From Gammaproteobacteria bacterium (GTDB lineage: Bacteria; Pseudomonadota; Gammaproteobacteria; Ga0077536), in contig JACQWY010000006.1 of the NCBI GenBank assembly GCA_016209015.1, positions 1-64,000 on the forward strand: a stretch of 64,000 nucleotides of DNA. The letters run 5' to 3'. Below, piece by piece: positions 1 to 64,000 of the stretch; the first letter of the stretch is position 1, and each line of letters starts with the position of its first letter. A program made the translations under genes and the position numbers. The notes under the pieces were generated by a model that did no database searches, was not told the DNA's origin, and saw only the letters and a list, made by a program, of their open reading frames with translations.

Positions 1-726
1 CTCGCGGCGAGCGTCGCCTTCGCGCTCCTGGCGCGCCGCCCGCCGGCCCCCGAACCGGCGGCGCCGGCGCCCGCGGCCGTCGTTGCGCCGGGTGTCCCGG
101 CGACGCCGACCGTCGAGGCGATTGCGAGCACAGCGCCCGCCCCGACGCCGCCGCCGGCCGCGCCGCCCGCCCCGGCGGAGCCGCAGACGACCGCGCCGCC
201 GCCCGATCCGCTCGCCGAGCGCAATGCGCGGATTGCGACGCTGCTGAGCGACGCGCGTGCCGATCTCGATGCGCAGCGGCTCACGACGCCGGCCGGTCAG
301 AATGCCTACGAGAAATACCGCGCCGTGCTGCGCCTCGAGGCGAACAACGCGGAAGCGACGCAGGGCATCGTCGCGCTCTCGGATCGTTATCTCGCGCTCG
401 GCGATCGCGAGCTCGGCCGGGGTGATCTGAAGCGCGCGGAAGCCCATCTCGCGAAAGCCGAGTCGCTCACGCCGAAACGCCCCGCAATCGCGACCGCGCG
501 CGAGCTGCTCGCGATGCGCCGCCAGGAGCTCGCGAAGAAGCAGGCGTCGCGGCCCGTCACGTCGACGCCCGCGCCGGCGGTGGCCGGGCAGTCGCGCCAG
601 GAAGAGGAGCAAGCGCCGGGATTCTTCGAGAGCCTCGGCCGCTTCTTCAACGGCGAGCCGCGTCCGGCTCCCGCCCCCGTCGAGGATCGCAGCGAGCAGT
701 TCCGCCAGAAGCTCGGCGGCCAGTAG
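1..726 (+). CDS. Membrane-anchored TPR-like protein, 5' end cut by window
   Basis: The reading frame is open from the first base and has no start codon in the window, so only the last 241 codons are present. It begins in a hydrophobic stretch (ASVAFALLA) that looks like the end of a membrane segment. A Pro/Ala-rich linker of about 55 residues follows, then two helical TPR-like stretches (NAYEKYRAVLRLEANNAEA and DLKRAEAHLAKAESLTPKRP) and a charged tail with GFFESLGRFFNG. In other proteobacteria such tails follow Ser/Thr kinase or formylglycine-type domains, but the catalytic part lies outside, so the function stays open. The tail is probably periplasmic or cytoplasmic depending on the missing N-terminus. 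Confidence 0.75.
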   Translation, partial: LAASVAFALLARRPPAPEPAAPAPAAVVAPGVPATPTVEAIASTAPAPTPPPAAPPAPAEPQTTAPPPDPLAERNARIATLLSDARADLDAQRLTTPAGQNAYEKYRAVLRLEANNAEATQGIVALSDRYLALGDRELGRGDLKRAEAHLAKAESLTPKRPAIATARELLAMRRQELAKKQASRPVTSTPAPAVAGQSRQEEEQAPGFFESLGRFFNGEPRPAPAPVEDRSEQFRQKLGGQ

Positions 727-730
727 CGCG

Positions 731-1200
731 TCAGCGCCGCGGGCTGCCGGCGGTCCAGCGCCGGTACAGGAGATAACCGCCGAGCATGCCCCCGAGGTGC
801 GCGAAATGCGCCACGCCCTGCTGCGTGCCGGACACGCCGAGGAAGAGCTCGATCGCGCCGTAGACCATGACGAACGTCATCGCGCGCATCGGGATCGGCG
901 GAAAGAGCGGCAGGATGATGCGCGACGGGAACATGAGCCCGTAAGCCATCAGCACACCGAACACGCCGCCCGATGCGCCCCAGGTCGGGTACACGGCGCC
1001 CGAGAGGCTCGCCGTGACGAGCTGGGCGAGACCCGCGCTCAGCACGCAGGTCATGTAGTAGTTCAGAAACCGCTTCTCGCCCCAGTGCCGCTCGATCTCC
1101 GCGCCGAAGAGATACAGGCCGTACATATTGAACAGAATGTGCGAAATCCCGCCGTGCAGGAATCCGTAAGTCAGCAACGCACACGGGATCGCGCGCGAAT
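731..1200 (-). pseudogene. Rhomboid intramembrane serine protease, 5'-truncated remnant
   Basis: The minus-strand frame encodes the rhomboid core from the first conserved block (LLTYGFLHGGISHILFNMYG) to the C-terminus. It includes the catalytic serine in GASGG and the catalytic histidine in AHFAHLGG, with alternating hydrophobic helices. Transmembrane helix 1 and loop 1, normally about 60 residues, are missing. Only some 100 bp separate the first conserved codon (about 1177) from the stop of the next gene at 1297, there is no in-frame ATG or GTG in that gap, and no other frame carries the missing part. The catalytic residues are intact, so the loss looks like a recent deletion at the neighbour's 3' end. 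A start at an internal TTG (1177) would give a protein without helix 1 and is unlikely to be active. Confidence 0.7.
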
Positions 1201-1296
1201 CGACGCTCGCGCTGATCCCGCGGCGCCGGCCGGGGCGACGCCATCGCCAGTCACCCGTCGCCCCGCGTCGGCATGTCCTCTGGCGACGGCGACCGC

Positions 1297-2250
1297 CTAA
1301 GGCCCGAACAGTCCCACGCAGCGCTCCGCGATACACCGCGCATGCCGCACGTCCGTGCCACAGCAGCCGCCGAGCACGTTCATGTGCGGGTAGCGTTCGG
1401 CGAGCCCGCGGTATTGGAGTCCGAGCGCTTCCGGATCGCCCTCGTCGAGCGTCGTCGCCTCGTCGAGCTCGGCGTGGCTCTTGTTCGAGGAGTTCGAGCG
1501 CAGGCCGTGGAGGCGCAGGATCCATTCGCCGTCGTCGGCGAGCGCGCGCTCGAAGTGATCGGCGTGCGCGCAGTTCAGCATGAAGTAGGTCGCATAGCCG
1601 TCCGTCGCACCGTCGACGCGCGCGATCGCTTCGCGGACCGTGTAGCCGCTGACGAGCCGGCCGTCGGTCTCGACGGTGAACGAGACGACGGCGGGCATGC
1701 CGGCGGCGCGCGCGGCGCGGACGATGCCGGCGGCTTCGTCCGGATGCGTCATGGTCATCGCGGAGAGGACGTCGGCCGTCGTTGCGGCGAGCGTCTCGAC
1801 CTGCTCACGGTGATAGTGCTCGGCTGCGGCGGCGGACTGCGCCGCGGACGCGCTGTAGGCGCTGCCGCGCGGCCCCATGCAGGCGCTGATGACGAACGGT
1901 GCTTCGATCGTTTCGTACTCGCGGCGCAGTTCTTCGAGCAGCGCGATCGCCGCGCGGTTCGCGGCCGCGAGACCGGCGCGGCTGTAGCCGAGCTTTTCGC
2001 CCCAGTCGCGGCTGCCGCGCCAGGTGTTGCTGTCGACGATGAGGCCGGCGCGGAAGCGGCGCGCATTCTCGGCATAAGGCCGGAATGCGCGGCGCAGGTG
2101 CGCCGTGCCCTCCGGTGTCGCGAGCAGCGCGAACGTCGCGAAATGCGGGATTTCCACACCGTCGTGGTGGATGAGCGTCGTACCGATGCCGCCTTCGGTC
2201 AGGAAGAGGCCGCCATGCAATTGCGGGAGGTCGTGGCGGTGGCCGATCAT
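1297..2250 (-). CDS. Homocysteine S-methyltransferase family protein
   Basis: 317 residues, a cobalamin-independent, zinc-dependent methyltransferase of the MmuM/BHMT-like family, expected in the cytoplasm and transferring a methyl group from S-methylmethionine or a betaine-type donor to homocysteine. The zinc ligands are visible: Cys227 in FMLNCAH and the Cys296-Cys297 pair in GGCCGTD near the C-terminus. The N-terminus has the usual TEGGIGTTL glycine-rich block. The ATG at 2250 was chosen because AAAGGGA lies six bases upstream; the frame stays open further 5' without family similarity. It reads away from the HugZ gene. The methyl donor cannot be told from sequence. Confidence 0.88.
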   Translation of the reverse strand: MIGHRHDLPQLHGGLFLTEGGIGTTLIHHDGVEIPHFATFALLATPEGTAHLRRAFRPYAENARRFRAGLIVDSNTWRGSRDWGEKLGYSRAGLAAANRAAIALLEELRREYETIEAPFVISACMGPRGSAYSASAAQSAAAAEHYHREQVETLAATTADVLSAMTMTHPDEAAGIVRAARAAGMPAVVSFTVETDGRLVSGYTVREAIARVDGATDGYATYFMLNCAHADHFERALADDGEWILRLHGLRSNSSNKSHAELDEATTLDEGDPEALGLQYRGLAERYPHMNVLGGCCGTDVRHARCIAERCVGLFGP

Positions 2251-2462
2251 GGCTGTCCCTTTCGGTGCTGTTGCGTGCGGCGCGCGACCCGCCGGGCGGG
2301 TCGGCTTCGGATTATCCGATCGCACGGCCCTTCCGGCGAGGTACGATCGCGGCCTCGTCCGGCATCCCGGCGGCGTTCGCCCGTCCCGCTCCTGAATTCC
2401 GCCCGCGAATGGAAGCCGGTACGTTAGAATTGGCGCGTCACTTCGTCCAGGAATCCGAGCCC

Positions 2463-3173
2463 ATGACCGTCAAAGACACCGCCGGCCGCGACGCGCGCCG
2501 CCTGCTCCTCAACTGCTACGACGGCGTGCTGTCGACGAATTCCGCGCTGCTGGCGGGCTATCCGTTCGGCTCCGTGGTGCCGTTCTGTCTCGACCGCGCC
2601 GGACGGCCGGTGATCCTGATCGCCGACATCGCCCAGCACACGCGGAACATCACGGCCGATCCGCGCGTCTCGCTCATCGTCTTCGAGCGCACGGCCGCGG
2701 ATCTGCAATTGAACGGACGCTACACCGCGGTCGCCGACGCGGTCCCCGTGCCGCCCGACGACAAGAACACGCAGGAGCGGTACTACCGCTACTTCCCGGA
2801 TTCGCGCGACTACCATCTCACGCACAGCTTCATGTTCTTCGCGCTGGCCCCGAAGCGCATCCGCTACATCGGGGGATTCGGCGACATTCACTGGCTCGAG
2901 CCCGCGCAGACCGTGCAGGCGAATCCTTTCGACGCCGCACTCGAGCAGGACATGATCGAGCACATGAATGCGGATCACGTCGACGCCATGCGCCGTTACA
3001 TCGCGCCTTCCGTCAAAGAGGATCCGGCGACACTCGAGCCGCGCATGACGGGCATCGACGCCGAGGGCTGCCACGTGCGCGTCAACGGCCGCATCGTGCG
3101 CATACCGTTCGCGGAACCGGCGACGACGCCGCAGGACGTGCGCGCGGCGCTGGTGGCGTTGGCGAGGAGGTGA
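2463..3173 (+). CDS. HugZ-family heme utilization protein (PNPOx fold + DUF2470)
   Basis: 236 residues. Residues 1 to about 155 are a pyridoxamine-5'-phosphate-oxidase-like split barrel (SALLAGYPFGSVVPFCLD, ILIADIAQHTRNITADPRVSL), and the last 80 residues are a DUF2470 domain (MIEHMNADHVDAMRRY). This combination is typical of HugZ-type heme-binding or heme-degrading proteins and related siderophore-reductase-like proteins. It probably handles heme iron in the cytoplasm. The ATG at 2463 has AGGA upstream; another in-frame ATG at 2409 would add 18 non-conserved residues. No heme uptake genes are nearby, so the role rests on the family only. Confidence 0.85.
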   Translation: MTVKDTAGRDARRLLLNCYDGVLSTNSALLAGYPFGSVVPFCLDRAGRPVILIADIAQHTRNITADPRVSLIVFERTAADLQLNGRYTAVADAVPVPPDDKNTQERYYRYFPDSRDYHLTHSFMFFALAPKRIRYIGGFGDIHWLEPAQTVQANPFDAALEQDMIEHMNADHVDAMRRYIAPSVKEDPATLEPRMTGIDAEGCHVRVNGRIVRIPFAEPATTPQDVRAALVALARR

Positions 3174-3181
3174 TCGCGAAC

Positions 3182-3209
3182 GTCCGATTACGCCTGCGGC
3201 TAATCGGAC
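3182..3209. repeat. REP-like palindrome, copy 1 (GTCCGATTA...TAATCGGAC)
   Basis: Perfect 9-bp arms GTCCGATTA and TAATCGGAC enclose the 10-base centre CGCCTGCGGC. The same arms (or a one-base variant) and centre recur at 5574, 28981, 29048 and 36435. It lies just after the HugZ gene and leads into a composite repeat. Confidence 0.9.
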
Positions 3210-3223
3210 CTACGAGATATATA

Positions 3224-3380
3224 GATGTGCCGACGCAGGAGGCGCATCGATCGCGTCTTCGGAAGTTCGGCCGGAGACCAGGATCCCTTCGGTCGGGCCT
3301 ATTCGAATCCGGGGTCAGACCTGAAACCGGGGTCAGACCCGCATGGATAACTCGCTGCGCGAGTTATCCACACGCATCTG
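3224..3380. repeat. Composite intergenic repeat, copy 1
   Basis: Between two convergent genes. In order it holds GATGTGCCGACGCAGGAGGC (3224 onward), a GGATCCCTTCG block (about 3277), two GGGGTCAGACC-type blocks, and a hairpin with 11-bp arms (3345-3355 and 3359-3369, GGATAACTCGC/GCGAGTTATCC, loop TGC). The right arm runs into TTATCCACA (3364-3372), a perfect DnaA-box match. The same order is seen at 5574-5765 and partly at 36435-36640. Confidence 0.85.
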
Positions 3381-3393
3381 ACCCCTCTGCCCC

Positions 3394-4389
3394 TCAGGCA
3401 TTGACGTCGATGACGACGCGTCCCTGGATCGTCCCGCCCAGGATCTGATTCGCGAGCGCGGGCACTTCGGCGAGCGGCTTCGTGGTGTAGATCTTCGCGA
3501 GCGCATCGCGGTCGATGAGCTGGGCGAGATCGCGCCACGCGCGCTGGCGGCGCGGCAGCGCGGCCTGCACGGAATCGATGCCGCGCAGCGTCACGCCGCG
3601 CAGGATGAACGGCATCACGGAGGTCGGCAGGCCCATGCCGCCGGCGAGTCCGCAGGCCGCGACGATGCCTTCGTACTTCGTCTGCGCGAGCATGGTCGCG
3701 AGCGTGTTCGCGCCGACGTTGTCGACGCCCGCCGCCCAGCGTTCCTTCTCGAGCGGCTTCGCGTCGCGTGCGAGCTCGTCACGCGGCACGATCGTCGTCG
3801 CGCCGAGCGACTTCAGCCACTCGCCCGTCGCGGGACGGCCGGTCACTGCGGCGATTTCGTAGCCGAGGCGCGCGAGCAGGATGATCGCGACCGAGCCGAC
3901 GCCGCCCGCAGCACCGGAGACGACGATGGGGCCGTCGGCGGGCTTCACGCCATGATCGCGGATCGCGTTCACGCAGAGCATCGCCGTGTAGCCCGCCGTC
4001 CCGAGCGCCATCGCTTCGGCGAACGAGAATTCGTCGGGGCAGCGCACGAGGAACGCGCCGCGCACGCGCTGCTTCTGCGCATAGCCGCCCCACTGATCCT
4101 CCGATAGCCCCGAGCCGTTCAGCACGACGCGATCGCCGGGATGCCAGTTCGCATCGCGCGACTCGACGACCGTGCCCGCGAGATCGATGCCGGGGACCAT
4201 GGGCAGCGTGCGGCAGATCTTGCCCTTGCCGGTGACGGCGAGACCGTCCTTGTAGTTCACGGTCGAGTACGCGACGTGGACCAGCACGTCTTCGTTCGGC
4301 AGGTCGGACAGGGACAGCGTCTTCAGTCCGGCCACCATTTTTCCGTCCGCGCCTGCTTCGGCGACTATCGCTTTAATCTGCTCGCTCAC
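3394..4389 (-). CDS. YhdH/AcuI-family quinone oxidoreductase (acrylyl-CoA reductase type)
   Basis: 331 residues, the usual length for the YhdH/YhfP branch of medium-chain dehydrogenases, whose AcuI members reduce acrylyl-CoA to propionyl-CoA with NADPH. The N-terminal catalytic fold has the family block YSTVNYKDGLAVTGKG, and the nucleotide fold has SGAAGGVGSVAIILLARLGY followed by VTGR, where an arginine suggests NADPH. There are no structural-zinc cysteines. The start is GTG at 4389, preceded by AGGGAGA at good spacing; the frame upstream of it is not conserved. It converges with the HugZ gene across a composite repeat. AcuI activity is likely but not provable here. Confidence 0.88.
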   Translation of the reverse strand: MSEQIKAIVAEAGADGKMVAGLKTLSLSDLPNEDVLVHVAYSTVNYKDGLAVTGKGKICRTLPMVPGIDLAGTVVESRDANWHPGDRVVLNGSGLSEDQWGGYAQKQRVRGAFLVRCPDEFSFAEAMALGTAGYTAMLCVNAIRDHGVKPADGPIVVSGAAGGVGSVAIILLARLGYEIAAVTGRPATGEWLKSLGATTIVPRDELARDAKPLEKERWAAGVDNVGANTLATMLAQTKYEGIVAACGLAGGMGLPTSVMPFILRGVTLRGIDSVQAALPRRQRAWRDLAQLIDRDALAKIYTTKPLAEVPALANQILGGTIQGRVVIDVNA

Positions 4390-4567
4390 GGCATCTCCCT
4401 CATCGTCGCTGGAATGGATTCGTGCCCGGTTCGGCGCGCGAATGCGCCCGGGCGAGTGGAGCGGAAAGGGTACACCAGGATGCCGGGGCACGCATGCGTC
4501 GCGGACTTGCCGGTGGCCTCGCCGCGCGGCAAGCTGTGGACGCGGCACGGTGCCGCGAGGACATCCC

Positions 4568-4972
4568 ATGCGATACACCGGCGGCTGCCTGTGCGGCGCG
4601 ATCCGCTATGAGGTCGAGGGTCCGCTCGGGGCGCTCGTCTATTGTCACTGCGGCCAGTGCCGCAAGGCGCAGGGCACCGCGTTCGCGTCCAGCGCGCCCG
4701 TGCCGGCTGCGCAGTTCACGTTGGTCGCGGGCGCGGAACATCTCAAATGTCATCACGCCACCCCGGCGAAGGGGCGCTACTTCTGTGCCGAATGCGGATC
4801 GCCGATCTACAGCCGGCTCGACGGCGGTGACGTGCTCCGGCTGCGCGCGGGCTCGCTCGACGGCCCGGTGCCGCTCGTGCCGGCGGCGCACATCTTCACT
4901 GCCGACCGGGCGAACTGGTTCGAGATCACCGACACGCTGCCCCGCCATCCCGGCCGCGAGCCCGGCCGCTAG
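4568..4972 (+). CDS. GFA/CENP-V-fold zinc protein
   Basis: 134 residues of the glutathione-dependent formaldehyde-activating (GFA) superfamily. The zinc-binding cysteines are plain: GGCLCGAIRYE at the start, CHCGQCRKAQG at residues 29-39, and FCAECGSPIYS near residue 79. Despite the family name most members have no proven formaldehyde or glutathione activity, so only a small zinc protein can be asserted. It starts at ATG 4568 with GAGGA upstream and is followed 80 bp later by slyD on the same strand. Confidence 0.85.
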   Translation: MRYTGGCLCGAIRYEVEGPLGALVYCHCGQCRKAQGTAFASSAPVPAAQFTLVAGAEHLKCHHATPAKGRYFCAECGSPIYSRLDGGDVLRLRAGSLDGPVPLVPAAHIFTADRANWFEITDTLPRHPGREPGR

Positions 4973-5054
4973 AGCGCGGGGCGTGACCCGCTGGGTGCGA
5001 TCGGGTAGGCTGCCGCCCTTTCCGACCTGCCATTCCATCCCCGAGGACGTGCTC

Positions 5055-5537
5055 ATGAAAATCGACGCCAAACGTGTCGTCTCGATCCATTACCAGTTGA
5101 CCAACGACGCCGGCGAAACGCTCGATGCCTCCTCGGAAGGCGAACCGCTCGTCTATCTCCACGGCGCGCAGAATCTGATCCCCGGCCTCGAAGCCGCGCT
5201 GGATGGCCGCGGCGTCGGCGACAGCTTCAAAGTCAGCGTCCAGCCCGAAGACGCCTACGGTCCGCGTCGCGAAGAGCTCGTGCGCACGCTGTCGCGCGAC
5301 ATGTTCAAGGGCGTCGATTCCATCGAGCCCGGCATGCAGTTCCAGGCCCAGGGCCCGCACGGCCAGATGCAGCGTCTCGTCGTCACGGCGGTGAGCGACG
5401 ACGGCGTCGAGGTCGACGCGAATCATCCGCTCGCCGGTGAAGTCCTGCACTTCGAGGTGACGATCGCCGAAGTCCGCGAAGCGACGGACCAGGAGCTGAG
5501 CCACGGCCACGTGCACGCGGACGGTCACGATCACTGA
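5055..5537 (+). CDS. slyD: FKBP-type peptidyl-prolyl isomerase SlyD
   Basis: 160 residues. The N-terminal FKBP half (VVSIHYQLTNDAGETLDASSEGEPLVYLHG, GLEAALDGRGVGDSF) is interrupted by an IF chaperone insert (about residues 70-125), as in SlyD, and the protein ends in a short His-rich tail (SHGHVHADGHDH). It acts in the cytoplasm as a folding helper and prolyl isomerase; the histidine tail can bind nickel or other metals. The tail is much shorter than in E. coli, so a nickel-storage role is less certain. GAGGA precedes the ATG. A repeat region follows directly after the stop. Confidence 0.93.
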   Translation: MKIDAKRVVSIHYQLTNDAGETLDASSEGEPLVYLHGAQNLIPGLEAALDGRGVGDSFKVSVQPEDAYGPRREELVRTLSRDMFKGVDSIEPGMQFQAQGPHGQMQRLVVTAVSDDGVEVDANHPLAGEVLHFEVTIAEVREATDQELSHGHVHADGHDH

Positions 5538-5573
5538 GGGATGCACGTCGTAGGTCCGAGTGGGTCCGAGTAG

Positions 5574-5601
5574 GTCCGATTAGCCGCAGGCGTAATCGGA
5601 C
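5574..5601. repeat. REP-like palindrome, copy 2
   Basis: GTCCGATTA and TAATCGGAC arms around GCCGCAGGCG, the reverse orientation of copy 1. It is preceded by three short GGTCCGAGT-like partial repeats (5553-5573). It lies immediately downstream of slyD. Confidence 0.9.
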
Positions 5602-5626
5602 GTTCAAATCAGCCGCGTGCCTCATA

Positions 5627-5765
5627 GGATGTGCCGACGCGGGAGGCGCATCGACCTTAGAGTAAGGGCTCGACTCGAGATCCCTTCGTTCAAGCCTTCT
5701 GGAAGCCGGGGTCAGACCCGCGTGGATGAGTCGTCAGCGAGTTACCCACACGCATCTGCCCCCTT
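5627..5765. repeat. Composite intergenic repeat, copy 2 (decayed hairpin)
   Basis: Same order of blocks as copy 1: GGATGTGCCGACGCGGGAGG (5627), GAGATCCCTTCG (5680), GGAAGCCGGGGTCAGACCCG (5701-5720), then a hairpin that has drifted (GTGGATGAGTCGTCAGCGAGTTACCCAC), so the DnaA-box match is lost. The decay shows that the element is not under tight selection at this site. Confidence 0.8.
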
Positions 5766-5827
5766 ATTTCAGGTTCTTCTCCGACCAGCGGAGTGCTTGC
5801 TCGACACACCGCGGCGCACACCTGACG

Positions 5828-6000
5828 CTCGTCGCCCTCGCGCAGGCGAGGGCCCAGTCGGCGACCCACGGCACGCGCAGTGAACCTCGGGCTGCAGAGA
5901 ATTCATTTACCCAACGCGCTGAAATTCTGCGCCGGCCCCGTGGTTCGACGCCGGTGCCGGAGCTGAGCGACTGGGCCCTCGCCTGCGCGAGGGCGACGAG
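5828..6000. repeat. Paired-hairpin element of about 170 bp, copy 1
   Basis: Both ends carry near-mirror GC-rich hairpins: CTCGTCGCCCTCGCGCAGGC followed by GAGGGCCCAGTCGG on the left, and GACTGGGCCCTCGCC followed by TGCGCGAGGGCGACGAG on the right. The middle contains CAGTGAACCTCGGG. The element at 35317-35484, read on the minus strand, has the same layout and the same CAGTGAACCTCGGG core, with GGCCGGGA-type stems in place of GGCGAGGG. It sits between the slyD composite repeat and the nitroreductase 3' end; this 518-bp gap (5538-6055) holds no gene. Confidence 0.75.
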
Positions 6001-6055
6001 TACCGGCGAGGACGGGCCACTCGTCCGCCCCCGCATTTTGGAGATGAACCCAATT

Positions 6056-6709
6056 TCAATCCCAGCCCTTTGCTTCCGGCAGGCTCTCGCCCCAGGTGTC
6101 CGCGAACGCGATCTCCGCGAGCGGGCGCCGTTTCAATTTCTTCGGGAACGGCTCCGCCGGCCAGCCGACGGTGATGACGGCGGCGGTGCCGATGTGCGCG
6201 GGCAGGCCGAGCACTTTCTGCACCTCGGGCTCGACGGCGCAATGCAGCGTCGTCAGCGCCGTCCCGAGACCTTCACCGCGTGCGGCGAGGATCAGGTTCT
6301 GCACCGCCGGATAGATCGATGCGCCGCCCGCGACGCTCTGCCGGGCGAGCGCCTTGTCGGGCGCGCCGACGAGCGTCGTGTCGAAGCACACGACGATGAA
6401 CACCGGGATCTCGGCCAGACCCTGCGCGTAGCGATCGACTTTCTCGAGCAGCTTCGGCGTGAGCCCGGTCGGCGTCTGACCGCTCTGGATACCGGCGACG
6501 TAGGCGTCCCAGATCGGCAGGTAGAGATCGCGCAGCCGGCGCCGCTTCTCCGCGTCGCGCACGACGACGAAGGACAGCGGCTGGCGATTGCCGCCGGTCG
6601 GTCCGCAGCGCGCCGCGGCGAGGATGCGGGCGATGAGCGCGCCCGGGACGGCATCGGTCTTGTACGCGCGGCATGCCGGCGTCGTCTGTATCGCTTCGAA
6701 GAGATCCAT
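6056..6709 (-). CDS. Nitroreductase family protein
   Basis: 217 residues, an FMN-dependent NAD(P)H oxidoreductase fold. The N-terminal MDLFEAIQTTPACRAYKTDAVP and the phosphate-binding block AARCGPTGGNRQPLSFVVV are typical, as is the late GLGTALTTLHCAVEPEVQKVLGLP region. It is probably a cytoplasmic homodimer that reduces a nitro, quinone or unsaturated substrate. ATG 6709 has AGGAG upstream. It is the last gene of a three-gene operon with an amidohydrolase (20-bp gap) and an FAH-fold hydrolase, which suggests a job in degrading one organic compound. That substrate is unknown. Confidence 0.88.
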   Translation of the reverse strand: MDLFEAIQTTPACRAYKTDAVPGALIARILAAARCGPTGGNRQPLSFVVVRDAEKRRRLRDLYLPIWDAYVAGIQSGQTPTGLTPKLLEKVDRYAQGLAEIPVFIVVCFDTTLVGAPDKALARQSVAGGASIYPAVQNLILAARGEGLGTALTTLHCAVEPEVQKVLGLPAHIGTAAVITVGWPAEPFPKKLKRRPLAEIAFADTWGESLPEAKGWD

Positions 6710-6729
6710 GCTCGCTCCTGTCGTCTCGT

Positions 6730-7983
6730 TCAGTGGCGGCCCGGGGGCCGGCGATGGAATTCGCCGCCTTTCATGACGGCGAGGATGCGCGCGCGCTCCT
6801 GGAGCACGCGGATGTCGCGGACGGGATCGCCGTCGACGAGGATCAGATCCGCGAGATAGCCTTCGCGCACGAGGCCGAGCTCGTCCGGCCGGCCCATGAT
6901 CTCCCCGCCGAGCTTCGTCGCGCTGACGATCGCCTGCAGCGGCGTCATACCGAGCAGCTCGACGAAATATTCGAGGTCGCGCGCGTTCTCGCCGTGCGGC
7001 GTCCAGGCGAAACCGTAGTCGCCGCCCGGCAGCACGCGGATGCCGCGGCGGACCATCTCCTGCAGACCGTCGATCGCCGCTTCGAGCTCGCGCTCGTAGG
7101 CTTCCGCGATCGCCGAGCCCGGCTTTATCCCCCAGGGCTCCGCTTCGCGTGCCGTGCAGATGAGCCAGGCGAGGCCCGGTGCGACGAAATGCCGGTCCTT
7201 GCGCGCCTCGAGCAGATCGAGACCCTCGTCGTCGATGAACGAGGCGTGGTAGATGATTTCGATGCCCTGGCGGATGCACATCTTGACGGACTCCGCCGAG
7301 CGGGCGTGCGCGCAGACCCGCAGCCCCCGCTGATGCGCTTCCGTCGCCGCCATCGCACACTCCTCCTCGCTCATCACGGTCGCGGCCGAGGGCACGCCCG
7401 TGATCTCCTCGCCCGAGATGTTGAGCTTGACGAGATCGACGCCGTACTTGATGAAGCGCCGCACCGTCCGGCGCACGTCTTCCGGCCCGCTCACGACGGC
7501 ACCGAAATTCAGCGCCTCGTGCTCGATGTGCGGCGGCGCCATGTCGCCGAGGCCGCCGACGGTCGCGATCTCCTGACTGTTCGCGAGATAGCGCGGGCCG
7601 GGGATCTGGCCCGCGTTGATCGCGTTGCGGATGACGACGTCGAGGCGCGGTTTCGCCGCCGCCGCGCCGACGCAACTCGTGTAGCCCATGTCGAGATAGA
7701 GGCCGGCGACCTTGGCCGCGAACAGCGTGTGCTCCTCGATCGGCATGAACTGGATCGCCGCGAGACTCGGCTGATCGTTCCAACTGAAATGGGCGTGCGC
7801 ATCGCACAGACCGGGCATCAGCGTCGCGCCCCGCCCTTCGATCACCTCGGCACGCACCGGCGGTTTGATGGAGGCATTCGTCGCGATGCGCTTGATGCGA
7901 CCGCGATCGACGAGCACCTCGCCCTTGAAAGGCGCGGCACCGCTGCCGTCCAGGATCCTCACGTTCCGGAACAATGTGCTCAT
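6730..7983 (-). CDS. Amidohydrolase family metal-dependent hydrolase
   Basis: 417 residues with a complete amidohydrolase barrel. HxH occurs in GLCDAHAHFSW, a lysine in VKLNISGE that could be the bridging residue, histidines in RVCAHARSAES and IEIIYHASF, and the late aspartate in LPGGDYGFAW. The C-terminal composite domain returns with GYLADLILVDGDPVRD. It belongs with imidazolonepropionase/prolidase-like enzymes that cleave amide, lactam or carbamate bonds. The start at 7983 has GGGGGA at good spacing; seven more N-terminal codons are open but not conserved. It is the middle gene of the operon divergent from the GntR gene. Confidence 0.88.
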   Translation of the reverse strand: MSTLFRNVRILDGSGAAPFKGEVLVDRGRIKRIATNASIKPPVRAEVIEGRGATLMPGLCDAHAHFSWNDQPSLAAIQFMPIEEHTLFAAKVAGLYLDMGYTSCVGAAAAKPRLDVVIRNAINAGQIPGPRYLANSQEIATVGGLGDMAPPHIEHEALNFGAVVSGPEDVRRTVRRFIKYGVDLVKLNISGEEITGVPSAATVMSEEECAMAATEAHQRGLRVCAHARSAESVKMCIRQGIEIIYHASFIDDEGLDLLEARKDRHFVAPGLAWLICTAREAEPWGIKPGSAIAEAYERELEAAIDGLQEMVRRGIRVLPGGDYGFAWTPHGENARDLEYFVELLGMTPLQAIVSATKLGGEIMGRPDELGLVREGYLADLILVDGDPVRDIRVLQERARILAVMKGGEFHRRPPGRH

Positions 7984-8026
7984 GACCTGTCCCCCGCACC
8001 ACACGGCGACTGTGCGAACGATGCTA

Positions 8027-8905
8027 TCACGCAGCGACTTCCGCGATGTCGTTCTCGAGGACGCCGAGCCCGTCGATCTCGATGCGGATGCGATCGCCGC
8101 CCTTCAGGAAACGCGGCGGCTTGAAGCCGACGCCGACGCCGGCGGGCGTGCCGGTCGCGATGATGTCGCCGGGCTCGAGCGTGATGCCGCGCGAGATCGT
8201 CGCGATCAACGTCGGCACGTCGAAGATCATCATGTTCGTGTTGCCGTCCTGGCGCAGCTCGCCGTTCACCCAGCAGCGCACGCGCGTGTTCGCGAGATCG
8301 ACGTGCTCGCGCGTGACGGCGACCGGTCCCATCGGGCAGAACGTATCCTGGCTCTTGCCGAGCAGCCATTGCTTGTGAATCTTCTGGACGTCGCGCGCGG
8401 TGACGTCGTTGAGCGTCGTATACCCCCAGACGTGATCGAGCGCGCGTTCGACCGGAAGGTCGCGACCACCGGTGCCGATGATGACCGCAAGCTCGGCCTC
8501 GTAATCGAGATTCTGCGTCACGCGCGGATCGTGGCGGATGGCGAGGCCGGGCGCGATGACCGTGCTCGGCAGCTTGGAGAAGACGATCGGGGTCTCGGGA
8601 ATGTCTTCGCTGAGCGCGGCGTCGTAGCCGCTGCGCGCGAACTCCATGACGTGCTCGCGATAGTTCTTGCCGATGCAGAAGACGTTCCGGCGCGGCCGGG
8701 GGATGGGGGCGAGCACGTCGACGTCGACGAGCCGCAAGCGCTCGCCGGTCGTTTCGAGCCGCGCCCCCGGACCGGCCTCGATCACCGCACGCACTCCGGC
8801 TTCGTGGAGCGGCACGGGCAGGACGAGCGGACTCAGGGTCGCTCCGTCCTCCGCGAGCAGCCCCAAACTAACCATTTCTGAGTAGCGGTATGTCACGAAC
8901 CGCAT
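8027..8905 (-). CDS. Fumarylacetoacetate hydrolase (FAH) family protein
   Basis: 292 residues. It has an N-terminal small domain followed by the FAH catalytic fold: NVFCIGKNYREHVMEF, the metal-binding glutamate in LDYEAELAVIIG, LNDVTARDVQ, and GTPAGVGVGFKPP near the end. Members hydrolyse or decarboxylate ring-cleavage products such as fumarylpyruvate, acylpyruvate or 2-hydroxyhepta-2,4-dienedioate. It is the first gene of the operon with the amidohydrolase (43-bp gap) and the nitroreductase. A promoter and a possible operator lie upstream, and the GntR regulator diverges 105 bp away. The exact substrate cannot be read from the sequence. Confidence 0.9.
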   Translation of the reverse strand: MRFVTYRYSEMVSLGLLAEDGATLSPLVLPVPLHEAGVRAVIEAGPGARLETTGERLRLVDVDVLAPIPRPRRNVFCIGKNYREHVMEFARSGYDAALSEDIPETPIVFSKLPSTVIAPGLAIRHDPRVTQNLDYEAELAVIIGTGGRDLPVERALDHVWGYTTLNDVTARDVQKIHKQWLLGKSQDTFCPMGPVAVTREHVDLANTRVRCWVNGELRQDGNTNMMIFDVPTLIATISRGITLEPGDIIATGTPAGVGVGFKPPRFLKGGDRIRIEIDGLGVLENDIAEVAA

Positions 8906-8938
8906 ATTGCGTCTCTCTCTCACTTGAGCCACCCTCAG

Positions 8939-8967
8939 ACCATACCAAGTGGACCTTGATGGAGCAA
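8939..8967 (-). promoter_or_regulatory. Candidate promoter and operator of the FAH operon
   Basis: On the minus strand TTGCTC (-35, 8962-8967) and TATGGT (-10, 8939-8944) are separated by exactly 17 bases. Within the spacer CAAG-N5-CTTG (8946-8958) is an inverted repeat placed where a repressor would block polymerase. The adjacent divergent GntR gene makes that protein the obvious candidate. This is read from the sequence only. Confidence 0.4.
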
Positions 8968-9010
8968 CGAATCTGAGCCGCATTGGATTAATGCGAAAGG
9001 GGAGGCTCGA

Positions 9011-9703
9011 GTGTCACCACCTATGAAATCCGCAGCCAGTCTCCGCGACGAACTGCGCCGGATCATCACTTCCGGAAGCCTGCGTCCGGGAGAACGACTT
9101 CCTACCGAGCGAGAACTGAGCAGTACTTTCGGCGTCGCGCGCAATACGGTCCGCCGCGCGCTCGACGATCTGTCCCGCTCGGGCCTCATCGCCCGCCACA
9201 TTGGTCGCGGGACGTTCGTGGCCGGCGGCGCGCCGCTCGGTCGCGCCCACATGCTGTTCAACGATCCAGCCGTCGCCGCGGGCGCACTCGACGTGATCGA
9301 GGCCCGGCTCGCGCTCGAACCGGCACTCGTCGAGCTCGTGCTCCAGCGCGCGACGGACGAGGACTTCGAGGAGCTCGAAGAAATCCTGAAGCGTGCGGAC
9401 AACGTGACGGACTGGCGCGAATTCGAGAGTTGCGACGCGCGCTTCCATCGTGCCGTCGCCGAGCTCGCGAACAACAAGATGCTGCTCAACATCGCCGACG
9501 ATCTCGCCCGCATCCGGCTCGAGCCGGGTTGGGCGGACGTGAAGGCGCGCACGCTCGACGCGAAGCGGCGCGGTGAAATCCAGGCGGCTCACTATCGCAT
9601 CCTGGATGGCCTGCGCAGCCGTGACGCCGACCGCGCCCGTGAGGCCGTGCGCGCACACCTCCTCGACGTGCGCGAACACTTCTTCGCCGCCGAAGCGAGC
9701 TGA
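9011..9703 (+). CDS. GntR/FadR-subfamily transcriptional regulator
   Basis: 230 residues. The N-terminal winged helix-turn-helix (residues 5-72) has LRPGERLPTERELSSTFGVARNTVRRALDDLSRSGLI and ends in GRGTFVAG. The C-terminal FCD helical ligand domain includes HYRILDGLRSRDADRAREAVRAHL with the usual metal-binding histidines. GTG 9011 is the likely start, with AGGGGAGG seven bases upstream; ATG 9023 lies too far from it. It diverges from the FAH-amidohydrolase-nitroreductase operon and probably represses it, with a small organic acid as inducer. A strong terminator hairpin follows. Confidence 0.9.
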   Translation: MSPPMKSAASLRDELRRIITSGSLRPGERLPTERELSSTFGVARNTVRRALDDLSRSGLIARHIGRGTFVAGGAPLGRAHMLFNDPAVAAGALDVIEARLALEPALVELVLQRATDEDFEELEEILKRADNVTDWREFESCDARFHRAVAELANNKMLLNIADDLARIRLEPGWADVKARTLDAKRRGEIQAAHYRILDGLRSRDADRAREAVRAHLLDVREHFFAAEAS

Positions 9704-9710
9704 TCCCGCA

Positions 9711-9739
9711 CCATCCGGGCCGCGTCACGGCCCGGATGG
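9711..9739 (+). terminator. Terminator-like hairpin after the GntR gene
   Basis: A perfect 12-bp stem (CCATCCGGGCCG / CGGCCCGGATGG) with a five-base loop CGTCA, eight bases after the stop codon. No T-run follows, so it may only stabilise the 3' end. Confidence 0.65.
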
Positions 9740-9869
9740 CATCCGTCTCCGCTCACCCGACGGCCCCCGGCGAATCTCCCGCCCCGCCGCCGCTTGCCCT
9801 TAGAATGACTCCCTTCGCCAACCCCGCGCAGGCCCCGGCCCGCCGGTCAGACTTCGTGGAAAGGTCCCT

Positions 9870-10787
9870 ATGCCGCATACCGATCCGGCGCCGTTCAGCA
9901 CCGTCGAGCGCCTCCAGGACACGTTCGCCGCCGCGGACTACATCGCCGATCGCGCGCTCGCGCTGACGGTCAAGCTCGCCGCGGATCTCGGCAAGCCGAT
10001 GCTGCTCGAAGGCGAGGCCGGCGTCGGCAAGACCGAAGTCGCGAAGGTGCTCTCCCGCGCGCTCGACACGCCGCTCATCCGCCTGCAGTGCTACGAAGGA
10101 CTCGACGCGAACACCGCGCTCTACGAATGGAACTACGCGCGCCAGATCCTGCACATCCGCATCGCCGAGCAGGATCATGAATCGCGCGCGCATCTCGAGA
10201 AGACGATCTTCAGCGATCAATTCCTGCTCGACCGGCCCCTGCTCGCCGCGATCCGCCACCCCGGCCCGCGCCCGGCGGTGCTGCTCATCGACGAAGTGGA
10301 TCGCGCCGACGAGGAGTTCGAGGCCTTCCTGCTCGAAATCCTCTCGGAATACCAGGTCACGGTCCCCGAGCTCGGCACGTTCAAGGCGGCGCATCCGCCC
10401 TATGTCGTGCTGACCTCGAACCGCACGCGTGAATTGAACGACGCGCTGAAGCGCCGCTGTCTGTATCTCTGGATCGATTACCCGAGCCCCGAGAAGGAGC
10501 GCGAAATCATCCTGCGGCGCGTGCCGGGCGTGAAAGCCGGTCTCGCGGCGTCGATCACGACCGCGATGCAGGCGCTGCGCCGTGTCGATTTCTACAAGCG
10601 GCCCGGGGTCGCCGAGACGCTCGACTTCAGCCGCGCGCTGCTCGGTCTCGGCATCGACGAGCTGACGCCCGAGGCGCTGCTCGACACCGCGGGCGTCGTG
10701 CTCAAGTACCGCGACGACATCGATCGCCTGAAAGCGCTCGGGGCCGAGCGCGTGATCGCGGGCGATCTCGACCTCGGCGAGCGCTGA
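9870..10787 (+). CDS. MoxR-family AAA+ ATPase (CoxD-like)
   Basis: 305 residues. Walker A is GEAGVGKT (48-55), Walker B is VLLIDEVDRAD (about 137-147), and sensor-1 is in VVLTSNRTRELNDALKRRC. MoxR ATPases act with VWA-domain partners as chaperones that mature metal or redox enzymes; the CoxD branch inserts sulfur and copper in CO dehydrogenase. The partner gene starts eight bases after this stop. No CO dehydrogenase or other obvious client is in the window. AAAGG precedes the ATG. Confidence 0.92.
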   Translation: MPHTDPAPFSTVERLQDTFAAADYIADRALALTVKLAADLGKPMLLEGEAGVGKTEVAKVLSRALDTPLIRLQCYEGLDANTALYEWNYARQILHIRIAEQDHESRAHLEKTIFSDQFLLDRPLLAAIRHPGPRPAVLLIDEVDRADEEFEAFLLEILSEYQVTVPELGTFKAAHPPYVVLTSNRTRELNDALKRRCLYLWIDYPSPEKEREIILRRVPGVKAGLAASITTAMQALRRVDFYKRPGVAETLDFSRALLGLGIDELTPEALLDTAGVVLKYRDDIDRLKALGAERVIAGDLDLGER

Positions 10788-10795
10788 GGCCGGCG

Positions 10796-11902
10796 ATGTC
10801 CGCGGAGGCCGCCGACGAATTCCTGTCGCGTACGCTCGCACTCTGCCGGCGCGCGAAGGCGGCGAAGATCGACGTCACGCCCGGCCGCCTCATCGATGCC
10901 TTCCGGGCGCTCGACAGCATCGACTGCTTCAACGTCGAGGATTTCCGGGTGGCGCTCCGCGCGAACCTCGTCTCGAGCCGCGAGGAGGAGCAGACGTTCG
11001 ACCGCGTGTTCGAGGATTTCCTGAGCGGTGTCGAGGAGGCGCGACAGTATCGTCCCGGGATCCGCGGCGAGAGCATGCAGGGCTCGCTCGGCCATCACTA
11101 CAAAGAAATGGATCAGGAAGTGCTGACGCTCCCCGAGAACTTCAGCGCCGAGGCACTCGCCCGCGACGTCGATCTCATGCACCGCTGGGACGCCGCCGCG
11201 CCGCCGATCGAACAGGCGGTGCGCGAGCTCGCGCGCCGGCTCGCGACGCGGCCGAGCCGGCGCACGCGCGAGGACAGGCGCGGCCGGCGCATCGATCTCC
11301 GCCGTTCGGTCCGCCGCAATACGCGCCACGGCATGGACATGGTCGAGCTCGCGCGCGCCGCGCGCCGCACGCGCAAGACCCGCCTCGTCATGCTCTGCGA
11401 CGTGAGCGGCTCGATGGATGCGTTCAACCCCTTCCTGCTGCAGCTCATGTTCGGCCTGCAGCAGGCCCTGAAGAGCTCGCGCACGCTCGTCTTCAGCACG
11501 CAGGTGACCGAGGTCACGGCCCTGCTGCGCCGTCGTACCGTCACCGAGACGCTGCGCGAGATCGGCAGCACGGTCAGGCACTGGTCGGGCGGCACGAACA
11601 TCGGCGCCGCGCTCGCCGAGCTCAACCGCGGCGTCATTCGCGAGGGAGCGGGCTCGGCGACGGTCGCGATCGTCATCAGCGACGGTTACGACAACGGCGA
11701 TCCCCGCCTCATCGCGCGCGAGATGGAGACCCTGCGACGACGCGTGCGCACGATCGTCTGGATCAATCCGATGTACGGCGCGAGCACGTTCCGCGTCCGC
11801 GCCGCGGGCATGCGGGCGGCGCTGCCCTTCGTCGATCATTTTCTGCCGGCCTTCGACGCGAAGTCCCTGAAAATCGTGGTGCGCGAGCTCGGCGAGATCT
11901 GA
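10796..11902 (+). CDS. VWA-domain CoxE-like protein
   Basis: 368 residues, paired with the MoxR ATPase upstream. The N-terminal half is helical and rich in charged residues (RTREDRRGRRIDLRRSVRRNTRHG). The C-terminal half is a von Willebrand A domain with MIDAS motif DVSGSMDAF (Asp202, Ser204, Ser206), a threonine in GGTNIGAAL and aspartate in VISDGYDNGD. It is thought to bind a metal-coordinated partner while the ATPase drives remodelling. Eight-base spacing to the upstream gene indicates one transcript. The client protein is unknown. Confidence 0.9.
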   Translation: MSAEAADEFLSRTLALCRRAKAAKIDVTPGRLIDAFRALDSIDCFNVEDFRVALRANLVSSREEEQTFDRVFEDFLSGVEEARQYRPGIRGESMQGSLGHHYKEMDQEVLTLPENFSAEALARDVDLMHRWDAAAPPIEQAVRELARRLATRPSRRTREDRRGRRIDLRRSVRRNTRHGMDMVELARAARRTRKTRLVMLCDVSGSMDAFNPFLLQLMFGLQQALKSSRTLVFSTQVTEVTALLRRRTVTETLREIGSTVRHWSGGTNIGAALAELNRGVIREGAGSATVAIVISDGYDNGDPRLIAREMETLRRRVRTIVWINPMYGASTFRVRAAGMRAALPFVDHFLPAFDAKSLKIVVRELGEI

Positions 11903-12037
11903 GCCCGTGCTCAAGGCGGGTGATCGAGCGCCGCTACATCTGCCTAATCCAAAACGACGAGGGTGACGCGACCCGCGCGCGCGGCCGACGAGGCGGCGCG
12001 GTCCGATGTCACCCCATGCAACGCAGGAAACCGGCCC

Positions 12038-13003
12038 ATGAAAGTGCTCATTGCGGACGATTCGTCCGCGTTGCGACAGGCCCTGTGCGCCCAGGTCGCG
12101 CAGTTCGGTTACACGGTGACGAGCGCCGTAGACGGCGCGGATGCCGTCGCGAAATTCCAATTCGACCGTCCCGATCTCGTGCTGCTGGACGTCGAGATGC
12201 CCGGCATGTCGGGGCTCGAAGCGGCGGCCGCGATCCGGCGCTGCCACGATTGCGACGACTGGGTGCCGATCGTCTTCCTCAGCAGCCATACCGAGGCCGC
12301 TTCGATCGTCGCGGGGATCCGCGTCGGCGGCGATGACTACCTCACGAAGCCGATCGCGCCGGAAGTGCTGCTCGCGAAGCTCTCGGTGATGGAGCGGCTC
12401 GCGACCATGCGTCACAAGCTCGTGCAGGCGCAGGCCGAGCTCGCGACGAAGAACGAGGAGCTGCTCAGTCTCACGCGCCACGATGCGCTGACCGGGATCT
12501 GGAACCGCCGCTACCACGACGAATGCCTCGACCGCGAGTTCGCGCGCGCCCTGCGACAGCGCGAGCCGCTCGCGCTGCTCATCCTCGACGTCGACCACTT
12601 CAAGCGCTACAACGATCACTACGGCCATCCCGCGGGCGACGTCTGCCTGCGCACCGTCGCCCAGGCCGCGCATGCAGTGTTCAAGCGCAAGACCGATGTC
12701 TTCGCCCGCTACGGCGGCGAGGAGTTCTCCGCGCTCCTGCCGGCGACGGACGAAACGGGCGCCTGCAAGCTGGCCGCCGACATCCGCGTCGCGATTTCGA
12801 AGCTCCGACTGCCCCACGCCGCGTCGAGCGTCGCCGCGAACGTGACGGTCAGCATCGGCTGCGCCTGCCTCGTCCCGGACCGCGACCATGCCGTCGAACA
12901 CCTCCTCACGCTCGCCGACCGCGCGCTCTACGTTTCGAAGGAGCGCGGCCGCGACCGCGTGACGCGCGCCAGCCAGCTCGCCGGAAAATCACAAGCCGCC
13001 TGA
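12038..13003 (+). CDS. Diguanylate cyclase response regulator (Rec-GGDEF)
   Basis: 321 residues. The receiver domain (1-120) has the acidic pair Asp7-Asp8, phospho-acceptor Asp51 in LVLLDVEMPG and Lys103 in YLTKP. A short coiled segment leads to the GGDEF domain, with the active-site signature GGEEF at 226-230 and an allosteric I-site RKTD at 217-220, five residues before it, as in PleD. It should make cyclic-di-GMP when phosphorylated and be product-inhibited. AGGAAA precedes ATG 12038; the frame upstream is open but unconserved. No kinase is adjacent, so the signal is unknown. Confidence 0.93.
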   Translation: MKVLIADDSSALRQALCAQVAQFGYTVTSAVDGADAVAKFQFDRPDLVLLDVEMPGMSGLEAAAAIRRCHDCDDWVPIVFLSSHTEAASIVAGIRVGGDDYLTKPIAPEVLLAKLSVMERLATMRHKLVQAQAELATKNEELLSLTRHDALTGIWNRRYHDECLDREFARALRQREPLALLILDVDHFKRYNDHYGHPAGDVCLRTVAQAAHAVFKRKTDVFARYGGEEFSALLPATDETGACKLAADIRVAISKLRLPHAASSVAANVTVSIGCACLVPDRDHAVEHLLTLADRALYVSKERGRDRVTRASQLAGKSQAA

Positions 13004-13009
13004 GCCCAA

Positions 13010-13128
13010 GTTATCCACCGGGGTCGGAGGGACTTTTCGAGTTATCCACCGGGGTCGGAGGGACTTTTCGAATATCGACCGTTGTCGGGGACCTTTTTTC
13101 GAAAGTCCCTCCGACCCCGGTGGATAAG
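13010..13128. repeat. Long hairpin repeat family 2, copy 1 (tandem left arm)
   Basis: Begins right after the diguanylate cyclase. A 31-bp unit starting GTTATCCACCGGGGTCGG occurs twice in tandem (13010-13040, 13041-13071) and its inverted copy, ending CCGACCCCGGTGGATAAG, closes the element at 13098-13128. The loop holds a T-run (CCTTTTTT). It lies between convergent genes and should form a very stable hairpin. Other copies are at 13453, 60879 and 60952. Confidence 0.9.
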
Positions 13129-13143
13129 TGCCGGGCGGGGCGG

Positions 13144-13437
13144 CTAACGCACCAGGAAAACGACGACGACGGACATCGCCGAGAGCACGAAATCGAGCAC
13201 GATCGTGACGTTCGCGAGGAAGCGCGTACCGAGCGAGAGCCGGGCGTAGTTCGCCGGTTCGCGCAGGCGGTAGGGCAGCGACCAGCCCAAGCGGCTCGAT
13301 CCCAGGGTCAGCTCGGCATGGAGATCGGGATAGTTGCTGCGCACGATCCGCGCGAGCGCCGTACGCGCGAGCAGGATCGCGACCGCGCATCCGCCCAGCA
13401 CGAACTCGCTCGGCGTATTCGGTGCCGGCAGGCGCAT
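13144..13437 (-). CDS. Small two-helix membrane protein, unknown function
   Basis: 97 residues with no family recognised. Two hydrophobic segments are clear: FVLGGCAVAILLARTALARI near residues 12-32 and FLANVTIVLDFVLSAMSVVV near residues 72-95. They are joined by a soluble stretch with several arginines, so both ends probably face the same side of the inner membrane. The start is well supported: GGAGG six bases before ATG 13437. Long hairpin repeats of the same family flank the gene on both sides (13010-13128 and 13453-13542), so it sits alone as a repeat-bounded cassette. Confidence 0.7.
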   Translation of the reverse strand: MRLPAPNTPSEFVLGGCAVAILLARTALARIVRSNYPDLHAELTLGSSRLGWSLPYRLREPANYARLSLGTRFLANVTIVLDFVLSAMSVVVVFLVR

Positions 13438-13452
13438 CTCAATCCTCCGTGA

Positions 13453-13542
13453 AGTTATCCACCGGGGTCGGAGGGACTTTTCGAATATCGAACGTTGTGC
13501 GGGAGCGTTTTTCGAAAGTCCCTCCGACCCCTGTTGATAAGT
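13453..13542. repeat. Long hairpin repeat family 2, copy 2
   Basis: Arms GTTATCCACCGGGGTCGGAG and CTCCGACCCCTGTTGATAA enclose a loop with TTCGAATATCGAACG and GCGTTTTTCGAA. It is close to copy 1 including the loop, with a few drifted positions. It lies between the start of the small membrane protein gene and the stop of the next dehydrogenase gene. Confidence 0.9.
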
Positions 13543-14552
13543 CAGAGCGGGTTCAGCAGGACGAGCTTGCCCATCTGCTCGCAGGCGTACATGCGCTCGT
13601 AGGCGCCGACGGCCTCGCTCAGCCGGCAGGTCTGATCGACGACCGGCTCGATGCGGTGGGCGTTGACGAAATCCACCATCGCGGCGAATTCCGCCGGCGT
13701 GCCCATGGTCGTGCCCTGGATGCGGATCTGGCGGAAGAAGAGCTTCGCGAGCTCGAGACCCTGGGGCGGGTTGCCCTGCGTCGCGCCGAAGAAGACGAAG
13801 CGTCCGCCGTTGTTCAGCGTGGTGAGCGCGAGATTGACCGTCTCGCCGCCCGCGCTGTCGATCACGATGTCGATGCCGCCGGACATCTCGCGGATCTGCT
13901 TCTCCCAGCCGGCTTCGCGGTAGTTCGCGCCGCCCGCGGCGCCGAGCTGCCTCGCGCGCGCGAGCTTCTCCGCGCTGCTGCTCGTGACGTAGACCTCCGC
14001 ACCGTGATACTTCGCCCACAGCAGCGCGAACGTCGAGACCCCGCCACCGATGCCGGTGACGAGCACCTTCTGGCCGCGCGCGACCTCGCCGTGCGTGACG
14101 AGTGCGCGCCACGCGGTCAGGCCTGCGAGCGGCAACGCCGCGGCCTGCACCCAGGACAGGTGCTCGGGCTTCGGCACCGCGTCCGCCGCCGGCACGCAGA
14201 TGCATTCGGCGAGCGTGCCCTGATCCGGCATGCCGAGTACGCGGAAATTCGCGCCGCCGCAGCGCGGGTCGTCGCCCCACTCGCGTGCCGGATAGATCAC
14301 CACTTCCCGGCCGATCCGTGCGGCGTCGACGCCCTCGCCCACCGCCTCGATCACGCCCGCGCCGTCCGAACCGCTGATCGACGGCAGCTTGATGCGCGGA
14401 TAGGCGCCGACCGTGATCCACACGTCGCGGCGGTTCAGCGCCGAGGCCTCCAGCCGGACGCGCACCTCGCCGGCTCTCGGCTCGGGCATGGGCACGTCCT
14501 CGACGCGGACGTTCGAGGGACTGCCGATTTCGCGCAGCACGACGGCCTTCAT
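13542..14552 (-). CDS. Medium-chain dehydrogenase/reductase, zinc-type subfamily
   Basis: 336 residues. The N-terminal GroES-like domain has SALNRRDVWITVGAYPRIKLP and GSDGAGVIEAVGEGVD. A partial zinc lobe (GDDPRCGGANFRVLG) lacks the four-cysteine cluster. The Rossmann motif is VTGIGGGVSTFALLWAKYHGA. It is probably an NAD(P)H quinone or enoyl reductase. ATG 14552 was preferred because AGGGGAA lies six to nine bases upstream; a GTG at 14558 overlaps the stop of the preceding enoyl-CoA hydratase. The tight coupling suggests that both act on a CoA thioester substrate. Confidence 0.85.
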   Translation of the reverse strand: MKAVVLREIGSPSNVRVEDVPMPEPRAGEVRVRLEASALNRRDVWITVGAYPRIKLPSISGSDGAGVIEAVGEGVDAARIGREVVIYPAREWGDDPRCGGANFRVLGMPDQGTLAECICVPAADAVPKPEHLSWVQAAALPLAGLTAWRALVTHGEVARGQKVLVTGIGGGVSTFALLWAKYHGAEVYVTSSSAEKLARARQLGAAGGANYREAGWEKQIREMSGGIDIVIDSAGGETVNLALTTLNNGGRFVFFGATQGNPPQGLELAKLFFRQIRIQGTTMGTPAEFAAMVDFVNAHRIEPVVDQTCRLSEAVGAYERMYACEQMGKLVLLNPL

Positions 14553-14554
14553 GC

Positions 14555-15346
14555 TCACTTCCCCTGGAACGTCGGCGTGCGCTTCGCCGCGAACGCGGCG
14601 ACCCCTTCCTTCATGTCGTGCGTGGCCTCGGCGAGATGCGCGATGCCGCGCGCCTCCATTTCGATCTGGGTCTCGAGCGAGTTGGAGAACGTGTCGGCGA
14701 TGAGCCGCTTCACCGCGCCGTGTGACTGCGTCGGCCCCGCGGCGAGCTTGCGGGCGATCTCTCTCGCACGCGCGAGGACCTGATCGTCCGCCACGACCTC
14801 GGTCACGAGACCGGCCGCGAGCGCATCCGCCGCCGTCAGACGCGGATTCATGAGTATCATCTGCTTCGCCTTCAACGCGCCGACGATGCGCGGCAGGAAG
14901 AAGCTCATGCTGCCGTCGGGCGCGGCGCCGATGCCCGTGTAGGCGACCGTGTACTTCGCACTCTCGGCGCTGACGATGATGTCGCCCACGAGCACCATGC
15001 TGAGCCCCGCGCCCGCGGCCGTGCCGTTGACGCCGACGACGAGCGGCGCGTTCATCCGCGTGAAGCGCGAGACTGCGCTGTGGAACGCCGTCGTCATGTC
15101 GCGCACCAGCTCGCCGAGCCCGTCGCCCGCCGCCGCGAAGCTCATCACGTCGCCGCCGCCGCAGAACAGCTTGCCCGTCGCCGTCAGGATCACCGCGCGC
15201 ACCGCCGGATTCGCGTCGCAGTGGTTCGCGACTTTCGCGAGGTCCAGCGACATCTGCAGGTCGAGCGCGTTCGCGGCATCGGGACGGTCGAGCGTGATCT
15301 CCGCGACACCGTCTGCAAACGCGTATTTCAGGGTCTTGAATTCCAT
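14555..15346 (-). CDS. Enoyl-CoA hydratase/isomerase family protein (PaaG-like)
   Basis: 263 residues of the crotonase fold. The oxyanion-hole blocks are TGKLFCGGGDV and NGTAAGAGLSMVLVGD. At the position of the usual second catalytic glutamate the sequence reads GIGAAPDGSMSFFLPRIVG, the pattern of PaaG-type isomerases, which use a single aspartate. That favours isomerase over simple hydratase activity. It is translationally coupled to the downstream dehydrogenase. The substrate is unknown, but an aromatic or branched CoA thioester would fit the neighbourhood. Confidence 0.88.
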   Translation of the reverse strand: MEFKTLKYAFADGVAEITLDRPDAANALDLQMSLDLAKVANHCDANPAVRAVILTATGKLFCGGGDVMSFAAAGDGLGELVRDMTTAFHSAVSRFTRMNAPLVVGVNGTAAGAGLSMVLVGDIIVSAESAKYTVAYTGIGAAPDGSMSFFLPRIVGALKAKQMILMNPRLTAADALAAGLVTEVVADDQVLARAREIARKLAAGPTQSHGAVKRLIADTFSNSLETQIEMEARGIAHLAEATHDMKEGVAAFAAKRTPTFQGK

Positions 15347-15384
15347 CCTGTTGCCTCCTCGTCGTCGTTATGGTTCGGGCGGGA

Positions 15385-15573
15385 TCAGCCCTCCGGGTTC
15401 GTCGTGCCGAGCTGCAGCCGTCGTGCGGGCAGGCGCGCCCACACTTCCTCGCGCTGCTCGGGCGTGTAGCGCATCCAGTCCGTGATCTCTTCCAGCGTGC
15501 GCGCGCAGCCCCGGCACCAGCCCGTCGGCGGATCGAGCACGCACACGGAAATACAGGGCGACGCAGGCTTCAT
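15385..15573 (-). CDS. DUF1289 small cysteine protein
   Basis: 62 residues that match the DUF1289 pattern: SPCISVCVLDPPTGWCRGCARTLEEITDW, with cysteines at 7, 11, 20 and 23 probably holding a metal. The function of the family is not established. The ATG overlaps the stop codon of the BtuF-like gene (ATGA), so it is the third gene of the IcmF transcript. The length is normal for the family. Confidence 0.88.
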   Translation of the reverse strand: MKPASPCISVCVLDPPTGWCRGCARTLEEITDWMRYTPEQREEVWARLPARRLQLGTTNPEG

Positions 15574-16385
15574 CCCGCGGCGCGCCTGTCGCGCGCATCG
15601 CGACGCGTGAATGCCGCGAGATAATCGAGGCCGCGAATCGCGCGGCTGCCGTACCAGGACACCATTTCGCCGTCGATGAGCTCCGCCGGACGGCCGCTGA
15701 TCGCCGCAGCCTCGGCGAGATGCGTCTCGCGGAACGGAAATGGCTCGGTCGACAGCAGCACGCGATCGACGTCCCGGCCGAGCGCCGCGAGATCGACTTC
15801 CGGATAACGCTCCGCACTCTCCGCCGGTAGCGTGTCCCAGCCGAACATGCCGAGCATCCGCGAAATGTAAGTGTCGCGGGAGATGCTCATCCACGGTTCG
15901 CGCCAGATGAGATAGAGCACACGCGCGGCGTTCGGCATCACGCCGTCGAGCGCGCGCTCACGCGCCTCCGCATAGCGTGCACTCAGCATCTGCGCCTCGT
16001 CCTCGCGACCGAAGATGCCGCCGAAGAGACGGTAGAGCCCGGGATTGTCGTCCGGCGCGAGCGGATGCGTGACGATCACGTGCGGCACGATGCGCGCGAT
16101 CGCCTCCGCATCCTCGCGCCGGTTTTCGTCGACGTTGACGATGACGTGCGTCGGCGCGAGCGCCTCGAGCTTCGCGAGGTCGACGTCCTTCGTGCCGCCG
16201 ACTTTCGGGACGGCTCGCAGCGTCTCGCGCGGATGGATGCAGAAGCCGGTGCGCCCGACGAGCCGATCGCCGAGGCCGAGATCGCAGACGAGCTCGGTGA
16301 GGCTCGGGACGAGGCTCACGATGCGAGCGTCGTCCGCAGCGCGCTCGTGCGCCAGCCCCGCGGCGTCGACGAGCGCGCCCGTCAT
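15570..16385 (-). CDS. BtuF-like helical-backbone metal/cobalamin-binding protein, no signal peptide
   Basis: 271 residues with the BtuF/FepB-type fold: RIVSLVPSLTELVCDLGLGDRLVGRT at the start, a long backbone helix, and a second lobe with VLYLIWREPWMSISRDTYISRML. BtuF proteins normally carry vitamin B12 in the periplasm. Here the N-terminus (MTGALVDAAGLAHERAADD) has no hydrophobic signal, so the protein should be cytoplasmic. It starts directly at the stop of the B12-dependent mutase gene (TAA followed by ATG) and overlaps the DUF1289 gene. A role in holding or delivering cobalamin to the mutase is an inference from that coupling. Confidence 0.85.
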   Translation of the reverse strand: MTGALVDAAGLAHERAADDARIVSLVPSLTELVCDLGLGDRLVGRTGFCIHPRETLRAVPKVGGTKDVDLAKLEALAPTHVIVNVDENRREDAEAIARIVPHVIVTHPLAPDDNPGLYRLFGGIFGREDEAQMLSARYAEARERALDGVMPNAARVLYLIWREPWMSISRDTYISRMLGMFGWDTLPAESAERYPEVDLAALGRDVDRVLLSTEPFPFRETHLAEAAAISGRPAELIDGEMVSWYGSRAIRGLDYLAAFTRRDARDRRAAG

Positions 16386-19300
16386 TTACATGTTCCGGCG
16401 ATATTCGCCGCCGACGTGATAGAGCGCGTCCGAGATCTGGCCGAGCGAGGCGACCTTCACCGTCTCCATCAGCGTCTCGAACACGTTGCCGCGGGCGCGC
16501 GCGACCTGCTGCAGCTCGGCGAGCTTCGCCGGCCGCTCGGCTTCGTGGCGGCGCTGGAACGCGCGCACGGCGTCGATCTGATCGCGCTTCTCCTGCTCGG
16601 TCGAGCGCATGAGCTCGATCTTCGTCACCGCGTCCTCGCGACCCGCCTTCGGCAGGAAGGTGTTCACGCCGATGAGCGGCAGGCGGCCGTCGTGCTTCAG
16701 GCTCTCGTAGTAGAGGCTTTCGTCCTGGATCTTGCTGCGCTGGTACATCGTGTCCATCGCGCCCAGCACGCCGCCGCGCTCGGAGATGCGGTCGAACTCC
16801 TCGTACACGGCTTCTTCGACGAGGTCCGTCAGCTCGTTGATGACGAACGAGCCCTGCCAGGGATTCTCGCAGTAGTTGAGACCGAGCTCGCGATTGATGA
16901 TGAGCTGGATCGCGACTGCGCGGCGCACGGATTCCTCGGTCGGCGTGGTGATCGCCTCGTCGTAGGCATTCGTGTGCAGGCTGTTGCAGTTGTCGAACAA
17001 GGCGTACAGCGCCTGCAGGGTCGTGCGAATGTCGTTGAAGCTGATCTCCTGCGCATGGAGACTCCGGCCCGAAGTCTGGATGTGGTACTTCAGCATCTGG
17101 CTGCGCGGGCTCGCGCCGTAGCGCTCGCGCATCGCGCGCGCCCAGATGCGGCGCGCGACGCGGCCGATCACGGAGTACTCGGGGTCCATGCCGTTAGAGA
17201 AGAAGAAGCTCAGATTCGGCGCGAAATCGTCGATCTGCATGCCGCGCGCGAGGTAGTACTCGACGATCGTGAAGCCGTTCGAGAGCGTGAACGCGAGCTG
17301 GGAGATCGGGTTCGCGCCGGCTTCCGCGATGTGATAGCCGCTGATCGAGACGGAATAGAAGTTCCGCACGTTGCGCTCGACGAAGTACTCCTGCACGTCG
17401 CCCATCATCTTCATCGCGAATTCCGTCGAGAAGATGCAGGTGTTCTGCGCCTGGTCTTCCTTGAGAATGTCGGCCTGCACCGTGCCGCGCACGGAGCAGA
17501 GCGTATCCGCCTTGATGCGCTCGTAGGTCTCGCGATCGACGACCTGGTCGCCGGAGAGGCCGAGGAGCCCGAGCCCGAGCCCGCTGTTGCCGGGCGGCAG
17601 CGGGCCGCGATAGGCGGGGCGCTCCTGGCCCTTGAAGCGGTCCACGATCTTCTTTTCCGCCTTCTCCCACTCGCCGTGATGGCGCAGGTATTTCTCGATC
17701 TGCTGGTCGATGGCGGCGTTCATGAAGAACGCGAGCACGATCGGCGCCGGTCCGTTGATGGTCATCGACACCGAACTCGTCGGCGCGCATAGATCGAAGC
17801 CGGAGTAGAGCTTCTTCGCGTCGTCGACGGACGCAATGGAAACGCCCGAGTTGCCGACCTTGCCGTAGATGTCCGGGCGCTCGTGCGGATCCTCGCCGTA
17901 GAGCGTCACGGAATCGAAAGCGGTCGAGAGCCGCACCGCCGGCTGGCCCGCGGAGACGTAGTGGAAGCGGCGGTTCGTGCGCTCCGGCGTGCCCTCGCCC
18001 GCGAACATGCGCGTCGGATCCTCGCCGGCACGGCGATAGGGGTAGACGCCGCCGGTGTAGGGATAAGCGCCGGGCAGGTTTTCCTTCAGCAGGAAGCGCA
18101 GCCGATCGCCCCAGCCGTCGAAACGCGGCGGGGCGATCTTCGGCACGCGCTGGTGCGAGAGCGTCTCGCGATAGTTGTCACCCTCGACGATCCGATCACG
18201 GACCGTGTAGGTGTATTTCTCGGCGGTGATCGCCGCGATGCGCGCGGGCCAGTCCGCGAGCAGTTTGCGCTCCTCCTCCGTGAGCTGGCCGAGCGCTTCG
18301 TTGTACTTCGTGCGCAGCGCGGTCAGCGAGGCGTCGTCGGGCTCCAGGAGCCGCATCGCCGGATACGGCGCGAGCGGCTCCGGCAGACCGGCCTCGCCGA
18401 GCGCGGACAACGCCTCGTAGAGGCTCTGGGCGCGGTTCGCGGTCGCCGCCGCGGTCTCGGCCGCGGCGTTGATGCGCCGGCCCTGCTCGGAGATCTCGGC
18501 GAGATAGCGCGTGCGCTGGCCGGGGATGAGCACGGTCGCGCGCGGCTCCTTGAGGGTGAGATCGATCGCCGCGTTCCATCTGCCCTCGCTGCCCTGCGCC
18601 TTCGCGTTGAGCAGACGGCAGAGGTTCGCGAACGCCCACGAGAGGCCCGGATCGTTGAACTGGCTCGCGATCGTCGGATAGACCGGGATGTCCCCGTCCT
18701 TCGCCGTGAACGCCTGGTGATTGCGCTTCCACTGCTTGCGCACGTCGCGGAGCGCATCCTCAGCGCCGCGCTTGTCGAACTTGTTGAGCACGATCATCTG
18801 CGCGAAGTCGAGCATGTCGATTTTCTCGAGCTGGCTCGCTGCGCCGTATTCGCTCGTCATGACGTAGACCGGGATGTCGACGAGGTCGACGATCTCCGAA
18901 TCGCTCTGGCCGATGCCCGCGGTCTCGACGATCACGAGGTCGTAGCCGAGCGATTTCAGGAACAGTACGGCGTCGCCGAGCATCGCGCTCGTGGAGAGAT
19001 GCTGGCGGCGCGTCGCCATGGAGCGCATGTAGAGGTGATCGGAGCGCAGCGAGTTCATGCGGATGCGATCACCGAGCAGCGCACCGCCCGTGCGCCGCCG
19101 CGTCGGGTCGACGGCGAGCACGGCGATGCGGGTCTCGGGGAAGTACTGTACGAAGCGCGACAGCAGCTCGTCCGTCACCGAGCTCTTGCCGGCGCCGCCC
19201 GTGCCCGTGATGCCGATGACCGGCACCTTGCCGGCGGCCATCTTCCAGGACTTGCGCAGTTTCTCGAGCTGGGCCTCGGAGAGCTCGCCGTCCTCCAGCG

Positions 19301-19832
19301 CGGACAACATCTGCGCGACGCCGATCGGCGCCGTGAGGTCGACTTTCGGCGGTACTTTCGACGGCAGACGCTGCGCGCGCGCACGTTCGAGCAGATCGTC
19401 GATCATGCCCTGCAGGCCCAGCGTCATGCCGTCGTTCGGATGATAGATGCGCTCGATGCCGTAAGCCTGCAGCTCCGCGATCTCCTCGGGCGTGATCGTG
19501 CCGCCGCCGCCGCCGAAGATGCGGATGTGGCCCGCGCCGGCCTCGCGCAGCATGTCGACCATGTACTTGAAGTATTCCATGTGGCCGCCCTGGTAGGAGC
19601 TGACGGCGATCGCGTCCGCATCCTCCTGGACCGCGGCGCCGACGACGTCCGCGACCGCGCGGTTGTGGCCGAGGTGGATGACCTCGGCACCGCCGCCCTG
19701 GATCAGGCGCCGCATGACGTTGATGGCCGCGTCGTGCCCGTCGAACAGCGACGCCGCCGTCACGAATCGCAGCGGGGGTACCGCCGTGCCTGGTTCCGCC
19801 GCCGCGCCGACGTCTTCCGCTCGTATGCTCAT
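16386..19832 (-). CDS. icmF: Fused isobutyryl-CoA mutase IcmF
   Basis: 1148 residues, slightly longer than usual. Order of domains: B12-binding (about 20-150, with Asp31-Gly-His33 as the lower-axial-ligand motif and [14 protein letters not shown]), G-protein chaperone (about 200-410, Walker A GTGGAGKS at 210-217, [19 protein letters not shown]), linker, and the TIM-barrel mutase half (about 560-1148). The substrate-site blocks [11 protein letters not shown] and [12 protein letters not shown] show the phenylalanine and glutamine typical of IcmF, not the tyrosine and asparagine-like pattern of methylmalonyl-CoA mutase. It interconverts isobutyryl- and n-butyryl-CoA and may act on pivalyl-CoA. 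GGAGGA precedes ATG 19832, which overlaps the tetR stop. Confidence 0.95.
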
Positions 19833-20515
19833 GGTTCGACTTCCTCCGGTAACTTGCGCTTGCGCCCGGTCGCCGCCGTCTCGGGCAGCGCCAGCGCACG
19901 GGTCATCTGATCTTTCAATCCTTCGTGCAGATCGCGGATGTGCTTGTGGGCCTCGGGCGTCACCAGCCACTGGTAGACGATGCCGATGATGGCCGCGCAG
20001 AACTGCTCCGCGACGCTGCGTACGTTCACGTCGGGCCGCACCGTGCCCTCGGCGATGCCGCCGCGGATCCACCGCTCGACATCGCGCCGCCGCCGCTCGT
20101 GGATCGCGGCGATCACTTTCTTGAGCTCCGCGTCCGGGCCGATCGAATCGAACCACAGCACGTAGAACGCGCGAATGCGCTCCGCCGCATCGCGCACGAA
20201 ACGGTAATGAGCGTCCGTGCCCGCGCAGATCGCCGCGAGCCCGTTCTTGTCCTGTACGGCCTTCCGCAGCTCGCCGAGCCACTCCTCGCCCACCGCTTTG
20301 ACGATGCAGGACAAGAGCCCGGCTTTCGTCTTGAAGCGATAGCCCGCGAGCCCGCGGCTGTAGCCCGCGAGCTCACCGATTTCCTTCAGCGTCGTCGCCG
20401 CCGTGCCGCGCTCGCAGATGAGCGTGATCGCCACGGCGAGCATGCGCTCGTCGGAGAGCGCGGTGCGCTCTTTCTGCGTGCGGCGGGTCGCTTCGGGAGT
20501 GGAACGCTCGGCCAT
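19829..20515 (-). CDS. TetR-family regulator of the icmF operon
   Basis: 228 residues. The N-terminal helix-turn-helix (about 20-65) reads [45 protein letters not shown]. The C-terminal ligand domain contains [38 protein letters not shown]. Its stop overlaps the icmF start by four bases (ATGA), so it heads the operon and probably controls it in response to a short branched acyl-CoA. The start at 20515 gives a normal TetR length. Confidence 0.9.
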
Positions 20516-20589
20516 GACCGAAGTATGCCGGGAGAGATACTTGCTCGCAACAAGGAAGTGCACCGCCAGCCCGTGCGCCGGGTCGGGAT

Positions 20590-22287
20590 CTAGACGTGCC
20601 CGCGCTCGTTTGCCCGGCACAGGGCCGCGAGCACCCCGAGATCCCCCTCCTCGCCCACGGGATCGAAATAAGGCGTAGCCGCGCGGCGGCGCGCCAGCAC
20701 GGTCGTCAGCGATGCCGTCTCCGCCGCCGCTTCGCAGGACGGCACATGTTCCTCCGCCGGCCACTGCGCCGCGAGGCGCTCCGCACACGCGGCAAGCGTG
20801 CCGTCCGCGAGCACGCGAGCGGCCGCCCGGAGACAGCCGTGCAGGCGTTCACCGACGGCATCACGTCGCAGGCCTGCGAGGCGCGGCAGCAGCGCGGCGC
20901 CCGATGCCCCGGCGCCCACGCCGAAGAACGCGAGGCGGCCGTCCGGCAGCTCGAGCCGATGGCGGAGAACGAGCTCGACGCAGGCCGCGAGCGCGGCGCG
21001 CGGTTCACGCTCCAGCGCCGCCGCGTAGCGCTGCCAGACGGGTGCCCCGGCACTCAGCGCGAGGCAGCGCGCCACGAGCCCGGCGTGCCAGTCGAAGGGC
21101 GGTGACGCCGCGCCGCGCAGCAGTCGCACCGCGCGTTCCAGCGCGGATTCCGCGAGGAGCGCGACGTCGAAGCCGAACCCGGCGCGGCGTGCCCCGGCCG
21201 CGAGCGTCAGCATCGGCACGAGGCCCGAACGCAGGGCCTCGACCTCGTATTCGACCCAGGGCCACGGCGCCGTGACGTCGCCGAACACCGGCCAGCGCCG
21301 CAGCCGCTCGCGCACTCCCGCGACATCGAGGCGGTGCGTCGCGAGACGCGAGACGAGCGCGCGATAGAGCAGCGTGGGCCGGGGCAGGAGCCGCACGGGA
21401 AGCGCCTCGCAGGCGTCGAGCGGTCCCCCGGGTGCGACGAGGCGCTCGTGCAGCGCGTCGATGTGCAGCCAGGCCTCGCGGTAGCCGTCGAGTACGTCGC
21501 GCTCGTAACCGGAGACCGCCATGTCGTGTGCGCCGAGGCGCGGCAGGCTGGCACGCCGCCCCGCGCCGGCGCCGGCCTCGATGCCGAGCGTGGCCGTGAG
21601 CCTCGCGCGCCCGCCCCGCCAATAGCCGCGCGGTCCGAGCAGGCCCGTGCCGAGCGCAGTATCGATGGGCCAGTCCGCCGGCCCGGCCGAGATCCGCAGG
21701 CGCGGCTGCAGCAGCGCCTCGCAATCCACGAGACAGGGCCGCTCGCCGGAGAAGAGCACGTTCGCGCGATGCGCGTCGCGGCTGCCGAGCCGCTGCAGCA
21801 GCGCGAGCAGGCGTCCCGTACGCCGCCAGGCCCGCGCCACCGCGGCCTCGTCCGCACAGGCGGCGGCCGCGAGCGCCCGGGCGTAGCTGTGGGTCGTGCA
21901 ATCGAGCACCGCCGGGCTCGCCAGCTCGAGCCCTTGCGGCAACGCGGCCGAAGGACCCGCGAGCACGTCGAGGATCGCGGCGAACGCGTGATCGGCGGCG
22001 GCACTGCGCGGCTTGAAGAGGAGGGCAACGCCGCCGGCCGTTTCGAGCTCCGCGACGCGTGGGCCCGCGGCGTGCGGGTCCGCGCGGCCGGGCCGCACGC
22101 GGCGCAGCGGCAGGATCGCCGGCTCCCCGGTGAAGGCGGCGAGCGCCGCGGCATCGTCACGGACATGCGCGGCGAGCGCCGCGCACTCCCGTTCGAGCCT
22201 CTCGCCGCTGATCTCCGCGGGCAGCAGGCTCTCCCGCGCGATCGCCGCGCGAGCCTGCCGACTGAACACCTCCGTCGTCGCGCTCAC
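20590..22287 (-). CDS. LanM-type lanthipeptide dehydratase (DUF4135) without cyclase domain
   Basis: 565 residues, against about 900-1000 for a full LanM. Both halves of the dehydratase site are visible. The kinase-like part has Lys92 (LLFKPRS), DAHRAN at 171-176 (DxHxxN) and DCE at 188-190 (DxE). The elimination part has VRLLPRPTLLYRALVSR, with the Arg-Pro-Thr at 303-305. These match residues needed to phosphorylate Ser/Thr and eliminate phosphate. After about residue 450 a stretch like the first LanC helices (FFGVGAGASGAALLPRLAG) appears, but the zinc-binding Cys and Cys-His motifs are absent. The likely start is GTG 22287, 31 bp after the precursor stop; its ribosome site is weak. It should dehydrate the precursor in the cytoplasm. 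Confidence 0.82.
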   Translation of the reverse strand: MSATTEVFSRQARAAIARESLLPAEISGERLERECAALAAHVRDDAAALAAFTGEPAILPLRRVRPGRADPHAAGPRVAELETAGGVALLFKPRSAAADHAFAAILDVLAGPSAALPQGLELASPAVLDCTTHSYARALAAAACADEAAVARAWRRTGRLLALLQRLGSRDAHRANVLFSGERPCLVDCEALLQPRLRISAGPADWPIDTALGTGLLGPRGYWRGGRARLTATLGIEAGAGAGRRASLPRLGAHDMAVSGYERDVLDGYREAWLHIDALHERLVAPGGPLDACEALPVRLLPRPTLLYRALVSRLATHRLDVAGVRERLRRWPVFGDVTAPWPWVEYEVEALRSGLVPMLTLAAGARRAGFGFDVALLAESALERAVRLLRGAASPPFDWHAGLVARCLALSAGAPVWQRYAAALEREPRAALAACVELVLRHRLELPDGRLAFFGVGAGASGAALLPRLAGLRRDAVGERLHGCLRAAARVLADGTLAACAERLAAQWPAEEHVPSCEAAAETASLTTVLARRRAATPYFDPVGEEGDLGVLAALCRANERGHV

Positions 22288-22318
22288 GGTGGGCGAGCCG
22301 CCGGCGGGCGCGCCGGGC

Positions 22319-22633
22319 TCAGGGACAGGAATCGAAATAGCTGATGATGGCTTCGCCGATGCCCTCGATGACGTCGCCCTTGCCGCCGCCCGCGATGACC
22401 TCGAGCTCGGCGTCGCTGAGCTCGTCGTTCTTGATGAGCCGCGCGGCGACTTCATCGAGGAATTCCTCGACGTCGTCGGTATCGAACGTGTAGCCGTGTC
22501 GCGCGCCGACGGCGACGAAGCGCTCGCAGTACTGCTCGTCGGTCAGGCCGTTCAGGCCGTTCAGGCCGTTCAGCTCGCGCTGCAGATCCTGGTCGTCTTT
22601 CGCGTGCATCAGGAATTCGTCGAACCCGTGCAT
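22319..22633 (-). CDS. Nif11-type leader RiPP precursor peptide
   Basis: 104 residues. The leader has the Nif11 pattern: FDEFLMHAKDDQDLQREL, then RHGYTFDTDDVEEFLDEVAARL, then ELSDAELEVIAGG ending in the double glycine 82-83 used by leader peptidases. The remaining 21 residues form the core. It starts GKGDVIEGIGEAII and ends SYFDSCP, with a single lysine (85), serines at 98 and 102 and cysteine 103. An unusual NGLNGLNGL repeat (22-30) interrupts the leader. AAGGAG precedes ATG 22633, which lies three bases after the stop of the deoxyhypusine-synthase-like gene. The dehydratase follows. Assignment as precursor rests on motif and context. Confidence 0.85.
   Translation of the reverse strand: MHGFDEFLMHAKDDQDLQRELNGLNGLNGLTDEQYCERFVAVGARHGYTFDTDDVEEFLDEVAARLIKNDELSDAELEVIAGGGKGDVIEGIGEAIISYFDSCP
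22546..22572. repeat. Tandem 9-bp repeat inside the precursor leader
   Basis: Three head-to-tail units close to GTTCAGGCC encode (on the minus strand) three Asn-Gly-Leu triplets. They are in frame, so slippage would change leader length by three residues without breaking the gene. Confidence 0.85.
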
Positions 22634-22636
22634 GGC

Positions 22637-23809
22637 TCACTCCTTGGTGGTCTTCTTCTCGGGACCGGAATCCGGCGTCGCGCCGGTTTCCGGCATGGTC
22701 TCGCCGCGCGCGTCGTGCGCGACCGGCGTGTATTCCTGGAATGCCGCTTCGCCCTCGACCTTCACCGATTGCGCGCCGGCGCGGATCTTGCCCCAGGTGA
22801 CCGCTTCGTCGATCGGGGCGCCCGCATTGCTGCCGTCGGCTTCGGTCGCGTTGTTGACGTACACGGCGTAGCGCGCGCCGCCGCCGAAAATCGCGGCGTT
22901 GCAGATCATGTGCTTCGGCACGGAACCGCCGATCGCGACGAGGGCGACAGCGCCGTGCTCCGCGGTCGCGAGGATCATGTCGTCGATCAGGAGATCCTGG
23001 TACTCCGTGGCATCGATGGCGAAGCGGCGCCGGGACTCGCGCCGGAAGTAGTACATGACGTCACCGATCGCCCCGTCGAGCAGCACCGGACAGTGCAGCG
23101 GGATGTCCTGCTTGTAGGCCCAGTAGACGAAGCTTTCCTCGCGGCGCGGGATGGCCATCAGTTCCATCTGGCGGCCGAGCTCGCGCGTGTATTCCGTGAT
23201 GCCGACGCGGGCGTCGCCCGGCGGACGCGTGCGCGCGAGGCGCCGGTTCAGGGTCCAGAGCAGCAAGTGCAGGCGCGTGTAGCGCCCCGTCGGGATGAAG
23301 ATGTTCCCGGTGCGGTTGATCATCCGCTCGTACAGGTCGCGGCCGTCGGCTCTGAAGTCGCCGAGCACGAACGGCCGGAACACCTTCATGACGTCCTCTT
23401 CCACCGCGCCGGCGGTGGTCGCGAGCGCGCGCACGTGACGGTGCCGCGTGAGGTAGGTGATCGTCTCGCGCAGCCCGCAGGTGCCGAGGTTCGACGTGAA
23501 GCCGAGATAGATCGGAACCGCGTGGTCGCGCACCTCGCGGAGGATCGCGATGGCCCGCGCGAGATTCGTCGCCTGGAAACCGGTGGTCGCGAGCGAGTCG
23601 ACGAAGCGGGACAGCGAGAATGGCCCCTCGTGATCGTAGCCGCGGATGGCCGTACCGTGCTCGAGGCGATCCGCGTTCTTCAGTCGACGCTCGTAGGTCT
23701 CCTTGAGTTGGGCGAGCGCGCCGTCGATGACGGAATCGCGATCGGGAACAGCCGGATCCTCCGGCGTCGCGCTCGAATCGGCAACGTCAATGTGCGTGGT
23801 CTGATCCAT
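22637..23809 (-). CDS. Deoxyhypusine-synthase-family enzyme in a RiPP operon
   Basis: 390 residues, clearly related to eukaryotic and archaeal deoxyhypusine synthase. The NAD-binding blocks are GFTSNLGTCGLRETITYL, LATTAGAVEEDVMKVF and GNIFIPTGRY. The active-site region GGSVPKHMICNAA holds His300 (human His288), NNATEADGSNAG is the acidic substrate loop, and DEAVTWGKIR places Lys341 at human Lys329, the residue that carries the aminobutyl group. Bacteria lack eIF5A, so the acceptor must differ. Homospermidine-synthase-like or agmatine-using activity is possible, but the three-base gap to the precursor gene points to the peptide. The tail after residue 365 is disordered and charged. ATG 23809 gives the family-like start. 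Confidence 0.88.
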   Translation of the reverse strand: MDQTTHIDVADSSATPEDPAVPDRDSVIDGALAQLKETYERRLKNADRLEHGTAIRGYDHEGPFSLSRFVDSLATTGFQATNLARAIAILREVRDHAVPIYLGFTSNLGTCGLRETITYLTRHRHVRALATTAGAVEEDVMKVFRPFVLGDFRADGRDLYERMINRTGNIFIPTGRYTRLHLLLWTLNRRLARTRPPGDARVGITEYTRELGRQMELMAIPRREESFVYWAYKQDIPLHCPVLLDGAIGDVMYYFRRESRRRFAIDATEYQDLLIDDMILATAEHGAVALVAIGGSVPKHMICNAAIFGGGARYAVYVNNATEADGSNAGAPIDEAVTWGKIRAGAQSVKVEGEAAFQEYTPVAHDARGETMPETGATPDSGPEKKTTKE

Positions 23810-23844
23810 GGGCTCTCGATCGCGGATGGCACCCGGCGGCGACG

Positions 23845-23874
23845 AGTATGCCGAGGCCCGCGCGCGGAGAGCAA
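23845..23874 (-). promoter_or_regulatory. Candidate promoter of the RiPP operon
   Basis: On the minus strand TTGCTC (23869-23874) and CATACT (23845-23850) are 18 bases apart, with the expected transcript start about 30 bases before ATG 23809. The match is moderate. The 139-bp gap holds no other obvious signal. Confidence 0.35.
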
Positions 23875-23948
23875 GCCCCTGCCGCACCCCGGAGCGCGCG
23901 GCGCCGGAACCGGATTGGGCGGCCTCCGCGCGTGATGCGCCGCACCGC

Positions 23949-24719
23949 TCAGCCCGACGGTTCCCCTTCCACGAACGTCAGGAACTGTCCCGGCGTCATC
24001 GTCGTCCAGCTCTCGTTGTCGGTGAGCGGCTGGGTCGCGATCACCGCGACCTTGTCCTCGGGCGTCGTGAGCTCACTGAAGTCGACCGCATAGTCCTCGT
24101 CGACGAGATGCGCCGTCGCGAACGGTGCCTTGCGGACGAGGTAGGAGAGCCGCGTCGCGCAGTGCGCGAACAGCGCCCGACCGTCGCTCAGCAGGAAGTT
24201 GAACGTGCCGAGCGGCGCGAGCTCTGCGGCGATGATCGCGACTTCGGCACGCACGGGGTCGATGCCGGGATCGCCGTCCGGGAAGCGTGCCTGCAGACGC
24301 TCGAGCAGGACGCAGAACGCGTGCTCGCTGTCCGTGCGGCCGACCGGACGGAAGCGCCCGGCGAGCGTTCGCGACGTGACCTCGCCGACCGTGCCGTTGT
24401 GCGCGAACGTCCAGTAGCGGCCCCACATCTCGCGGACGAACGGATGCGTGTTCTCGAGTGCGACGTGCCCCACGGTCGCCTTCCGGATGTGGGCGATCAC
24501 GTTCGTCGAACGGATGGGATAGCTCTTCACGAGCGTCGCGACCGGTGATTCCGCCGCGGGCTTCGTGTCGAGATAGACGCGGCAGCCCGGTCCTTCGTAG
24601 AACGCGATGCCCCAGCCGTCGGCGTGCTCGTCCGTGCGGCCGCCGCGGTGGTGGAAGCCGGCAAACGAGAAGCAGATGTCGGTGGGCACGTTGCAGTTCA
24701 TGCCGAGCAGTTGGCACAT
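23949..24719 (-). CDS. Class II glutamine amidotransferase (YafJ-like)
   Basis: 256 residues. The protein begins Met-Cys-Gln, so Cys2 becomes the N-terminal nucleophile after methionine removal. Conserved amidotransferase blocks follow: GFHHRGGRTDEHADGWGIAFYEG, NVIAHIRKATVG, WTFAHNGTVGE and GRTDSEHAFCVLLERL. There is no synthase domain, as in YafJ, so the acceptor of the released ammonia is unknown. It reads toward the RiPP operon but is separated from it by a gap with its own promoter, so I do not count it in that cluster. Confidence 0.9.
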   Translation of the reverse strand: MCQLLGMNCNVPTDICFSFAGFHHRGGRTDEHADGWGIAFYEGPGCRVYLDTKPAAESPVATLVKSYPIRSTNVIAHIRKATVGHVALENTHPFVREMWGRYWTFAHNGTVGEVTSRTLAGRFRPVGRTDSEHAFCVLLERLQARFPDGDPGIDPVRAEVAIIAAELAPLGTFNFLLSDGRALFAHCATRLSYLVRKAPFATAHLVDEDYAVDFSELTTPEDKVAVIATQPLTDNESWTTMTPGQFLTFVEGEPSG

Positions 24720-24821
24720 GGCGCGTCTCCGGGGGCGGGGTGGATGCGGGCGCCATTGAAGCGGGCTGCGATGGCGGGGTCAACGTGGGAGATGGAATAA
24801 GGACATGCCGGCAGAACGAAA

Positions 24822-24843
24822 CGACCCTCCGCGCGGAGGGTCG
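24822..24843 (-). terminator. Rho-independent terminator of the peroxiredoxin-glutaredoxin gene
   Basis: Perfect 22-bp palindrome (half CGACCCTCCGC) about 40 bases after the stop. Read on the minus strand it is followed by TTTCGTT, giving the stem plus T-rich tail of an intrinsic terminator. Confidence 0.8.
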
Positions 24844-24882
24844 CAAAATCCGCCGGCCGCGAAGGTTCGGCGGTCAGGCTCT

Positions 24883-25614
24883 TCAGCGCTTCGCCCAGCG
24901 CTCCAGTTCCTCCGCGCCCCCGACGTACTCGCCGTTGATCCAGATCTGCGGCACCGTGCCCTTGCCCGTGATCGCCCCGACGACACGGGTGCGGACGGTC
25001 GGCGCAAGCTGGACCTCGGCGTAGTCGTAGCCGAGGTCCTTCAGGAGCGCTTTGGCCCGCGCGCAGAAGCCGCAGCCTTCGCGCGTCAGGATCGCGACCT
25101 GATCGGGCCGCTTCGCGCCGGGCTGCACATAATCGAGCATCGTGTCGGCATCGGAGACCTCGAAGGGATCGCCGGGCTTCTCGGGCTCGATGAACATCTT
25201 CTCGATCACGCCGTCGCGAACGAGCATCGAATAGCGCCACGAGCGCTTGCCGAAGCCGAGATCCGCCTTGTCGACGAGCATGCCCATGCCGTCCGTGAAC
25301 TCGCCGCTGCCGTCCGGCACGAGCGTGATGTTGTCGGCTTCCTGGTCCTTGCCCCATTCGTTCATGACGAACGCATCGTTCACCGAGACGCAGAGTATCG
25401 AGTCCACGCCGTTCGCGAAGAACGCCGGCGCGAGCTCGTTGTAGCGCGGCAGATGTGTCGAGGAGCACGTCGGCGTGAACGCGCCGGGCAGCGAGAAGAC
25501 GACCACCGTCCTGCCCGCGAACAGATCCTCCGTCGTCACGCTCTTCCACTCGTCGTTCACGCGCGTCCGGAACGTCACCGACGGAACGCGCTCACCGCTG
25601 CGATCTTTCGACAT
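24883..25614 (-). CDS. Peroxiredoxin-glutaredoxin fusion protein
   Basis: 243 residues. The N-terminal peroxiredoxin domain (1-160) has the peroxidatic Cys50 in [17 protein letters not shown]. The C-terminal glutaredoxin domain (170-243) has the active site CGFC at 181-184, then [19 protein letters not shown]. Such hybrids reduce peroxides with glutathione in one chain. ATG 25614 is the first conserved start. It diverges from oxyR across a 145-bp region that carries an OxyR-type motif, so induction by peroxide is likely. The gene ends in a good terminator. Confidence 0.95.
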
Positions 25615-25701
25615 CTCGTTTCTCCTGTGCCTGGTTGGGAGTGCGAAAGGCCGGGCCGTTCGCGATGGGAAGAGCTTAGGCAGCGGGCCTCGGGCCGGCC
25701 A

Positions 25702-25738
25702 ATACTTTGTTAGAATCGCCCCGATAGGCATTCGCTAT
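25702..25738. promoter_or_regulatory. OxyR-binding site between the peroxiredoxin fusion and oxyR
   Basis: ATAG-N7-CTAT (25724-25738) is an exact OxyR half element. At the correct seven-base spacing a weaker partner lies upstream (ATACTTTGTTAGAAT, 25702-25716). The pair spans 37 bases, the length of the classical OxyR tetramer site, and lies 22 bases before the oxyR start, suiting autoregulation and divergent activation. Confidence 0.7.
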
Positions 25739-25759
25739 CGGACTCCCGGCGGAGGGACC

Positions 25760-26665
25760 GTGACACTCACCGAGCTCAGATACGCGATCGCGGTCGCCGA
25801 CACGCTGCATTTCGGCCGCGCCGCGGAGCGCTGTTTCGTCAGCCAGCCGTCGCTCAGCGCCGCCGTGCGCAACCTCGAGGAGGAGCTCGGGCTCAAGCTC
25901 TTCGAACGCGGCTCCGCAGGCGTGCTCGTGACGCCGGAAGGCGAGATCGTGCTCGCCCAGGCGCGGCGCGTGATGGAGGAAGCGGAACGCGTGAAGCTGC
26001 TCGCCGCGACGTCCCGCCATCCGCTCGAGGGCATCCTCAAGCTCGGTGTCATCCACACCGTCGCGCCGTATCTGCTGCCGGATCTCGTCACCGCGCTGCA
26101 GGCGCTCGCGCCGAAGCTCCTGCTCGACATCGAGGAGAACATGACCGCGAACCTCGATCAGATGCTTCGCGCGGGGCTGATCGATCTCGCGATCCTCGCA
26201 CTGCCCTACAGCGCACCGGGCCTCGACGTGCTGCCGCTCTACGACGAGGAGTTCAGGGTCATCGTGCCCTTGCGCCATCGCTGGGCGAAGCGCAGGAGCG
26301 TCGCGCCGGACGAGCTCGACGGCGAGAATCTACTGCTCCTCAATATCGGACACTGCTTCCGCGATCAGGTTCTGGAAGCCTGCCCGGAATTCAGCCGCCG
26401 TCCGGCGCCCGGCAAGCAGGGCAATTCGCTCGAGACCCTGAGGAACATGGTGGCCTCGGGGCTCGGCATCTCGGTGCTGCCGGCCACCGCGCTCACGCCC
26501 AAGTTCGCGCAGCCGCGCCTGAAGGCGCTGGATTTCACGGCGCCGCGTCCCCTGCGGCGCATCGTCGCCGCCTATCGCCAAGGCTATTCGCGGCGCGCGG
26601 TGCTGAAGGCGCTGACGGAAGCGATCGGCGGACTCGATCTGCCGCTCACGCCCGTCACGGGCTGA
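25760..26665 (+). CDS. oxyR: Hydrogen-peroxide sensor OxyR (LysR family)
   Basis: 301 residues. The N-terminal helix-turn-helix reads LTELRYAIAVADTLHFGRAAERCFVSQPSLSAAVRNLEEELG-type LysR sequence. The redox cysteines fall at 199 and 208 (GHCFRDQVLEAC), the same numbers as in E. coli OxyR, which confirms identity. Oxidation forms a disulfide and activates antioxidant genes. GTG 25760 has GGAGGG at good spacing. It diverges from the peroxiredoxin-glutaredoxin gene and shares an OxyR motif with it. A strong bidirectional terminator separates it from the convergent GST gene. Confidence 0.96.
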   Translation: MTLTELRYAIAVADTLHFGRAAERCFVSQPSLSAAVRNLEEELGLKLFERGSAGVLVTPEGEIVLAQARRVMEEAERVKLLAATSRHPLEGILKLGVIHTVAPYLLPDLVTALQALAPKLLLDIEENMTANLDQMLRAGLIDLAILALPYSAPGLDVLPLYDEEFRVIVPLRHRWAKRRSVAPDELDGENLLLLNIGHCFRDQVLEACPEFSRRPAPGKQGNSLETLRNMVASGLGISVLPATALTPKFAQPRLKALDFTAPRPLRRIVAAYRQGYSRRAVLKALTEAIGGLDLPLTPVTG

Positions 26666-26669
26666 GGAA

Positions 26670-26694
26670 GCGGCCCCGCGCCCGGCGGGGCCGC
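26670..26694. terminator. Bidirectional hairpin between oxyR and GST genes
   Basis: Perfect 10-bp GC stem (GCGGCCCCGC / GCGGGGCCGC) with a five-base loop, five bases after the oxyR stop and before the stop of the convergent GST gene. No T-run. Confidence 0.65.
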
Positions 26695-26699
26695 GCGCA

Positions 26700-27308
26700 T
26701 CACTTGCGCAGACCTTCCGCCTTCAACGTCTCCTCGACCGTCGGACGCGCGGCGACCCGGCTGCGGAACGCGAGCACGTTCGGGAACGGCGCGAGATCGA
26801 CGCCGACGAGCTTCGACCAGCCGCTCGCGACGAACAGGTAGGCATCGGCCGGCGTGAACGCGGCACCGGTCAGGAAAGCCTGCTTGCCAAGCAGCTCGTC
26901 GAGCACCGCATAGCGCTTCGCGAGCCGCTCGCGCACGACGTTCTTGTACGAGTCGCTCGCATCGGGCGAGAACAGGACGGAATAGCTCTTGTGCAGCTCG
27001 CCGCCGACGAAGTTCAGCCAGCCCTGGAGCTGGTAGCGCGCGATCGTGCCGTTCGCGGGTGCGAGGCCCGAGGCCGGCGCCTGATCCGCGACGTACTGGA
27101 CGATGGCCGGCAGTTCCGTGAGCCGCGTGCCGTCGTCGAGCTCGAGCACCGGCACATAGCCGTGCGGGTTGATGGTGAGGAAATCGCGGCCGGATTCCAT
27201 CTGCTTCGTCTTGATGTCGACCTTCTCGATTTCGAATTTCAGGCCGGCTTCGCGCAGGCAGATGTGCACGGCCTGCGAGCACGTGCCGGGGCAGTAGTAG
27301 AGCTTCAT
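26700..27308 (-). CDS. Beta-class glutathione S-transferase
   Basis: 202 residues. The start MKLYYCPGTCSQAVHICLREAGL places Cys10 where the beta-class GSTs form a mixed disulfide with glutathione. The thioredoxin-like domain continues with NPHGYVPVLELDDG and LTELPAIVQYVAD (the glutathione-binding cis-Pro and acidic/Ser pair). The C-terminal helical domain has AFTPADAYLFVASGWSKLV. It detoxifies electrophiles in the cytoplasm or periplasm. It converges with oxyR, so it shares a neighbourhood but not a promoter with it. Confidence 0.93.
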   Translation of the reverse strand: MKLYYCPGTCSQAVHICLREAGLKFEIEKVDIKTKQMESGRDFLTINPHGYVPVLELDDGTRLTELPAIVQYVADQAPASGLAPANGTIARYQLQGWLNFVGGELHKSYSVLFSPDASDSYKNVVRERLAKRYAVLDELLGKQAFLTGAAFTPADAYLFVASGWSKLVGVDLAPFPNVLAFRSRVAARPTVEETLKAEGLRK

Positions 27309-27429
27309 TCGTCGTCCTCCTTCGGGAAGCGGCGCGGCGCCGCTGCGGTTCTCGTCGTATGCCGGCGTCTCGCGCCGACGGCTCGACGATTATAGGGCCG
27401 GCGGGAGTTGCCTGACGGCGTCATGGCGT

Positions 27430-28980
27430 ATGCTGGCGGACATGCGCACGAGCTCGCACGATTCCGACCACGGCCGCCTGCGCGCGATCGTCGCCGCGCT
27501 CGCGGCCGGGCTTCCGGAGGCCGAGATCCGCGAGACGCACATCTCGCTCGTGCTGCTCGCGGGTGACACCGCCTACAAGTTCAAGAAGGCCGTCGACTTC
27601 GGCTTCCTCGATTTCGGCACGCTCGAGAAGCGCGCGCATTTCTGCGCCGAGGAAGTGCGGCTCAATCGCCGCTTCGCGCCCGGGATCTATCGCGACGTCG
27701 TCGCCGTGCGCGGCACGCCGGAGGCCCCGGCGATCGATGGTGAGGGTGAGGTTCTCGAATACGCCGTGCGCATGCGGCGCTTCGCGGACGGCGAACGCCT
27801 GGACGCCCTGCTCGCCGCGGGCGCCGTCGGGCGTGACGATTTCGTCGCGCTCGGCGCGACACTCGCCGCGCTGCACGAGGCCGCGCCGCGCGCCGCCGCG
27901 GACAGCGCGTTCGGCACGCCGCCCGTCGTCGCCGCGCAAATTCTGGCGAGCTTCGAACACCTCGACGCGCCGGCACTGCGCGCGGACGTCGCCGCCCGCC
28001 TCGCGGCCGCCGCGCCTGCGTTCGGCGCACGCCGCGCCGCCGGCCGCATCCGCGAATGTCATGGCGATCTGCATCTCTCGAACATCGTGCGCGACGGCGA
28101 CACGCTGCGGCCTTTCGACTGCATCGAGTTCAATCCGGGGCTGAGCGTCATCGACACGATGAGCGACACCGCGTTCCTGGTGATGGATCTCGACGAGCGC
28201 GGCCGGGCGGATCTCGCGAACGCCTGCCTGAACGCCTATCTCGAAGCGGGCGGCGACCATGCCGGGCTCGCGATGCTCAGGCTCTACAGCGCCTACCGCA
28301 GCGTGGTGCGGGCGAAAATCGCCGCGCTGTCCCTCGCGAGCGCGACGGACGGCGCGGCGCGTGCCGACTGCGGGCGTCGGCGCGACGAGCATCTCGCGCT
28401 TGCGGCCCGCTACCTCCACGTGTCGGAGCAGCCTGCCCTCGTCATCACGCACGGAGTCTCGGGCAGCGGCAAGACGTGGGCGGCCCGCCGGCTCGCCGAG
28501 CGACATGGCCACATTCACCTGCGGGCTGACGTGGAACGCCGCCGGCTCGCGGCGCTCCGCGCGACGGAAGCGAGCGGCAGCACACTCGGCGGGGGACTCT
28601 ATTCCGCCGGATGGACCGAAGCCGTCTACGAACACCTGCTGGTGCTCGCGGGAGAGATCCTCGCGGCAGGTTACAGCGTGATCGTCGACGCAGGCTTCCT
28701 CGCCGCGCGGCATCGGGCGAAGTTCACTGCACTGACCGCGGCACGCGGCGTGACGTGCCGGATCCTCGATTGCGATGCGCCGACGGAAGTACTGCGGCAA
28801 CGGATCGAAACCCGTCTCGCGGCTGGCAACGACGCCTCTGAAGCGACGCTCGAAGTGCTCGAGCACCAGCTCGCGACGCGGGACGCCTTCTCGACTGCAG
28901 AACGGGCGATCGCGATCGACGCCGAGCGCGCGCTGCGTGAGGGGATTCCCGGCTGCGGACGGCTCGCTACGCGTTCGTAA
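27430..28980 (+). CDS. Bifunctional phosphotransferase-like/P-loop kinase protein
   Basis: 516 residues in two parts. Residues 1 to about 330 resemble aminoglycoside-phosphotransferase-type kinases: AYKFKKAVDFGFLDFGTLEKRAHFC, the catalytic RECHGDLHLSNIV and metal-binding FDCIEFNP. Residues 335-516 are a P-loop kinase of the AAA_33/zeta type with GVSGSGKT at 342-349. The two-domain protein is widespread in proteobacteria, but its substrate is not established. Start choice between ATG 27430 and 27442 is uncertain because neither has a strong ribosome site. It ends at a repeat pair. Confidence 0.82.
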   Translation: MLADMRTSSHDSDHGRLRAIVAALAAGLPEAEIRETHISLVLLAGDTAYKFKKAVDFGFLDFGTLEKRAHFCAEEVRLNRRFAPGIYRDVVAVRGTPEAPAIDGEGEVLEYAVRMRRFADGERLDALLAAGAVGRDDFVALGATLAALHEAAPRAAADSAFGTPPVVAAQILASFEHLDAPALRADVAARLAAAAPAFGARRAAGRIRECHGDLHLSNIVRDGDTLRPFDCIEFNPGLSVIDTMSDTAFLVMDLDERGRADLANACLNAYLEAGGDHAGLAMLRLYSAYRSVVRAKIAALSLASATDGAARADCGRRRDEHLALAARYLHVSEQPALVITHGVSGSGKTWAARRLAERHGHIHLRADVERRRLAALRATEASGSTLGGGLYSAGWTEAVYEHLLVLAGEILAAGYSVIVDAGFLAARHRAKFTALTAARGVTCRILDCDAPTEVLRQRIETRLAAGNDASEATLEVLEHQLATRDAFSTAERAIAIDAERALREGIPGCGRLATRS

Positions 28981-29073
28981 GTCCGATCAGCCGCAGGCGT
29001 AATCGGACGCTCGTGTCGAGTGGGAGCGTGTGCCGGATTCGATGAACGTCCGATTACGCTGCGCTGATCGGAC
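28981..29073. repeat. Inverted pair of REP-like palindromes, copies 3 and 4
   Basis: Two palindromes (28981-29008 and 29048-29073) in opposite orientation lie between convergent genes. Copy 3 is GTCCGATCA/TAATCGGAC with centre GCCGCAGGCG. Copy 4 is GTCCGATTA/TGATCGGAC with a shortened eight-base centre. Together they form a larger BIME-like hairpin. Confidence 0.88.
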
Positions 29074-29082
29074 CTACCCCAC

Positions 29083-29415
29083 CTACTCCCCGAGCAACTG
29101 CGCGAGCTGGCGCTCCAGCGAGCGCACCCGCTCGCGCGTCGCCTCGAGCTCGTCGAGGAGATCGAGCGAGAGCGCGAGGCCGTCGAGGTTGAGCGCGAAA
29201 TCGCGCTGCAGGCGCCGGGCGCGGCGCAGCCGCACGATCGCATGCAGGTTGAACTGCCATTCGTGGGGATGTCGCCCGGCGGGCAGCAGTACGCCGGCCT
29301 CGACGAGCTCGCGCACGCTCTCGGCGGTGACGGCGCAGAGCTCGCAGAACTCGCGCAGGCCGTAACGGCCGGTGTCGTCCACGATTTCGACGATCAGCAT
29401 CTGTTCGCTCGCCAT
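29083..29415 (-). CDS. cbpM: Chaperone modulator CbpM
   Basis: 110 residues with the MerR-like fold of CbpM: VEIVDDTGRYGLREFCELCAVTAESVRELVEAGVL, then WQFNLHAIVRLRRARRLQRDFALNLDGLALSLDLLDELEATRERVRSLERQLAQL. CbpM binds the J-domain of CbpA and inhibits its co-chaperone activity and DNA binding. It starts at ATG 29415, three bases after the cbpA stop, as expected for the pair. A TTG six bases earlier could be used but overlaps that stop. Confidence 0.92.
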   Translation of the reverse strand: MASEQMLIVEIVDDTGRYGLREFCELCAVTAESVRELVEAGVLLPAGRHPHEWQFNLHAIVRLRRARRLQRDFALNLDGLALSLDLLDELEATRERVRSLERQLAQLLGE

Positions 29416-29417
29416 GA

Positions 29418-30374
29418 TCAAACCTCCAGGTTCGCGCGCGGATCGAAGGCCATCTGCTCGGCCATCCGGCGCATGAGCTCACGGTCCGCCTCGGTCTTCG
29501 CCTGCGGCATCACGAGCTGGAGCACGACGTATTGATCGCCCGCCGGATGTCCCGGCAGGCCGCGTCCCTTCAGGCGCAACTTCTGACCGGCGCGGGCATT
29601 CGGCGGCACCGTCATCTTCACGCGACCGTCCAGCGTCGGAACCTCGACCGAGGTGCCGAGCACCGCCTCCCATGGCGCGAGCGGCAGGACGAGCGTCACG
29701 TCGCGCCCTTCGATGCTGTAGAGCCGGTGCGGTTCGAGCTCGACGTGGAGATAGAGATCGCCCTGCGGGCCGCCGCCGATGCCCGGATTGCCCTGGCCTT
29801 TGAGCCGGATCTTCTGACCCTGCATCACGCCCGCCGGCACCGTGACCTTGAGCGTGCGCACCTCGGGACGGAACTGGCCGTGCACGTCGGGCACCATCGT
29901 CTGCAGCGTGATCTGGCGCGTCGCGCCGTGATAGGCCTCCTCGAGCGTGACCGCAAGACGGTATTGCAGATCGTCGCCGCGCATCGCGAAGCCGGCGTCG
30001 CCGAACGGACCGCCGCGCCGGCCGCCGCGGCCGCTGCGGCCGCCGAAGATCGCTTCGAAGAAATCGCTGAACTGTCCGGCGTCGCCCGCGCTGTAGCCCG
30101 CGCCGCCCGGCGCGGCATGCCAGCCCGGCGGCGGACGGAATTCGCCGCCGTCGTGCGCGCCGTAGCGCTTGAGCTCGTCGTATTCCGCGCGCTTCGCCGG
30201 ATCCTTCAGCACCTCGTAGGCCTCGCCCACTTCCTTGAAACGCGCCTCGGCGTCCGGCTCCTTGCTGACGTCGGGATGGAATTTGCGCGCGAGGCGCCGG
30301 TACGCCTTCTTGATCTCTTCGGCGGAAGCGTCGTCCGCGACGCCCATGACCTTGTAGTAGTCGACGAATTTCAT
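29418..30374 (-). CDS. cbpA: DnaJ-type co-chaperone CbpA
   Basis: 318 residues. The J-domain (1-70) has [17 protein letters not shown] with the HPD motif that stimulates DnaK. A Gly/Arg-rich linker ([16 protein letters not shown]) follows, then two substrate-binding beta domains ([48 protein letters not shown]). There is no zinc-finger domain, which separates CbpA from DnaJ. CbpA also binds curved DNA in E. coli. The gene is coupled to cbpM downstream. Its start lies 250 bp from the divergent cupin gene. Confidence 0.95.
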
Positions 30375-30623
30375 GGCTCGTGTCCAGGCGGATGGATGAT
30401 CCCGCGACGCGCCACGCGCCCGCGGACCGGACCCTATTCTGGCACAGGGCCCGGCGCTCCCGGGTCGGCGGCTGCGACATCCGTGCGGATCGTCCCATCG
30501 ACCGCAATTGCATGCATGCCCGTTCCGCGCGATCGCAGCCTTGCTGCGTCCGCGCCTTCCGTGCTTATGATCCGCGCGGGCCAGAGAGCCCGCTCACGAT
30601 ACGAGAACAACTCAGGAGGTGAC

Positions 30624-31094
30624 ATGAAACCACGCGCAGCAGACGACTACGCCCAGGTCGACGAGATCGCCTGGCAGCCCTTTCCCGAAGCGCTCTCCGC
30701 GGGCGGCATCCGCTGGAAGCTCCTGCATGTCTCGCCCGAAATGGGTGCCTGGACGGCGATGTTCGACTGCCCCAGGGGCTCGTCCTTCGCACGCCACATC
30801 CACATCGGGCCCGGTGAGTACCTCCTGACGAAAGGCAAGATGGAGGTGCGGGGTGGAAAGGACAAGGGCGGTGCGACCGCGCTCGCGCCCGGCTACGGCT
30901 ACGAAGCGTGTAATGCCCGCCACGACAAGACCTACTTCCCGATCGCGAGCGAGTTCTACATGACGTTCCTCGGGCCGCTGCACTTCATCGAGGAGGACGG
31001 CGCGACGCGCGCGGTCGTCGGCTGGGATCAGGCGCGCGCGCTGTGGGAGACGCAGACGGCAGCCGCGAAGAAGACCGGGAAAAAGAAGAAGTGA
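30624..31094 (+). CDS. Cupin-domain protein (ChrR/acetylacetone-dioxygenase-like)
   Basis: 156 residues with one cupin barrel. The first motif is visible in SSFARHIHIGPGEYLLTKGKMEVRGG (His, His, Glu), and the second is weaker around ASEFYMTFLGPLHFI. The family includes acetylacetone-cleaving enzymes and ChrR-type anti-sigma domains, so an iron-dependent dioxygenase is possible. A perfect AGGAGGT lies four bases before ATG 30624. The tail is very lysine-rich (KKTGKKKK). It stands alone between the divergent cbpA and a convergent kinase. Confidence 0.8.
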   Translation: MKPRAADDYAQVDEIAWQPFPEALSAGGIRWKLLHVSPEMGAWTAMFDCPRGSSFARHIHIGPGEYLLTKGKMEVRGGKDKGGATALAPGYGYEACNARHDKTYFPIASEFYMTFLGPLHFIEEDGATRAVVGWDQARALWETQTAAAKKTGKKKK

Positions 31095-31100
31095 GGACCA

Positions 31101-31131
31101 CCGGCCGTTCCCCCGGCGGCGGAACGGCCGG
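31101..31131. terminator. Bidirectional terminator hairpin
   Basis: Perfect 11-bp stem (CCGGCCGTTCC / GGAACGGCCGG) with a nine-base loop, between the convergent cupin and kinase genes. No clear T-run on either side. Confidence 0.65.
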
Positions 31132-31139
31132 ACCCCGGT

Positions 31140-32930
31140 TCAGTCGATGATCATCTCCGCCGGCACCGAGGGCGCGACCTCGACGAGCAGGGCTTCGAGC
31201 CGGCGGCAGAACTCGCTCGTGTCGAGCTGCACGCCGAGCGTCGGGGCGAGCTCCGCGAATTCCTCCAGCGCGCCGCGCAGGAGCACGGCGAGATCCGGCG
31301 CGCGTCCGCTGTAGATCCCCTCGAAGCGCTGGGCGAGCAGCGCGAGCCGCGCGATCGCCGGCAGCGGGCTCGGCAAGGTCGCTACGGCGCAGAGCTCGGC
31401 GGCGAAGTTTGCGAGCTGGCGTTCCGCCTCGCCGTCGCCGCGCGGTGCGGGTACCGTGCCCGGCGCGAACGTTTCCATCGCCTGCAGGATGATGGGCGGG
31501 AACTTCCAGTTGCCGGCGATGGCCTGGCCGATCGCGGCACAGGTCGTGCCCAGCACCTCGATCTCCGCTTCCTCCTGCGCCGCGCCCTTCTGCACGCGCC
31601 GCTGGATGTCGAGGAACTCGTCCTCGAGGTAGTAGACGAGGAGATTCCGGCCGAGCTCGTGGAAGAGCCCGCACACGAACGCCTCCTCGGCGAGCGCGCG
31701 ACGCTCGGGGCCGGCGATGCGCCGCGCGATGAGGCCGGTGATGAACGAACGCACCATGGCGTCGCGCAGCGCCGGATTCTTCTCGCCGCCGTGGTCGAGC
31801 AGCAAGAGCCCGTTGCAGAGCATGCGCACGAGCTTCATGCCGACCAAGGCGATGGCCTGGCTGACGGTCTTCACGCCCATGCCGCCGCGGTCGAAGAACG
31901 CGGAGTTCGAGACCTTCATGAGCCGGTTCGTGAGCCCGTAGTCGCGCATCACGACGTCGCTCAACTGGTCGAGGCCGGCATTGCTCTCGTCGTCCGTGAG
32001 GCGGTTGATTTCGGCGACGCTCGTGGAGAACGCGGGGAACTCCGGGCGGCGCTGCAGCCGGCGCAGGATGAACTGCAGGGGCAGCGTGCCGTCGCCGCGC
32101 GCGGTCTTCGCTGCGACGATGTCCTTCAACACGCCGGCCATCTCGCCGGCGTCGCGATAGCGCGCCGCGCCCGAGACGGCGAGCGCTTCGCGGATGACGC
32201 CCACGACTTCGCTGCTCACCTTGCGGGCGGCGAGCCCCGGCCAGTCGAAGTCGCCGCTGCGGATCGCGGTCATGAGGTTCGTGAGCTTCTCCTCGCGCAC
32301 CGCCGGTTCGCCGGTCAGCACTTCGAAGAAGATGAGGCCGGTCGCGAAGACGTCGGTCTGGGTCGTGAGCTGGCCGCCCGTGAAATGCTCCGGGCTCATG
32401 TAGCGCGGCGTGCCGGTCACGGTCTCCCGCCACTCGTCGCCGAGCATCGAGGTCGCGAAACGCGCGAGGCCGAAATCCATGATGCGCGCCCGGCCGTCGT
32501 GCTCGACCATGATGTTGTTCGGCGAGAGATCGAGATGCAGGATGCCCAGGGCGTGCGCCGCGGCGAGCCCGTCGAGCACCTGGCGCATGAGCTCGACGCC
32601 CGAGCGTTCGGGATAGGCCCCGCTCTCCTGCAGCACGGTGCGCAGCGTCCGGCCGCGCACGTACTCGAAGACGAGATACGGCAGATTGCGGTGCAGGCCG
32701 GCGTCGTAGACGGGGATGATGTTCGGATGGGCGAGCTTCGCGACGATGCGCGCCTCGTCGATGAACGAGGTGTTCGGTGCCGCACCCCGGCGCTGGTGCG
32801 TGATGACCTTGATCGCGACCTTGCGCTCGAGCTGGGGATCGAAGCCGAGATAGACGCGTCCCTGCATGCCGCTGCCGAGCAGCGCATGGATTTCGAAGCG
32901 TCCAATCCTCGGTTTCTCGGACCCTGCCAT
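31140..32930 (-). CDS. Ser/Thr protein kinase fused to an HDOD domain
   Basis: 596 residues. Residues 10-270 are a Hanks-type kinase: glycine loop LGSGMQGRVYLG, Lys41 in VAIKV, catalytic loop HLDLSPNN (133-140) and DFG at 153-155. The usual HRD is HLD here, a non-RD kinase. Residues about 285-490 form an HDOD domain (LPLQFILRRLQRRPEFPAFS, SNSAFFDRGGMGVKTVSQAIALVGMKLVR), a degenerate HD domain used in bacterial signalling. The rest is helical. No membrane segment is seen, so it acts in the cytoplasm. GAGAGG precedes ATG 32930. Its target is unknown. Confidence 0.92.
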   Translation of the reverse strand: MAGSEKPRIGRFEIHALLGSGMQGRVYLGFDPQLERKVAIKVITHQRRGAAPNTSFIDEARIVAKLAHPNIIPVYDAGLHRNLPYLVFEYVRGRTLRTVLQESGAYPERSGVELMRQVLDGLAAAHALGILHLDLSPNNIMVEHDGRARIMDFGLARFATSMLGDEWRETVTGTPRYMSPEHFTGGQLTTQTDVFATGLIFFEVLTGEPAVREEKLTNLMTAIRSGDFDWPGLAARKVSSEVVGVIREALAVSGAARYRDAGEMAGVLKDIVAAKTARGDGTLPLQFILRRLQRRPEFPAFSTSVAEINRLTDDESNAGLDQLSDVVMRDYGLTNRLMKVSNSAFFDRGGMGVKTVSQAIALVGMKLVRMLCNGLLLLDHGGEKNPALRDAMVRSFITGLIARRIAGPERRALAEEAFVCGLFHELGRNLLVYYLEDEFLDIQRRVQKGAAQEEAEIEVLGTTCAAIGQAIAGNWKFPPIILQAMETFAPGTVPAPRGDGEAERQLANFAAELCAVATLPSPLPAIARLALLAQRFEGIYSGRAPDLAVLLRGALEEFAELAPTLGVQLDTSEFCRRLEALLVEVAPSVPAEMIID

Positions 32931-33039
32931 GCCTCTCTTTACCTGCGGTGTATGCGGGGTTATCGGACCCCGGGTAGTGATCTTTACGCCGCCGCTGCAA
33001 ACCTTCGTGGCCGCGTCCCGCCGGCTGCCCGGGCCCGGT

Positions 33040-33900
33040 TCACGCGCCGTGCACGCGCATCAGGCCCTCCTGGGTCGCACTCACGACGAGCTCCCCGCTG
33101 CGCCGGTAGAACGAGCCGCGCGCGAGACCGCGCGAGGCCGAGGTCGAGACGCCTTCGCAGTGATAGAGCAGCCACTCGTCCATACGGAACGGACGGTGGA
33201 ACCACATCGCGTGGTCGAGGCTCGCGACGCTGATGTTCTCGTTCTGGAGCGTGAAACCGTGATGTCCGATCACCGTCCAGACGAGCCCGAAATCCGAGAG
33301 GTAAGCGAGGATCGCCCGGTGCAGCGTGTAGTCGTCGGGCAGCGGCGCGACGGTTTTCACCCACACCCGACGCAAGGGGTTGCCCTCCGCATCGTGGCCA
33401 CCGAGCGGGCCGTCGATCGGCCGGACGTCGAAGGGCAGCATGATCTTGAACATCCGCTGGTAGCGCGCGGGCAGGTTCGCGATGCGCTCCGTATCATAGG
33501 TCATCGGCGCGATGTCCTCGGGCGGCGGCACGTCAGGCAGCGGGCGCTGGAACTCGAGCCCGTCCTCCGGAATGTGGAACGAGGCCTCGAGCGTGAAGAC
33601 GGGCAAACCGTACTGGATCGCCGTCACGCGCCGCGCCGAGAAGCTCCGGCCGTCGCGGCTGCGATCGACCTCGTAGATGATGGGATTGTGCGAATCGGCC
33701 TCGCGCAGGAAGTAGCCGTGCATAGAGTGCACGGTGCGATTGCTGTCGACCGTCGACTGCGCGGCCTTCATCGCCTCGCCGAGCACCTTGCCGCCGTAGA
33801 CGCGCTTGATGAGCGTGTCCGTGACGGCGCCGCGGAACAGATTCTCCTCGAGGCGTTCGAGCTTCAGGGCTTCGATGAGGGCGAGCAGCGGTTCGGACAT
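33040..33900 (-). CDS. tesB: Acyl-CoA thioesterase II (TesB)
   Basis: 286 residues with a double hotdog fold. The N-terminal half has RVYGGKVLGEAMKAAQSTV and MHGYFLREADSHNPIIYEVDRSRDGRSFSARRV. The C-terminal half supplies the catalytic triad in ASLDHAMWFH (Asp), SRGLARGSFY (Ser/Thr) and VVSATQEGLMR (Gln), as in E. coli TesB. It hydrolyses medium and long acyl-CoAs. ATG 33900 has GGGGA at good spacing; ATG 33906 is also in frame. It follows panB by 14 bases on the same strand. Confidence 0.94.
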   Translation of the reverse strand: MSEPLLALIEALKLERLEENLFRGAVTDTLIKRVYGGKVLGEAMKAAQSTVDSNRTVHSMHGYFLREADSHNPIIYEVDRSRDGRSFSARRVTAIQYGLPVFTLEASFHIPEDGLEFQRPLPDVPPPEDIAPMTYDTERIANLPARYQRMFKIMLPFDVRPIDGPLGGHDAEGNPLRRVWVKTVAPLPDDYTLHRAILAYLSDFGLVWTVIGHHGFTLQNENISVASLDHAMWFHRPFRMDEWLLYHCEGVSTSASRGLARGSFYRRSGELVVSATQEGLMRVHGA

Positions 33901-33914
33901 GGGCATCCCCGGGT

Positions 33915-34730
33915 TCAGGAAAACGAGTATTCGGCCGTCGGGAAACGCTGTTCCCTGACCTCCGCCACGAAGGCTTCGATCGCGCCGTGGATCGATCCCA
34001 CCTGCGCCATGTAGTTCTTCGAGAACCGTGTACGCTTGCCCGGCGCGATGTCCAGGATATCGTAGAGCACGAGGATCTGCCCATCGACGGCCATGCCGGC
34101 GCCGATGCCGATGACGGGGACGTGCGCGGCGGCGGTGATTTCCGCGGCGAGCGGCGCCGGCACGCATTCCAGCAGCAGCATGTCCGCGCCCGCCTCCTCC
34201 AGCGCCTTCGCGTCGGCGCGCATCTTCACCGCCGTGTCGGGCTCGCGGCCCTGCACGCGATAGGCGCCGTACTTGAAGATCGCCTGCGGCGTGAGCCCGA
34301 GATGCGCGCAGACCGGGATGCCGCACTCGGTGAGCCGCGAAACCATGTCGAGCTGCAGCGCGCCCCACTCGAGCTTGACGATCTCCGCCCCGCCCTCTTT
34401 CATCAGACGCGCCGCGTTCTTCAGACAATCCTCGGCCGAGGCATAGCTCATGAACGGCATGTCGGCCATCACCATGGCGCGCTCGACGCCGCGGCCGACC
34501 ATGCGCGTGTGGTAGATGATGTCGTCCACCGTCACGGGGATCGTCGAGCCGTGGCCCTGCACGACCATGCCGACGGAATCGCCGACGAGGATGAAGTCGA
34601 TGCCGGCGCGATCGAGCACGCGCGCGAACGCGGCGTCGTAGGCGGTGAGCGAAGCGATCTTCCGGCCCGCGGCCTTCATCTGCCTGACGGTGCTCGTCGT
34701 GACCTTCTTCGTCTCGATGTGCTGGCTCAC
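33915..34730 (-). CDS. panB: 3-methyl-2-oxobutanoate hydroxymethyltransferase (PanB)
   Basis: 271 residues, the normal length. It makes ketopantoate from 2-oxoisovalerate and methylene-tetrahydrofolate, the first step of pantothenate and CoA synthesis. Family blocks: KIASLTAYDAAFARVLDRAGIDFILVGDSVGMVVQG (metal-binding Asp), ADMPFMSYAS, VKLEWG, GIPVCAHLGLTPQ, and VPVIGIGAG with the catalytic glutamate in LLLECVPA. The start is GTG 34730 with a run of G upstream. panC and panD are not adjacent. It lies three bases after an FlK-like thioesterase gene. Confidence 0.96.
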   Translation of the reverse strand: MSQHIETKKVTTSTVRQMKAAGRKIASLTAYDAAFARVLDRAGIDFILVGDSVGMVVQGHGSTIPVTVDDIIYHTRMVGRGVERAMVMADMPFMSYASAEDCLKNAARLMKEGGAEIVKLEWGALQLDMVSRLTECGIPVCAHLGLTPQAIFKYGAYRVQGREPDTAVKMRADAKALEEAGADMLLLECVPAPLAAEITAAAHVPVIGIGAGMAVDGQILVLYDILDIAPGKRTRFSKNYMAQVGSIHGAIEAFVAEVREQRFPTAEYSFS

Positions 34731-34733
34731 GCG

Positions 34734-35147
34734 TCAGCCCCCGAAGCTCTGCGCCTTGCGTTCGACGCCCGTGAGAAAGCGCTTGAGCTCGATCGGCGCG
34801 CGGGTGTGCGTCCCCTTGCCGGCGAGCTCGACGCCGTCGTGTGCTTCGAGCTCGAAGGTGATGAGCGACTTCGAGACCTCGGCGACTTTCGCCGTCACCG
34901 TGATCGTGAAGCCGACCGGGGTCGCCGCGAGGTGCTTCACGTTCACCGCGGCCCCGACCGAGACCCAGCCCTCGGGCAGCAGGGGCGCGACGAGCCCGGT
35001 CGCGACGACCTCCATGAACCAGATCATGTTCGGCGTCGCGTACACCGGCGGCAGGGTCGGCACATGATGCGCAACCGTCAATTCCGGAGTGACGACGAGG
35101 GATTTCGAGGTGCTGATGCCGACGGGGATGAGGTCGGGGAGATGCAT
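34734..35147 (-). CDS. FlK-like hotdog thioesterase
   Basis: 137 residues with one hotdog fold. The pattern ATPNMIWFMEVVATGLVAPLLPEGWVSVGAAVNVKHLAATPVG supplies the Thr, Glu and His that form the catalytic set of the fluoroacetyl-CoA thioesterase FlK. Most relatives are of unknown specificity and protect CoA pools or release small acyl groups. The gene heads a run with panB and tesB (gaps of 3 and 14 bases), all CoA-related. Fluoroacetate specificity should not be assumed. Confidence 0.85.
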   Translation of the reverse strand: MHLPDLIPVGISTSKSLVVTPELTVAHHVPTLPPVYATPNMIWFMEVVATGLVAPLLPEGWVSVGAAVNVKHLAATPVGFTITVTAKVAEVSKSLITFELEAHDGVELAGKGTHTRAPIELKRFLTGVERKAQSFGG

Positions 35148-35316
35148 GGTGGTCTCGCTCGGGGTTGGACGCTCGGGTCGATTCTAGCGTGAGTGGGGGG
35201 ATGGATGGCGAGGCCTTCGCACGACGTCCAGCCGGCGGGCATCGCGTCGTGCCCCGGACGATGTGTTTCGTGCGTCGAGGCACCCCATGGCGGAGCGCAC
35301 CTTCCTTCTTGGCGGT

Positions 35317-35484
35317 GTCGTCCCGGCGCAGGCCGGGACCCAGTCACTGGACAGCGGCGTTCCCGTTTATCCCCGGGTCTGACGTACCGGTTGCACGCCA
35401 CCTTCCTGGGAGGCAAGCGGACCCGAGGTTCACTGTAGGCGCCGAGGGTCACCGACTGGGTCCCGGCCTTCGCCGGGACGACGA
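35317..35484. repeat. Paired-hairpin element of about 170 bp, copy 2
   Basis: Left end GTCGTCCCGGCGCAGGCCGG then GACCCAGTCA; right end GACTGGGTCCCGGCC then TTCGCCGGGACGACGA, again mirror-like. The middle holds, on the minus strand, CAGTGAACCTCGGGT, as in the 5828-6000 copy. The gap 35148-35526 contains this element and no gene. On the reverse strand the end would translate as VPAKAGTQ, a familiar spurious peptide. Confidence 0.8.
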
Positions 35485-35526
35485 GTCGCAGATCCCCGGC
35501 GGATGCCGACGATGCGGCGCATCGCT

Positions 35527-36408
35527 CTAACGCGCCAACCCCGGCAGCCACGCCGCGATCGCCGCGGCGATCTCCCGCGGCGAATCCTCCTGGATGAAGT
35601 GGAGCCCTTGCACCGTGACCTCCGTCGTATTCGGCCAGGCGCGCGCGAGCTCGCGCTGCGCGCCGGTCATGATCATGCCGGGCTCGGCGTTGACGAAGAG
35701 CTTCGGGATGGGCGAGGCCGCGAGAAACGCGCCATAGGCCTCGACGATTGTCACGACCTCGGGCGGCGTGCCGTCGAGCGGGATCTGGCGCGGCCAGTCG
35801 AGCGTCGGCCGGCGGCGTTCGCCGGGCTCGCGGAACGGCGCGAGATAGACCGCGAACTCCTCCGGGGCGAGCTCGCGCAGGATCGACTTCGGCAGGATGC
35901 GCCCGACGAAGACGTTCTTTTCCAGCACGAGCTCTTCGCCGGCCGGCGAGCGCAGGGCCTGGAAGATGCCGCGCGCGGATTCCGGCCATTCCTCCCAGGT
36001 CAGCGGCCGCACGATACCCTCCATGTGGCAGATGCCGGCGACCGCCTGCGGATGCCTGCGCGCCCAGTCGAAGCCGAGTGCCGTGCCCCAGTCGTGGATC
36101 ACGAACGTGACGCTCGAGCTCACGCCGAGCGCAGCGAGCGCGGCATCGAAGAAGCGCTGATGGGTGGCGAGCGTGTACGTCCCCGGACCCGGGTTCGGCA
36201 AGGGCTCGGAATCTCCCATGCCGACGAGATCGAGCGCGATGCAGCGGCCGTGCGCGGCGAGCGCCGGCATGATGTTGCGCCAGAGATAGGAGGACGTCGG
36301 ATTGCCGTGCTGGAAGACGATCGGTGCGCCGCTGCCCATTTCGACGTAGGCGAGCCGGCGGCCTTCGACGGTGATGAATTTCTTCTGATCGGACCAGGCG
36401 TTCGACAT
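35527..36408 (-). CDS. Haloalkane dehalogenase
   Basis: 293 residues of the alpha/beta-hydrolase fold. The catalytic set is complete: halide-binding Asn36 (QHGNPTSS) and Trp107, nucleophile Asp106 (VIHDWG), acid Glu130 (HMEGIVRP) and His270 (GLHFIQED). This pattern is that of the HLD-II (DhaA/LinB) subfamily. It cleaves carbon-halogen bonds in haloalkanes without cofactors. GAGGTG precedes ATG 36408. No haloacid dehalogenase or transporter is adjacent, so the natural substrate is unknown. Confidence 0.94.
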   Translation of the reverse strand: MSNAWSDQKKFITVEGRRLAYVEMGSGAPIVFQHGNPTSSYLWRNIMPALAAHGRCIALDLVGMGDSEPLPNPGPGTYTLATHQRFFDAALAALGVSSSVTFVIHDWGTALGFDWARRHPQAVAGICHMEGIVRPLTWEEWPESARGIFQALRSPAGEELVLEKNVFVGRILPKSILRELAPEEFAVYLAPFREPGERRRPTLDWPRQIPLDGTPPEVVTIVEAYGAFLAASPIPKLFVNAEPGMIMTGAQRELARAWPNTTEVTVQGLHFIQEDSPREIAAAIAAWLPGLAR

Positions 36409-36434
36409 GATGCACCTCGTGGTTGTCGTTCGAG

Positions 36435-36462
36435 GTCCGATCAGCCGCAGGCGTAATCGGAC
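36435..36462. repeat. REP-like palindrome, copy 5
   Basis: GTCCGATCA and TAATCGGAC arms around GCCGCAGGCG, identical to copy 3 at 28981. It lies 26 bases upstream of the dehalogenase start. Confidence 0.9.
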
Positions 36463-36549
36463 GTCGGGAGTTCGATCGGGTCAATTGTCGTAACGGGCAT
36501 CATACGACCCGACGACGAATGACGCGCATCGCGGTCGTCTCGTCGCGGG

Positions 36550-36640
36550 GGAGATCCCTTCGCTCCGCGCGCTGGAAGCCGGGGTATGACCCGCGTGGAT
36601 AACTCGCTGCGCGAGTTATCCACACGCGTCAGACCCCGGC
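36550..36640. repeat. Composite intergenic repeat, copy 3 with extended DnaA-box hairpin
   Basis: GAGATCCCTTCG (36551), CTGGAAGCCGGGGT, then a perfect 13-bp stem with loop TGC (arms 36595-36607 and 36611-36623). The right arm runs into TTATCCACA (36616-36624), a perfect DnaA box, and the opposite strand reads TTATCCACG. The GTGCCGACGCAGG block present in copies 1 and 2 is missing. Confidence 0.85.
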
Positions 36641-36668
36641 GCCCCACGCGTCGGACCCCGGTCCCCGC

Positions 36669-37547
36669 TCAGCGCCGCGCCTGGTCCACGAGCGCCATGA
36701 TGCGCTCGGCCTGTTTAAGGTGCGGCTTGTCGAGCATCTTGCCGTTGAGCTGCAGCGTGCCGGCATCCGGCTGCGCGGCGAAGGCATCGATCACGGCCCG
36801 GGCCTGCGCGAGCTCGGCTTCGGTCGGACTGAACGCGGCATTGATCACGGCGACCTGATCGGGATGGATACAGATCTTGCCGGTGTAGCCGTCGCGGCGC
36901 GCGTCCTCGCATTCCTTCTTCAGCTTCGCGCTGTCACGGAAGTCCGGCAGCACCGTGTCGATGGCCTGCACTTCGGCGTGATGCGCGGCGTAGAGACACA
37001 GCGAACGCGCGAGCACGTAGGGATGCGTGTACTGGCCGTCGTCGCCCTTGTTCGAGCTCGCGCCGAGCGCGGCACTGAGATCCTCCGCGCCCCAGGTGAT
37101 CGCGCGCAGGCGCGGCGTCACGCCCTTGTAGGTGCCGAGGCCGAAGGCCGCGCCCGCGGTCTCGGTCGCGATCGCGAAAATAGCGACGGCGCCGATCGGG
37201 ATCCCGGCCTCGACTTCGAGCGCGTCGAGGTAGTGCGAGAGCCTCAGGATGTCCGCCCCGCTCTCGGTCTTCGGGATCGCGATGCCGTCGGGCCGCGCGC
37301 AGACGACCGCCGCGAGATCCTTCAGCGCGTCGTCCGAATCGATGGGATTCATGCGCACCCACAGCTCGCCCTTCGAGCGATCCGCGGACTTCAGGTATTC
37401 GCGCGTCATCTCGCGCGCGACGGGACGCCGCGAGGCGGCAACGGCGTCCTCGAGATCGAGGATCAGCGCGTCGGCGCCGCAGCTCGCGCCCTTCGCGAGC
37501 TTCTTCTCGCTGTCACCGGGGACGAACAGCATGGAACGGAGCATCAT
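36669..37547 (-). CDS. HpcH/HpaI-family CoA-ester lyase (CitE-like)
   Basis: 292 residues of the citrate-lyase-beta/malyl-CoA-lyase fold. Conserved blocks: [30 protein letters not shown] (acidic metal site), [25 protein letters not shown] and [19 protein letters not shown]. It cleaves a 3-hydroxy-acyl-CoA such as malyl-, methylmalyl- or citramalyl-CoA. The start ATG 37547 overlaps the stop of the MaoC-type hydratase gene by four bases (a second ATG lies three bases on). The hydratase-lyase pair suggests use of mesaconyl-CoA-type intermediates. Confidence 0.92.
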
Positions 37548-37999
37548 GCGGGCTTCCTCAACATCAGGCCCGAGCGCTTGCAGGTCGCGACGAGCTCGCT
37601 GTGCTGGTTGTAGGCGCGGTGCGCGAAGATCACGATGCCGTTCTGCGGACGCGACTTGCTCTCGCGCAGCTCCATGACCTCGCTCTGGAAGCGCAGCGTG
37701 TCGCCGTGGAAGACGGGCTTCGGGAAGCGCACTTCGTCCCAGCCGAGGTTCGCGACCGTCGTGCCGAGCGTCGTGTCGTAGACCGAGACGCCGACCATCA
37801 CCGAGAGCGTGAAGCAGCTGTTGACGATGCGCGTGCCGAACTCCGTGTGCTGCTTGCAGTACTCTTCGTCGAGGTGCAGCAGCGCGGGGTTGTGGGTCAT
37901 GGTCGTGAAGAGCACGTTGTCGGTCTCCGTCACGGTGCGGCGGATCGGGTGATCGAAGATCTGGCCGACTTTGAATTCCTCGAAATACAGTCCGGGCAT
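37544..37999 (-). CDS. MaoC-family dehydratase
   Basis: 151 residues with the hotdog hydratase fold: [42 protein letters not shown] holds the catalytic Asp/Asn and His of (R)-hydratases. It probably hydrates an unsaturated acyl-CoA, and the coupled lyase gene downstream would split the product. Mesaconyl-CoA hydratase is one fitting assignment but is not proven. GAGGGAGA lies upstream of ATG 37999. The divergent cupin gene begins 164 bases away. Confidence 0.9.
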
Positions 38000-38162
38000 C
38001 GGGTCATCTCCCTCGTTGCGGAAAGCACGGCAGGCTGGCGAGTGGCCTCACGGTGGACGGAAACCCGGGACCTGCTGGTTGGATGGATGGGGCCGGGGCA
38101 TTATACGGGAAGCCGGCGAGTGCATGACCGGCACCCGGAAACCCGCAACCAGGAGACAGCCC

Positions 38163-38618
38163 ATGACGGCAGCCGCGTACCGCTTCGACGATCGCCGGAT
38201 CACCTACCACCCTTTCGGCAATTACCGGGGCTTCGTCTACACCCTGCTCGACGTGAACGTCGAACAGCGCACCGTCGAGCTCCTGTTCAAGTTCGAGCCG
38301 AACGCGGAGTGCTTCTACCATCGCCACGTCGCGCCGACGACCACACTCGTGCTCGAAGGCGAGCAACGCATTCGCGAGCCCGACGGCAAGGGCGGGGAAA
38401 TCGTGAAAGTGCGGCCTGCGGGCAGTTTCGCGGTCGGCACGCCGGGTGACGTGCACATCGAAGGCGGCGGACCGGAAGGCGCGACGCTGTTCCTGTCGAT
38501 ACGCGGCGAGACGGACCACATCTACGACCTTCTGAACGACGATCTCTCGATCCGGCACTCGGTGTCGATCCAGCAGTTCAGGCAGACGTTCGAGGAGATG
38601 CGGGGAGAGGTCTTATAG
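38163..38618 (+). CDS. Cupin-domain protein
   Basis: 151 residues. A single cupin fold with the first motif in ECFYHRHVAPTTTLVLEGEQRI (His, His, Glu) and the second near TPGDVHIEGGGPEGATLFLSIRG. It is probably a metal-binding sensor or small dioxygenase; no specific function recognised. AGGAG precedes ATG 38163. The gene runs into a repeat region and converges with the benzoate-CoA ligase gene. Confidence 0.8.
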   Translation: MTAAAYRFDDRRITYHPFGNYRGFVYTLLDVNVEQRTVELLFKFEPNAECFYHRHVAPTTTLVLEGEQRIREPDGKGGEIVKVRPAGSFAVGTPGDVHIEGGGPEGATLFLSIRGETDHIYDLLNDDLSIRHSVSIQQFRQTFEEMRGEVL

Positions 38619-38620
38619 GA

Positions 38621-38650
38621 AGGGCCGACGCAGGAGGCGCAGCGATCGCA
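38621..38650. repeat. GCCGACGCAGGAGGCGC block (part of the composite element)
   Basis: GGGCCGACGCAGGAGGCGCA then GCGATCGCA follows the cupin stop, like the block at 3224, 5627 and (inverted) 40509. A GAGATCCCTTCG block follows at about 38670, as in the composite copies. Confidence 0.8.
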
Positions 38651-38714
38651 GTCCTGGTTCCTCGCCGTTCGAGATCCCTTCGCGCGAGGCTCTCGAATTG
38701 GGGTCAGGAATCGG

Positions 38715-38822
38715 GAATCGGGGTCAGAGTCCAATTGAATTGGACTCTGACCCCGATTCGAATTGGACTCTGACCCCGATTCGAATTGGACTCTGACCCC
38801 GATTCAATCGGACTCTGACCCC
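38715..38822. repeat. GGGGTCAG hairpin with stacked direct repeats
   Basis: A perfect 21-bp stem with a three-base loop (arms 38715-38735 and 38739-38759; core GGGGTCAGAGTCCAAT / ATTGGACTCTGACCCC). The right arm is then repeated in tandem as a 23-bp unit (38755-38777, 38778-38800) and a 22-bp variant (38801-38822). It separates convergent genes. Confidence 0.9.
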
Positions 38823-38838
38823 GCATGCGTCCCACGCC

Positions 38839-40458
38839 TCAGACCCCGGCACCCGTCACGAACTCCGCGGCATACCCCGTCTCGCGCAGCTTGTAGCGCT
38901 GGATCTTCCCCGTCGCCGTCTTCGGCAGCGTGTCGACGAACGCGATCCACCGCGGATACTTGTACGGTGCGAGACGCGATTTCACGTGGGCCTGCAGGGC
39001 GCGGCCGAGCTCCGACGTGGCGGCATAGCCGTCCTTCAGCACGACGAACGCCGCGGGCTTCACGAGCTCGGTTTCGTCGGCCCGCCCGATCACCGCGACC
39101 TCGAGCACGGCCTCGTGGCTCATCAGCGCCGACTCCACTTCGAACGGCGAGACGTAGATGCCGCCGACTTTCAACATGTCGTCGCTGCGTCCGGCGTAGA
39201 CGTAGTAGCCGTCCGCGTCCTGGCGGTATTTGTCGCCGGTGCGCGTCCACGGGCCCTGGAACGTCTGGCGGCTGCGGGCGCGGTTGTTCCAGTACATGAG
39301 CGCCGCACTCGGGCCCGCGACCTGCAGTTCACCGGTCTCGCCCGGCGCGACGGGCTGGCCCCGATCGTCGAGGATGCGAACTTCGTAGCCGGGCACGGGT
39401 TTGCCCGTCGTGCCATGGCGGACGTCGCCGGGACGGTTCGAGAGGAAGATGTGCAGCATCTCGGTCGAGCCGATGCCGTCGAGGATCGGCAGGCCGAAAT
39501 GCGCTTCCCAGCGTCGGGCGATCTCCTCCGGCAGCGCCTCGCCCGCCGAGCTGCAGCGGCGCAGATCGAGCTCCTCGGCGCGCGGCAGATCGGGATGCGC
39601 GAGCATGGAGGCGAAGAGCGTCGGCACGCCGTAGAAGATGCTGGGGCGGTAGTCGCGCAGACGCTTGAACACCGCCTCCGGCGTCGGCCGCTCCGCCATC
39701 AGGAGCGTCGTCGCGCCCGCGGCGAGCGGAAAGCTCAAGCCGTTACCGAGCCCATAAGCGAAGAAGATCTTCGCGGCGGAGAAAACGAGATCCCCGCTCG
39801 TCACGCCGAGCACGCCGCGGCCGTAGAGCTCCGCGGTCTCGACGAGGCTCGAATGCACGTGCACCGTGCCCTTCGGTTTGCCCGTCGAGCCCGAGGAATA
39901 GAGCCAGAAGCAGGGTTCGTCGGCGACGGTCGCGGCGATTTCCGTCACCGGCGCGGCCGCCTCGAGCAGCACGTCGAGCCGCGGATGCTCGGCGTGTCCT
40001 GCGCCTGCGACGATCAGCTGTTCTAACGTCGGTACGCGTCCGAGCGACGGCGCGACCTGGCCGACGAGCGGCGCCGAGACGACGGCCACGCGGGCCCGGC
40101 AGTCGCCGAGCAGGTATTCGTAATCGCCGGGCGTGAGCAGCGTGTTGACGAGCACCGGCACGATGCCGGCTTTGATGGCGCCGAGGAACACGCAGGGCAG
40201 ATCGAAGGTATCGAGCATGCAGACGAGGAGACGCTCCTCGCGCTGCAAGCCCTGGGCGCGCAGTACGTTCGCGACGCGATTGCTGCGCGCTTCCAGCACG
40301 TCGTAGGTGTAGCTGCCGGCGTCGTCGATGTAGGCCGGCTTCGCGCCGCGTCCCGCGTCGAGATTGCGCGTGATGAGATCGTGCGCGGCGTTGTAGTCGC
40401 GCGGAATGTCGAGTATCGGCGGGCTGACGCGGTGGTCCGCGCGGCTCAGGCTAGGCAT
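38839..40458 (-). CDS. bclA: Benzoate-CoA ligase
   Basis: 539 residues of the AMP-forming acyl-CoA synthetase family. Motifs: YSSGSTGKPKGTVHVH (ATP loop), IGSTEMLHIFLSNRPG, TGDKY (ATP-ribose Asp) and KTATGKIQRYKLR (catalytic Lys). The benzoate-branch signature KIFFAYGLGNGLSFPL is present. It activates benzoate to benzoyl-CoA, the entry of the Box pathway, and it closes the boxR-boxC-boxB-ferredoxin gene run. GGGGAG precedes ATG 40458. Its stop codon lies just beyond the tandem repeat. Use of related aromatic acids cannot be excluded. Confidence 0.92.
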   Translation of the reverse strand: MPSLSRADHRVSPPILDIPRDYNAAHDLITRNLDAGRGAKPAYIDDAGSYTYDVLEARSNRVANVLRAQGLQREERLLVCMLDTFDLPCVFLGAIKAGIVPVLVNTLLTPGDYEYLLGDCRARVAVVSAPLVGQVAPSLGRVPTLEQLIVAGAGHAEHPRLDVLLEAAAPVTEIAATVADEPCFWLYSSGSTGKPKGTVHVHSSLVETAELYGRGVLGVTSGDLVFSAAKIFFAYGLGNGLSFPLAAGATTLLMAERPTPEAVFKRLRDYRPSIFYGVPTLFASMLAHPDLPRAEELDLRRCSSAGEALPEEIARRWEAHFGLPILDGIGSTEMLHIFLSNRPGDVRHGTTGKPVPGYEVRILDDRGQPVAPGETGELQVAGPSAALMYWNNRARSRQTFQGPWTRTGDKYRQDADGYYVYAGRSDDMLKVGGIYVSPFEVESALMSHEAVLEVAVIGRADETELVKPAAFVVLKDGYAATSELGRALQAHVKSRLAPYKYPRWIAFVDTLPKTATGKIQRYKLRETGYAAEFVTGAGV

Positions 40459-40508
40459 ACGCTCCCCTCTCAGGCGCGCGACGGCAGTGCGGCTCGATGC
40501 GTGACGAC

Positions 40509-40540
40509 GCGATCGATGCGCCTGCTGCGTCGGCACATCC
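40509..40540. repeat. GCCGACGCAGCAGGCGC block, inverted copy
   Basis: On the minus strand this reads GGATGTGCCGACGCAGCAGG then CGCATCGATCGC, matching the composite block at 3224 except for one base. It sits in the 151-bp gap between the ferredoxin and ligase genes, the only copy inside an operon. Confidence 0.8.
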
Positions 40541-40609
40541 AGTAAAAGTCGACCTCGTGGCCGGGCGCGGCGTGCGCCCGGCCGGTGTCGCGCGGTCGTC
40601 GCCGCGCGC

Positions 40610-40924
40610 TCAGTATTCGGGTGCCAGCTCCAGCTTCAAGCCGTCGAGCTCCGGTGAGAATTCGATCTGGCAGGCGAGACGCGAAGTCTCCCGGAAGTGC
40701 CCGGTGTCCTCCACCAGCACCTGCTCCGTGGGCGTACGCGGCGTGAGGCCGTCGGCCCAGTGCGGATCGATGTAAACGTGGCAGGTCGAGCAGATGCACT
40801 GCCCGCCGCACGTCGCCTCGACGGGCAGGCCCGCGTTGCGCAGGATTTCCATCAGCGAGAGACCCTCGCGGGCCGGGAGCGCGTGCTCGACGCCGTCGCG
40901 ATCCAGTGCGTGTATGACGCCCAT
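40610..40924 (-). CDS. [2Fe-2S] ferredoxin, adrenodoxin type, in the box cluster
   Basis: 104 residues. The cluster ligands are Cys39, Cys45, Cys48 and Cys85 (C-x5-C-x2-C-x36-C), the adrenodoxin/putidaredoxin spacing; Cys43 is extra. It is an electron carrier for monooxygenases. It lies seven bases after the boxB stop, so it probably feeds the BoxB di-iron centre. The known BoxA reductase (FAD and two [4Fe-4S] clusters) is not encoded in the window. A separate ferredoxin reductase would be needed. Confidence 0.9.
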   Translation of the reverse strand: MGVIHALDRDGVEHALPAREGLSLMEILRNAGLPVEATCGGQCICSTCHVYIDPHWADGLTPRTPTEQVLVEDTGHFRETSRLACQIEFSPELDGLKLELAPEY

Positions 40925-40931
40925 GCCGGCC

Positions 40932-42350
40932 TCACATCTTCACGTAGGGGAAATCGAGCGCCTGGTTGTTGATGCCGATGCGCGGCGGCGCGACCCAGCT
41001 CGCGTACTGGCCCGGCTCCTTGCACTGGACCATGAGCGAGCGCACGTATTCGCGATCGGCCTCGGTCGGCAGCCAGTGGTGCACTTCGCGATCCCACTCG
41101 TCGCCATGCACGATGCGTCCCTCGGGTGTGCACAAGACGTCCGAGAACTCGCCGATCTTGCGGTGGAACGCGCGGTGCGGGAGCGTCAGCTTGAAATCGA
41201 TACCGGCGTCCGCGATCACCTTGTTCCATCGATCGACGCCGCGCTGGCAGTCGGTGATGTAGTCGTCGCGCAGGCGTTCGTTGATGACGGTGAGCGCCGG
41301 CAGCTCGATGCGCGAGAAGCCGTCGTCGGCGCGGCGGAGCACGGCGTAGGAGTCGTCCTTGAGCTGATGATCGTCCTTCAGCATCGCTTCCTGGAAGCGG
41401 CCCTTGAGCCCCAGCGTGAAATAATTCGCCGCGTTCGTCGACTGCTCGGCGCCGAAGAGATCCTCGGAGACGCTGAAATGGAAGTTCACGTACTTCTGGA
41501 TCGTCGGCAGATCGATCGCGCCGAACGTGCGCACGTCGTCGGTCTTCTTCTCGCGCATCACGTCGCAGGCGCGCTGGATGACGCGCGCGACACCCGTCTC
41601 GCCGACGTACATGTGGTGCGCCTCTTCCGTCAGCATGAACTGGCAGGTGCGGGCGAGCGGATCGAAGGCCGACTCCGCGAGCGAGGCGAGCTGGTACTTG
41701 CCGTCGCGGTCCGTGAAGAACGTGAACATGTAGAACGACAGCCAGTCCGGCGTCTTCTCGTTGAAGGCCCCCAGGATGCGCGGCTTGTCGGGATCGCCCG
41801 AGCGGCGTTGCAGGAGCTCCTCGGCCTCTTCGCGACCGTCGCGGCCGAAGTGCGCCATCAGGAGATACACCATCGCCCACAGGTGACGCGCCTCCTCGAC
41901 GTTGACCTGGAAGAGATTGCGCATGTCCATGAGCGAGGGCGCGGTCGCGGCGAGCAGGCGCTGCTGCTCGACGGACGCGGGCTCGGTATCGCCCTGGGTC
42001 ACGATGAGACGGCGCAGCGGGCCGCGGTATTCGCCGGGGACCTCTTTCCAGACCGCCTCGCCCTTGTGATCGCCGAAGTTGATCTTGTTCTCGCCGTCCT
42101 GCTCGGCGAGGAAGATGCCCCAGCGGTAATCCGGCATGCGCACGTGGTCGAAATGCGCCCAGCCGTTCTTGTCGACGCTGATCGCGGTGCGCAGATACAC
42201 CTCGCGATCCTGGTAGTAACCGGGACCCTCGACGTTCCACCAGGTCATGAACTTCGGATGCCATTCCTCGAGCGCGCGCTGCAGGCGGCGATCGGAGGCG
42301 AGATTCACGTTGTTCGGGATGAGCTCGTTGTAGCTGACTGTCGCGGACAT
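40932..42350 (-). CDS. boxB: Benzoyl-CoA 2,3-epoxidase subunit BoxB
   Basis: 472 residues, the normal length. The carboxylate-bridged di-iron site is complete: VEEARH (Glu153, His156) and TEEAHH (Glu243, His246), which are the BoxB ligands with a three-residue offset. It epoxidises benzoyl-CoA with oxygen and two electrons. GAGGAG lies upstream of ATG 42350. Order in the operon is boxC, boxB, ferredoxin. The protein carries all family blocks from MTWWNVEGPGYYQDREVYLR to the end, so it should be active. Confidence 0.96.
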   Translation of the reverse strand: MSATVSYNELIPNNVNLASDRRLQRALEEWHPKFMTWWNVEGPGYYQDREVYLRTAISVDKNGWAHFDHVRMPDYRWGIFLAEQDGENKINFGDHKGEAVWKEVPGEYRGPLRRLIVTQGDTEPASVEQQRLLAATAPSLMDMRNLFQVNVEEARHLWAMVYLLMAHFGRDGREEAEELLQRRSGDPDKPRILGAFNEKTPDWLSFYMFTFFTDRDGKYQLASLAESAFDPLARTCQFMLTEEAHHMYVGETGVARVIQRACDVMREKKTDDVRTFGAIDLPTIQKYVNFHFSVSEDLFGAEQSTNAANYFTLGLKGRFQEAMLKDDHQLKDDSYAVLRRADDGFSRIELPALTVINERLRDDYITDCQRGVDRWNKVIADAGIDFKLTLPHRAFHRKIGEFSDVLCTPEGRIVHGDEWDREVHHWLPTEADREYVRSLMVQCKEPGQYASWVAPPRIGINNQALDFPYVKM

Positions 42351-42373
42351 TCTGTTGACACTCCTCGTGGCCG

Positions 42374-44080
42374 TCAGACGCGGCGCTTGTGATATTCGGG
42401 TTTCTCGCCCGTGCCGTAGAGCACGAGCGCGCCCTTCTCGCCGACGGCGTTCGGGCGCTGGAAGATCCAGTTCTGCCACGCGCTCAGGCGGGCGAAGATT
42501 TTCGATTCGAGCGTTTCGGGGCCGGCGAAGCGCAGATTCGCCTCCATGCCGGTGAGCGCATCGGGCGAGAAGCTCGCGCGGGCCTGCAGCGCGATGCGCA
42601 CCTCGTCCGCCCAGTCGATGTCGTCGGGCGTGAACGTGACGAGGCCGAGCGCGGCGGCGGCGCGCGCGGCCAGCGCCCTGCCCTGCTCTGCCTTCAGCGC
42701 GGCGATCGTGTCGGCCTCGTCGAGGAAGCGCGTTGCGAGGCGCGTGAGCCCGTTCACCATGGGATAAGGGCCGAAGTTCATCGCGGTGAGCGCAACGGTC
42801 GCGGCCGGACGATCGTCGCCCTCGAACCGGCCGTCGAGCATGAACGTCTGATCGCAGGCGAGGGCGAGCTCGAGCAGCGTGCCGGTGAAGCAGCTTCCCG
42901 GCTCGATGACCGCGAAGAGGCTGCGCGCGCTCACGTCGACGCGCTTCAGCACGCGCTTGAGATAGAGCGTCACCTCGCGCACGAACCAGTCGTCGGCGTG
43001 CGCGGCGAGCACGGCATCGGCGCCGGCGACGAGCGCCGCATCGCCCTCGGTGCGGAACACCCAGGTGCCGATCTCCTCTTCGTTGAAGCGCAGATGCAGG
43101 ATCGCGTCGTCCAGCGCGCGGGCGAGCGCGAGCGGCCAGAACGCCGTACCCTCGGCCGCCATCGCGGCGGGCTCCGTCGGCACGGGCGCGGTGGGCGCGC
43201 GGACGGTGAAGGTCGCGGTGCGGAGCTGGCGGTCGATCGCGACGTCGAGGTGAGGATAGTGCAGGGCATCGGCCTCGAAGCTCCGCGCGAGCGGCGCGAG
43301 CCCGATGCCTCGCGCGTCATGCGGACGATCGCTCTTCGCCGCCGCGGCGCGGGCGCGCTCGTCGACGGTCTGTTGGAAGCGCGAGGACGGGACGACCTCG
43401 TCGACGAGCCGCCACTCGACGGCGCGCTGACCGCGGATGCCCTCTTCGATCGTGCAGAAGAAATCCGCGCGGTCGCGGCGCACGCGGCGCTTGTCGACGA
43501 GCCGCGTGAGTCCGCCCGTGCCCGGCAGTACGGCGAGCAGCGGCGTCTCGGGCAGCGAGACACTCGACGCACCGTCGTCGGCGAGCACGATGTGATCGCA
43601 GGCGAGTGCGAGCTCGTAGCCGCCGCCGGCGCAGGAGCCCTTCACCGCGGCGATGAACGTCTGCTGCGAATGGCTCGTCGCGTCCTCGATGCCGTTGCGC
43701 GTCTCGTTCGTGAACTTGCAGAAGTTGACCTTGTGGGCGTGCGTCGACTTGCCGAGCATGCGGATGTTCGCGCCGGCGCAGAACACGCGATCCTTGAGCG
43801 AGGTGACGACGACCGCGCCGACTTCGGGGTGCTCGAAGCGCAGACGCTGCACGGCATCGTAGAGCTCGATGTCGACGCCGAGATCGTAGGAGTTCAGCTT
43901 CAGCTCGTAGCCGGGCTTCAGCGGTGCGTTCTCCGCGACGTCGAGGCCGAGGTACGCGACCTCGCCGTCGAAGCGCAGCTTCCAATGGCGGTACCGCGCA
44001 GGTGCGGTCTGAAAATCTATGGCCCCGGCCGGGGCCGGGACGATCGCCGCGAGAGCGTCGGTCTGTAAAGCGCGATGCAT
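42374..44080 (-). CDS. boxC: 2,3-epoxybenzoyl-CoA dihydrolase BoxC
   Basis: 568 residues, a long crotonase-family protein. The oxyanion-hole regions are DRVFCAGANIRMLG and KGSCAGGGYELALACDHI, followed by VSLPETPLLAVLPGTGGLTRL. The C-terminal half is a second, degenerate crotonase-like domain. It opens the ring of the epoxide with two waters and loses formate. ATG 44080 overlaps the last base of the boxR stop (TAATG), showing translational coupling. The start of the coding region carries a TGCA-N6-TGCA motif. Confidence 0.96.
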   Translation of the reverse strand: MHRALQTDALAAIVPAPAGAIDFQTAPARYRHWKLRFDGEVAYLGLDVAENAPLKPGYELKLNSYDLGVDIELYDAVQRLRFEHPEVGAVVVTSLKDRVFCAGANIRMLGKSTHAHKVNFCKFTNETRNGIEDATSHSQQTFIAAVKGSCAGGGYELALACDHIVLADDGASSVSLPETPLLAVLPGTGGLTRLVDKRRVRRDRADFFCTIEEGIRGQRAVEWRLVDEVVPSSRFQQTVDERARAAAAKSDRPHDARGIGLAPLARSFEADALHYPHLDVAIDRQLRTATFTVRAPTAPVPTEPAAMAAEGTAFWPLALARALDDAILHLRFNEEEIGTWVFRTEGDAALVAGADAVLAAHADDWFVREVTLYLKRVLKRVDVSARSLFAVIEPGSCFTGTLLELALACDQTFMLDGRFEGDDRPAATVALTAMNFGPYPMVNGLTRLATRFLDEADTIAALKAEQGRALAARAAAALGLVTFTPDDIDWADEVRIALQARASFSPDALTGMEANLRFAGPETLESKIFARLSAWQNWIFQRPNAVGEKGALVLYGTGEKPEYHKRRV

Positions 44081-44089
44081 TATATTGCA
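44076..44089. promoter_or_regulatory. TGCA-N6-TGCA motif at the boxR/boxC junction
   Basis: TGCA at 44076-44079 and 44086-44089, with an all-A/T six-base spacer (TTATAT), overlaps the boxR stop and boxC start. TGCA repeats are the reported recognition core of BoxR/BzdR-type regulators. It could be an internal operator, or simply coding sequence. Confidence 0.35.
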
Positions 44090-44964
44090 GTCTCCACTGG
44101 GCTCAGGTTCAGGCGTATGGGCTCTAGCGCGAGGATTTCCTCGAGGACCTCGGCGACGCCGCGGCCCGACGTGTCGACGGGCACGTCCGCACGCCGGTAC
44201 AGCGGATCGCGCTCCTTCAAAATCCGGCGCAGGTCATCCATGGCCCGGCGGTTGTCCGCCATCGGGCGGTAGTCGCCCTGGGCGATGACGCGGTTCATGT
44301 GCTCTTCGGGCGTGGCGCGCACCCAGATCGTGAAGCTGCTCGCGAGCAACAGCTCGAACGTCGCAGCCTCGGAGACGAGGCTGCCGCCGGCTGCGATGAT
44401 GGCGCGCGGGAAACGCTTGAGCGTCGCGTGCAGGGCCTGCCGCTCGTAGCGCCGGTAAGTCGCCTGGTCGCCGCGCGTGAAGATGTCCGCGATCGCCATC
44501 CCGGCTTCGCGTTCGATCTCCTGCGCGAGCTCGACGAACGGGAGTCTCAGCCGTTGCGCGAGTGCGGCGCCGAGCGTGCTCTTGCCGGCACCACGCAGGC
44601 CGATCAGCGCGACCCGCTGGACGCGGCCGCGGCTCCTGCTCCGCCCTTCGGCGACGTGCCCGTAGAGCCGCTGCAGCTCTGACTCACCCGCTTCGCGCAG
44701 CCAGTTCCGCAGGAGCGCGTACTCGACCGGGCGCTCGGACGACTCGTCGAGCAGATCGTCGACGGGCACGTTCATGGCCTGGCCGATCTGGCGCAGCAGG
44801 ACGATCGAGACGTTGCCCTTGCCGGATTCGAGCTCCGCGAGATAGCGCTCCGAGACGCCGGACTGCCGGGCGAGCATCTTGCGGGACATGCCGCGCTGGG
44901 CGCGGATCGTCCGGACCTTCGCCCCGACGCCCGCCAGATATTCTTCGGAACCCGCTATGCGCAC
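44080..44964 (-). CDS. boxR: Benzoyl-CoA-responsive regulator BoxR
   Basis: 294 residues: an N-terminal XRE-type helix-turn-helix (about 15-72, RAQRGMSRKMLARQSGVSERYLAELESGKGN), a linker, and a shikimate-kinase-like domain with P-loop GLRGAGKS at 122-129. This fusion is the hallmark of BoxR/BzdR, which repress benzoate genes until benzoyl-CoA binds the kinase-like domain. It heads the operon. The start is GTG 44964 with GGAGG upstream. Confidence 0.95.
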   Translation of the reverse strand: MRIAGSEEYLAGVGAKVRTIRAQRGMSRKMLARQSGVSERYLAELESGKGNVSIVLLRQIGQAMNVPVDDLLDESSERPVEYALLRNWLREAGESELQRLYGHVAEGRSRSRGRVQRVALIGLRGAGKSTLGAALAQRLRLPFVELAQEIEREAGMAIADIFTRGDQATYRRYERQALHATLKRFPRAIIAAGGSLVSEAATFELLLASSFTIWVRATPEEHMNRVIAQGDYRPMADNRRAMDDLRRILKERDPLYRRADVPVDTSGRGVAEVLEEILALEPIRLNLSPVETAI

Positions 44965-45019
44965 CGCTGCTGCCTCCGTCCGTCCCGCCCGATGCGAAAC
45001 GTTCTCGCAGGGTAACTGC

Positions 45020-45050
45020 TTTATAGTTCATGCTCAAGCCTCGAACTGCA
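45020..45050 (-). promoter_or_regulatory. Candidate promoter of the box operon
   Basis: On the minus strand TATAAA (45020-45025) is a strong -10. The -35 region 17 bases away (CAGTTC) is weak and overlaps a TGCA (45047-45050), the likely BoxR core. Weak -35 with an adjacent operator fits a regulated promoter. Confidence 0.35.
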
Positions 45051-45104
45051 CGTCATCCGACCGCAGGACGGCTCATTCAGGCGGCATCACGCGCCGCAAG
45101 CGGC

Positions 45105-46616
45105 TCACGCGGCGGCGAGCTCCTCGCGCAGCACGTTCTTCTGCACCTTGCCCATGGCATTGCGCGGCAGCGCCGGCCGCAGGACGTAACGCTTCGGGCG
45201 CTTGTAGCCCGCGAGGCAGTCCTTCACCGCCGCGCGGAGCGCCGTTTCGTCGCAGGCCGCGCCGGCTTTCATCACCAGCACGGCGACGACCTCCTCGCCG
45301 AAGTCCGCGTGCGGCAGGCCGATGACCGCGGATTCGAGCACGCCGGGCTGCGCATCGAGCACCTCCTCGATCTCCTTCGGATAGACGTTCAGCCCGCCGG
45401 TGATGATCAGATCCTTCGCGCGCCCGACGAGCGCGAGATAACCGTCGCCGTCGAGCACGCCGTCGTCGCCGGTATTGAAGAAACGTTCCGCGGTGAAATC
45501 CTCGGCGGTCTTCTCGGGCCGCCGCCAATAGCCGCGGCAGACGTTCGGTCCGCGCACCTGGACGTGACCGATCGTGCCCGTCCCGACCGGCGCGCCCGCG
45601 TCGTCGACGATCCGCAGCTCGACGCCCGGCAGCGGCGGGCCGACGGCGCCGGCCTTGCGTGCGCCGCGTACGGGATTCGAGGTGATGACACCCGTCTCCG
45701 TCATGCCATAGCGCTCGACGATCGTCCGGCCCGTGCGCTGCTCGAACGCGCGGAACGTCTCCGGCAGGAGCGGCGCCGAACCGCAGGTCCAGAGCCTGAG
45801 GTGCGCGGCAGCCTCGGCGGTGAAAGCGCTCGCGCCGAGCAGCCGCGTGTAATACGTCGGCACGCCCATCATCACCGTCGCCTCCGGCAGCGCCGCGAGC
45901 ACGGCCGCGACGTCGAACTTCGGCAGGAACAGCAGCCGCGAGCCCGAGAGCAGCGTGCAGCCGAGCGAGATGAACAGTCCGTGCACGTGGAAGATCGGCA
46001 GCGCGTGCAGCAGCACGTCGTCCCGACGGAACTCCCAGGCCGCGGTGAGCGCGCGCGCGTTCACGGCGAGATTGCGGTGCGTGATCTCGATGCCCTTCGG
46101 CTTGCCGGTCGTGCCCGAGGAATAGAGCAGCGCGGCGAGCTCGTCCGGGGCGCGCGGGACGACCTCGAAGTCGGGTGCCGCGCTCGAGACGAGCTCCGAC
46201 AGCGTTCCCTGCCCCGTCTCGTCGAGCGTCAGGCGATGGGCGATACCGAGCCGCGCGCAGAGCGCGGCGAGTCCGTGCGCCGTCGCCGGATCGTGCACGA
46301 CGAGCGCCGGCGCCGCATCGTCGAGGAAGTACGCGAGCTCGGCCGCGGTATAGGCCGTGTTCAAGGGATGGAACACGAAGCCGGCGCGCAGGCAGGCGAA
46401 ATAGAGCCAGATCGCCGCCGGACTCTTCTCGACCTGCACGCTCACGCGATCGCCCGGCACGAGGCCGAGATCGCTCAGCGCGCGCGCGAGCCGGGCGGAT
46501 TCGCGTTCGGCGTCGCCATAGGTGCGCGTTCGCCCGTCGGGCGTCGTCAGCAGCGGCGCGTCGGACCCGGGGAAGTGGCGGCGGAATTCGGAGTAGAGAT
46601 TGGCGTCGTCAGGCAT
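45105..46616 (-). CDS. Malonyl-CoA-synthetase-like acyl-CoA ligase (MatB-like)
   Basis: 503 residues of the AMP-forming ligase family. Motifs: LYSSGTTGKPKGIEITHRN, the A-loop LPIFHVHGLFISLGC, MGVPTYYTRLLG, TCGSAPLLPETF, VERYGMTETGVI, NTGDDG and MGKVQKNVLR with the catalytic lysine. MatB enzymes show the VPTYYTRLL and CGSAPL blocks, so malonate or methylmalonate is the best substrate guess. An acyl-CoA dehydrogenase gene lies 64 bp upstream on the same strand. It is followed by the boxR control region. Confidence 0.85.
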   Translation of the reverse strand: MPDDANLYSEFRRHFPGSDAPLLTTPDGRTRTYGDAERESARLARALSDLGLVPGDRVSVQVEKSPAAIWLYFACLRAGFVFHPLNTAYTAAELAYFLDDAAPALVVHDPATAHGLAALCARLGIAHRLTLDETGQGTLSELVSSAAPDFEVVPRAPDELAALLYSSGTTGKPKGIEITHRNLAVNARALTAAWEFRRDDVLLHALPIFHVHGLFISLGCTLLSGSRLLFLPKFDVAAVLAALPEATVMMGVPTYYTRLLGASAFTAEAAAHLRLWTCGSAPLLPETFRAFEQRTGRTIVERYGMTETGVITSNPVRGARKAGAVGPPLPGVELRIVDDAGAPVGTGTIGHVQVRGPNVCRGYWRRPEKTAEDFTAERFFNTGDDGVLDGDGYLALVGRAKDLIITGGLNVYPKEIEEVLDAQPGVLESAVIGLPHADFGEEVVAVLVMKAGAACDETALRAAVKDCLAGYKRPKRYVLRPALPRNAMGKVQKNVLREELAAA

Positions 46617-46680
46617 GGTGCTCGGGCCCGGTGAACGGCCCGGGCCACGGAGCCCGGACCGCGCGGAACGATGGGGACGA

Positions 46681-47826
46681 TCAGAGGCTGCGGCCGATGA
46701 GCTCTTTCATGATCTCGTTGCTGCCGCCGTAGATCATCTGCACGCGGCCGTCGGCGAAGAAGTGCGCGATCGGATAATCCATGATGTAGCCGTAACCGCC
46801 GTGGAGCTGCAGGCAGCGGTTCGCGAGCTCGACCTGCTTCTCCGTGCACCAGTACTTCGCCATCGACGCGCGCACGGAATCGAGCTCGCCGGCGTTCAGC
46901 GCCTGGATGCAGTGATCGAGGAACACACGGCCGATGAAGGCCTCAGTCTTGCATTCAGCGAGCGTGAACTTCGTGTTCTGGAAATCGAAGAGCGTCTGCC
47001 CGAAGGCCTGGCGCTGCTTCACGTAGTCCGTCGTCACGCGCACGATATTCTCCATCGCCGCGACCGCCGAGACCGCGATGATCAGACGCTCGCGCGGCAA
47101 CTGGTTCATGAGCTGGTAGAAGCCCTGCCCCTCGACGCCGCCGAGCACGTTCTCCACTGGCACGCGCACGTTGTCGAAGAAGAGCTCGCAGGTGTCCTGG
47201 CCCTTCATGCCGATCTTCTTCAGCGGCTTGCCGCGCGAGAAGCCCGTGACTTTGTCCGGCTCCATGAAGACGAGCGAGATACCTTTCGCCCGGGCCGACG
47301 GATCGGTCTTGCACACGACACAGATGAGGTTCGCGTTGTAGCCGTTCGTGATGAAGATCTTCGAGCCGGTGATCGAGTACTCGTCGCCGTCGCGGACCGC
47401 GCGGGTCTTCACGGCCTGCAGATCGGAGCCCGTGCCCGGTTCCGTCATGGCGATGGACGTGATGAACTCGCCCGTCGCCATCTTCGGCAGCCAGCGCTGC
47501 TTCTGCTCTTCCGTGCCGTAGCGCACGATGTAGTGCGCGACGATGCTCTGGATGCCGCTGCCGAACGCCGACACGCAGGCCCGCTGCAGTTCTTCGTAGA
47601 CGACCGCGTCGAAGCCGAAATCGCCGCCCGCGCCGCCGTATTCCTCCGGGACGTCGGGGCAGAGCAGCCCGACTTCGCCGGCCTTCAGCCAGTACTCGTG
47701 CTCCATGTGGCCGCGCTCGGCCCAGCGTTCGCGATGCGGAACGAACTCGGTCTCGATGAACTTGCGGACGGCCTCGCGGTAGATGTCGTGATCGGGGGTG
47801 AGCCAGGGAGAGCGATAGTTTTCCAT
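46681..47826 (-). CDS. Acyl-CoA dehydrogenase, LCAD-like
   Basis: 381 residues. FAD-binding blocks: FITSIAMTEPGTGSDLQAV, YNANLICVVCKTD and LQLHGGYGYIMDYPIAHFF. Where short- and medium-chain enzymes have the catalytic glutamate (YEG), this protein reads MIYGGSNEIMKEL, the long-chain-type end. In that branch the base is the glutamate of LAECKTEA, which is present here. It oxidises an acyl-CoA and passes electrons to ETF. It sits upstream of the MatB-like ligase. Confidence 0.92.
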   Translation of the reverse strand: MENYRSPWLTPDHDIYREAVRKFIETEFVPHRERWAERGHMEHEYWLKAGEVGLLCPDVPEEYGGAGGDFGFDAVVYEELQRACVSAFGSGIQSIVAHYIVRYGTEEQKQRWLPKMATGEFITSIAMTEPGTGSDLQAVKTRAVRDGDEYSITGSKIFITNGYNANLICVVCKTDPSARAKGISLVFMEPDKVTGFSRGKPLKKIGMKGQDTCELFFDNVRVPVENVLGGVEGQGFYQLMNQLPRERLIIAVSAVAAMENIVRVTTDYVKQRQAFGQTLFDFQNTKFTLAECKTEAFIGRVFLDHCIQALNAGELDSVRASMAKYWCTEKQVELANRCLQLHGGYGYIMDYPIAHFFADGRVQMIYGGSNEIMKELIGRSL

Positions 47827-47845
47827 GTCGGACCTTCATCTGGGT

Positions 47846-47869
47846 GGTGCGGCCTGGGCGGGCCGCACC
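47846..47869 (-). terminator. Terminator-like hairpin downstream of the PEP-CTERM pair
   Basis: A perfect 9-bp stem (GGTGCGGCC / GGCCGCACC) with a six-base loop, about 140 bases beyond the stop of the PEP-CTERM gene and just before the acyl-CoA dehydrogenase start. It could instead be part of that gene's 5' leader. Confidence 0.45.
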
Positions 47870-48005
47870 GCGTTGTGAGTTCGTCGCACCTTTCGGACCC
47901 GGAGTATAAACCGCCTTGCGTACGGCCGGCCCCCGCCCGGCGACGCGAACGCGGCGCGCGAGGCGAACGGGCCGACCGGTGCGCGGGCCCGGAAGGTGCG
48001 CGAGC

Positions 48006-49214
48006 TCAGCCCGCTGCAGGAACGACGGCGCCGCGCCTCCCGTTCGAGCGGCGCCGCGCCGTGATCAGACCGACCAAGCTGCTGCCGAGCAGCCAGACGG
48101 CACCCGGCAGGGGCACGGCATCGACCGGAGTGAAACCGACCGTGAACTTCGCGGCCGACAAATCGAATTGACCGGTGGGGTCGATCACGCGCGAGAGCGC
48201 GAAGCTCGAGGTGTGGGAGAAGTCGGCGGCGAGCGTCGCGTCGGTATAGCTGTCGAGCGCGAAGCTCGCCTCCGCGGTCTGGTTCAGACGCAGGGTGAAG
48301 GTCCCCAGGGCATAGAGGAACAACTGATTGCCCGGCGAGGGATCCGAATGCGGATCGGGAACGACGGTGACGTCGAAGTCCTGGTCGAGCAGGAGTGCGA
48401 GGTGCGAGAAGCGGAAGCCGCTCAGCGGGCCGTTCAGATCGTCTTCGGCGTTGAGCACGCTGCCGGCCGGGAACAGACCGAGTTGCGAGGCGGGTGCGGC
48501 CGGCAGGACCGTGAGATTGCGCGTGCTCCAGTCACCGCCCAGGGTGATGGCCGGGGCGAGCGCGCGGGCCGGATTGAACGTCAAGCTCACGCTACCCTGC
48601 GCGGTCGTCGTCGCCTGCGGTCCGACCTGCAGGGGGCGGTTGCCGATGACCTCGAGGCTCTCGCTGAAACGCGCCACGCTGTCCGCGCTGCGCTCGGTCG
48701 AGTACAGCAAGCGCCCCTTCGTCTCGTGGAGGAAGTCCGCGGTGAGGCCGCAGCTATCGAAGTTCGGGCCACTGTCGCAAGTGCCCGCCCACTGCTGGAA
48801 CTGGTGCGTCAGGTCGAAGCCGGGCTCGATCATCACCGTCACCCGGTACTCGACCGCCGCCGTCGCCTTCGCGCTGCCGACGAGATTGCCGCTCGCTTTG
48901 GCGATGGCCTCGGTGCCGAGCACGACGCTGCCGTTCTGCTGACCGACGACGCCGTAGGCGTAGCCGCCCGCGTTAGCGCTCGCCGGAGTCGTCCCGTGCA
49001 GGGCGCTCGCACTGCTGCTCACCAGGGATCCGACGCGCGGCGTCTGCTGATCGTCGTCCGCGAGGTCCGGTTGGAACTGGTAGGCATCCTGCATCCGCGC
49101 AGAGGCCGTGATGAGATCGACGGCGGCCGCGCCCGGGACGATGGCGAGACTACAGACCAGGGTGGCCAACGCGCGCAGCGGAGACTTCGTGGCGGGCGGG
49201 ATCGCGATATTCAT
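48006..49214 (-). CDS. PEP-CTERM-type exported protein, unknown function
   Basis: 402 residues with a signal peptide (SPLRALATLVCSLAIVPGAAA) and a C-terminal sorting tail: VPLPGAVWLLGSSLVGLITARRRS, a VPLP variant of the PEP-CTERM motif with its membrane helix and arginine cluster. Exosortase should cut it at the outer face of the inner membrane for export. The body is beta-rich with three cysteines (CDSG, DSCGL) and has no recognised domain. The ATG overlaps the stop of the giant gene upstream (ATGA), so both are made together. No exosortase gene is in the window. Confidence 0.82.
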   Translation of the reverse strand: MNIAIPPATKSPLRALATLVCSLAIVPGAAAVDLITASARMQDAYQFQPDLADDDQQTPRVGSLVSSSASALHGTTPASANAGGYAYGVVGQQNGSVVLGTEAIAKASGNLVGSAKATAAVEYRVTVMIEPGFDLTHQFQQWAGTCDSGPNFDSCGLTADFLHETKGRLLYSTERSADSVARFSESLEVIGNRPLQVGPQATTTAQGSVSLTFNPARALAPAITLGGDWSTRNLTVLPAAPASQLGLFPAGSVLNAEDDLNGPLSGFRFSHLALLLDQDFDVTVVPDPHSDPSPGNQLFLYALGTFTLRLNQTAEASFALDSYTDATLAADFSHTSSFALSRVIDPTGQFDLSAAKFTVGFTPVDAVPLPGAVWLLGSSLVGLITARRRSNGRRGAVVPAAG

Positions 49215-52200
49215 GGGGTGTCACTCCTGGGGGGCGAGGAACGGGGTCGGCAAGACGCGAGGCCACGCGGCCGCCGCACGAGTCCGGCCAGCGCGGCGCC
49301 GAACAGCCAGACGCCGGCAGGCAGCGGGACCGCACTGATGCGCGCCCGCAGCGTGAGGTCGAGCGGCACGAGCGCAGCGCGATAGCCGCTCGCGTTGTGG
49401 CCGGACAGCGTCAGGTGCAGCACTTCCTCGAAGTTGCCGCCGAGGGCACCGTCGAAACGGACGCTGAAATCACGCTGATCGCCGGCCTGGAGATCAGTGA
49501 GGCGCTCGACGCCGCTCAGGCTGAACGGCGCCGCCGCCGGGGCGAGGTCCGCATCGAGGCTGTCGGCCGGTCCGGCGGCCGCATTCGCGAGCCGCAGCAC
49601 GGCGCCGGCTACCGCCCCCGGTGTGAGCGTGCCGAAATCGAGGACGAGCCCGGCCGTCGTCGTGAGCAGCGTGCCGTCACCACCGGTCAGGCTGAAGGCG
49701 GGCAGCGCATAGGCATTGACCTGGGCGTGGAGTTGCACCGCGGCGGCCGGAAGATCGCGGTCCGCGAGCTCCGCATCGTGGGAAGCGAAGACGAATTCAG
49801 CCGCGCCCGAATACACGCCCGCCGTCGTGGTCTCGAGACGGAGCGTGAAGGCATCGGAGGCGTCCCCGGCGAGCAGCCCGTCCGCGCCGAGCGTGCCCTG
49901 CGCCACGAAACCCGGCGCGACATTCGCGACCGCGCCGCGCAGCCGATCGACGAGCGCGCCCGTCGCCGTATTGCGCACGCCGACGGTCCGCGCCGCGACG
50001 TCGTCGCCGACGTGCGCGATGCCGAAGTCGACGGCCGGGATGGCGAGCTCGGCCACCGCCGGGGCGTAGACCCTGCCGCGCAGCGCGATGCGCTGCGTCG
50101 CGAGGTCCGTTCGACCCAGCGCACTGCTGCCTTCGCCATCCGAGACGAACGTCACCTGCGCCGTACCCGCCTTCTCGCCCGCGACCGAGGTCTCGAGGCC
50201 CACGCGGATACCGCCCACGTCGACGGCCCCGGCCGCGAGCAGGGTGACGCCACCGGTGGCCGCGAAGCCGTCGGAGGCGCCGCCTGCGCGCGCAGTCAGG
50301 CGCTCGGAGTAGTCGTCGTTCGCGGCCGTGTTCGCGATCGCGAGATCGCGCATGCCGGCCGCGTCGCCGAGGCGGAAGGCGCCGAATTCGATCGGCTGCG
50401 CATCGAGGATCGCCGCCCCTGCATAGCGGTAGACACCGGCCCCGGCCGTGACCGCGACGTCCTGTGCCGCGAGCGGCGTCACGCCGAGCCCGCTCGTTCC
50501 GGCGCCGTCGGAGGCGAATGCGACGTTCACCGTCCCGGACACCCGCCCGGCGCTGCCGGTATCGAGGGTGACCGTCAGGCTGCTGTCGTCGGTCGCGCCG
50601 GCCGCGAGGCGCGTGAGGCTGCCAGCCGTGTGAATGCGGGCGTCCGTGGCGGCGCCGAAGGCGGCGTTCAAGCGTTCGGAGTAACCATCCGCGGCCGCGG
50701 TGTTCGTCACGCCCAGGCCGCGCGCTGCGAGATCGCCGACGTGCAGGTTGCCGAATTCGAGGGCCGCGAGCGTATTCGGCGCGGCGAAGCGAAACACCTC
50801 GCCGCTCACTGCGACCGTCTGCGCGGCGAGACCGAGCACCGGCAGGCCGCTGGTGCCGGCGCCATTGGAGGCGAGGATGAGCTGCACCGAACCCGCTTTG
50901 CGCCCGGCGCTGCCGGTATCGACCCCGACGGCGAGACTCGAAGCGTCGGTCGCGCCGGCCTGCAGGGCGGTGATCGCGCCGCCGTTCACCGTGGCGTCCC
51001 CCGTGAGCGTGCCGAAGCGTGCGTCGAGGCCCTCGGAATAACCGTCGTCCGGCGCGATGTTCGTGAGCGCGAGACGCTGACTCGCCGCGTCGCCGACGTG
51101 GCGGTTCGCAAGCACGATCGGTGCCGGCGCGCTCGCGGCCGCGAGGCGGAAGACGTCGCCCCGGACCGCGACGGTCTGCGCGGCGAGCGGCGTCTGGCCG
51201 AGACCGCTCGTACCCGTGCCGTCGGAGACGAAATCGACCGTGACCACGCCCTGCTTCGCCCCGGCACTGGCGGTGTCGACGCCGACCGCGAGTGCCGTGC
51301 CGTTGCTCGCGCCGCCGGCGAGGAGCGCGAGGCTGCCGCCGTTCGTCAGCGCGTCGCCGAGCGGCGTGCCGAAGCGCGCGTTCAAGCCTTCCGTGAATGC
51401 GCCACCCGGCGCGGCGTTCGCGATCGTGAGCGTCGCGCGCAGCGTGCCGCCGACACGCTGATTCGCGAGCCGCACCGGGCTCGCCGGCGCGATCGCCGCG
51501 GCCTCGGCGAAATTGAAAGCCGCCGCGCCCGCGGCCGAGCCGATGCCGAGCACCTGGCTGCGGGTGTTGTCGAAGTTGTCGAGGATATTGACCGACTGTC
51601 CGCTGAGCGCGGCATACACGCCGGCGGTGTCGACGGTGAAGACGACGTCGCGGACGAGGCCGGCGCCGGCGGCGACGGGTCCCCACGCGCCGGCGGACAC
51701 CCCGTTGCCGCTCAAGCGCGCATCGTCGATCGCCCCGCCGTTCACGGCGTCCTGGATCGCGCCGCGCAGGGCCGGACCGCTCGTGCCGGTATTTTCGATG
51801 GTGTAGCTGCGGGTGTTCGCGCCGACGTGGACGTTGCCGATCACGAGGCCCGGCGTCGCGGTCGCGCCATCGCTGACGCCGTCCCCGCTCACGGCCTGGT
51901 TCACGTCACCCGCGGCCAGCAGGCGATTGCCGGTGCCCGTCGTCACGACGTGCGCACGCCGGTCGAAGGCATTGCCGCTGCCGAACGCCGCATTGAGATA
52001 GTCGTCGACGACGCTCAGCGTGCGCGCACCGAGGTTCAGGCTGTCCGCCGCGCCGGCGTGTTCGAGCGTGCCGACGCTGCTGTTGCCATGACTGAGATCG
52101 GCCGCCCCCAGCGCACCGAGGCGGAGCGTGCCGGTCCCCTGCAGCGACGAGGCGGACACGAAGTTCAGCGTCCCGCCCGCGACCTCGATCACGCCCTGGT

Positions 52201-53683
52201 TGTCGAAACGGCTGCGGACGTCCGTTGCGCCGAACCCGGTGCGCCTGAACGTGCCGGCGTTCGCGATGGCACCCTGGTTCGTGAAGCCGAGGGCACGCGC
52301 GGGCCCCGCTGCGCTGTCGTTGCCCTCGTCGTCGAACACCGCCCCGTTCGCGATCTCGAGCACGCCGGCGTTCGCTCCGGTGCCGAAGATCGCGATGACC
52401 GAGGGGAGGCCGGGCTGCTGCCGCCAGGTCGTCGCGCCGCGCAACTCGAGCCGGCGACCGGCCTGAACGTCGACCCGTGCCGCGTCGATCACCGCCGCAC
52501 CGAGCACCGTCGCGCTGCCGCCGGCATTCGCGCCGATCTCGCCCATCACGCCGCCGGTCCAGCTCAGGGCGCCGATGCTCACGACGCCGCTGCCGCTCAA
52601 GGTGCCATTGCTGAAATCGAGGGTGTCGAGCGTGGTGTCCGCGCGGAGGCGGACGATCGTCTGCGAAGCGCTGCCGGCGAGGCGCAGCGTCGTCAACTGC
52701 AGGGCGCTCGCACTGTCCAGGGTGCCAGTGCGCAAATTGACGACGCCCGCGCCGAGCACTCGCGTGGTCGCATCGAGTGCGAGCGTGCCGTTGACGCCGA
52801 ATAGCTCGAGCTCGCCGGCGTTGTCGATCGTAGCGCCGGTCAGGACATGCGAGACGCCGTTCACGCCGAACTGCAGGCGCGCGCCCGGCGCGACGACGAA
52901 GTGCCCGTCGCTCGCGCCGCCGCCGTTGAGCTCGAGCGCGCCGGCCACGACCTCGACCAGGCCGTGATTGTCGAACGCGGCGCGTACGTCGGTGACCGCT
53001 GCGCCGCTGCGCCGATAAGTGCCGGCGTTGTCGATCCGTCCGCTCGCATTGGCGAGGAACCCGAGCACGCGATGCGCGTTCGGATCCTGCTCGCCCGCGT
53101 CGTCGAAGCCCGCCCCGCTGCCGATGCTGAGCACGGCACCGCTGGCGGCGCTGCCGAACACCCGCAGTGAGGAACCCGCGCCCGTCCCCTGCGTCCACGT
53201 GGTGGGCCCGAACAATTCGAGCCGGCGCCCCGCCTGCAGCGTGAGTTGCGCGGCGGCAAGCGTCGTCGCGCCGGTCACGCGCGTGACGCCGCCGGCATTC
53301 GCGCCGGTTTCGCCGAGCGTGCCGCCTCGCCAGTCGAACAGATCGGCGGTGATCGTGCCGAGCCCGGCGAGCGTGGCCGATCCGCTCAGCACGAGCCGGC
53401 CCGCGGACGAGGCGGCGGCCGGACGCAGGATGCCGCCGGTCACGCTCAGCGTGCCGCTGCCGGAAAAGCTGTTCAGCGCGACCGTGCCGCTGCGGAACAC
53501 GGTATTGAAGCTCGCGAGCGAGGCATCGTCGGCGGCGGCCGGGCGCGCGGGCGACCATTTCGCGGCGAGGTCCCAGAACGAAGCGTCGGGGCCGTTCCAG
53601 TTCACCGTGACCGCGGCGGCCGGGGTGAACGACTGCCAGATCAGCAGGGCCGCGGCCCATCCCGGTAATCCCATTGCGCGCAT
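49211..53683 (-). CDS. Giant repeat surface protein with PEP-CTERM-type anchor (choice-of-anchor-D-like repeats)
   Basis: 1490 residues. A signal peptide (GLPGWAAALLIWQSFTPAAA) precedes a beta-helix-like N-terminal half with several GGTLGETGANAGG-type and FDNQGVIEVAGGTL-type turns. Then come five repeats of about 115 residues, each with an FGxxxVGD-like start, NTAxxDGYSERL, LAAGA, VDTGSAGxKxG and FxSDGxGTSGL. They resemble choice-of-anchor-D modules. The tail is VPLPAGVWLFGAALAGLVRRPRG. The start at ATG 53683 has GGGAGG seven bases upstream. It is probably an adhesin or matrix protein of the outer surface. Confidence 0.85.
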   Translation of the reverse strand: MRAMGLPGWAAALLIWQSFTPAAAVTVNWNGPDASFWDLAAKWSPARPAAADDASLASFNTVFRSGTVALNSFSGSGTLSVTGGILRPAAASSAGRLVLSGSATLAGLGTITADLFDWRGGTLGETGANAGGVTRVTGATTLAAAQLTLQAGRRLELFGPTTWTQGTGAGSSLRVFGSAASGAVLSIGSGAGFDDAGEQDPNAHRVLGFLANASGRIDNAGTYRRSGAAVTDVRAAFDNHGLVEVVAGALELNGGGASDGHFVVAPGARLQFGVNGVSHVLTGATIDNAGELELFGVNGTLALDATTRVLGAGVVNLRTGTLDSASALQLTTLRLAGSASQTIVRLRADTTLDTLDFSNGTLSGSGVVSIGALSWTGGVMGEIGANAGGSATVLGAAVIDAARVDVQAGRRLELRGATTWRQQPGLPSVIAIFGTGANAGVLEIANGAVFDDEGNDSAAGPARALGFTNQGAIANAGTFRRTGFGATDVRSRFDNQGVIEVAGGTLNFVSASSLQGTGTLRLGALGAADLSHGNSSVGTLEHAGAADSLNLGARTLSVVDDYLNAAFGSGNAFDRRAHVVTTGTGNRLLAAGDVNQAVSGDGVSDGATATPGLVIGNVHVGANTRSYTIENTGTSGPALRGAIQDAVNGGAIDDARLSGNGVSAGAWGPVAAGAGLVRDVVFTVDTAGVYAALSGQSVNILDNFDNTRSQVLGIGSAAGAAAFNFAEAAAIAPASPVRLANQRVGGTLRATLTIANAAPGGAFTEGLNARFGTPLGDALTNGGSLALLAGGASNGTALAVGVDTASAGAKQGVVTVDFVSDGTGTSGLGQTPLAAQTVAVRGDVFRLAAASAPAPIVLANRHVGDAASQRLALTNIAPDDGYSEGLDARFGTLTGDATVNGGAITALQAGATDASSLAVGVDTGSAGRKAGSVQLILASNGAGTSGLPVLGLAAQTVAVSGEVFRFAAPNTLAALEFGNLHVGDLAARGLGVTNTAAADGYSERLNAAFGAATDARIHTAGSLTRLAAGATDDSSLTVTLDTGSAGRVSGTVNVAFASDGAGTSGLGVTPLAAQDVAVTAGAGVYRYAGAAILDAQPIEFGAFRLGDAAGMRDLAIANTAANDDYSERLTARAGGASDGFAATGGVTLLAAGAVDVGGIRVGLETSVAGEKAGTAQVTFVSDGEGSSALGRTDLATQRIALRGRVYAPAVAELAIPAVDFGIAHVGDDVAARTVGVRNTATGALVDRLRGAVANVAPGFVAQGTLGADGLLAGDASDAFTLRLETTTAGVYSGAAEFVFASHDAELADRDLPAAAVQLHAQVNAYALPAFSLTGGDGTLLTTTAGLVLDFGTLTPGAVAGAVLRLANAAAGPADSLDADLAPAAAPFSLSGVERLTDLQAGDQRDFSVRFDGALGGNFEEVLHLTLSGHNASGYRAALVPLDLTLRARISAVPLPAGVWLFGAALAGLVRRPRGLASCRPRSSPPRSDTP

Positions 53684-53815
53684 GACCGCCCTCCCGCTCG
53701 CGTTCGGCAGCCTCACCGCACGTCGCGCCGGACGACCGCCGGTGCGGTTCGTCGTCGCCAAGGTGACGCTGTCGGTGCAAACTAGAACGCCAGCAGGGAC
53801 GGGACCATCGAACAG

Positions 53816-55645
53816 ATGTCGTACGACATTCGGCGCAGATCGTTGCCGCTCCTGCCGGCGGCGGCAGCGCCCCATGACACGCAGCGCGCCTCGGCAGACG
53901 GGCAGGACGCCGAGGACTACGCGACCACCGAAGCGATGCGCGTGTTTCTCGACTCGCTGCCGGGCGGACTCGGCTCGGGGCTGTTCGGCGTGGCGGTCAT
54001 GGGCTTCATCCTGCACCGCGTCGGCGTGCGCGAGGGCCTCGCGGGCTGGGTCGCGATCCAGGCCGCCCTGCTGACGCTCGCCGCCTGGCCCTACCTCCGC
54101 TACCGCGCCGGCGGCGATGCTCCGGAGAACGTGCGTCGCTGGGGGCGGCGCTTCGTGTGGATCGCCGGAGTCACTGCGCTCGGTTGGGGCGCGGCCGGTT
54201 TTCGATTCCTGCCCGGCACACCGTCCGCTGAATTGATCACCATCCTCGGGGTGTCGACGATCGTGATCGGCAGCATCGGCCACATGGCAGGCCACCTGCC
54301 GGTGTATTTCGCGTTCTTGATCGGGGCGGAGCTGCCGCTCGCGACCGCCCTGCTGCGCATCGGCGACGACGCGCATACCGCCATCGCGATCGGGCTCGGG
54401 GGCTTGATGATCGGATTACCGGCGTTCGCGCTCCAGGCCAACCGCTCGCTCAGGCAATCGTTCCTGCTCGCCCATCGCAACCGCGCGCTCGCCCACGCCC
54501 TCGAACAACGCAGCCGCGATGCGGAGCAGGCGAACCTCGCGAAGTCGCGCTTCCTGGCTGCGGCGAGCCATGACCTGCGCCAGCCGGTGCATGCGCTCGG
54601 CCTGCTGCTCGACGTGCTGCGCGGGCAGGAGCTGAATCCGGCGCAGGCCGCGACCGTCGAACAACTCGCGCGCTCCACCGCGGCACTCGATGGGCTCTTC
54701 GATGGCCTGCTCGACATCTCGAGGCTCGATGCGGGCGCGGTGGCGGTCGAGTGGTCGGCGATCCCGCTCGCGCCGCTCCTCGCCTCGCTGGTCGGCGAGT
54801 TCGCACCCGAGGCGCGCGCCAGGGAGCTCGCTTTGAGGCTGCGGGCGCAGCCGCTGACGGTGCGCAGCGATGCGTTGCTGCTCGGACGCATCCTGCGCAA
54901 TCTGCTCGCCAACGCGCTGCGCTACACGCCGCGCGGTGGCGTGCTCGTCGCCTGCCGGCGGCGCGGCGAACGTGTCGCCGTCGAAATCCGGGATACCGGC
55001 ATCGGTATCGCGCCATCCGAGCAGGAAGCGGTGTTCGACGAGTTCTACCAGTGCGGCAATCGCGAGCGCGATCGCTCGCTCGGCCTCGGCCTCGGTCTCG
55101 CCATCGTGCGCCGGCTCGCGCGGCTGCTCGACATCCCGCTCGAACTGCATTCGCGCCCCGGCCGCGGGACGCGGTTCCGCCTGATACTGCCGGAGGCCGC
55201 TGCGTCCGCCCCGGTCCAGGCGCCGCGCGTGGACGCCCCGGGCGGCACGCAGCTCGCGCAGCGCTTCGTGGTGGTCGTCGACGACGATGCGATGGTGCGC
55301 GTCGCGACCGAGCGGCTGTTCGCGGGCTGGGGCTGTACGACCGCCGGCTGCGGCGATCTCGCCGGCCTGCAGGCGGCGAGCGCGAACTGGTCGCGCAGAC
55401 CGGACCTGATCGTCACGGATCTGCGGCTGCCAGGGGACGCCGATGGCGTGGCGGTAATCGAGTGGTTGCGCGAGGAATTCAACGCTCCCGTGCCGGCCCT
55501 GATCATGACCGGCGACGTCGTCGTGCCGGCCGCGACGGCGGACGACGATCGGGTGGTACTCCACAAGCCGGTCACGCCGGACACACTGCGCAGCGCGGTG
55601 CTCGGCCTGCTCGCCGCCTCGGCAACGGAGAGGCGCCCGTGCTGA
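53816..55645 (+). CDS. Hybrid sensor histidine kinase
   Basis: 609 residues. The N-terminal part holds about six to seven hydrophobic helices (FLDSLPGGLGSGLFGVAVMGF, LITILGVSTIVIGSIGHMAG), then a HisKA domain with His252 in AASHDLRQPVHALGL. An ATPase domain (ILRNLLANALRYTPRGG, RDTGIGI, LGLGLGLAIVRR) and a C-terminal receiver with Asp535 in VTDLRLPGD follow. It senses a signal in the membrane and relays phosphate, most likely to the LuxR regulator whose gene overlaps by seven bases. It diverges 132 bp from the giant surface-protein gene, a plausible target. Confidence 0.93.
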   Translation: MSYDIRRRSLPLLPAAAAPHDTQRASADGQDAEDYATTEAMRVFLDSLPGGLGSGLFGVAVMGFILHRVGVREGLAGWVAIQAALLTLAAWPYLRYRAGGDAPENVRRWGRRFVWIAGVTALGWGAAGFRFLPGTPSAELITILGVSTIVIGSIGHMAGHLPVYFAFLIGAELPLATALLRIGDDAHTAIAIGLGGLMIGLPAFALQANRSLRQSFLLAHRNRALAHALEQRSRDAEQANLAKSRFLAAASHDLRQPVHALGLLLDVLRGQELNPAQAATVEQLARSTAALDGLFDGLLDISRLDAGAVAVEWSAIPLAPLLASLVGEFAPEARARELALRLRAQPLTVRSDALLLGRILRNLLANALRYTPRGGVLVACRRRGERVAVEIRDTGIGIAPSEQEAVFDEFYQCGNRERDRSLGLGLGLAIVRRLARLLDIPLELHSRPGRGTRFRLILPEAAASAPVQAPRVDAPGGTQLAQRFVVVVDDDAMVRVATERLFAGWGCTTAGCGDLAGLQAASANWSRRPDLIVTDLRLPGDADGVAVIEWLREEFNAPVPALIMTGDVVVPAATADDDRVVLHKPVTPDTLRSAVLGLLAASATERRPC

Positions 55646-56259
55646 TCCTCGTCATCGACGATCACCCGCTGTATCGCGATGCGCTGACGCGCCTGCTGCC
55701 GCAGATCTTCGAGGGCGCACGCGTGCTCTCCGCCGGCGACTGGGCCAGCGCCGCGCGGCTGCTCGAGGCCGAGCGCGATGTCGCTCTCGCGCTGCTCGAT
55801 CTCGAAATGCCCGGGACACACGGTCGCGGCGCGCTGACGGCCTTGCGCGCCGACCATCCGGAGATCAAGGTCGTGATCGTCTCGGCCTCGGAAGACGCGG
55901 CCGAAGCGCGCCGCTGCCTGGCGGAAGGTGCGCAGGGCTTCATTCCGAAGTCGGCGCGCACGGAAGTGCTCGCAGCCGCCTTGCGCCTGGTGTGCGAAGG
56001 CGGCGTCTATGTCCCGCCGCTGCTGTTGGAGCCGCCGCCCGCGGGCCCGGCGTGCGACGAGGCGCTCACCGCACGCGAGCTGCAGATCCTCGCCTTGCTG
56101 TGCGACGGCCTGTCGAACAAGGCGATCGCGCGCCGGCTGCAGATTGCCGAGCCGACCGTGCGCGCTCACCTCTCGGCGGTGTTCCGCGCCCTCGGCGTCG
56201 TCAACCGCACCCAGGCCGCGCGCGTCGCGCGCATGCGCGGTCTGGTGAACGAGGAATGA
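55639..56259 (+). CDS. LuxR/NarL-type response regulator
   Basis: 206 residues: a receiver domain (1-120) with phospho-acceptor Asp54 in ALLDLEMPGTHG and lysine in GFIPKSA, then a LuxR-type helix-turn-helix (LTARELQILALLCDGLSNKAIARRLQIAEPTVRAHLSAVFRALG). GTG 55639 overlaps the kinase stop by seven bases with GGAG upstream. It is the cognate output of the hybrid kinase. Its targets are unknown; the divergent PEP-CTERM genes are candidates. Confidence 0.93.
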   Translation: MLILVIDDHPLYRDALTRLLPQIFEGARVLSAGDWASAARLLEAERDVALALLDLEMPGTHGRGALTALRADHPEIKVVIVSASEDAAEARRCLAEGAQGFIPKSARTEVLAAALRLVCEGGVYVPPLLLEPPPAGPACDEALTARELQILALLCDGLSNKAIARRLQIAEPTVRAHLSAVFRALGVVNRTQAARVARMRGLVNEE

Positions 56260-56269
56260 GCCCGTCCGG

Positions 56270-57472
56270 TCAGGCGGAGTGCAACCCGAACACCGACACG
56301 CTCGCCACGTTGCGGAACGGATGGCCGCCGAGGTTGTGAGTGAGGCCGGTCGTCGGGGACTTCAACTGCCGGGGCCCGGCGCGGCCGAGCAGTTGCAGGT
56401 ACATTTCGTACGCCATGCGCAGGCCGCTCGCGCCGATGGGATGGCCGAAGCACTTCAGCCCGCCGTCGACCTGGCAGGGCACGGCGCCGTCGCGATCGTA
56501 GACGCCGTCGAGCACGTCCTTGATCGCCCCGCCCTCGGGCGAGATGCCGAGGTCCTCCATCACCACGAGCTCGGTGACGGAGAAGCAGTCGTGCACTTCC
56601 ATCATGTCGATCTCGCGGCGCGGATCGGTGATGCCCGCTTCCTTGTAGGCGCGCTGCGCGGCGACGCGCGTGGTGTGCAGATAGCTGCCGTCCCAGCCCG
56701 TGTTCGACATCTCGAAGCCGTTGCTCGGCGCGAGCTGCATGGCCTTCACGGTCACGAGATCCTTCAAGCCCATCTCCTTCGCCTTCTCGACGCTGGTGAC
56801 GATCGCACAGGCCGCGCCGTCGCTCACGCCGCAGCAATCGAGGAGTCCGAGCGGATAGGCGACCATCGCGGCCTTGAGCGCGTCGTCTTCCGTGATCTCC
56901 TTGCGCAGATGCGCGCGCGGATTCAGCACGCCGTTCGCGTGGCTCTTCACCGAGATGTGCGCCATCGCGCGCTTCAAGTCCTGCATGGGCAGCTTGTGCT
57001 TCGCGGCGTAGGCGCTCGCGAGCTGCGCGAACGCGCCGGGCGCGGTCGCGTTCGGCAGCCACAGATCGTCGAACGTGCCCTTCGTGCGCTCGGGCAGCCC
57101 GCCGTAGCCCGTGTCTTTCAGCTTCTCCACACCGACCGCGAGCGCGATGTCGCAGGCGCCGGCGGCGACTGCGTAGACCGCGCCGCGCAATGCTTCGGTG
57201 CCCGTCGCGCACATGTTCTCGACGCGCGTCACCGGGATGTTCGGCAGGCGCAGCGTGAGCGCGAGCGGCAGCGCGGATTTGCCGGCGCTCTGTTCCTGGT
57301 AGAACAGCCCGAGCCAGGCCATCTCGATGTCGTTCTGCGCGATCTTCGCGTCGGCGAGCGCTTCCTGGAACGCTTCGAGGATCAGCTCCTCCGGCCCGCA
57401 GTCCCAGCGTTCGCCGAAGCGGCTGCAGCCCATGCCGATGATCGCCACCTTGTCGCGGATGCCCTTAGCCAT
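56270..57472 (-). CDS. Thiolase-family acetyl-CoA acetyltransferase
   Basis: 400 residues of the SCP2/archaeal-type thiolase branch. The nucleophile is Cys88 in VENMCATGTEALRGA, with the histidine of HDCFSVTELV and the block KCFGHPIGASGLRM near the C-terminus. The start overlaps the stop of the HMG-CoA-synthase-like/DUF35 gene by eight bases. Such thiolases form complexes with DUF35 proteins that pass the acyl-CoA between sites. The natural reaction is uncertain: thiolytic cleavage or Claisen condensation of a short acyl-CoA. Confidence 0.9.
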   Translation of the reverse strand: MAKGIRDKVAIIGMGCSRFGERWDCGPEELILEAFQEALADAKIAQNDIEMAWLGLFYQEQSAGKSALPLALTLRLPNIPVTRVENMCATGTEALRGAVYAVAAGACDIALAVGVEKLKDTGYGGLPERTKGTFDDLWLPNATAPGAFAQLASAYAAKHKLPMQDLKRAMAHISVKSHANGVLNPRAHLRKEITEDDALKAAMVAYPLGLLDCCGVSDGAACAIVTSVEKAKEMGLKDLVTVKAMQLAPSNGFEMSNTGWDGSYLHTTRVAAQRAYKEAGITDPRREIDMMEVHDCFSVTELVVMEDLGISPEGGAIKDVLDGVYDRDGAVPCQVDGGLKCFGHPIGASGLRMAYEMYLQLLGRAGPRQLKSPTTGLTHNLGGHPFRNVASVSVFGLHSA

Positions 57473-58922
57473 TGGAGTGCTCCTTTGCTGCCGCGCCCAT
57501 CACGGGGGCGGGTTTCCAGAAATATCTACGAAAGCCGCGGCGGGTGTCAAAATCCTTGATCCGGAACACCATGCGCACCGGACTGCCGACCTGCACCTGG
57601 CCGGGTGCGAAATCCGTGAACTCGAGCATGATGTTCGCGCCGCCCTCGTATTCGACGTTGCCGTAGATGTAGGGCGGCAACGGCGTGTAGGCGAGCCAAT
57701 CCTCGGTGTAGGACTTCACGCGCCCGGTGAGACCGGACATCGTCTCCGGTTCGAGCGACTTCGTCGCCCCGCATTGCACGCAGACGAGCCCCGCAGGGAA
57801 CTGCAGCGTATTGCAGGCCGTGCAGCGGCCGCCCACCATGCCCGTGATGTCGCGACGCTTGCGGTAGAACGCGGACTGCGCGGTACGGTTGTCGCGCTCG
57901 GCGCGCAGACCGAAATCGAGCTGCAGTTGATCGCGCAGCGACAGGAACATCGTGTAGTTCGCGAAAGGGCGGCGTTGTGCGAGATAACGCTCCGGGCCGC
58001 GGCCGTCCTGCAGGGCTTTCAGCCGCGGCGTGGTCTCGACGACGATCGCGTCCGCGCCCTGGCCGAAGCCGACGACGAGGATCTTCTCGCCCGGCACGGC
58101 GCTCGCGAGCGCCTGGGTCAGCATCAGCAGCGGATGCGCGGCACCGCAATCGCCGCAGTTCGCGGTGAGCGGCTCGAGGAAGAGGCCGGCATCGGCCTTC
58201 AGCGCTTTCGCAAGACCTTTCGCGATGCTCGTCGAGGCCGGCAGCACGATGCGGTGGATTTCGCCGATGTCGAGGCCGGCCTGGGCGAGCGCCTGCTTCA
58301 CCGCCGCCGGCACGATCTTCATGTAGCCCTCTTCGCGCACCCAGCGCTCCTCGAGCGCGTAATCGAAATCGCCGTCGGCGGCGCGGTATTGATCGACCAT
58401 GTCGCGATGGACCGAGGCCGCGGCGCGGATGACGGCGATCGGCTCGCCGCTGCCGACGAGCAACGCCGCGGCGCCATGGCCGTATTGCATCTCCTGCACC
58501 GAGCCCGGCTTCGTATCGCGGCAGTCCGCGGCGAGCAGCAGCGTCGTCGGGCCCGGGGTGCGGCCGAGGCGCGCGAGCGCGCTGGTCGCGGCGCGGCGGC
58601 TGCCCCCGAGATCCTCGTTGTCGATTTCCTCGGGCAGTTGCAGCGCATCGGCGACGACGCCGCTGTTGCTGCGGTCGGCGAACGGGAACGTCGTCGAGGC
58701 GAGCTGGAGATGGGCGATGGCGGTGTCGACCCCGGCGAGACAATCGCGCGCGGCCTCGACGGCGAGTGTGATGCTGTCCTCGTCCCAGTTCGCGACCGAG
58801 CGCTCGCCCTTCGCGAGGCCCTTGACGTTCGGGACCGCCCAGCCCACTGCCTCCGCGATCGCCGAACGCGCGAGCCGCAGCGGCGGCACATAGGCGCCGA
58901 AAGAAAGAATGCCGTAGTTCAT
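57465..58922 (-). CDS. HMG-CoA-synthase-like protein fused to DUF35 zinc ribbon/OB domain
   Basis: 485 residues. Residues 1 to about 340 have the thiolase-superfamily HMG-CoA-synthase fold (YGILSFGAYVPPLRLARSAIAEA, GHGAAALLVGSG, GNCGD-like TANCGDCGAAHPLLML). At the usual nucleophile position the text reads DLGGSRRAATSAL, so the catalytic cysteine seems to be missing. Residues 370-485 are a DUF35 unit with a zinc ribbon (GGRCTACNTLQFP, CVQCGA) and an OB fold. It overlaps the thiolase gene. The set mirrors the archaeal thiolase-DUF35-HMGCS complex, but fused. The substrate is unknown. Confidence 0.85.
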   Translation of the reverse strand: MNYGILSFGAYVPPLRLARSAIAEAVGWAVPNVKGLAKGERSVANWDEDSITLAVEAARDCLAGVDTAIAHLQLASTTFPFADRSNSGVVADALQLPEEIDNEDLGGSRRAATSALARLGRTPGPTTLLLAADCRDTKPGSVQEMQYGHGAAALLVGSGEPIAVIRAAASVHRDMVDQYRAADGDFDYALEERWVREEGYMKIVPAAVKQALAQAGLDIGEIHRIVLPASTSIAKGLAKALKADAGLFLEPLTANCGDCGAAHPLLMLTQALASAVPGEKILVVGFGQGADAIVVETTPRLKALQDGRGPERYLAQRRPFANYTMFLSLRDQLQLDFGLRAERDNRTAQSAFYRKRRDITGMVGGRCTACNTLQFPAGLVCVQCGATKSLEPETMSGLTGRVKSYTEDWLAYTPLPPYIYGNVEYEGGANIMLEFTDFAPGQVQVGSPVRMVFRIKDFDTRRGFRRYFWKPAPVMGAAAKEHSNG

Positions 58923-59239
58923 GGTGTGTGATCTCTCGTTGGCACGGACGCGGGGATGCCGGTATGGAGGGACGCCGCTGGCCCCCCGCTCACGCGGCGC
59001 GAGCGGCGATTATAGCCGACGGTATTCGCACGGCACGCCGCACGCGCGTCGGCGCGGTTCTGAACAAAGCACGAAGCGTTCGTTCGCCTTGATCCCCGTC
59101 AGGATTACAGTCGCCGGGGACGGGGATCGTCGAAGCCGGACCGGCCAATGTCATGCGGATGTCACTGAAGCGCCTGCGGTCCGCGACGCCAAGTTGCCGC
59201 CGTCAAAGGATTACTGCCGCCCGCGGCGCCGACATCGAA
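58923..59239. other. Intergenic region upstream of the porin, no gene seen
   Basis: The gap between the HMGCS-like gene and the porin (58923-59346) is more than 400 bp. The part listed here shows no repeat, palindrome or small gene that I can support; the regulatory sequence lies at its right end. Confidence 0.5.
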
Positions 59240-59273
59240 TAGTCATCGTTTTGTCACGTTCGGTCCCTACTCT
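59240..59273 (+). promoter_or_regulatory. Pho box and -10 of the phosphate porin
   Basis: Two GTCA-type repeats exactly 11 bases apart (GTCAT at 59242, TGTCAC at 59252) match the PhoB consensus CTGTCAT-N4-CTGTCA-like spacing. A TACTCT -10 begins ten bases after the box (59268), the distance used by PhoB-activated promoters that lack a -35. Confidence 0.65.
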
Positions 59274-59346
59274 GCGCCGGACAGTGCACTCGCCGCGCGG
59301 TGCCGCGCCGAACGCCACGACCAACCACAACCGGGGGAACCTGAAA

Positions 59347-60879
59347 TTGGCCACGAAACTCAATCCCACGCTGCGCCGCGCGGTTTGCGCCGCCCTCCTC
59401 GCCACGCTCGCCACGCCGGCATTCGCGAACAACGAGGCGATGCTCGAGCTGCTGAAGGTCCTGCGCGACCAGGGTACGATCAAGCAGGACGCCTATGAAA
59501 TGCTCCGCAACGCCGCGCTCGCCGACGAGGAGCACCGGGTCGCGGATACCGAGAAAGCCGTGACGACCCAGGTCACCCAGACGCTCAAGACCGCGAAGCC
59601 GGCGGAAGCGAAACCGGATCCGAACGACGTCAAGGTGACGCTGAACGACGGCCTCAAATTCAAGACGGCGGACGGCAATTTCTCGGCGCAGGTCGGGACC
59701 TTCCTGCAATTCGACTCGGCGCTGTACGGCAACGATCCGCGATCGAAATTCGGTAACGGCACGGAGCTCCGGCGCGGCCGCATCAGCGTGCTGGGCACGG
59801 TCTACCAGGACTGGGATTACAAGTTCGAAGCCGATTTCGCCGGCACCACCGGCGGCGGCTCGGCGAACACGCTGAAGGTCACTGATGCGTTCGTGCGCTA
59901 CAAGGGCATCGCGCCGCTCAATTTCACGTTCGGGAATTTCAAGCCGCCGTACAGCCTCGAAGCGATGACGAGCGACACGAACACGACGTTCACGGAGCGT
60001 GCGCTGCCGTTTTCCCTCATCAACGACCGCCTGCTCGGCGCCCAGATCGGCGCGAACGGTTCGAACTGGACGGCGGCCGCGGGCGTCTTCGGCGCGCCGG
60101 TGACGACGCAGAACACGGCGAACGAAGGTTTGACGGGCGCTGCCCGCGTGACTTTCGATCCCATCCTCCAGAAAGATCGCCTCGTGCACCTCGGCGCCTC
60201 GGGCCAGATCCGCGAGCCCGATCACACCACGACCGGCCTCGACACCGTGCGCTTCAGCGCCAAGCCCGAGTCGAACATCATCGCGGACGCGCTGACCGCC
60301 TGCTCGACGGTCAGCGTCGCGAACGCGACCGCAGCGTGCCGTGCCGTCAACTTCGGCGGCCGCACCGGCTTCGGCCGCAGCAGCGGCCGGCTCGTCGACA
60401 CCGGCAGCATCGGTGGCAACGTGAACTACTGGACGCATGGCAACGTCGAGGCGGCCGGGATCTACGGCCCGTTCTCGCTGCAGGGCGAATATGTCTACAC
60501 CGATGTCGACCGCGACGCGGGCGACGACCTCGGCTTCGAGTCGTACTACGTCCAGGCGAGCCTGTTCCTGACGGACGACGTCCGCGCCTACAAGGGCGAC
60601 AAGGGCTATTTCGATCCGGTCCAGCCGAAGACCCCGTTCAAATTCCACGGCCCGGGCTGGGGCGCCTGGGAAGTCGCCGCACGCTTCAGCGCGCTCGACC
60701 TGAACGACCAGGAGGTCCACGGCGGCCGCCTCGAGGATTTCACCGCCGGCCTGAATTGGTACGCGAACCGCTTCGTGCGCTTCTCGGCGAACTACGTGAC
60801 GGTCGTCGGCCTCGACGAAGGCGCCCACGACAACGAGGATCTCGACGCCCTCCAGTTCCGCGCCCAGGTCCAGTACTAG
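59347..60879 (+). CDS. Phosphate-selective porin (OprO/OprP family)
   Basis: 510 residues. A signal peptide (RRAVCAALLATLATPAFA) is followed by a short helical, coiled segment (NEAMLELLKVLRDQGTIKQDAYEMLR) and a beta-barrel with many aromatic strand ends up to the final FRAQVQY, which ends in an aromatic residue as outer-membrane proteins do. The family forms trimeric anion or phosphate channels. The start is TTG 59347, the only suitable codon before the signal peptide, with GGGGAA upstream. A Pho box lies about 90 bases before it, supporting a role in phosphate starvation. Confidence 0.9.
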   Translation: MATKLNPTLRRAVCAALLATLATPAFANNEAMLELLKVLRDQGTIKQDAYEMLRNAALADEEHRVADTEKAVTTQVTQTLKTAKPAEAKPDPNDVKVTLNDGLKFKTADGNFSAQVGTFLQFDSALYGNDPRSKFGNGTELRRGRISVLGTVYQDWDYKFEADFAGTTGGGSANTLKVTDAFVRYKGIAPLNFTFGNFKPPYSLEAMTSDTNTTFTERALPFSLINDRLLGAQIGANGSNWTAAAGVFGAPVTTQNTANEGLTGAARVTFDPILQKDRLVHLGASGQIREPDHTTTGLDTVRFSAKPESNIIADALTACSTVSVANATAACRAVNFGGRTGFGRSSGRLVDTGSIGGNVNYWTHGNVEAAGIYGPFSLQGEYVYTDVDRDAGDDLGFESYYVQASLFLTDDVRAYKGDKGYFDPVQPKTPFKFHGPGWGAWEVAARFSALDLNDQEVHGGRLEDFTAGLNWYANRFVRFSANYVTVVGLDEGAHDNEDLDALQFRAQVQY

Positions 60880-60936
60880 TTACCCACAGGGGTCGGAGGG
60901 ACTTTTCAAAACTCCCTCCGACCCCGGTGCATAACT
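60879..60936. repeat. Long hairpin repeat family 2, copy 3 (short loop)
   Basis: Starts on the last base of the porin stop codon. Arms GGGGTCGGAGGGA / TCCCTCCGACCCC with loop CTTTTCAAAAC; the outer TTACCCAC/GTGCATAA ends have drifted. A transcriptional terminator role is likely. Confidence 0.88.
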
Positions 60937-60951
60937 GGCGCCCGCAGCCGG

Positions 60952-61009
60952 TTTATCAACAGGGGTCGGAGGGACTTATTGAAAAGTCCCTCCGACCCCG
61001 GTGGATAAG
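60952..61009. repeat. Long hairpin repeat family 2, copy 4
   Basis: TTATCAACAGGGGTCGGAGG on the left and CCTCCGACCCCGGTGGATAA on the right, loop CTTATTGAAAAG region. It lies 16 bases after copy 3 and 66 bases before ettA. Confidence 0.88.
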
Positions 61010-61074
61010 TCGATTGTCAGGCTGCGCCAGTTGGGGATAATGACCGCCCTCTTCATCGGCAGGCATTCATTCCC

Positions 61075-62748
61075 ATGGCTCAGTACGTCTTCACCATGAA
61101 CCGCGTCGGCAAGGTCGTTCCGCCGAAGCGTTTCATCCTCAAGGACATTTCCCTCTCCTTCTTTCCCGGCGCGAAGATCGGCGTCCTCGGCCTGAACGGC
61201 TCCGGCAAGTCCACGCTTCTGCGCATCATGGCCGGCATCGACAAGGACATCGTCGGCGAGGCGACGCCGCAGAAGGGCCTGAAGATCGGTTACCTGCCGC
61301 AGGAGCCGCAGCTCGACCCCTCGAAGGACGTGCGCGGCAACGTCGAGGAAGGCGTCGCGGAGACGAAGGCGCTGCTCGATCGCTTCAACGACATCAGCAT
61401 GAAGTTCGCCGAGCCGATGAGCGACGACGAAATGAACGCATTGCTCGAGGAGCAGGCGAAGCTGCAGGACGGAATCGATGCCGCCGGCGCCTGGGAGCTC
61501 GAGCGCAAGCTCGAGGTCGCCGCCGACGCCCTGCGCCTGCCGCCCTGGGATCAGGATGTCACGAAGCTCTCGGGCGGCGAGCGCCGGCGCGTCGCGCTGT
61601 GCCGCCTCCTGCTGTCGAATCCCGACATGCTGCTGCTCGACGAACCGACGAACCATCTCGACGCGGAATCCGTCGCCTGGCTCGAACGCTTCCTCGAGAA
61701 CTTCCCCGGCACCGTCGTCGCCGTCACTCACGACCGCTACTTTCTGGATAACGTCTGTGGCTGGATCCTCGAGCTCGACCGCGGCATGGGCATTCCGTGG
61801 CAGGGCAACTACTCCTCCTGGCTCGAACAGAAGGAGAAGCGCCTCGAGCAGGAGGAGAAGCAGCAGTCCGCGCACCGCAAGAACATGGAGGCCGAGCTCG
61901 AGTGGGTGCGCCAGAATCCGAAAGGCCGGCAGGCGAAGAGCAAGGCCCGACTCGCGCGCTTCGAGGAGCTGTCCTCGCAGGAATTCCAGAAGCGCAACGA
62001 GGTCAACGAGATCTACATCCCGCCGGGCCAGCGCCTCGGCGATCTCGTCATCGAGGTCGACGGCATCAGCAAGCGCTACGGCGATCGGCTGCTCATCGAC
62101 GATCTCTCGATGCAGATCCCGCCGGGCGCGGTCGTCGGCATCATCGGCGCGAACGGCGCCGGCAAGACGACGCTCTTCCGCATGCTGACCGGTGGCGATC
62201 AGCCCGATTCCGGCTCCATCTGCATCGGCGAGACCGTGCAGTTCGCGTATGTCGATCAATCACGCGACGCACTCGACGCGAGCAAGACCGTGTGGGAGGA
62301 AATCTCCGACGGCCTCGACGTCCTGCAGGTCGGCAACTACCAGACCCAGTCACGCGGTTACGTCGCCCGCTTCAACTTCGCGGGCTCGGATCAGCAGAAG
62401 CGCATCGGCGAGCTGTCGGGCGGCGAGCGCAATCGCGTGCATCTCGCGAAGCTGCTCCGTGCCGGCTGCAACGTGCTGCTGCTCGACGAACCGACGAACG
62501 ATCTCGACGTCGAGACGCTGCGCGCGCTCGAAGAGGCGATACTCACGTTCCCGGGTTGCGTGCTCGTGATCTCCCACGATCGCTGGTTCCTCGATCGCAT
62601 CGCGACGCACATGCTCGCGTTCGAGGGCGAGAGCAAGGTCGTGTGGTTCGCCGGGAACTATCAGGAATACGAAGAGGACCGCAAGAAACGGCTCGGCGGC
62701 GATGCCGAGCAGCCGCATCGCCTGCGCTACAAGGCGCTCGCGACCTGA
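61075..62748 (+). CDS. ettA: Energy-dependent translational throttle protein EttA
   Basis: 557 residues, as in E. coli (555). Two ABC ATPase domains: Walker [10 protein letters not shown] and GANGAGKTT, signatures LSGGERRR and LSGGERNR, and Walker [12 protein letters not shown] and [11 protein letters not shown]. Between them lies the charged interdomain linker ([20 protein letters not shown]). The arm insert in the first domain ([25 protein letters not shown]) contacts tRNA. It binds the ribosome E-site and gates the first peptide bond in response to ATP/ADP ratio. Confidence 0.96.
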
Positions 62749-62764
62749 GCCCGGTCCGCGCTGC

Positions 62765-63637
62765 TCAGCGCTTCCGGAACACTTCGAACACCGCGGCGAT
62801 CTCGTCGCTGCGGTGGCCGCCCGCGATCGCGGCCTTGCCTGCTTCGAGCAGCGCGAGTGGGATGCCGGGAGCGACGCGGTTCTCGCGGGCGAAGCGTGCG
62901 ATGTTCTCGATGGCCGCGACGTGCACCGCGAGCGTGGCCTGTCCACCGCTATAACTGCCATCGGCGATCATCGCCTGCGCGATGTCGCCGGTGAGCGGCC
63001 CCAGCGCCTGGATTTCCTTCAAGGCCGCGAAGTAGGACGGCAGGCCGATGCCCTCGGACGCGCACAGCGCGGCGCCGTGCAGCAGCGCGAACGTCGCGCC
63101 GTAGAACGCCTCGAGCAGCGCGCAATCGATCCCGGCTGCCGCGCCGACTGCGGCGCCGACGAAGCGCGTCTCGCCGCCGAGCACGCCGAGCAGCGGCGCG
63201 AGCCGCTCGTAGGTCTCGAGCGGTCCCGAATACACCAGGCAGGCCTTCGCGCCACCGATGCTCTCGGGATAGCTCATGATCGCGCCGTCCAGATACTCGA
63301 TGCCGCGAAGTCCTGCCCACGACGCGAGCCGGCGCGCATCCGCCGGCGTGCCGCTCGTGAGCTGCACGAGGGTGCGTCCGGCGAGTGCGGCGGCCACCGC
63401 CGGTGCGGCGAGCAGGCGCTCGGCCGCGGCGTAATCCGATACGCAGACGACGACCGTCGGACTCGCGAGACACGCCGGCGACGGCGACGGCGCGATCGTG
63501 ACACCCTTCGGCACGTTCTCGGGCCGCGGTTCCGTGCGGTTCCAGGCCGTCACCCGTACACCGCCGCGCGCGAAGCACCCCGCGATCGCCTGTCCCATAC
63601 GTCCGAGTCCGAGCACGGTCACCGCCGGTGTCGTCAT
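62765..63637 (-). CDS. Imine-reductase-like NAD(P)-dependent oxidoreductase
   Basis: 290 residues. Residues 1-165 form the Rossmann domain with GLGRMGQAIAGCFARGG and VTAWNRT, where the arginine after Asn suggests NADPH. The block QLTSGTPADARRLASWAGLRGIEYLDGAIMSYPESIGG is highly typical of imine reductases. A long helix then leads to the C-terminal dimer domain (IDCALLEAFYGATFALLHG, with an aspartate near the active site). It may reduce cyclic imines or act on beta-hydroxy acids. It converges with ettA at a 16-bp gap. Confidence 0.87.
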   Translation of the reverse strand: MTTPAVTVLGLGRMGQAIAGCFARGGVRVTAWNRTEPRPENVPKGVTIAPSPSPACLASPTVVVCVSDYAAAERLLAAPAVAAALAGRTLVQLTSGTPADARRLASWAGLRGIEYLDGAIMSYPESIGGAKACLVYSGPLETYERLAPLLGVLGGETRFVGAAVGAAAGIDCALLEAFYGATFALLHGAALCASEGIGLPSYFAALKEIQALGPLTGDIAQAMIADGSYSGGQATLAVHVAAIENIARFARENRVAPGIPLALLEAGKAAIAGGHRSDEIAAVFEVFRKR

Positions 63638-63745
63638 GATCCTCTCCTGTGGGTCGCGAGTTCATGAGTCTAGCGGTTTGTTGTAACCTCGACCTAGCGC
63701 ACCCGGCGCGTCCTCGATCATCAACCCACTCCGGAGATCCCCCGC

Positions 63746-64000
63746 ATGAGCGCAGCCCCGCTGACGAAAGAGAGCCTCATCGACGACCACGACCTGAGCT
63801 TCGATCCAGGCGATCCGGCGAACGGCAGCCTGTACCTCTGCGAAGCGCGCAGCGGCGGCGCGGGGCTCGATCGCGCGGCGGTGCTCGCGAAGCTGCGCGC
63901 CGCGGGCCTCTGGTCGGAGCAGCCCGAGAAGCAGGTGCCGGATGCGCACCGTCAGGCGTACAAGGATCAGATGCAGTTCGTCGAGGCGACGGTGTACCGC
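63746..64000 (+). CDS. Unknown protein, 3' end cut by window
   Basis: 85 codons are visible, starting at ATG 63746 with GGAG upstream. The sequence begins SAAPLTKESLIDDHDLSFDP and continues with GSLYLCEARSGGAGLDRAAVLAKLRAAGLW. No domain recognised. It is hydrophilic with no signal peptide. It diverges 108 bp from the imine-reductase-like gene. Confidence 0.65.
   Translation, partial: MSAAPLTKESLIDDHDLSFDPGDPANGSLYLCEARSGGAGLDRAAVLAKLRAAGLWSEQPEKQVPDAHRQAYKDQMQFVEATVYR

Follow-up and report, generated by a model that had tools for sequence, protein, structure and literature searches.

An archaeal-type deoxyhypusine synthase homologue in a compact three-gene RiPP operon predicted from a gammaproteobacterial genome

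Hypusination has been described on one cellular protein only, eIF5A (PMC10042821), the translation factor to which the deoxyhypusine synthase (DHS) of archaea and eukaryotes attaches part of a polyamine. The DHS residues on which it depends have been probed by mutation. Specifically, each of the human DHS alanine mutants E137A, D243A, H288A, W327A, and K329A abolishes hypusination, as do the docking-site mutants N173A, Y176A, and L295A (PMC10042821). Among the RiPPs, dispersed Nif11/NHLM systems were described by Haft, Basu and Mitchell in 2010 (PMC2887384), and in the Nif11 systems described so far the partner enzymes are cyclodehydratases or LanM, with no DHS partner in the literature searched. 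As for LanM enzymes, CylM cut down to its dehydratase domain (residues 1-625) retains activity without the cyclase (PMC4550811), while CcaM dehydrates and forms no rings, yet needs its cyclase domain (PMC10676384). Each of these elements (RiPPs, Nif11 leaders, DUF4135 enzymes, and DHS) is known by itself, but no paper in the open-licence literature searched combined them or joined DHS with RiPPs.

Here, we analysed a window of 64,000 nucleotides (the whole stretch of DNA under study) from a gammaproteobacterial genome, in which a DHS homologue, a Nif11-type precursor, and a DUF4135 protein are encoded side by side. In the reading that we favour, at a probability of roughly 0.57, these three genes would make one small RiPP bearing an aminobutyl-lysine (deoxyhypusine).

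The three-gene locus and its genomic setting

The genes lie on the minus strand in the order DHS, precursor, DUF4135, the whole set running from 23809 to 20590, with the following features.

22637 to 23809, minus strand: DHS homologue of the archaeal/eukaryotic type, 390 amino acids (PF01916, E=5.4e-74)
22319 to 22633, minus strand: Nif11-leader RiPP precursor, 104 amino acids (TIGR03798, 33.3 bits against a cut-off of 32.3), with the Shine-Dalgarno AAGGAG upstream
22543 to 22573, strand not given: perfect 9-bp tandem repeat of 3.4 copies within the leader, coding NGLNGLNGL
22322 to 22384, minus strand: predicted core peptide GKGDVIEGIGEAIISYFDSCP, precursor residues 84-104; the TIGR03798 match extends as far as the GG at 82-83
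20590 to 22287, minus strand: DUF4135 (LanM dehydratase-domain) protein, 565 amino acids, GTG start, without a cyclase domain (PF13575, E=6.6e-46)

A preliminary description of this DNA had reported three genes on one strand with gaps of 3 and 31 bp, and we recovered exactly these coordinates, strand, and gaps (3 bp between DHS and precursor, 31 bp between precursor and DUF4135). It had further taken the order and overlaps of the genes as a sign of joint function; the tight spacing holds, but the genes themselves do not overlap. What does overlap is the precursor's translation signal, in that the AAGGAG Shine-Dalgarno in the stretch before the precursor, AAGGAGTGAGCCATG, runs into the DHS stop codon, so that translation of the precursor is probably coupled to that of DHS. 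No clear ribosome-binding site was found before the GTG start of the DUF4135 gene, which counts against the favoured reading, and a promoter scan found no promoter. All three genes were retained by the codon-usage gene caller. The flanking genes have other functions: upstream lies a glutamine amidotransferase of class II, downstream a TetR regulator and a 1125-aa protein that, judged by eye, resembles fused acyl-CoA mutase IcmF, and a peroxiredoxin-glutaredoxin is also among the neighbours.

The precursor's match to TIGR03798 stops at Gly82-Gly83, and the residues ahead of this site (I80 at -4, L77 at -7, and L72 at -12) fit the -4/-7/-12 residue rule for peptidase-containing transporters (PCAT) (PMC10885120). 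Its score against PF07862, the Pfam Nif11 model, narrowly misses the cut-off (21.4 bits against 23.8), which also counts against the favoured reading. The 21-residue predicted core contains one lysine (K85), two serines (98 and 102), one cysteine (103), and no threonine, and two further lysines, K12 and K68, lie in the leader. The core lysine is flanked by glycines (Gly-Lys-Gly) and so resembles the EF-P tip PGKGQ, a likeness that may be due to chance. A thioether from Ser98 or Ser102 with Cys103 would be possible in principle, though nothing at the locus would close the ring.

Beyond this operon, the genome holds four other precursor loci. Three are sister loci, with a Nif11 precursor beside a PoyD-type epimerase, a Nif11 precursor beside a GT41 glycosyltransferase, and a locus in which a LanB-like protein and a B12 radical-SAM protein accompany two Nif11-like precursors. 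The remaining one combines a nitrile-hydratase-leader precursor with a full LanM and with what is presumably a P450-like protein, a name given by eye. The genome's third DUF4135 protein (3654-5408 of its locus) has no precursor beside it. Another contig encodes a complete NHLM exporter, C39 peptidase included, for which TIGR03794, TIGR03796, and TIGR03797 all score above their cut-offs. Hence, the absence of a transporter, peptidase, or cyclase, as first described, is true of the locus and not of the genome, where they are present in trans; a locus with neither transporter nor peptidase is to be expected where the parts are dispersed over the genome, as in the described Nif11 systems (PMC2887384). 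With those Nif11 peptides and their NHLM export, it has in common the leader family, the GG motif, the three-gene exporter, and the mix-and-match use of enzymes. The original designation of a RiPP operon thereby held up: the Nif11 leader scores above its cut-off, the GG site carries the PCAT residues, the NHLM exporter is available in trans, and sister Nif11 loci exist, so that the three-gene set is a well-supported candidate RiPP operon.

The two enzymes and their described relatives

The nearest solved relative of the operon DHS is the Pyrococcus horikoshii DHS 7cmc, both by sequence (E=2.8e-68) and as the top Foldseek match of the predicted structure (pLDDT 77; E=4.6e-26). The protein is 36-43% identical to those of Woesearchaeota and other DPANN, and a scan for close relatives across 84,980 species, with one genome each, returned archaea, almost all of them DPANN and mostly Woesearchaeota, plus one contaminated contig. 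Its sister in the tree is a Woesearchaeota DHS (support 97/97), and its terminal branch of 2.05 compares with a median of 0.33; given such long branches, its exact placement is unsure. A bacterial relative labelled Verrucomicrobiaceae was dropped, as its DHS is interrupted by intron-like gaps and looks eukaryotic. Contamination with archaeal DNA was ruled out as the source of the operon DHS, since the genes lie within a 157-kb contig, between ordinary bacterial genes; completeness and contamination of the host genome are given as 100% and 0.11%, respectively.

All five of the residues essential in the human enzyme are kept, with E138, D250, H300, W339, and K341 of the operon DHS corresponding to human E137, D243, H288, W327, and K329. 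The eIF5A docking positions are partly changed: the human N173 position holds T (archaeal rows have N in 19 of 22 and T in 2 of 22), Y176 is kept, and L295 is replaced by I, which is common in archaea. Several features count against the favoured reading, namely the N at the D316 position (as in the closest archaeal relative), a score of 217.3 bits against the DHS equivalog TIGR00321 that lies below its cut-off of 304.25, and the loss of the conserved C-terminal FPLLVAG segment, whose place is taken by a different tail. In relation to the archaeal and eukaryotic enzymes (PF01916; human DHPS, 7cmc), the operon DHS is therefore alike in fold, NAD/spermidine site, and the five essential residues, and unlike them in its bacterial host without detected eIF5A, its changed docking, its replaced tail, and its linkage to a RiPP precursor.

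With the bacterial DHS-like polyamine enzymes (homospermidine synthase, CdmS), it shares the superfamily and the catalytic lysine. However, F243, N288, and Q305, together with M or Q at 137, are present in all 15 DHS-like proteins sampled from its class, whereas the operon DHS has D, H, and Y at positions 243, 288, and 305. CdmS, an agmatine-coupling enzyme, has F and L at the human D243 and D316 positions (PMC10981699). We read F243/N288/Q305 with M or Q at 137 as a polyamine-coupling pattern, which the operon DHS does not fit. Since the hypusination residues are kept and the class pattern differs, the operon DHS is, judged by its residues, an enzyme of the protein-lysine type and not of the usual bacterial polyamine type.

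A search with PF08207 (EF-P N-domain), which detects its targets in four of four archaeal control genomes, found no eIF5A/aIF5A in the host, and the single EF-P/IF5A-type gene above the cut-off encodes a true EF-P, with a lysine in its tip PGKGQ. EpmA and EpmB adjoin this gene, which lies on the same contig as the operon, about 90 kb away, and EF-P, EpmA, and EpmB all exceed their equivalog cut-offs. Further, the genome encodes a spermidine synthase, so the spermidine donor is probably available. With eIF5A undetected, EF-P served by EpmA and EpmB, and spermidine synthase present, the precursor becomes the obvious candidate substrate, and the genomic context, together with the retained catalytic residues, supports a role for the DHS as a putative lysine aminobutyl-transferase acting on it.

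The DUF4135 protein scores 157.6 bits against PF13575 (cut-off 29), has no match to the LanC domain (PF05147), and reaches 127.1 bits against TIGR03897, short of the LanM cut-off of 304. When aligned with the host genome's own full LanM, and with spacing taken into account, its K92, D171, H173, N176, D188, R299, and T305 correspond to CylM K274, D347, H349, N352, D364, R506, and T512, the roles of which are described in PMC4550811. The operon protein thus keeps the kinase and elimination residues of DUF4135; its nearest described counterparts are the class II lanthipeptide synthetases (LanM, such as CylM) and the DUF4135 dehydrazole enzymes (CcaM, PMC10676384). Only 91 residues precede K92, compared with 273 ahead of the catalytic lysine in CylM, which leaves the protein without the capping helices (CylM 5-131) and without part of the N-lobe (135-279); a single-sequence structure model, with a pLDDT of 39, was uninformative. 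The operon protein also has no cyclase, whereas CcaM has a class III one, and its partner is a DHS where that of CcaM is a YcaO. A cyclase is not required in principle, given that the isolated CylM domain is active and that CcaM dehydrates without ring formation. Still, the missing capping helices, N-lobe portion, and cyclase render activity less certain and count against the favoured reading, and a protein so shortened might have weak or altered activity, or none. The label of LanM-like dehydratase in the preliminary description is thus apt for the retained catalytic residues and too generous for the rest of the protein, which lacks these parts and stays below the LanM cut-off.

Distribution of the pairing

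Searches for archaeal-type DHS covered 36 genomes of the order, 369 sampled from the class, and 398 sampled from the phylum, and each turned up a single case, the host itself, so that about 800 sampled genomes of this phylum gave no other; the DUF4135 protein is similarly isolated in the genomes searched. When 39 other DHS-family loci (333 kb) were queried by tblastn with the precursor and DUF4135/LanM sequences, no convincing Nif11 or DUF4135 neighbour was found; these loci encode either archaeal DHS of the ordinary kind or bacterial polyamine enzymes, the divergent operon DHS being the exception. The preliminary description had named a consistent lack of linkage between DHS homologues and precursor or dehydratase genes as evidence against its proposal. 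Outside the host, this comes close to being the case, with convincing linkage at 0 of the 39 loci; the operon itself is the exception. The co-occurrence of DHS, Nif11, and DUF4135 in other genomes, for which it had suggested a search, did not materialize, as no second genome among those searched had the pairing. Viral contigs held no relatives, and plasmids yielded only haloarchaeal DHS, one Sphingomonas DHS-like protein, and one weak Nostoc DUF4135 match. With archaeal-type DHS seen only in the host and the 39 other loci without a RiPP neighbour, the pairing is a singleton in the searched set, and therefore neither synteny nor the core lysine can be shown to be conserved, which is the main weakness of our argument.

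A proposed pathway, its competitors, and its meaning

The pathway that we propose would begin with the capture of a DHS from an archaeal (Woesearchaeota-like) donor, followed by fast evolution as its substrate changed. The enzyme would bind the Nif11 leader or core, cleave spermidine using NAD, and hold the 4-aminobutyl group in imine linkage to its own Lys341 (human K329), before passing it to Lys85, the only lysine of the core, to give aminobutyl-lysine (deoxyhypusine) with a gain of 71.07 Da. More tentatively, the DUF4135 protein may phosphorylate Ser98 and/or Ser102 and eliminate the phosphate to leave dehydroalanine. The calculated [M+H]+ of the core would rise from 2170.04 to 2241.11 with the aminobutyl group, and each dehydration would lower it by 18.01. 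The C39 peptidase of the NHLM transporter, encoded on the other contig, would then cut after Gly83 and export the 21-residue product. One consideration from enzymology counts against this scheme in that, to our knowledge, known DHS acts on a folded protein and not on a short peptide. We see an even chance that the operon represents the first RiPP pathway with deoxyhypusine tailoring, in which a captured archaeal DHS has exchanged its translation-factor target for a peptide that is exported.

Other explanations deserve weight according to how they account for the same features. It is possible, but improbable, that the DHS is a polyamine enzyme, a DHS-derived homospermidine synthase as in plants, which stands beside the RiPP genes by chance or supplies polyamine to them. 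Homospermidine synthases did arise from DHS (PMC10981699 and references therein), PMC7780104 describes DHS enzymes as highly promiscuous, and the long branch shows changed constraint; nevertheless, its active site belongs to the protein-modifying type, in contrast to 15 of 15 DHS-like enzymes of the class, the precursor's Shine-Dalgarno sits at the DHS stop codon, and no polyamine genes are apparent next to DHS. We give the same low standing to the idea that the DHS tailors the RiPP at another acceptor, be it the N-terminal amine of the core, leader K12 or K68, or dehydroalanines made by the DUF4135 protein, across which an amine would be added. Dehydroalanines are good amine acceptors, the core lysine adjoins the cleavage site, and the leader lysines exist too, but DHS chemistry is known for the amines of lysine side chains, and the Gly-Lys-Gly of the core, with its possibly fortuitous likeness to the EF-P tip, also argues for Lys85.

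Somewhat less plausible again is a non-functional operon, decaying or recently assembled, in which what is left of a LanM after truncation stands beside a captured DHS that is evolving fast. The several LanM parts absent from the DUF4135 protein, the GC content of its gene (75-76%, above its neighbours), and the singleton distribution would all be in line with decay, whereas three open frames with coding-like codon usage and intact catalytic residues in both enzymes are not what it would predict. Finally, the lysine of the EF-P tip and the location of the EF-P gene on the operon's contig would allow the DHS to modify host EF-P in place of archaeal IF5A; we rejected this as very unlikely, because EpmA and EpmB, both above their equivalog cut-offs, adjoin EF-P and modify that lysine.

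If the favoured reading, a RiPP bearing aminobutyl-lysine, is true, the one-protein rule of hypusination would no longer hold, since a DHS would have a genetically encoded peptide as its substrate, and polyamine transfer would be added to the RiPP enzyme toolbox. The operon would, in that case, also provide a small, possibly leader-guided system in which to ask how DHS recognises its lysine.

The precursor leader and a eukaryote-like DHS

Inside the Nif11 leader of the window's precursor lies a short repeat that is likely a slippage site:
22543-22573: perfect 9-bp tandem repeat coding NGLNGLNGL

Among the relatives of the deoxyhypusine synthase (DHS), the one on a contig labelled Verrucomicrobiaceae (L042) is eukaryote-like and interrupted by intron-like gaps, and this contig is probably contamination of the metagenome-assembled genome so labelled.

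Other RiPP and DUF4135 loci of the host genome

Five further loci were located in the genome that carries the window's operon:
L070 2190-5408 (contig C29): DUF4135-only protein and its neighbour
L048 9154-10968 (contig C39): Nif11 precursor with PoyD-type radical-SAM epimerase
L051 6023-13747 (contig C65): multi-enzyme RiPP cluster
L049 7322-12513 (contig C39): lanthipeptide cluster
L050 8490-8810, minus strand (contig C29): Nif11 precursor
L050 7002-8465, minus strand (contig C29): GT41 (O-GlcNAc-transferase/SPINDLY-like) glycosyltransferase

The DUF4135-only protein at L070 (584 aa), the third such protein in this genome, adjoins a 470-aa protein without a Pfam match, and no precursor was found at the locus. 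At L048, the epimerase is the sole evident partner of the precursor. At L051, two near-identical Nif11-like precursors are accompanied by a B12 radical-SAM protein, a protein with the LanB N-domain, an MBL-fold protein, and a short unknown protein.

Possible tailoring of the products

Consecutive genes at L049 encode a nitrile-hydratase-leader precursor, a protein judged by eye to be cytochrome P450-like, and a full LanM, and the pathway may include an oxidative tailoring step. At L050, the glycosyltransferase gene immediately follows that of the precursor, and the product could be a RiPP glycosylated by an OGT-type enzyme.

What the first reader, a model, noticed from the sequence alone, without database searches (positions are those of the whole stretch)
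22637..23809. Bacterial deoxyhypusine-synthase homologue with all catalytic residues but no eIF5A
His300, the acidic loop, Trp339 and Lys341 match human His288, the spermidine site, Trp327 and Lys329. In bacteria there is no eIF5A to modify. The adjacent precursor has exactly one lysine in its core (85), which is the residue type this chemistry targets. An aminobutyl transfer to a peptide would be a new use of the family. Homospermidine synthesis is the main competing explanation.
Basis: partly seen in the sequence, partly recalled or inferred. Interest (0 to 1): 0.85.

Follow-up and report, generated by a model that had tools for sequence, protein, structure and literature searches.

The report
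Hypusine-type enzyme in bacterial peptide cluster
A bacterium that lacks the only known target of deoxyhypusine synthase carries an archaeal-type copy of that enzyme in an operon with a small peptide precursor, and a second, distant bacterium does much the same, so the enzyme probably decorates the peptide's single core lysine instead of a translation factor; the chemistry itself is still untested.

Summary
Confirmed: 22637-23809 (minus strand) encodes a deoxyhypusine-synthase (DHS) homologue keeping E137, D243, H288, E323, W327 and K329 (human numbers); one correction, human D316 is Asn328. It is translationally coupled to a Nif11-leader RiPP precursor (core GKGDVIEGIGEAIISYFDSCP, single Lys85), followed by a stand-alone LanM dehydratase domain. 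eIF5A is absent from the genome, spermidine synthase present. Among 85,000 species one relative is closer than any archaeal DHS: Halorhodospira abdelmalekii, where it lies in an NHLP/YcaO RiPP cluster beside a precursor; both NHLP cores there also carry one lysine. The two enzymes form a 100/100 clade beside archaeal DHS; grouping with bacterial homospermidine-type enzymes is rejected (AU p 0.014). Both keep the NAD/spermidine site but lost 5 of 6 conserved eIF5A-contact residues. Best explanation: a RiPP tailoring enzyme transferring spermidine's aminobutyl group to the core lysine (0.55). There is no enzymatic evidence and only two clusters are known; free homospermidine synthesis (0.15) is a main rival. 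No paper in the searched library links DHS to RiPPs.

The parts
22637..23809 (-). Deoxyhypusine-synthase homologue (390 aa), proposed peptide-lysine aminobutyltransferase; catalytic K341, H300, W339, E138, D250, E335
22319..22633 (-). Nif11-leader RiPP precursor peptide (104 aa), starts 3 bases after the DHS stop codon
22322..22384 (-). Predicted core peptide GKGDVIEGIGEAIISYFDSCP after the double-glycine site (residues 84-104); cleavage position inferred from the motif
22379..22381 (-). AAG codon of Lys85, the only lysine of the core; proposed acceptor
22640..22645 (-). AAGGAG, Shine-Dalgarno-like, inside the last two DHS codons, 6 bases before the precursor ATG: translational coupling of the two genes
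   Evidence: direct reading
20590..22287 (-). Stand-alone LanM-type (DUF4135) dehydratase domain, 565 aa, kinase motifs KPRS / DAHRAN / VDCE and lyase motif VRLLPRPT kept, no LanC cyclase domain

Best explanation
A three-gene RiPP operon (dhs - Nif11 precursor - LanM dehydratase) in which a DHS of archaeal type has been re-aimed from eIF5A to a peptide. Proposed mechanism: NAD+ oxidises spermidine in the conserved site, 1,3-diaminopropane leaves, the 4-aminobutyl imine is held on Lys341, and it is passed to the epsilon-amine of Lys85 of the precursor and reduced, giving a deoxyhypusine residue (+71.07 Da). The LanM domain phosphorylates core Ser and eliminates it to dehydroalanine. The leader is cut at the double glycine, probably by a C39 transporter encoded elsewhere. 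Shown: gene, operon, residues, clade, second RiPP cluster, absence of eIF5A, presence of spermidine synthase. Inferred: that the peptide is the acceptor, that Lys85 is the site, that spermidine is the donor (agmatine is possible), and the order of steps.
For: Operon with overlapping translation signals. Full catalytic set kept, 9/9, including E137, whose alanine mutant in human DHS keeps spermidine oxidation but loses transfer to eIF5A (PMC10042821). 5 of 6 eIF5A-contact residues conserved in archaea are changed in both RiPP-linked enzymes, four to the same residue (S240A, M244V, F247Y, L295I; N173->T/M), while all 74 archaeal DHS keep at least 3; against matched columns P = 0.027 and 0.012, not independent. 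Second cluster in Halorhodospira with NHLP precursors, two YcaO, SagB dehydrogenase, NHLM HlyD and C39 transporter, DHS directly behind a precursor; those two NHLP precursors are the only ones in that genome and both cores have one lysine, in a shared C-terminal Cys-Lys ending although the cores otherwise differ. eIF5A absent and SpeE present in both genomes. Gene absent from 35 family-mates of the window genome and 11 of Halorhodospira, as expected of an accessory cassette. None of the archaeal or homospermidine-type loci fetched shows these RiPP genes nearby (low sensitivity).
Against: No biochemical data. Only two clusters, with different leaders and different lysine contexts (GKG near the core start; TCK or PCK at the C terminus). 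One lysine in a core of about 20 residues is common by chance. Human DHS binds a folded eIF5A domain, and loss of eIF5A contacts would also follow if the enzyme made free homospermidine. D316 is Asn. NCBIfam DHS equivalog cut-off not reached (295 vs 380 bits).
Confidence: 0.55

Rival explanations
1. Homospermidine (or other free polyamine) synthase: the enzyme transfers the aminobutyl group to putrescine, and the polyamine is either unrelated to the peptide or a building block for it (for example added to dehydroalanine made by the LanM domain).
For: DHS enzymes make homospermidine as a side reaction and plant homospermidine synthases arose several times from DHS (PMC7780104; PMC5873419). Loss of eIF5A contacts fits.
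Against: Not in the bacterial homospermidine/bis(guanidino)azanonane synthase clade (AU p 0.014), lacks its residues (N288, F243, M137) and scores 78 bits against a 500-bit cut-off. Tight operon with a precursor in one genome and placement between a precursor and other RiPP genes in another. The plant V/D motif could not be mapped with certainty here.
Confidence: 0.15
2. It acts on the precursor but with another acceptor or chemistry: an N-terminal or other amine, cross-linking of the aminobutyl or lysine amine to dehydroalanine, or a guanidinobutyl group from agmatine.
For: A dehydratase without a cyclase domain in the same operon leaves dehydroalanine available; agmatine is a main polyamine in Haloferax, which hypusinates aIF5A (PMC5178350 abstract). 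The Halorhodospira cluster also has SET-domain genes, a lysine-methyltransferase fold, that could use the same lysine.
Against: The simplest reading of a conserved DHS site is aminobutyl transfer to lysine; no direct evidence for the alternatives.
Confidence: 0.15
3. It modifies another protein, for example EF-P, the bacterial relative of eIF5A, and sits next to the precursor by coincidence.
For: EF-P is the structural counterpart of eIF5A and carries lysine or arginine modifications in many bacteria (own knowledge).
Against: Sporadic presence does not fit a translation-factor role; two different RiPP neighbourhoods make coincidence unlikely. EF-P itself was not examined.
Confidence: 0.06
4. 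A decaying or inactive acquired gene.
For: Long terminal branch in the tree (1.09 changes per column).
Against: Complete frame, all catalytic residues kept, sister enzyme in another family with the same derived changes.
Confidence: 0.05

Closest known systems
Archaeal and eukaryotic deoxyhypusine synthase (PF01916; P. horikoshii 7cmc, human 1dhs)
   Same: Fold, NAD and spermidine site, catalytic lysine and histidine, 37-46% identity
   Different: No eIF5A in the genome; eIF5A-contact residues changed; D316->N; gene sits in a RiPP operon
Bacterial DHS-like homospermidine / 1,9-bis(guanidino)-5-aza-nonane synthases (NF002699, NF001980)
   Same: Same superfamily, catalytic lysine kept
   Different: 23-29% identity, separate clade, H288->N, D243->F, E137->M, N173->E
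Halorhodospira abdelmalekii NHLP/YcaO cluster (L041)
   Same: Sister DHS (46-49%), beside a double-glycine precursor whose core has one lysine
   Different: TOMM-type chemistry (two YcaO, SagB), NHLP instead of Nif11 leader, own transporter; not described in any paper found
Class II lanthipeptide synthetases (LanM, e.g. LicM2 6st5) and DUF4135 dehydratases such as CcaM of the dehydrazoles (PMC10676384)
   Same: Dehydratase active-site motifs
   Different: No cyclase domain of either LanC or class III type in the window protein
RiPP lysine/ornithine N-acylation in Nif11/NHLP peptides (selidamides; own knowledge, not looked up)
   Same: A core amine side chain of a Nif11/NHLP-type peptide is decorated by a dedicated enzyme
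   Different: GNAT acyltransferase and fatty acyl group there; NAD-dependent aminobutyl transfer proposed here

Membership tests
Deoxyhypusine synthase (as an enzyme family) | DHS fold and PF01916 profile | tested here: met
   E 5e-74; model to 1dhs rmsd 1.7, E 8e-30
Deoxyhypusine synthase (as an enzyme family) | Catalytic Lys329, His288, Trp327, Glu323, Asp243, Glu137, Asp238, Asn106, Ser105 | tested here: met
   9/9 kept
Deoxyhypusine synthase (as an enzyme family) | Asp316 of the active-site loop | tested here: not met
   Asn328; but variable also among archaeal DHS (D 41, L 23, N 6 of 74)
Deoxyhypusine synthase (as an enzyme family) | NCBIfam equivalog cut-off | tested here: not met
   NF003052 295 of 380 bits, TIGR00321 217 of 304
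Deoxyhypusine synthase (as an enzyme family) | eIF5A/aIF5A substrate in the same genome | tested here: not met
   no TIGR00037 match in G000 or G779; four of the control genomes ring over the cut-off
Deoxyhypusine synthase (as an enzyme family) | eIF5A-contact residues | tested here: not met
   1 of 6 kept in both RiPP-linked proteins
Deoxyhypusine synthase (as an enzyme family) | NAD-dependent aminobutyl transfer from spermidine to protein lysine | not testable with these tools
   needs assay; SpeE present
Bacterial DHS-like homospermidine-type synthases | Placement in their clade | tested here: not met
   AU p 0.014 (pair) and 0.028 (window alone)
Bacterial DHS-like homospermidine-type synthases | Signature N288 / F243 / M137 / E173 | tested here: not met
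   H, D, E, T in the window protein
Plant-type homospermidine synthase | V/D motif in place of I/N | tested here: inconclusive
   position could not be mapped with certainty from PMC5873419
Nif11-leader RiPP cluster | Nif11 leader with double-glycine site and short variable core | tested here: met
   TIGR03798 33.3 bits, cut-off 32.3; PF07862 just below its cut-off (21.4 of 23.8)
Nif11-leader RiPP cluster | Modifying enzyme beside the precursor | tested here: met
   DUF4135 dehydratase
Nif11-leader RiPP cluster | C39-peptidase exporter | tested here: inconclusive
   none in the operon; one with an NHLM-HlyD-like partner on another contig, C65
Class II lanthipeptide (LanM) system | Dehydratase plus LanC-type cyclase | tested here: not met
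   dehydratase domain only

The most novel reading that the evidence does not exclude
A second natural kind of substrate for deoxyhypusine chemistry: a clade of archaeal-type DHS enzymes that installs deoxyhypusine on secreted ribosomal peptides of bacteria, a RiPP modification not described before.
Probability: 0.5. Interest if true: 0.92.

Novelty: new variant of a known kind. Interest (0 to 1): 0.82.

Why it matters
Hypusine is described in the literature as occurring at a single site of one cellular protein (PMC9117371 abstract). A DHS re-aimed at a RiPP would break that rule, add a new cationic side-chain modification to peptide natural products, and give an enzyme that could attach aminobutyl groups to chosen lysines of peptides. 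It is directly testable with two genes in E. coli, which already makes spermidine.

Tried and rejected
Viral contigs (five scans) and phages: no relative. Plasmids: only haloarchaeal DHS paralogues at 37-40% plus one distant Sphingomonas hit; the five neighbourhoods read show no RiPP genes. AlphaFold of the LanM-like protein without an alignment was useless (pLDDT 38). The plant I/N to V/D motif was considered as an acceptor test but its position could not be fixed. The statistic 'one lysine per core' was judged weak (often met by chance).

Full report
WHAT IS THERE. The gene at 22637-23809 reads on the minus strand from ATG 23809. It is a DHS homologue by profile (PF01916, E 5e-74), by sequence to solved structures (P. 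horikoshii DHS 40%, human 40%) and by model (pLDDT 82; human DHS at E 8e-30). The minus strand continues with a 104-residue Nif11-leader precursor starting three bases after the DHS stop; the Shine-Dalgarno-like AAGGAG of the precursor lies in the last two DHS codons. After a 31-base gap follows a 565-residue LanM-type dehydratase domain that aligns to LicM2 over the kinase and lyase motifs and stops before any cyclase domain. Excised LanM dehydratase domains are active on their own in several cases (PMC10676384), so a stand-alone domain is plausible. The neighbours on both sides are ordinary genes (class-II glutamine amidotransferase, glutaredoxin-peroxiredoxin, OxyR-like regulator, TetR regulator, fused methylmalonyl-CoA-mutase-type protein), so the unit looks like a three-gene cassette.

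ACTIVE SITE. In an alignment of 129 family members the window protein keeps S105, N106, E137, D238, D243, H288, E323, W327 and K329 (human numbers) and differs at D316 (Asn). Human DHS work shows D243A, H288A, W327A and K329A nearly abolish spermidine oxidation, while E137A leaves it but stops transfer to eIF5A (PMC10042821). Keeping E137 thus speaks for a protein or peptide acceptor, though not conclusively.

WHERE IT COMES FROM. The gene is single in its genome and absent from 35 genomes of the same family. In 398 genomes of the phylum and 369 of the class only distant relatives appear (23-31% identity in the phylum sample), apart from the gene itself. A scan of one genome per species (85,000 species; patterns TTGFQATN and TAG[AG]VEED) found 81 relatives; the best is Halorhodospira abdelmalekii (49%), the rest nearly all archaeal, led by Woesearchaeota. 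In trees the window and Halorhodospira proteins are sisters (SH-aLRT 100; 100/100 in a second tree) next to archaeal DHS and apart from the homospermidine-type clade; forcing them together with it is rejected (p-AU 0.014; window alone 0.028). Three of four sampled members of that clade score over the cut-off of 1,9-bis(guanidino)-5-aza-nonane synthase, the window protein far below. The source of the transfer within archaea is not resolved, and both branches are long.

A SECOND RiPP CLUSTER. In Halorhodospira the gene lies 77 bases behind an NHLP-leader precursor and overlaps a methyltransferase gene; around it are a second NHLP precursor, two YcaO proteins, a SagB-type dehydrogenase, SET-domain proteins, a TolC-like protein, the NHLM HlyD protein and a C39-peptidase protein on the same contig. 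These two NHLP precursors are the only ones in that genome. Their cores, LIGGVFGGSDDEDDGQPRPPPTCK and GTAPIVPDDNGDPQPTGGTHPLPPCK, differ widely but both end in Cys-Lys, the only lysine of each. The gene is missing from the 11 other genomes of that family. Two sister enzymes in two different kinds of RiPP cluster, each next to a precursor, is the central finding.

LOSS OF THE eIF5A FACE. Of the eIF5A-contact residues tested by mutation in human DHS, six are conserved in at least half of archaeal DHS; both RiPP-linked enzymes keep only Y176. The changes are N173->T/M, S240->A, M244->V, F247->Y, L295->I, four of them identical in both. No archaeal DHS of 74 keeps fewer than three. Against columns of like conservation the loss has P 0.027 and 0.012; the two are sisters, so these are not independent. 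N173A and L295A abolish hypusination in the human enzyme. eIF5A is absent from both genomes and spermidine synthase is present in both.

READING. Catalysis kept, partner face changed, substrate gene coupled: the simplest account is transfer of the aminobutyl group of spermidine to the core lysine of the precursor. That the peptide is the acceptor, that Lys85 is the site, and the order relative to Ser dehydration are inferred. The main rival, free homospermidine synthesis, explains the lost eIF5A face but not the repeated placement beside RiPP precursors. DHS enzymes are promiscuous (PMC7780104), so an assay must compare acceptors.

LITERATURE. Searches for DHS together with RiPP, Nif11 or lanthipeptide in 5.4 million open papers found no link (the single paper holding both words is, by title and abstract, a Bacillus biocontrol study). 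Subscription papers and preprints were not covered, so prior description cannot be excluded.

LIMITS. Two clusters only; the collection scan sees only relatives with one of two short motifs; lysine counts are weak evidence; the interface test rests on human residues; no biochemistry.

Noticed in passing
window 22013-23935, + strand: A 640-codon open frame runs antisense across the DHS gene and precursor; looks like the usual mirror frame of high-GC coding DNA, not a gene.
   Followed up: no
window 22319-22633, leader part: The precursor leader holds a perfect triple repeat LNG-LNG-LNG (CTGAACGGC three times, contiguous), possibly length-variable.
   Followed up: no
L039 (G000 C39:22171), L040 (G000 C29:101585), G000 C39:202348-202833 and C65:55848-56237: The same genome has further Nif11 and NHLP-like precursors elsewhere, the two Nif11 cores with two and three lysines, and no second DHS; the NHLP-like matches come as tandem pairs in one frame.
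   Followed up: partly
L154 (G000 C65:127104): C39-peptidase protein beside a distant NHLM-type HlyD homologue (25%); candidate exporter acting in trans for the window precursor.
   Followed up: partly
L041 10880-13419: Two SET-domain proteins in the Halorhodospira RiPP cluster, one apparently fused to a TolC-like outer-membrane protein; they could methylate the same core lysine.
   Followed up: no
L033-L037 (haloarchaeal plasmids): Plasmid-borne haloarchaeal DHS paralogues with D243->N and E136->T/A, two of them near a pyruvoyl-dependent arginine decarboxylase: possibly a polyamine-making branch.
   Followed up: partly
L119 (Verrucomicrobiaceae MAG): Contig with a human-like DHS split by intron-like gaps; probable eukaryotic contamination in a bacterial MAG.
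   Followed up: partly
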